Assembly (NCBI GenBank): GCA_002690445.1
Contig: NZER01000422.1
Span: 1-10,760 of the forward strand
Length of the DNA: 10,760 nt
Source of the DNA: Candidatus Pacearchaeota archaeon
GTDB lineage: Archaea; Nanoarchaeota; Nanoarchaeia; Pacearchaeales; GW2011-AR1
Direction of reading: 5' to 3'
In this document: in pieces, positions 1-10,760 of the stretch
Layout of the letters: each line of letters opens with the position of its first letter
Numbering within the stretch: position 1 is the stretch's first letter
Notes under the pieces: model-generated
Databases searched by the model: none
Told to the model about the DNA's origin: nothing
What the model saw: only the letters and a program-made list of their open reading frames with translations
Position numbers and translations under genes: made by a program

Positions 1-80
1 ACAAGACCCATCAACAAAATCGGAGCTGACCACAACGCCTTCAAACCCCTAAAATCATCTACCCTATCTTTGATTTTCAT
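1..80 (-). CDS. partial small protein with hydrophobic N-terminal segment
   Basis: The last gene of the minus-strand run is cut by the window edge; only 26 residues are visible, beginning MKIKDRVDDFRG and running into a hydrophobic stretch (SAPILLMGL) that could be a membrane segment. The ATG at 80 is the first standard start, but the strong GGAGGTG at 100-106 is about 19 bases upstream of it, which is long. An in-frame ATT at 95 would give normal spacing and add five residues (IETVF), so a non-standard start is possible. It directly follows the gene ending at 91. No family can be assigned. Confidence 0.5.
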   Translation of the reverse strand, partial: MKIKDRVDDFRGLKALWSAPILLMGL

Positions 81-90
81 AAATACTGTT

Positions 91-345
91 TCAATCTTGC
101 ACCTCCTTTACAATATAGTTTTCAACTTTAATTGCATTTTCTTTAATTTCTTTTACATATACATCTCCAATCTCAAAACTTCCAAAAGTAAATGGACTTT
201 TTACTGCACACATCCATCTGGCATAAAGTTTATTATCATCTGCTTGCCATTTCTTTAAAACTCTCCATTCCCAACTTCCATCTGGCGTTTGCCAGATTTC
301 GTATGGGTTATCTTTTTTTCTTTCCTTCAAACATTCATTTTTCAT
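91..345 (-). CDS. small tryptophan-rich conserved-looking protein
   Basis: This 84-residue soluble protein has a charged N-terminus and a compact aromatic core (NPYEIWQ, GSWEWRVLKKWQ, YARWMCAVKSP), then a GDVYVKEIKENA tail. The pattern resembles small single-domain proteins that recur in archaeal viruses and phages, but that is from memory and no function is known to me. The ATG lies in an ATGA overlap with the stop of the upstream gene, and AAAGGAGG precedes it at normal spacing, so both the start and co-translation are well supported. It sits in the run led by the DruA-like gene. Confidence 0.75.
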   Translation of the reverse strand: MKNECLKERKKDNPYEIWQTPDGSWEWRVLKKWQADDNKLYARWMCAVKSPFTFGSFEIGDVYVKEIKENAIKVENYIVKEVQD

Positions 346-530
346 TTTAATTTGCCTCCTTTAGGTTTTTCATATGAATCCTCCTTCATATATTCATCCA
401 AATTTTTGTTCTTTTTTGATTCTTTGTAGGGGATTTTATTATTAAAGGTAAATTTTTTCTCACTCTTATTCCCCAATCCTTTTTTTATTTTAGAATGGTC
501 ACCCCGTAACCATTCGTCTCTAATAGTCAT
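342..530 (-). CDS. 62-residue lysine-rich hypothetical protein
   Basis: The protein starts MTIRDEWLRGDHSK and is strongly basic in the middle (KKNKNLDEYMKED, PKGGKLK). No domain is recognised. The frame stays open upstream to 614, but the chosen start at 530 forms an ATGA overlap with the stop of the DruA-like gene and has AAAAAGGAG about eight bases before it. The longer version would overlap the DruA-like gene by some 90 bases without a better ribosome binding site. Its own stop overlaps the ATG of the next gene in the same way, so it is a middle cistron of a coupled run. Confidence 0.75.
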   Translation of the reverse strand: MTIRDEWLRGDHSKIKKGLGNKSEKKFTFNNKIPYKESKKNKNLDEYMKEDSYEKPKGGKLK

Positions 531-1246
531 TTTGTTAACTCCTTTTTCCAATAACGATGTAAGGGTTTCACAAATATTAATTTGGGGGAGGTACTCCCTA
601 TGACTACTTTCCACATTGAATTATCTCGTTTACCATCTATTTCCATAAATTTTTGAACCACTTGGTCGGTAGAAGTAACATCTTTTTCCTTCTTCCATTC
701 AAATTGACATCCTTTTGTTTTTCCTATTTGGGTCCAACCACTTGATTTATAACAGACCCCAGTATAAGGTGGTTCGACTAAAGTTTCAATTAAAACTAAT
801 TTATCTCCATATTTCTTCTTCCATTCCTTTTGAATTTCTTTACAAAATAAACTAATTATTTTACTTGAATATTTTGTTTTTTCTAATAAACAATATCTCC
901 AATTAGTACAGGTTTTTACAAGATTTCTTAATCGTTGTTCTTTATTCCATCCAATAAAATCGTCACGTGATTTCATTGCCATTACACTTGAACCTACTCC
1001 AATTGCCCCTATATAGTCTCCATTACATTTAATTAACCAGTTTATTTGACGACCCAGGAGATTTGTATGTGGTTTGTAAGTATGATAATTTTTAACTATT
1101 TGGTCAAAATTAAAACGTTGAGTTGGATTTTCTACCAATTCTAAAACAATGCGGACTTCAGGATTTGAACCCAAATCTTCTGATTGGAAATCAGATGTCT
1201 TACCAGTCTTACACCAAGTCCGCATATTTGTTTGATTATTATTCAT
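527..1246 (-). CDS. DruA-like (DUF4338) protein with a tRNA gene in its 5' coding region
   Basis: This 239-residue frame matches my memory of the DUF4338 family, named after DruA of the Druantia antiphage system. Key blocks are NYHTY...LLGRQINWLI (53-72), AIGVGSS (81-87), DFIGW (96-100), NLVKTCTNWRYCLL (108-121), LIETLVEP (152-159), GVCYKSSGW (163-171) and the C-terminal KLIFVKPLH (222-230). DruA's biochemical role is, as far as I know, unsettled. The protein is shorter than bacterial DruA and consists almost only of the core. The ATG at 1246 overlaps the upstream stop as ATGA, which supports translation from there. Residues about 8-33 are then encoded by a complete tRNA-Gly sequence. No ATG lies between the tRNA and the core motifs, so the alternative is a TTG or ATT start just after the tRNA, without a visible ribosome binding site. 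No other Druantia component is present. Family call fairly sure, start uncertain. Confidence 0.75.
   Translation of the reverse strand: MNNNQTNMRTWCKTGKTSDFQSEDLGSNPEVRIVLELVENPTQRFNFDQIVKNYHTYKPHTNLLGRQINWLIKCNGDYIGAIGVGSSVMAMKSRDDFIGWNKEQRLRNLVKTCTNWRYCLLEKTKYSSKIISLFCKEIQKEWKKKYGDKLVLIETLVEPPYTGVCYKSSGWTQIGKTKGCQFEWKKEKDVTSTDQVVQKFMEIDGKRDNSMWKVVIGSTSPKLIFVKPLHRYWKKELTK
1150..1223 (-). tRNA. tRNA-Gly(UCC)
   Basis: On the minus strand the sequence folds as a tRNA: a perfect 7-bp acceptor stem (GCGGACT with AGTCCGC) and discriminator A at 1150; a perfect 5-bp anticodon stem (TCTGA/TCAGA) with loop TTTCCAA, giving anticodon UCC with U33; and a T arm with loop TTCAAAT closed by G-C. T8, A14 and the GG of the D loop are present. 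The D arm is the weak part: with standard numbering one of four pairs is a G-G mismatch and the D loop is long. CCA is not encoded. It lies wholly inside the reading frame of the DruA-like gene, on the same strand. It should read GGA, the main glycine codon of the window. Confidence 0.85.
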
Positions 1247-1398
1247 CTTTTTTGTCTACTTTCCCAAAATTCTATTAATTCTTTTACTCGTTTTTTATCT
1301 TTTGGTTTCTCATTTTCTAAATCTCTTTTTGGAAGAGATTTTTTCATTTTATTCTTTAAATTTTGTCTAATTTTGTATTTTTTTGATGGAATTGCCAT
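1243..1398 (-). CDS. 51-residue basic hypothetical protein
   Basis: The protein (MAIPSKKYKIRQNLKNK... ending FWESRQKR) is very rich in lysine and arginine and probably helical in its second half (KKRVKELIEFWESRQ). Its ATG overlaps the stop of the upstream gene as TGATG, and its own stop overlaps the ATG of the DruA-like gene as ATGA. This coupling on both sides is the main evidence that it is real. The charge suggests nucleic-acid contact, but this is only inference. Confidence 0.65.
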   Translation of the reverse strand: MAIPSKKYKIRQNLKNKMKKSLPKRDLENEKPKDKKRVKELIEFWESRQKR

Positions 1399-1580
1399 CA
1401 TTTAAATCCTTTAATTTTATATTTTTTACAAATTTTTTTATTTAACAAAATTCTTGTTGATTTTCCTATATTTTTAGAGAAAAACTCTTGGTCTTCAATA
1501 TATTTATCTGTATTTTTACTATAATCATACTTTTCAAGTCGTATTATAGTTTTTAGCAATTTTTGATATTTTTTATCCAT
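1398..1580 (-). CDS. 60-residue basic hypothetical protein, first gene of the DruA-like run
   Basis: The protein starts MDKKYQKLLKTIIRLEKYDYSKN and ends in a lysine-rich tail (NKKICKKYKIKGFK). It has no recognised domain. GGAG at 1589-1592 sits about eight bases before the ATG. It follows a noncoding block with a TATA-like element, and its stop overlaps the next start as TGATG, so it heads the coupled cistrons that include the DruA-like gene. Confidence 0.65.
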   Translation of the reverse strand: MDKKYQKLLKTIIRLEKYDYSKNTDKYIEDQEFFSKNIGKSTRILLNKKICKKYKIKGFK

Positions 1581-1595
1581 TATAGTTCTCCAATA

Positions 1596-1654
1596 TATAC
1601 TTTTTCAGGAAAAAATGACAAAGTTTGGGGGGTAGACATGATATGTATATATAG
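1596..1654 (-). promoter_or_regulatory. candidate promoter of the DruA-like gene run
   Basis: On the minus strand CTATATATAC (1654-1645) is a plausible archaeal TATA box; a start about 25 bases downstream would leave a leader of roughly 40 bases with GGAG before the ATG at 1580. A second AT-rich element, AAAAAGTATA (1605-1596), lies closer to the gene. The TATA candidate is also part of the inner stem of the large hairpin, so promoter and hairpin functions cannot be separated by eye. Confidence 0.4.
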
Positions 1655-1691
1655 TTTACATATATACATAGGTAGTTACCCCCCCAAACTT
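1621..1691. repeat. 71-bp two-tier inverted repeat with G6/C7 arms
   Basis: Outer arms AAGTTTGGGGGG (1621-1632) and CCCCCCAAACTT (1680-1691) pair perfectly over 12 bp. An inner AT-rich stem (1642-1652 with 1660-1670, 11 bp, loop AGTTTAC) shares exactly the same centre at 1656. The two stems are separated by unpaired flanks of nine bases each. A G6/C7 run is striking in such AT-rich DNA. It lies between the helicase gene and the DruA-like run. It could be a replication origin element, a recombination or integration site, or an RNA hairpin. Confidence 0.85.
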
Positions 1692-1700
1692 AAACACTTT

Positions 1701-1730
1701 ATTATTATTTATTATATTATTATTTATTAT
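1701..1730. repeat. two tandem copies of a 15-bp AT-only repeat
   Basis: ATTATTATTTATTAT occurs at 1701-1715 and again, unchanged, at 1716-1730, followed by a partial third copy reaching the stop codon of the helicase gene. The stretch has no G or C. Such blocks often serve as DNA-unwinding elements beside origins; on the minus strand it would also be the 3' untranslated region of the helicase message. Its position next to the G/C-armed hairpin makes a joint role plausible. Confidence 0.8.
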
Positions 1731-1738
1731 ATTATTTA

Positions 1739-3319
1739 TCATATTTCTTCTTTCATTATATTTTTTAATCTTATTTCCATATTACTTATTATTCTACTCC
1801 AAATTTCTCTACAATTCATATAATCTTGTTCATTTGCTTCAAAACTTTCATCTTTCTCACACAAACATCTTAATTTAACTAATCCATCAATCAAACAAAA
1901 TAAATGATGTTTATATCTTGCTAAATAGATACTTCTTATATCAACAAAAGGATTTTCTTCCATATCTTCTCCAAGTTTAAATAATCCTTCATCAAATATA
2001 GAATTTACTTCTTCTTTATCAAATTTAGATTTAAAATTATTCATATAATCATATATTGAAATAAATAAATCCCTATCTAAATTTAAAGTAGTTTTTTCTA
2101 ATTCTGTTTCATCTTTTTCAGCTACAAAATTAAAATGTTTTCTGTTTTGATAAAATACAATTAAACGGGATAAAAAACTTTTATCTATTTTATTAGTTAA
2201 ACGAGTCATATCACTTGTTCCATAAACTGGATTAGAAGCTGTTATTAATTTAGCAGTCATTTTTCCTTTAAAACTATAATTTCCACTACCAAAATTTCTT
2301 ATTTTATGTTCAAGAAGAGGATTTAAAGCTGCAAGTTGAGGTTCTCTTTCTTCAACAGGAATTCTAACTAAAATTCTTAAAAATTCGTCTACACAACAAA
2401 TTCTATTACTTTTAATTAAATCTCCTGTTTGAATACTTGTAGTGGACCTAAAACTTGGAATAAGAGATTTCATAGTACTACAACTTCCATCTGTTATTTC
2501 ATTATTTTCATCAAATTTCCAATGTAAACATTCCATAACTTTACTTTTTCCACTTCCTTGAGGACCAATAATAAGTAAATGCATTGGATAAGGACTACTA
2601 TCATATTTTGTTGAAAATAAAAAACTTATAATTAATCTTTCAAAATATTTAGGATGTGGAAAATAAGTTCCATCTGGACCACTAAAAATATAACTTAATA
2701 ATTCTTCTTCATTAAATTTTGGAAGTATTTTAAATAAATCTTTTGTATTTGTAAATTTCATAACTCTCTCCTTTGCATTGTTTACAAATATAATAGGAAG
2801 TTGAAGATTTATTCTGGTATAATTTCCAATATCTGCCATATCCCCAATTTCTATTTCCATACCCTCAATAGTATATTCAATTAAATCAAGTGGTTCTATA
2901 GAAAAAAGTAAATATTCTCTTTCTTCACTAATCATTTTATAAATATAAAAATCATAATCAAAGGTTGTAAGGATTTTATGTCTTCTATCTATTTTTTCAT
3001 TAAAGAATTTTAAAGATTTAATAATTACTTCATCTTCACCACTTCCAATTTTTTGTTCTATTAATTTTATTAAAGAAATTTTATTTAGATATTCATTTAC
3101 TTTATTTGTAACTTTTCCCCTTATAGTTTTATTTTTATTAATAACAAAGAGAATTCTATCTTTTTCTTCAAATTCCTTTTGAACTAATTGTTTAATATCC
3201 CTAAATGGATAAGGGTCATTTAATTTTACTATAGATGGTTGAAAGTCTTGAGCAGATATATTTTCAGTTGCTATTAATTGTAATTTGGTTATTAATGCCT
3301 CTTTTTCTAATTTTTCCAT
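1739..3319 (-). CDS. divergent MCM-like replicative helicase (AAA+ ATPase)
   Basis: This 526-residue protein carries an MCM-type AAA+ core: Walker A GPQGSGKS (252-259), Walker B RICCVDEF (306-313, compare MCM CCIDEF), sensor 1 ITASNPVYG (359-367) and the arginine-finger region FLSRLIVFY (382-390, compare LSRFDL). It should unwind DNA at the element's origin, probably as a hexameric ring. It differs from cellular MCM: the P-loop is a classical GSGKS rather than the usual AKS form, and the first 262 residues contain no cysteine, so the N-terminal zinc finger is absent. The N-terminal 200 residues are unassigned. The ATG overlaps the HNH gene stop as TAATG and GGGAG precedes it. Replication origin signals may lie just beyond its 3' end. 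Confidence 0.87.
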   Translation of the reverse strand: MEKLEKEALITKLQLIATENISAQDFQPSIVKLNDPYPFRDIKQLVQKEFEEKDRILFVINKNKTIRGKVTNKVNEYLNKISLIKLIEQKIGSGEDEVIIKSLKFFNEKIDRRHKILTTFDYDFYIYKMISEEREYLLFSIEPLDLIEYTIEGMEIEIGDMADIGNYTRINLQLPIIFVNNAKERVMKFTNTKDLFKILPKFNEEELLSYIFSGPDGTYFPHPKYFERLIISFLFSTKYDSSPYPMHLLIIGPQGSGKSKVMECLHWKFDENNEITDGSCSTMKSLIPSFRSTTSIQTGDLIKSNRICCVDEFLRILVRIPVEEREPQLAALNPLLEHKIRNFGSGNYSFKGKMTAKLITASNPVYGTSDMTRLTNKIDKSFLSRLIVFYQNRKHFNFVAEKDETELEKTTLNLDRDLFISIYDYMNNFKSKFDKEEVNSIFDEGLFKLGEDMEENPFVDIRSIYLARYKHHLFCLIDGLVKLRCLCEKDESFEANEQDYMNCREIWSRIISNMEIRLKNIMKEEI

Positions 3320-3780
3320 TATTTAATTCTCCCAAATTTATGTTTATCTTTTGAATGAACTATTTTATGACAATCTTCACAAAGAGTTATACAATTTTCT
3401 TTATCAAATTGTAAACTTCTATTTTGAGTTACATAAATTATATGATGAACTTCTAATTGTTTAGTTAAATAATAATCTTCATTTCTATTAAATTCACAAT
3501 GTTGACATTTATAATTATCTCTTCGAAGAATTTCTTGTTTAAAATTCATCCATCTTTGTTGAAAAGAAATTCTTGAATTTGAACTAAACATTTTTTCAAT
3601 AGAAATATGAGATTCATCTTTAAAAATATTATGAATTAAATTCCACCCTTGTCCACATTTAAAATACATCTCACATTTACTATTTTTACAAACCATTCCT
3701 TCATTTCTTTTTTGTAATTTATTTTTACATAAAGGACATTTAGATTTTTTTTCTAAAATTTGTTTTTTAAATTCATCCAT
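3319..3780 (-). CDS. HNH endonuclease with N-terminal zinc ribbon
   Basis: The 153-residue protein has a zinc-ribbon-like start (C15xxC18, C31, C36, C42) and a C-terminal HNH domain: C92xxC95, EVHH (110-113), N129, C134xxC137H138 and H142. These are the metal-binding and catalytic positions of HNH nucleases, so it should cut or nick DNA. It stands between a tiny zinc-ribbon gene and the MCM-like helicase, overlapping the latter by one base. That context suggests a role in replication initiation, resolution or host DNA attack rather than a stray homing enzyme, though a homing role cannot be excluded. The frame and all key residues are intact. Confidence 0.88.
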   Translation of the reverse strand: MDEFKKQILEKKSKCPLCKNKLQKRNEGMVCKNSKCEMYFKCGQGWNLIHNIFKDESHISIEKMFSSNSRISFQQRWMNFKQEILRRDNYKCQHCEFNRNEDYYLTKQLEVHHIIYVTQNRSLQFDKENCITLCEDCHKIVHSKDKHKFGRIK

Positions 3781-3784
3781 TATT

Positions 3785-3913
3785 TTATACCCATCCCCTC
3801 TTTTTATGATAACAGTTTAAACAAAGATATTTTTTATTTTTGGTTTGAATTAAACTATCAACCCATTTTTTACACTTTGAACAAACTCCCCCATTTATAC
3901 TTGGAAAACTCAT
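3785..3913 (-). CDS. 42-residue zinc-ribbon protein
   Basis: A very short gene encodes MSFPSINGGVCSKCKKW... with CxxC near residue 11 and a second CxxC (CLNC) near residue 31, a typical four-cysteine zinc ribbon followed by a basic tail (YHKKRGW). GAGG lies before the ATG, inside the end of the upstream gene, and only four bases separate the two genes. The HNH gene starts a few bases after its stop. It is probably a small DNA-binding or partner protein of the replication unit. Confidence 0.75.
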   Translation of the reverse strand: MSFPSINGGVCSKCKKWVDSLIQTKNKKYLCLNCYHKKRGWV

Positions 3914-3917
3914 TTAT

Positions 3918-4154
3918 TTATTCCTCTTTTTTTTCACGTTCTTCAATCATCTCTTCAGTTAAATGTGTTGGTTCTGGTTTTAAATTTTCCAAACTTTTTT
4001 TATCTTCTACTATTTTTTTAATCCTTTCCAAAGCCGCAGTTCTCATAAAATTACTAATATTTCTATTTTCACCCTTTGCGAATTTCATTATTAGTTTTTT
4101 TTCTTCAGGTTTAACTACCACTTGAATAAATTCGTCTAATTTTTCTTCTGTCAT
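3918..4154 (-). CDS. ribbon-helix-helix type regulator
   Basis: This 78-residue protein has the layout of RHH regulators: a short beta strand (FIQVVVKPEE, residues 9-18), helix one (KKLIMKFAKG), an NISNFMRTAALERI helix two, then a highly acidic tail (residues about 50-78). RHH proteins bind operators as dimers. The start has a strong GGAGGT six to seven bases upstream and its own TATA box. As the first gene of the unit with the HNH and helicase genes it is likely an autoregulator of replication functions. A plasmid copy-control or antitoxin-like role is an alternative; no toxin partner is seen. Confidence 0.75.
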   Translation of the reverse strand: MTEEKLDEFIQVVVKPEEKKLIMKFAKGENRNISNFMRTAALERIKKIVEDKKSLENLKPEPTHLTEEMIEEREKKEE

Positions 4155-4157
4155 TTT

Positions 4158-4208
4158 GACCTCCTATATGTCATAAAATATAAGAAAGTTATAATGATTT
4201 ATATAGTT
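4158..4208 (-). promoter_or_regulatory. promoter and strong ribosome binding site of the RHH-HNH-helicase unit
   Basis: On the minus strand TATATAAA (4205-4198) forms a good archaeal TATA box, and GGAGGTC (4164-4158) lies just before the ATG at 4154. The spacing fits a transcript starting near 4175 with a short leader. This separates the unit from the two small genes upstream. Confidence 0.55.
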
Positions 4209-4231
4209 ATATATACTTAAGAATATACTTT

Positions 4232-4435
4232 TTAGTTTTTAGTAATAAATCCCGATGAATACCTAATAGTTTTAGTTATAGTGTCGTTTAAAACGTTTAA
4301 TTTAAATTTTTCTCCTCTTCTAATCTTAAACACTATCCCTCTGCATTTTGAGCAGAATAAAGCGTCTTTACGTGTATATTTATCAAACACTTCAAGACAT
4401 AAAGCACAATGCTTATGTTTTATATTACTCACCAT
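4232..4435 (-). CDS. 67-residue zinc-ribbon protein
   Basis: The protein contains HCALC (residues 9-13) and FCSKC (27-31), a four-cysteine zinc ribbon, followed by a basic region (KIRRGEKFKLN) and a C-terminal tail. It probably binds nucleic acid. Its ATG overlaps the stop of the upstream 47-residue gene (ATGGTGA), and no separate ribosome binding site is visible, so it is likely translated by coupling. It ends 78 bases before the next minus-strand gene. Confidence 0.7.
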   Translation of the reverse strand: MVSNIKHKHCALCLEVFDKYTRKDALFCSKCRGIVFKIRRGEKFKLNVLNDTITKTIRYSSGFITKN

Positions 4436-4572
4436 TTTTTTTGTTTACTAAAATGCTTTCCAAGTTCAATTAATTTCTCACATTCATCAGGAAATAAAGC
4501 CATAATAGAACAGATTTCCTTTACACTTTTATTTTTTTCCCACAATTTCCAAACCTCTTTAATTTGTTTCAT
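4429..4572 (-). CDS. 47-residue helical protein, possibly HTH-like
   Basis: The short protein (MKQIKEVWKLWEKNKS...HFSKQKKW) looks all-helical; KSVKEICSIMALFPDECEKLIELG could form a small helix-turn-helix. It lies first in the minus-strand half, directly after a TATA-like element so close that the message may be leaderless; no ribosome binding site is seen. Its stop overlaps the next start. Its place beside the divergent promoter region suggests a regulator, but that is inference. Confidence 0.6.
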   Translation of the reverse strand: MKQIKEVWKLWEKNKSVKEICSIMALFPDECEKLIELGKHFSKQKKW

Positions 4573-4588
4573 TATGGTAAATTTATAA

Positions 4589-4600
4589 TATTTTTAAACT
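4589..4600 (-). promoter_or_regulatory. TATA-like element of the leftward early genes
   Basis: On the minus strand AGTTTAAAAATA sits about 17-28 bases before the ATG at 4572. With archaeal TATA-to-start spacing of about 25 bases, transcription would begin at or near the start codon, in line with the lack of a ribosome binding site. Confidence 0.4.
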
Positions 4601-4603
4601 ATA

Positions 4604-4641
4604 TAATACTTACTTTAAAAACTTAAAAGTTTTAAGTATTA
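4604..4641. promoter_or_regulatory. inverted-repeat operator candidate in the main divergent region
   Basis: TAATACTTA (4604-4612) and TAAGTATTA (4633-4641) form a 9-bp inverted repeat; within it AAAACTT (4618-4624) and AAGTTTT (4627-4633) form a second, off-centre palindrome. The element lies between the TATA boxes of the leftward and rightward units, where a repressor such as the RHH protein could control both. Confidence 0.45.
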
Positions 4642-4653
4642 GGTTATAACTAA

Positions 4654-4698
4654 CTATTTAAATGTCAAATATTGACCATAATGAAACTAATTGGAGGT
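4654..4698 (+). promoter_or_regulatory. promoter and ribosome binding site of the S-layer gene
   Basis: CTATTTAAATG (4654-4664) is a TATA-like box; a start about 25 bases downstream leaves a short leader with GGAGGT at 4693-4698. The site is 11 bases from the ATG at 4710, slightly long. Confidence 0.5.
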
Positions 4699-4709
4699 AA
4701 AAAAATAAA

Positions 4710-6764
4710 ATGAGAGAAAAAATTGAGAATATATTTGTTGGAGTAATTGCAATATTTATGTTATTATCTACTGTATCAAGTGCATTAGCGATTGATGAAA
4801 CTAATAACTTAAATGCATACCCAGACCAATTTATAACAAATGGGATTTTTACGGGGGCAGTAGTTGTAGGAGATAATGCATTAGCATCAGATACAGTTGG
4901 TCAGGCTACGATACTTGCAAATTTACAAACAAAGGCAGTAAGTATAGAAACAACAACAGAAACAAATGAAATTGAAGTGATAGGGGGAACTAAAGAAATT
5001 AAATTGGGTGAAAAAGTAAATACGGAATTTGATTCAAATTTAGATGATTCCGATTTAGACCAACTTCAAGATAAACAAATAAAATTTAATAATGAGGATT
5101 ATGATGTCCATGATGAATTAATCTTAGGTGAAATAAGTTTAGAAACAAGTTTAACATCTGACATTGATTATGAGGATAGTGTGGCATTAGAAGCAGAAAA
5201 AAAGTCTATAAAATATAAATATATTTTTGATGACAGTATAAATCTAAATGATGTTGATAGTGATACACCTCTAACTATTGATTTTCTTGGAAGAGAATTA
5301 AAAATTACTTCTGTTGATAATGAAGAAATGACAATTAACTTCGGGAGTAAATATGTTTTAGAGGAAGAGGATGAATTGGATATTGATGGTAAGACTCTAA
5401 AAGTGACTCAAGTTGGAGATACCTCCATTGTAATTAATGTCGATGGTATAACCGAAATTGTAGGTAACGGAGAGTCCGAAACTATTAATGGAGTTGAAAT
5501 TGAAGTAAATGATATTGTTTATGATGGAGATAGTGATACAAAAGACATTGTTTCTTTATACGCAGGAAATGATGTAAAAGACACAATTAATGATGGGGAT
5601 GACTATTTTAATAATGAAGAATGGACTTGGGATTTTTCAACAATAGATGACACAGATGCAAAACATTCTTTTGGAATTGAATTGAATGAAAATTATAACG
5701 ATGATAATGACGAGGATTTGGTTAAAGATACAGGTTGTTATGATTTGCCCGATAAGTTCCTAAGTATATGTTTAACTGGTTTAAAGAATGATGAGTATTC
5801 TACTTTTGAAATAGAATATGATGATAATTACGAATTTGATGACGTGGATGGTTACGCAGATGGAGATGTAAAAGCTTTTGTATTTAAAAGTGACAATGAA
5901 GATGGATTTACTATTAAAGAAGAAAAAACAAACGAACTTGTCTTTTATGTAAATGGAACAAATGGCATTGATGTATTTTATAAAGACGACGAAGGTGATT
6001 TGTATTTAGCAAATGATTATACCATTTCAAATACAACAAATTCAAGTTTTGCAAAAATAACTTACGAAGATAATGAAATAGATATGGATTTAACACTAAA
6101 AGATTTATCTTTGGGTAATCCAGTAAATATAACAATAGATGCAGGAAATAATAAAAATTTGGAAATCATTTTGGGGAAAGATACGAGTGAATTTAAGTAT
6201 CTTGGAACTACTGTGGAAGCTGAAGATAATGAATTGATTTATGGTGGAACTGAAATTGGAGAGAAAGATAATGATTTAATGACCAAATATGGAATTATAA
6301 TTAAAGACCCAGATTCTAATGGTGATGATGGGAAGGTAATTATGGAAATTCCAAGTGAAGAGATTGAAGCAGTTGTTAAAATTGGAGGAACAACCACAGT
6401 TGAAACAACCGAATCAACTATAAGTGTAAGTAAGGTTAATCCAATACCTTCAAGTGCAATCGCACTTTCTTCAGAAATTACAAATCCAACAGCACAGAAT
6501 TTAATAGTGATTGGAGGACCAGCGGTTAATCCATTAGCAAGCACTGTATTTGGGATGGCAACATCAGATTTTACACCTAATGAAGCAATGATTAAAGTAA
6601 TTAATAATGGGGATTTTATGGCTATTTTAATTGCAGGATATGGTGCAGTTGATACAAGAAATGCTGCTTTGGCAGTAGCGAAGGGAGAATTAAATGGAAT
6701 AAATAAAGCAGAAGCAAAGGTTATTTCAACAACCCAAGCTATTGGAGCATATGTTGTGGAGTAA
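4710..6764 (+). CDS. S-layer family surface protein
   Basis: This 684-residue secreted protein has a signal peptide (1-27, ending SSALA). Next is an N-terminal S-layer domain (about 37-75: YPDQFITNGIFTGAVVVGD...ATILANLQ). The middle is beta-rich and very acidic, and the C-terminal S-layer domain (about 575-684) contains LIVIGGPAVNPLAS and ILIAGYGAVDTRNAA. This matches the architecture of methanogen and DPANN S-layer proteins, which form the outer cell lattice. C343 and C354 may form a disulfide, and NNTT/NGT/NIT-type sequons allow N-glycosylation. Length is normal to slightly short and the frame intact. It is transcribed alone from the divergent region and ends in a hairpin terminator. On an element it could replace or modify the host S-layer, block superinfection, or coat a particle. 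A chromosomal host gene beside an insertion is the alternative. Confidence 0.85.
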   Translation: MREKIENIFVGVIAIFMLLSTVSSALAIDETNNLNAYPDQFITNGIFTGAVVVGDNALASDTVGQATILANLQTKAVSIETTTETNEIEVIGGTKEIKLGEKVNTEFDSNLDDSDLDQLQDKQIKFNNEDYDVHDELILGEISLETSLTSDIDYEDSVALEAEKKSIKYKYIFDDSINLNDVDSDTPLTIDFLGRELKITSVDNEEMTINFGSKYVLEEEDELDIDGKTLKVTQVGDTSIVINVDGITEIVGNGESETINGVEIEVNDIVYDGDSDTKDIVSLYAGNDVKDTINDGDDYFNNEEWTWDFSTIDDTDAKHSFGIELNENYNDDNDEDLVKDTGCYDLPDKFLSICLTGLKNDEYSTFEIEYDDNYEFDDVDGYADGDVKAFVFKSDNEDGFTIKEEKTNELVFYVNGTNGIDVFYKDDEGDLYLANDYTISNTTNSSFAKITYEDNEIDMDLTLKDLSLGNPVNITIDAGNNKNLEIILGKDTSEFKYLGTTVEAEDNELIYGGTEIGEKDNDLMTKYGIIIKDPDSNGDDGKVIMEIPSEEIEAVVKIGGTTTVETTESTISVSKVNPIPSSAIALSSEITNPTAQNLIVIGGPAVNPLASTVFGMATSDFTPNEAMIKVINNGDFMAILIAGYGAVDTRNAALAVAKGELNGINKAEAKVISTTQAIGAYVVE

Positions 6765-6781
6765 TAAACTCCACTTTTTTT
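6756..6781 (+). terminator. hairpin plus T-run terminator of the S-layer gene
   Basis: GTGGAGT (6756-6762) and ACTCCAC (6768-6774) form a perfect 7-bp stem with loop AATAA, followed at once by seven Ts and, after one A, seven more. The TAA stop codon begins inside the stem and extends into the loop. This is the bacterial intrinsic-terminator form; archaeal termination usually needs only the T tract. Confidence 0.8.
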
Positions 6782-6787
6782 ATTTTT

Positions 6788-7072
6788 TTATTCTATTCCA
6801 CATAATTTATTAACTACTTTATGGGGAATATTTTTTATTTTAAATCCTCTCTTCATTCCGTTTGTAATTAAATCTTTATATCTTAAAAATAAATCTAATC
6901 CATGCAATTCTAAAAAATCAATTTCTGTTTCCTTTATAGGTTTTTTTAAAATTATTAAATCTTTATATAAAAATTCTTCAAGTTCATCTCCTTTTTTTAT
7001 TTTTAATTTATTACAAATTTTTTTTGAAAGTTGTATTTTTTCTCTAAAATAAACTTTATACAATATTTTCAT
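6788..7072 (-). CDS. AbrB/SpoVT-like DNA-binding protein
   Basis: The 94-residue protein has an N-terminal swapped-hairpin AbrB-like domain (residues about 7-45): REKIQLSKKICNKLKIKKGDELEEFLYKDLIILKKP, the usual pattern of strand, helix, KKGD turn and returning strand. The C-terminal half (LELHGLDLFLRYKDL...) is unassigned. Such proteins are dimeric transcription regulators or antitoxins; no toxin gene lies beside it. It is the only leftward gene in the right half and diverges from the structural genes, so regulation of those genes and itself is a fair inference. No ribosome binding site precedes the ATG; a TATA-like box at 7097-7108 suggests a leaderless message. Confidence 0.65.
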   Translation of the reverse strand: MKILYKVYFREKIQLSKKICNKLKIKKGDELEEFLYKDLIILKKPIKETEIDFLELHGLDLFLRYKDLITNGMKRGFKIKNIPHKVVNKLCGIE

Positions 7073-7096
7073 CTTTTTTTAAAATAAAAAAACATA

Positions 7097-7108
7097 ATTT
7101 TATTTAAA
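7097..7108 (-). promoter_or_regulatory. TATA-like element of the AbrB-like gene
   Basis: On the minus strand TTTTAAATAAAA lies about 25-36 bases before the ATG at 7072, fitting a leaderless or very short-leader transcript. Confidence 0.35.
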
Positions 7109-7117
7109 ATTAACTAA

Positions 7118-7131
7118 AAAAGTATACTTTT
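7118..7131. promoter_or_regulatory. 14-bp perfect palindrome, operator candidate
   Basis: AAAAGTATACTTTT is a perfect palindrome centred between two divergent promoters, just upstream of the TATA box of the AbrB-like gene and about 30 bases before that of the structural genes. Its half-site AAAAAGTATA also occurs at 1605-1596 and 4233-4224 on the minus strand. Binding by the AbrB-like or RHH protein is inferred. Confidence 0.5.
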
Positions 7132-7162
7132 ACTCTTAATAACCTCCAAAACATAAAAAATA

Positions 7163-7258
7163 GTTTATAAAGGGTAAAATTTTTATAAAATTTAATAAAA
7201 TGTTTTTTTCCGAAAAAAAAGTAGGGAAATTGAATTATTCTAATAAAGATACGGAGGT
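7163..7258 (+). promoter_or_regulatory. promoter region and ribosome binding site of the structural gene cluster
   Basis: Two TATA-like boxes are visible, GTTTATAAAG (7163-7172) and TTTTATAAAATT (7181-7192). The leader contains a T7-CCG-A8 inverted repeat (about 7203-7220) and ends with GGAGGT (7253-7258), eight bases before the ATG at 7267. Confidence 0.5.
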
Positions 7259-7266
7259 ATTAAAAA

Positions 7267-8256
7267 ATGAATAAAAAAGGTTTTGCCTTGACTTTTATGT
7301 CGGCAATCGTAATTGTTTTAGTTGTTTTTGGTTCGATTGTTGTTATAAATTGGGGTAAAAAGCAAATAGGAGATGGCACTTTTTTCACCATTGCAACAGA
7401 AGAAGGTGGAGGAGTAGCTGGAGATGTTGAATTAATAGAAGCACTGGATAAAATTTGTCTTGGGGTAGAAGATACAACTGTTACGCCAAAATTTTCAGAT
7501 AAACATAATCTAAATACTGCAGGAGATGATGGTTATAGTATAAGTATTTGGAACCCTTTAACTGGAACTTGGGATGAAGATGGAACCGACTTAGCACCAA
7601 GAACTGACCAAACTTTAAGTCCTCATGATAAGTTAAGAATTTTATATAATTCTAACCAAACAACAACTGGGACTACTTATTTACCACAAATCTTTGAAAC
7701 AGAAATTCCTTGTAAGGGAACATATAAACCCGTTTTCCCTATAACAGATGTTTCCGGTTCAATGCTAACAGTTACTTTCACCAATAGTGATGGTATAACA
7801 AAGAATGCAGCGACTGCCGAGGAAGATTTATCTGCAGGAGATGCAAATAGTATTGGTATAACTGTAAGAGGTCAAAATGAGGACCAGCTTGGAGTAACCA
7901 CAAATGCAGTTTGTGTTGAATATAATAACACTGGTGCTTTTGATGAAATCTCCCTAAGTGGAAGTGGTTTAAGAGAGATTACTAAACCGACAAGAATATC
8001 TACCGGAAGCGGTAGTGTAGAACCCTGTTATGAATTTCCTTTATTAACAAAGGAAAATAGAGAAGCTAGGTTCATAATGGATTACGACGTAGATGATGAC
8101 GACTGGTCTGCAACAAGCGGAAATCTGACTTTTACCTTTATAGGTGATTTTGGATACAGAGATAGTAATGACATGCAATACTATTATGGATACGAAACTA
8201 ACCAAAATGGTCAGAAAGGAGCCACAGACGAAACCGCAACTTGGAGAAATAAATAA
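7267..8256 (+). CDS. pilin-like N-terminally anchored structural protein candidate
   Basis: The 329-residue protein begins MNKKGFALTF and has a single hydrophobic segment (about 6-28), like a class III (prepilin) signal. If a prepilin peptidase cuts after KKG, the hydrophobic helix would remain as an assembly stalk. The glutamate usual at position +5 of pilins is missing, so plain membrane anchoring is equally possible. The rest is acidic, Thr/Ser/Gly-rich and probably beta-sheet, with four cysteines (64, 149, 216, 254) able to form two disulfides. It has a strong ribosome binding site, heads the cluster, and is followed by a hairpin terminator before the next gene, an arrangement common for an abundant structural product. 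I do not recognise a capsid or pilin family with certainty. Confidence 0.7.
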   Translation: MNKKGFALTFMSAIVIVLVVFGSIVVINWGKKQIGDGTFFTIATEEGGGVAGDVELIEALDKICLGVEDTTVTPKFSDKHNLNTAGDDGYSISIWNPLTGTWDEDGTDLAPRTDQTLSPHDKLRILYNSNQTTTGTTYLPQIFETEIPCKGTYKPVFPITDVSGSMLTVTFTNSDGITKNAATAEEDLSAGDANSIGITVRGQNEDQLGVTTNAVCVEYNNTGAFDEISLSGSGLREITKPTRISTGSGSVEPCYEFPLLTKENREARFIMDYDVDDDDWSATSGNLTFTFIGDFGYRDSNDMQYYYGYETNQNGQKGATDETATWRNK

Positions 8257-8280
8257 GGATTAATTTCCTTATTTTTTTTT
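8251..8280 (+). terminator. hairpin plus T-run, probably partial terminator within the cluster
   Basis: AAATAAGGA (8251-8259) and TCCTTATTT (8266-8274) form a perfect 9-bp stem with loop TTAATT, running into nine Ts. The stop codon lies in the left arm. Because the next gene starts 20 bases later without a clear promoter, it probably reduces rather than stops downstream transcription, or stabilises the message end of the first gene. Confidence 0.75.
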
Positions 8281-8299
8281 ATTTTAGGAGGTAGAAGTA

Positions 8300-9061
8300 A
8301 TGCCGATTAGTGCCTTAATGGTTGCTATAATTGCATTTCTTTTGTATCTATTTTTAAGTAGTTTAAACCCTTTATTTGGGAGTGTTTTATTATTAATGTT
8401 TTTTGCTTGGGCTTTTCCAAATCTGGATGAAAAATTAGCAGGATTTTATTTATTCTTATTATTAATTTCCTTAATTCTTGGGATTATTATGCAAAAATAC
8501 AGAGTAACAGAAGGTAAATCCCCAAGTATGTTTGGCATTCAATTTCAAGGTTTTACCTTAATAGCTATAAATTTATTTTTGGGTGGTGGACTAATTTACT
8601 TTGCCGCAATCTTACAAGGAAGAAGTGAAACGGCAATATTAGGAGTTCCAACTTTAGCAATTAGTGGAACTATTGCTACTGCTTTAAATCCGGCTACAAG
8701 TGGAATGTTAGGAATTGTAGAAAATAAATTTTTATTTACAATTTATGATTTCTTTAAATATAATATGCCTCAAATAGTCGGTGTAATTCCCTTTATTAAT
8801 ATTTTAGCACCATTTTTTATTTTGGTTATTCCTATCATTATAGCCGTATTATTCTTTGCGTTATTACATTTAAATGCCTATGCCTTAGCAGCAGGGGCTT
8901 TATTCTTTGCAGGTATAATGATGTTTATATGGATATTAGGTTATGAAACAGTTGGAAGTTTAATGGCGGATGTTTTCCATTATTGGTGGAATTCACTTAT
9001 TAGATTAGGAACTACTCTTAGAATTGTAGGAAGTAATGGTTCAGGATTGGAGGTATTATAA
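8300..9061 (+). CDS. polytopic membrane protein of unknown function
   Basis: The 253-residue protein is mostly hydrophobic, with about six to eight membrane segments: roughly 4-20, 25-39, 47-64, 84-104, 113-130, 160-188 and 193-213. A short polar loop (MQKYRVTEGKSPS) lies near 64-77 and the C-terminus is hydrophilic. AGGAGGT stands seven bases before the ATG. It is flanked by exported proteins and its 3' end contains the ribosome binding site of the next gene. It could be a membrane core of a virion, or a VirB6/TrbL-like channel of an export apparatus; no motif decides between these. Confidence 0.75.
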   Translation: MPISALMVAIIAFLLYLFLSSLNPLFGSVLLLMFFAWAFPNLDEKLAGFYLFLLLISLILGIIMQKYRVTEGKSPSMFGIQFQGFTLIAINLFLGGGLIYFAAILQGRSETAILGVPTLAISGTIATALNPATSGMLGIVENKFLFTIYDFFKYNMPQIVGVIPFINILAPFFILVIPIIIAVLFFALLHLNAYALAAGALFFAGIMMFIWILGYETVGSLMADVFHYWWNSLIRLGTTLRIVGSNGSGLEVL

Positions 9062-9062
9062 A

Positions 9063-10178
9063 ATGAAAAAAATATTTTCAATTTTAACTTTATTTATATT
9101 AAGTATGAGTTTAGTTAATGCAAGTGGAAGTTTTGAGTTTGAAGAGATGAATGTCTTTGAGAAATTTGTCAGTTCACTTAAAGGAGCAGTAGGTTTGGAA
9201 GTAGTTGTTGCAGGAAGTGGAGGAGCAACAGCAGGAGAAAAGATAAGAATAGCTTATTCTGACCCAGTTACAGATTCATGTTCAAACCCCCATTTTGATA
9301 TTGGGGTTCATGAGTTAGGAGTTTTTAAACAAAGTGGTGGGAAGTATTTAGGAAGAAGTGTTAGAAAAGGAGAACTAATTTCTTGGAATTGGTATTATAC
9401 AATTCCAAACGATGCAAAAGCAGGAGTATGGGATTTAGAAGCTTATATTTGGTGTGGAAATAAAATTATATCAGAGAATAAACCTTCTACAACAACTTTT
9501 ATCGTTCAAGGTAAAACCGAAACTTGTAAAGAAAAGATATATGATAAATATTGTATAGGTTCAGATATTTTGGCTTATAATAGATTAGTTTGTCCAAGTA
9601 ATTCAGTTGTTTTATGGAAAGAAAATTGTGGAAGTGGGGAAAAATGTCAGATGCAAGGAGGTTTATCTCTTTGTAGAGCTTGCGATTTAAAGGGATGGGA
9701 TGAATGGAGTAATAATAGGGATAATTGTGGAGTGAGGTTAAGATTTGATATTTGTGGAAATCAAAGAGATAAAGAAGTGAAGAGTTGTATCTTTTCAAGT
9801 TGTGGAGATGATATATGCCAAGTGACGGAGACAGAATTAAGTTGTAAACAAGATTGTGGAATCGGAGGAATTTGTGGAGATACTATTTGTGAAAGTGGAG
9901 AAGATTGTCCTTATGATTGTGGTGGATGGGTAATAAGAAATAATGAATGTGTAGAATCAAACCAAGCTAAATATCAACATTTGGTTGATTGTGAAAAAGA
10001 TTTGGTAAGTAATGGAAATGGAAATGGAAATGGAAATGGGTCGGATTTAATTCCTATAATTCCTCTTGGAATAGCTTTAATTGGTCTTGCGATTGGAATT
10101 TTTTACAATCCTTTAGGATTTATATTAGTAATGGTAGGAGTAGGATGGTATATAATGAAAACTTACGGAGGTTTTTAA
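9063..10178 (+). CDS. cysteine-rich secreted protein with C-terminal membrane anchor
   Basis: The 371-residue protein has a signal peptide (1-20, ending LVNA), a large ectodomain, a Gly-Asn linker and two hydrophobic segments at the C-terminus (about 329-345 and 350-366). Residues 247-286 hold two copies of a CGDxIC...DCG motif, a small disulfide-rich module seen in many extracellular proteins; many other cysteines suggest further disulfides. It should be displayed on the cell or particle surface, as expected for an adhesin, spike or receptor-binding protein. The ATG at 9063 follows GGAGGT by eight bases; an ATG at 9036 in frame would hide the signal peptide and lacks a site. Two bases separate it from the upstream membrane-protein gene. 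Confidence 0.8.
   Translation: MKKIFSILTLFILSMSLVNASGSFEFEEMNVFEKFVSSLKGAVGLEVVVAGSGGATAGEKIRIAYSDPVTDSCSNPHFDIGVHELGVFKQSGGKYLGRSVRKGELISWNWYYTIPNDAKAGVWDLEAYIWCGNKIISENKPSTTTFIVQGKTETCKEKIYDKYCIGSDILAYNRLVCPSNSVVLWKENCGSGEKCQMQGGLSLCRACDLKGWDEWSNNRDNCGVRLRFDICGNQRDKEVKSCIFSSCGDDICQVTETELSCKQDCGIGGICGDTICESGEDCPYDCGGWVIRNNECVESNQAKYQHLVDCEKDLVSNGNGNGNGNGSDLIPIIPLGIALIGLAIGIFYNPLGFILVMVGVGWYIMKTYGGF
10011..10040 (+). repeat. GGAAAT hexamer repeat coding for a Gly-Asn linker
   Basis: Four exact tandem copies of GGAAAT plus partial flanks encode NGNGNGNGNGS just before the membrane anchor of the cysteine-rich protein. The in-frame hexamer can gain or lose two residues per unit by slippage, changing the length of the flexible stalk without breaking the frame. 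Confidence 0.85.
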
Positions 10179-10179
10179 A

Positions 10180-10760
10180 ATGAATAAAAAAGGAGTATTA
10201 GGGATTTTAGTAAATCCTATTTTTTGGATAGTTTTAGTATTATTTTTTGCACTATTTTTCGTAATTCCCAGAGTAACCGCTGGAGGAGTTATTGATAGTC
10301 AAATTCCTGTAAAGGATGGATGTGAACCTGTTAATTTAGAAGTAAGAATTAAAGGGCAAGCTTTAGTATATGACCAAGAATGGATGGGAGTAAGAGCAGA
10401 AGCAAAAGATATAGAGATAAGTTCCATTAAAAGTTCAACAACAGGACAGAGGATTTTATCTTTTTCAGATTTCAATGAAGAATTAGCATGGTTTAAAGGA
10501 AATCAAAATTATAATTGGAAAATGGAACTAGTAAATACTAAATTGGATTCTATTGAAGACACAGATACAGGTTCTAATGTCCATCCCGGAGATGATAAGG
10601 TCATACAAGAGAATGACTTTGTTTTAGATTTTGGAGTTCCGGATAATAATTGTGATATGAAAATAGATGATTTTGATGTAAGATTAAATTTAGAAGTAAA
10701 AACAGAAGATGGTGAAATAACCATATTAACAAAAACAGTAACTTATGAAGAAGGTAAACA
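10180..10760 (+). CDS. N-terminally anchored exported protein (3' end outside the window)
   Basis: The frame is open from the ATG at 10180 to the window edge, 193 residues so far. It begins MNKKGVLGILV and has one hydrophobic segment (about 6-30), then a probably beta-rich domain with two cysteines visible (CEPV, CDMK). The MNKKG start is shared with the protein at 7267. GGAGGT (10167-10172) lies seven bases before the ATG and inside the end of the previous gene, one base separating the two. It likely acts with the two proteins before it in one envelope-spanning assembly. No family recognised. Confidence 0.8.
   Translation, partial: MNKKGVLGILVNPIFWIVLVLFFALFFVIPRVTAGGVIDSQIPVKDGCEPVNLEVRIKGQALVYDQEWMGVRAEAKDIEISSIKSSTTGQRILSFSDFNEELAWFKGNQNYNWKMELVNTKLDSIEDTDTGSNVHPGDDKVIQENDFVLDFGVPDNNCDMKIDDFDVRLNLEVKTEDGEITILTKTVTYEEGK

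Follow-up and report, generated by a model that had tools for sequence, protein, structure and literature searches.

A possible glycyl-tRNA donor for DNA modification: glycine tRNA-like RNAs encoded in frame at the start of Mom-type genes

tmRNA combines a tRNA-like part and an mRNA part in one molecule, carries a separate short tag ORF and acts on stalled ribosomes. The integrase genes of SSV-type viruses contain the 3' part of a tRNA only, as the attP recombination site. We know of no glycyl-tRNA-dependent DNA-modifying enzymes, and the donor of the group that Mom adds is, to our knowledge, still an open question. Our search, which covered the openly available literature, listed no paper linking Mom or DruA to glycyl- or aminoacyl-tRNA. 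Mom of phage Mu (PF25680) is a GNAT-fold protein involved in DNA adenine modification. Its product is named N6-(1-acetamido)-adenine in a passage of PMC10286901, and PMC3874153 cites Swinton 1983 under a title that refers to a glycinamide at the 6 position of a purine deoxynucleoside. The donor is given, in a passage of PMC7824862, as an acylated CoA such as glycyl-CoA, which counts against the reading developed here, with Gly-tRNA in that role. A section of PMC4052509 describes a tRNA-Gly of S. aureus that serves cell-wall synthesis by FemXAB, in which the T-stem pairs are weakened and G18G19 is lost.

The locus described here lies in the window, that is, the whole stretch of 10,760 nucleotides that was analysed (Table 1). 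ARAGORN identifies a single tRNA in it, a tRNA-Gly with the anticodon UCC at 1149-1224 (-). An earlier note on this DNA had claimed that a complete tRNA-Gly is nested in frame at the start of a DruA-like gene and had named a covariance model as the way to recognize a non-functional fragment. The claim is confirmed: the Rfam model RF00005 covers 1150-1223 (-) end to end with 54.1 bits and an E value of 1.2e-9 (gathering score, 29), and the ORF at 527-1246 (-) is open from its ATG through the whole tRNA, in frame. Our own covariance model R1, for which the window RNA is one of the 43 building sequences, scores it at 48.4 bits, and RNA folding gives a z of -2.4, with the acceptor, anticodon and T hairpins formed. 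The acceptor and anticodon stems are indeed perfect (7/7 and 5/5 paired), the other stems less so: by eye, the D stem has one G-G mismatch, and the outer pairs of the T stem are weak (U-A, U-G, G-U). An alternative parse with a 1-base shift and a bulged T stem reaches an equal score of 18.0, with boundaries as in ARAGORN; the T-stem bulge is thus ambiguous. The RNA retains the D-loop GG (G18G19), U33 and a 7-nt anticodon loop and, being a cloverleaf with the glycine anticodon bases C35 and C36, classifies as tRNA-Gly. It has A73 and no encoded CCA, a common situation in archaeal genes, and A73 fits archaeal tRNA-Gly.

Table 1. Coordinates of the nested tRNA, the ORF that contains it and associated features of the window
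Feature	Positions	Strand	Remarks	Identified by
DruA-like / Mom-like GNAT ORF, 239 aa	527..1246	-	residues 8-33 tRNA-encoded (bases 1 to 73)	
tRNA-Gly(UCC)-like RNA	1150..1223	-	acceptor GCGGACT/AGTCCGC, A73, CCA not encoded	ARAGORN, Rfam RF00005, model R1, RNA fold
Anticodon UCC	1186..1188	-	C35-C36 invariant in 43/43 aligned tRNA-likes	
Second in-frame ATG, codon 8	1223..1225	-	its G is tRNA base 1	
Ser128 codon	863..865	-	aligned to Mu Mom Ser124	
Upstream 52-aa ORF	1243..1401	-	shares 4 bases (ATGA) with the ATG of the DruA-like ORF	

The ORF itself was also read correctly in the earlier note: its ATG at 1246 is coupled (ATGA) to the upstream ORF, its translation agrees that about residues 8-33 are tRNA-encoded, and there is no ATG between the tRNA and the conserved core, although a TTG exists at codon 37. 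The codon-8 position is often occupied by M, L or I in the N-termini of homologues. The database holds the same protein (P0001), with a gene call that begins at a TTG within the tRNA.

The DruA-like (DUF4338) identity of the product holds as well. The window protein belongs to PF14236 (75.2 bits, E value of 6.6e-21; Pfam gathering cut-off, 27 bits), and it is matched by the PADLOC DruA model (E value of 2.8e-8), which has 407 positions versus 239 aa. PF25680 (Mom) did not match it among the Pfam families at E values up to 1. Precomputed annotation assigns PF25680 together with PF14236 to four homologues (P0051, P0053, P0058 and P0064), and the protein of the viral locus L005 scores 27.4 against PF25680, with a cut-off of 27.1. 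The AlphaFold model of the window protein has a pLDDT of 85, with residues 1-26 below 50, and the best PDB match of this predicted structure, among the matches listed, is Mu Mom (8bv8), the S124A variant of which is called an inactive mutant in the title of the entry. The equivalent of Ser124 is kept in the window protein, which, in its predicted structure, has a GNAT fold closest to that of Mom. The window protein is homologous to Mom. FemX and LFT are absent among the 50 structural matches listed, and kinship with them may still exist. Matches to PF02387 and PF21359 were below cut-off and were rejected, as were sigma-70 promoters near the gene (8 matches compared with 6.3 in shuffles).

Relatives were sought in IMG/VR with family alignments as queries and then with Mom-like proteins; single-sequence queries of the same database with the DruA-like or MCM-like gene of the window returned no close relatives. 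The family-alignment scans detected the DruA-like loci L001, L003 and L005 with tRNA-like sequence at the ORF start, an arrangement also present in the Mom-like IMG/VR loci L044-L047, L049-L051, L053-L056 and L059. From the scan with Mom-like proteins, 80 of 170 relatives were kept (L068-L147, several of which share contigs with the earlier loci). R1 has one sense-strand match at the ORF start in 57 of these 80 loci and, at E values up to 1, no further match in their 258,826 bases. A separate cloverleaf scorer reached at least 16.5 at 53 of 79 gene starts but in none of 395 dinucleotide-shuffled sequences and at none of 336 other places; L088 was omitted because its match begins after the tRNA region. 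L108 was mis-parsed and left out of alignment A4, and L146 and L128 were unparsed; R1 matches all three. Two sets of 42 RNAs were used: the first consists of 39 Mom-clade RNAs together with L001, L003 and L005, and the second, used for the frame test, of the distinct RNAs among the 57 tRNA-bearing Mom loci. R1 was built from an alignment of 43 RNAs.

Comparison of relatives for the tRNA and the frame, as the earlier note had recommended, thus supports its description in 57 of the 80 kept loci. The enzyme frame is open in all 42 distinct nested RNAs, compared with 4/42 and 1/42 for the other two frames. An in-frame ATG, GTG or TTG lies within 60 nt upstream in 40 of the 42, and none in the other two; in 28, a possible ATG, GTG or TTG is also located between the tRNA and the core, so that read-through is not forced there. 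Each of the 39 Mom-clade RNAs in A4 measures 76 nt between base 1 and the position of the CCA, and their alignment shows no differences in length. This constancy, despite anticodon loops of 5, 6, 7 or 8 nt, indicates that indels are avoided, as in coding sequence. The reading frame is under selection at the DNA level, and translation through the nested tRNA is likely, as far as can be judged from the sequences. In a structural model of a Mom-clade protein, the tRNA-encoded residues are predicted to be partly ordered (pLDDT 71 for residues 11-20 and 83 for residues 21-30), and a P-T/I-S-x-L/H motif is found in the N-terminus of 113 of the 120 Mom relatives among the matches listed.

In the 43-row alignment, pairing amounts to 99.0% in the acceptor stem, 99.5% in the T stem, 58.1% in the D stem and 74.0% in the anticodon helix, the lower values for the latter two being due in part to the anticodon arm sliding by 1 base in rows with 6- or 8-nt loops. 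Changes on both sides are seen in 18 of the 21 pairs. The covariation score is 0.358 vs 0.122, with 0 of 500 shuffles as high and 0.198 for the best slid register; the nested tRNAs are related to each other, so that such counts represent non-independent events. The RNA structure is under selection. A chance overlap of a tRNA and an ORF was rejected, given that both RNA and frame are conserved in dozens of relatives.

The earlier note had offered, as an alternative, that the tRNA marks an attachment site or is an integration remnant beside a host tRNA gene, in the manner of SSV. Many elements do integrate at tRNA genes; however, the tRNA here is complete rather than a 3' part, and strict frame and covariation are maintained across diverse contigs. 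The glycine type in 43/43, the location at the start of one gene family and the coevolution with the ORF likewise speak against this possibility. Of the 31 window ORFs listed, 13 were scanned with Pfam and PHROGs, and no recombinase was found among these; the second tRNA 3' part that the note had proposed to look for did not appear in the rest of the window, where no copy of the T-arm motif was detected at up to 1 mismatch. We give this explanation next to no credence.

The window's own clade, of which one DNA locus only is available, was analyzed at the protein level. A protein search yielded 65 homologues, the window protein included, and their N-termini often look like a same-frame translation of the tRNA, [L/M]-R-x-W-C-x-x-x-N-T...F-Q...G-S-N-P-x-x-R-I. 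The tRNA peptide was fully parsed in 33 of 66 aligned rows, and the other 33 were left out; by eye, the tRNA peptide of the unparsed rows P0041, P0046, P0048, P0052 and P0054-P0060 is incomplete or in another phase, and these rows were excluded from the count. In the acceptor stem, the residues from bases 5-7 and 67-69 are Thr/Val (12 rows), Gln/Cys (9), Asp/Ser (3), Glu/Ser (2) and, once each, Ser-Leu, Val-Ile, Ala-Val, Ala-Ala, Cys-His, Val-Thr and Pro-Gly. Base pairing is possible in 33/33, compared with a mean of 9.3 and a maximum of 18 in shuffles that ignore kinship between rows (0/5000 reach 33). The residue pairs of the T stem, Gly-Pro (25), Cys-Gln (4), Arg-Arg (3) and Cys-Arg (1), are pairable in 33/33 as well (mean of 20.5 and maximum of 28 in the same type of shuffles; 0/5000 reach 33). 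The paired residues make no sense as amino acids and can all be paired as bases, which argues for selection on the RNA fold. The codon over bases 8-10 encodes Trp in 29, Tyr in 2 and Arg in 2 of the 33 rows. In this phase, a usual tRNA (U8-A9-purine) would give TAG or TAA, so the presence of a sense codon in 33/33 indicates that the frame is kept open; this count is subject to ascertainment, because a stop would shorten the predicted protein, and the DNA-level test backs the result. Several homologues begin a few codons before the tRNA, for example, MKQKQNN-L-R and MKTSQLN-L-R, and some predicted ones begin where the D-arm ATG would fall, an ATG that is present in the DNA of L001. In P0061, a stretch that by eye is zinc-ribbon-like precedes the tRNA peptide, the tRNA lying deeper inside the ORF.

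The nested RNAs are uniformly of the glycine type. C35-C36 is invariant in the 43 aligned RNAs, with the triplet UCC in 41, ACC in L001 and CCC in L005, and 41 of the 43 start with GCG. N73 is U in 31 of 42 and A in 11 of 42, and CCA follows N73 directly in 37 of 42. According to Table 1 of PMC6097841, bacterial U73 is found in 231,855 of 232,109 tRNA-Gly and 56,956 of 56,971 tRNA-Cys, in a minority of tRNA-Thr (28,854/160,271) and tRNA-Arg (10,151/233,054), and rarely elsewhere; the A73 of the 11 nested RNAs is thus rare in bacterial tRNA-Gly, which weighs against the reading developed here. By sequence, the nested RNA carries the glycine identity elements G1-C72, C2-G71, C35-C36 and N73.

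The same RNAs appear to depart from tRNAs that function in translation. Every one of the 39 Mom-clade RNAs in A4 carries one base too many on the 3' side of the T stem (e.g., CCGACC vs GGCGG), as do L001 and L003 in their best parse, and the anticodon loop has 5, 6 or 8 nt in 22 of 43 RNAs. By eye, G19 is replaced in many of them; a contrary observation is that the base before the triplet (position 33) is T in 39 of 43. EF-Tu reads T-stem pairs. The bulged T stem and the loops of 5-8 nt suggest that most nested RNAs are not destined for the ribosome; for the window RNA, this non-ribosomal nature rests on its relatives. Viruses often carry tRNAs, and the window RNA, with its 54.1 bits, UCC anticodon, U33 and G18G19, would by itself fit an ordinary viral tRNA for codon supply that overlaps the next gene by happenstance. 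We regard this as very unlikely given the anomalous T stems and anticodon loops, the glycine type of every aligned RNA, the location at the start of one gene family in 57 of 80 kept loci and the identical codon phase in the parsed Mom-clade rows.

Another explanation is that the tRNA-like fold mimics an operator. E. coli ThrRS represses its own mRNA by binding it; similarly, either the enzyme, which would bind host Gly-tRNA as its substrate, or glycyl-tRNA synthetase might bind the fold and repress translation in cis, with no free tRNA produced. The same covariation and position data fit such control, which accounts for an RNA over the start region and for the odd loops. Nevertheless, it has no need of a CCA exactly after N73 (37/42), of a host-type N73 or of a location inside the ORF for 76 nt, and we hold it to be unlikely.

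That Mom-type genes contain a glycine tRNA in frame suggests Gly-tRNA as the donor, and we consider it probable that the enzyme draws its glycine from Gly-tRNA and that its gene supplies a tRNA dedicated to this purpose. A glycine-type tRNA unfit for the ribosome inside the gene of its putative user is what would be expected if Gly-tRNA were the donor. Under this proposal, the 5' end of the gene would be read twice, as RNA, yielding a dedicated glycine tRNA, and as mRNA, yielding the first ~33 residues of the Mom-type GNAT. Beyond the sequences themselves, we infer tRNA charging, use of the charged tRNA by the enzyme, DNA as the acceptor and competition between maturation and translation. Host RNase P and 3'-end maturation would cut the tRNA out of a portion of the transcripts. 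Most viral relatives encode the CCA, which would need to be added to the window tRNA. The nested tRNA would then be charged by the host glycyl-tRNA synthetase and, given its abnormal T stem (and, in many relatives, also D loop and anticodon loop), would probably be used poorly by EF-Tu/EF-1A and the ribosome. The enzyme, made from unprocessed transcripts, would move the glycyl group onto a base in DNA, the most likely target being N6 of adenine, which Mu Mom modifies, and after acylation an intramolecular N-to-C6 rearrangement would give the known Mom product. In composition, that product equals adenine with one glycyl residue added (+57.02 Da), so that glycyl transfer followed by rearrangement would be chemically simple. 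For adenine as the base modified by the window enzyme, the chances appear about even.

One RNA cannot be both excised as a tRNA and translated from its start, so each of the two products would require transcripts of its own. From the way in which RNase P and 3' maturation work, a choice between tRNA and protein made for each transcript is plausible, and a tRNA/mRNA switch regulating the two products, as the earlier note had suggested, is possible. We lean, if only slightly, towards the broader view that the Mom/DruA family consists of glycyl-tRNA-dependent DNA modifiers, in which a large share of the viral members dual-code the donor tRNA in frame in their own gene, each transcript giving either substrate or enzyme; by extension, DruA of Druantia would modify bases and thereby mark self DNA. 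If this is true, adaptor molecules of translation are joined to DNA modification and anti-restriction, and a function is offered for DruA in Druantia. The Mom link, the glycine specificity and the breadth of the arrangement go beyond the earlier note.

The nested tRNA is not present throughout the family. Homologues with an ATG of their own and no tRNA, which the earlier note would have taken as evidence against the nested gene, do exist in other lineages, namely, the tRNA-less L002, L004 and L006, as well as P0035 and P0037, which by their N-termini lack the tRNA peptide, whereas neighbouring lineages keep the arrangement. No nested tRNA was found in the eight Mom-, acetyltransferase- or DUF4338-like genes of named phages that were analysed, nor in a Bradyrhizobium plasmid relative; the phage genes without it include Mu Mom and six other Mom-like ones (of RaK2 and of two Vibrio, one Geobacillus and two Paenibacillus phages). 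The Mom genes of named phages thus indicate that the nested tRNA is not needed for every Mom. A scan of genome contigs added one distant relative, L029 from a Bacilli MAG, without a tRNA, and the single match of a D-arm pattern scan of viral contigs was judged to be due to chance, being in a glycosyltransferase-like gene by its translated frame. When 30 whole contigs, records of which may be fragments, were searched with R1, which is not a general tRNA-Gly finder, the 7 nested-tRNA contigs gave one match each, and among the 23 tRNA-less contigs only that of L007 was matched (3 matches). A free-standing tRNA-Gly(UCC) with U73, at 3845-3921 of L007, precedes another ORF by a few bases and a tRNA-less DruA-like gene by ~2 kb; tRNA and enzyme may be paired in trans in this case.

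Among the tRNA-less loci, L087, L095, L111, L123, L127, L132, L134 and L147 have LF at the position of the tRNA peptide, and the same loci minus L127, plus L117, have x-S-P-x-[QE]-[LF] there. In alignment A6, which comprises 55 of the 62 Mom proteins, the positions of F16, P25 and S27 of L068 show a conservation of at least 90%. We read the similar peptides in tRNA-less lineages as probable remnants of a tRNA-encoded peptide; the reverse order, with the tRNA arising over an older peptide, is possible. The tree of 62 distinct Mom cores includes 48 with the RNA and 14 without it. At least 3 changes of label, counted irrespective of direction, are required by the starred branches and 9 by the best tree, a pattern that points to probable repeated loss of the tRNA. 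The absence of the RNA from 14 of the 62 cores also bears on another explanation, under which the GNAT would be a toxin that targets aminoacyl-tRNA, as TacT and AtaT do, and the tRNA-Gly-like RNA would be a co-transcribed decoy, that is, an RNA antitoxin. The GNAT fold, the glycine identity and the shared strand and frame agree with such a system, to which we give very little credence, considering this absence and the fact that the best structural and profile relatives, among the matches listed, are Mom DNA-modification proteins.

The anticodon-arm residues of the Mom proteins in A6 are often xxLF, and the tRNA-less L147 (1456-2025) and L134 (1462-2022) have QLDLF and ELGLF, respectively, at the anticodon-arm position. 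These pentapeptides resemble the bacterial sliding-clamp binding motif, and the anticodon arm may doubly encode a clamp-binding peptide.

Several neighbouring features of the window were also noted. Between the MCM-like gene and small ORFs, a long imperfect hairpin at 1613-1699, with the arms GTTTGGGGGG and CCCCCCAAAC and an AT-rich centre (by eye), is a candidate replication origin; mir-like Rfam matches there were below gathering scores and were rejected, and an inverted-repeat search at default settings listed none at this place. An HNH nuclease is encoded at 3319-3780 (-), near the Mom-like ORF, with a weak PADLOC match to type IV restriction (E value of 6.1e-6), and could be a partner that cuts by modification state. 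The product of 4710-6764 (+) resembles an S-layer outer domain (PF05124, E value of 2.2e-7), which, together with the MCM-like/AAA protein of the same element, points to an archaeal host or virus.

Compared with the described systems, the window gene shares its PF14236 family and PADLOC DruA match with DruA/DUF4338 of Druantia type I but encodes a shorter protein with a tRNA-encoded N-terminus. No PADLOC match to other Druantia genes was obtained among the three window proteins scanned, within the 10.8 kb of the window, nor were other Druantia domains found in the 13 of 31 listed ORFs scanned with Pfam and PHROGs. Mu Mom, in turn, lacks a nested tRNA and belongs to PF25680, unlike the window protein. 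Both the window gene and SSV-type attP place tRNA-derived sequence inside a viral ORF, which here encodes a GNAT and holds a complete tRNA. The non-proteinogenic tRNA-Gly of Staphylococcus, as presented in a section of PMC4052509, is a tRNA-Gly with EF-Tu-weakening features that serves an aminoacyl-tRNA-dependent transferase, a parallel to the role proposed for the nested RNAs; there, the tRNA gene is chromosomal and the FemXAB enzyme acts on the cell wall, whereas here the tRNA is nested in the gene of its putative user and the putative acceptor is DNA. The locus would be one of the rare examples in which the same bases on one strand specify a structured RNA as well as a protein, here for 76 nt, and both constraints can be measured. 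With tmRNA, it shares a transcript that has tRNA-like and mRNA parts; the difference is that, in the window, the tRNA itself codes for the N-terminus of the enzyme.
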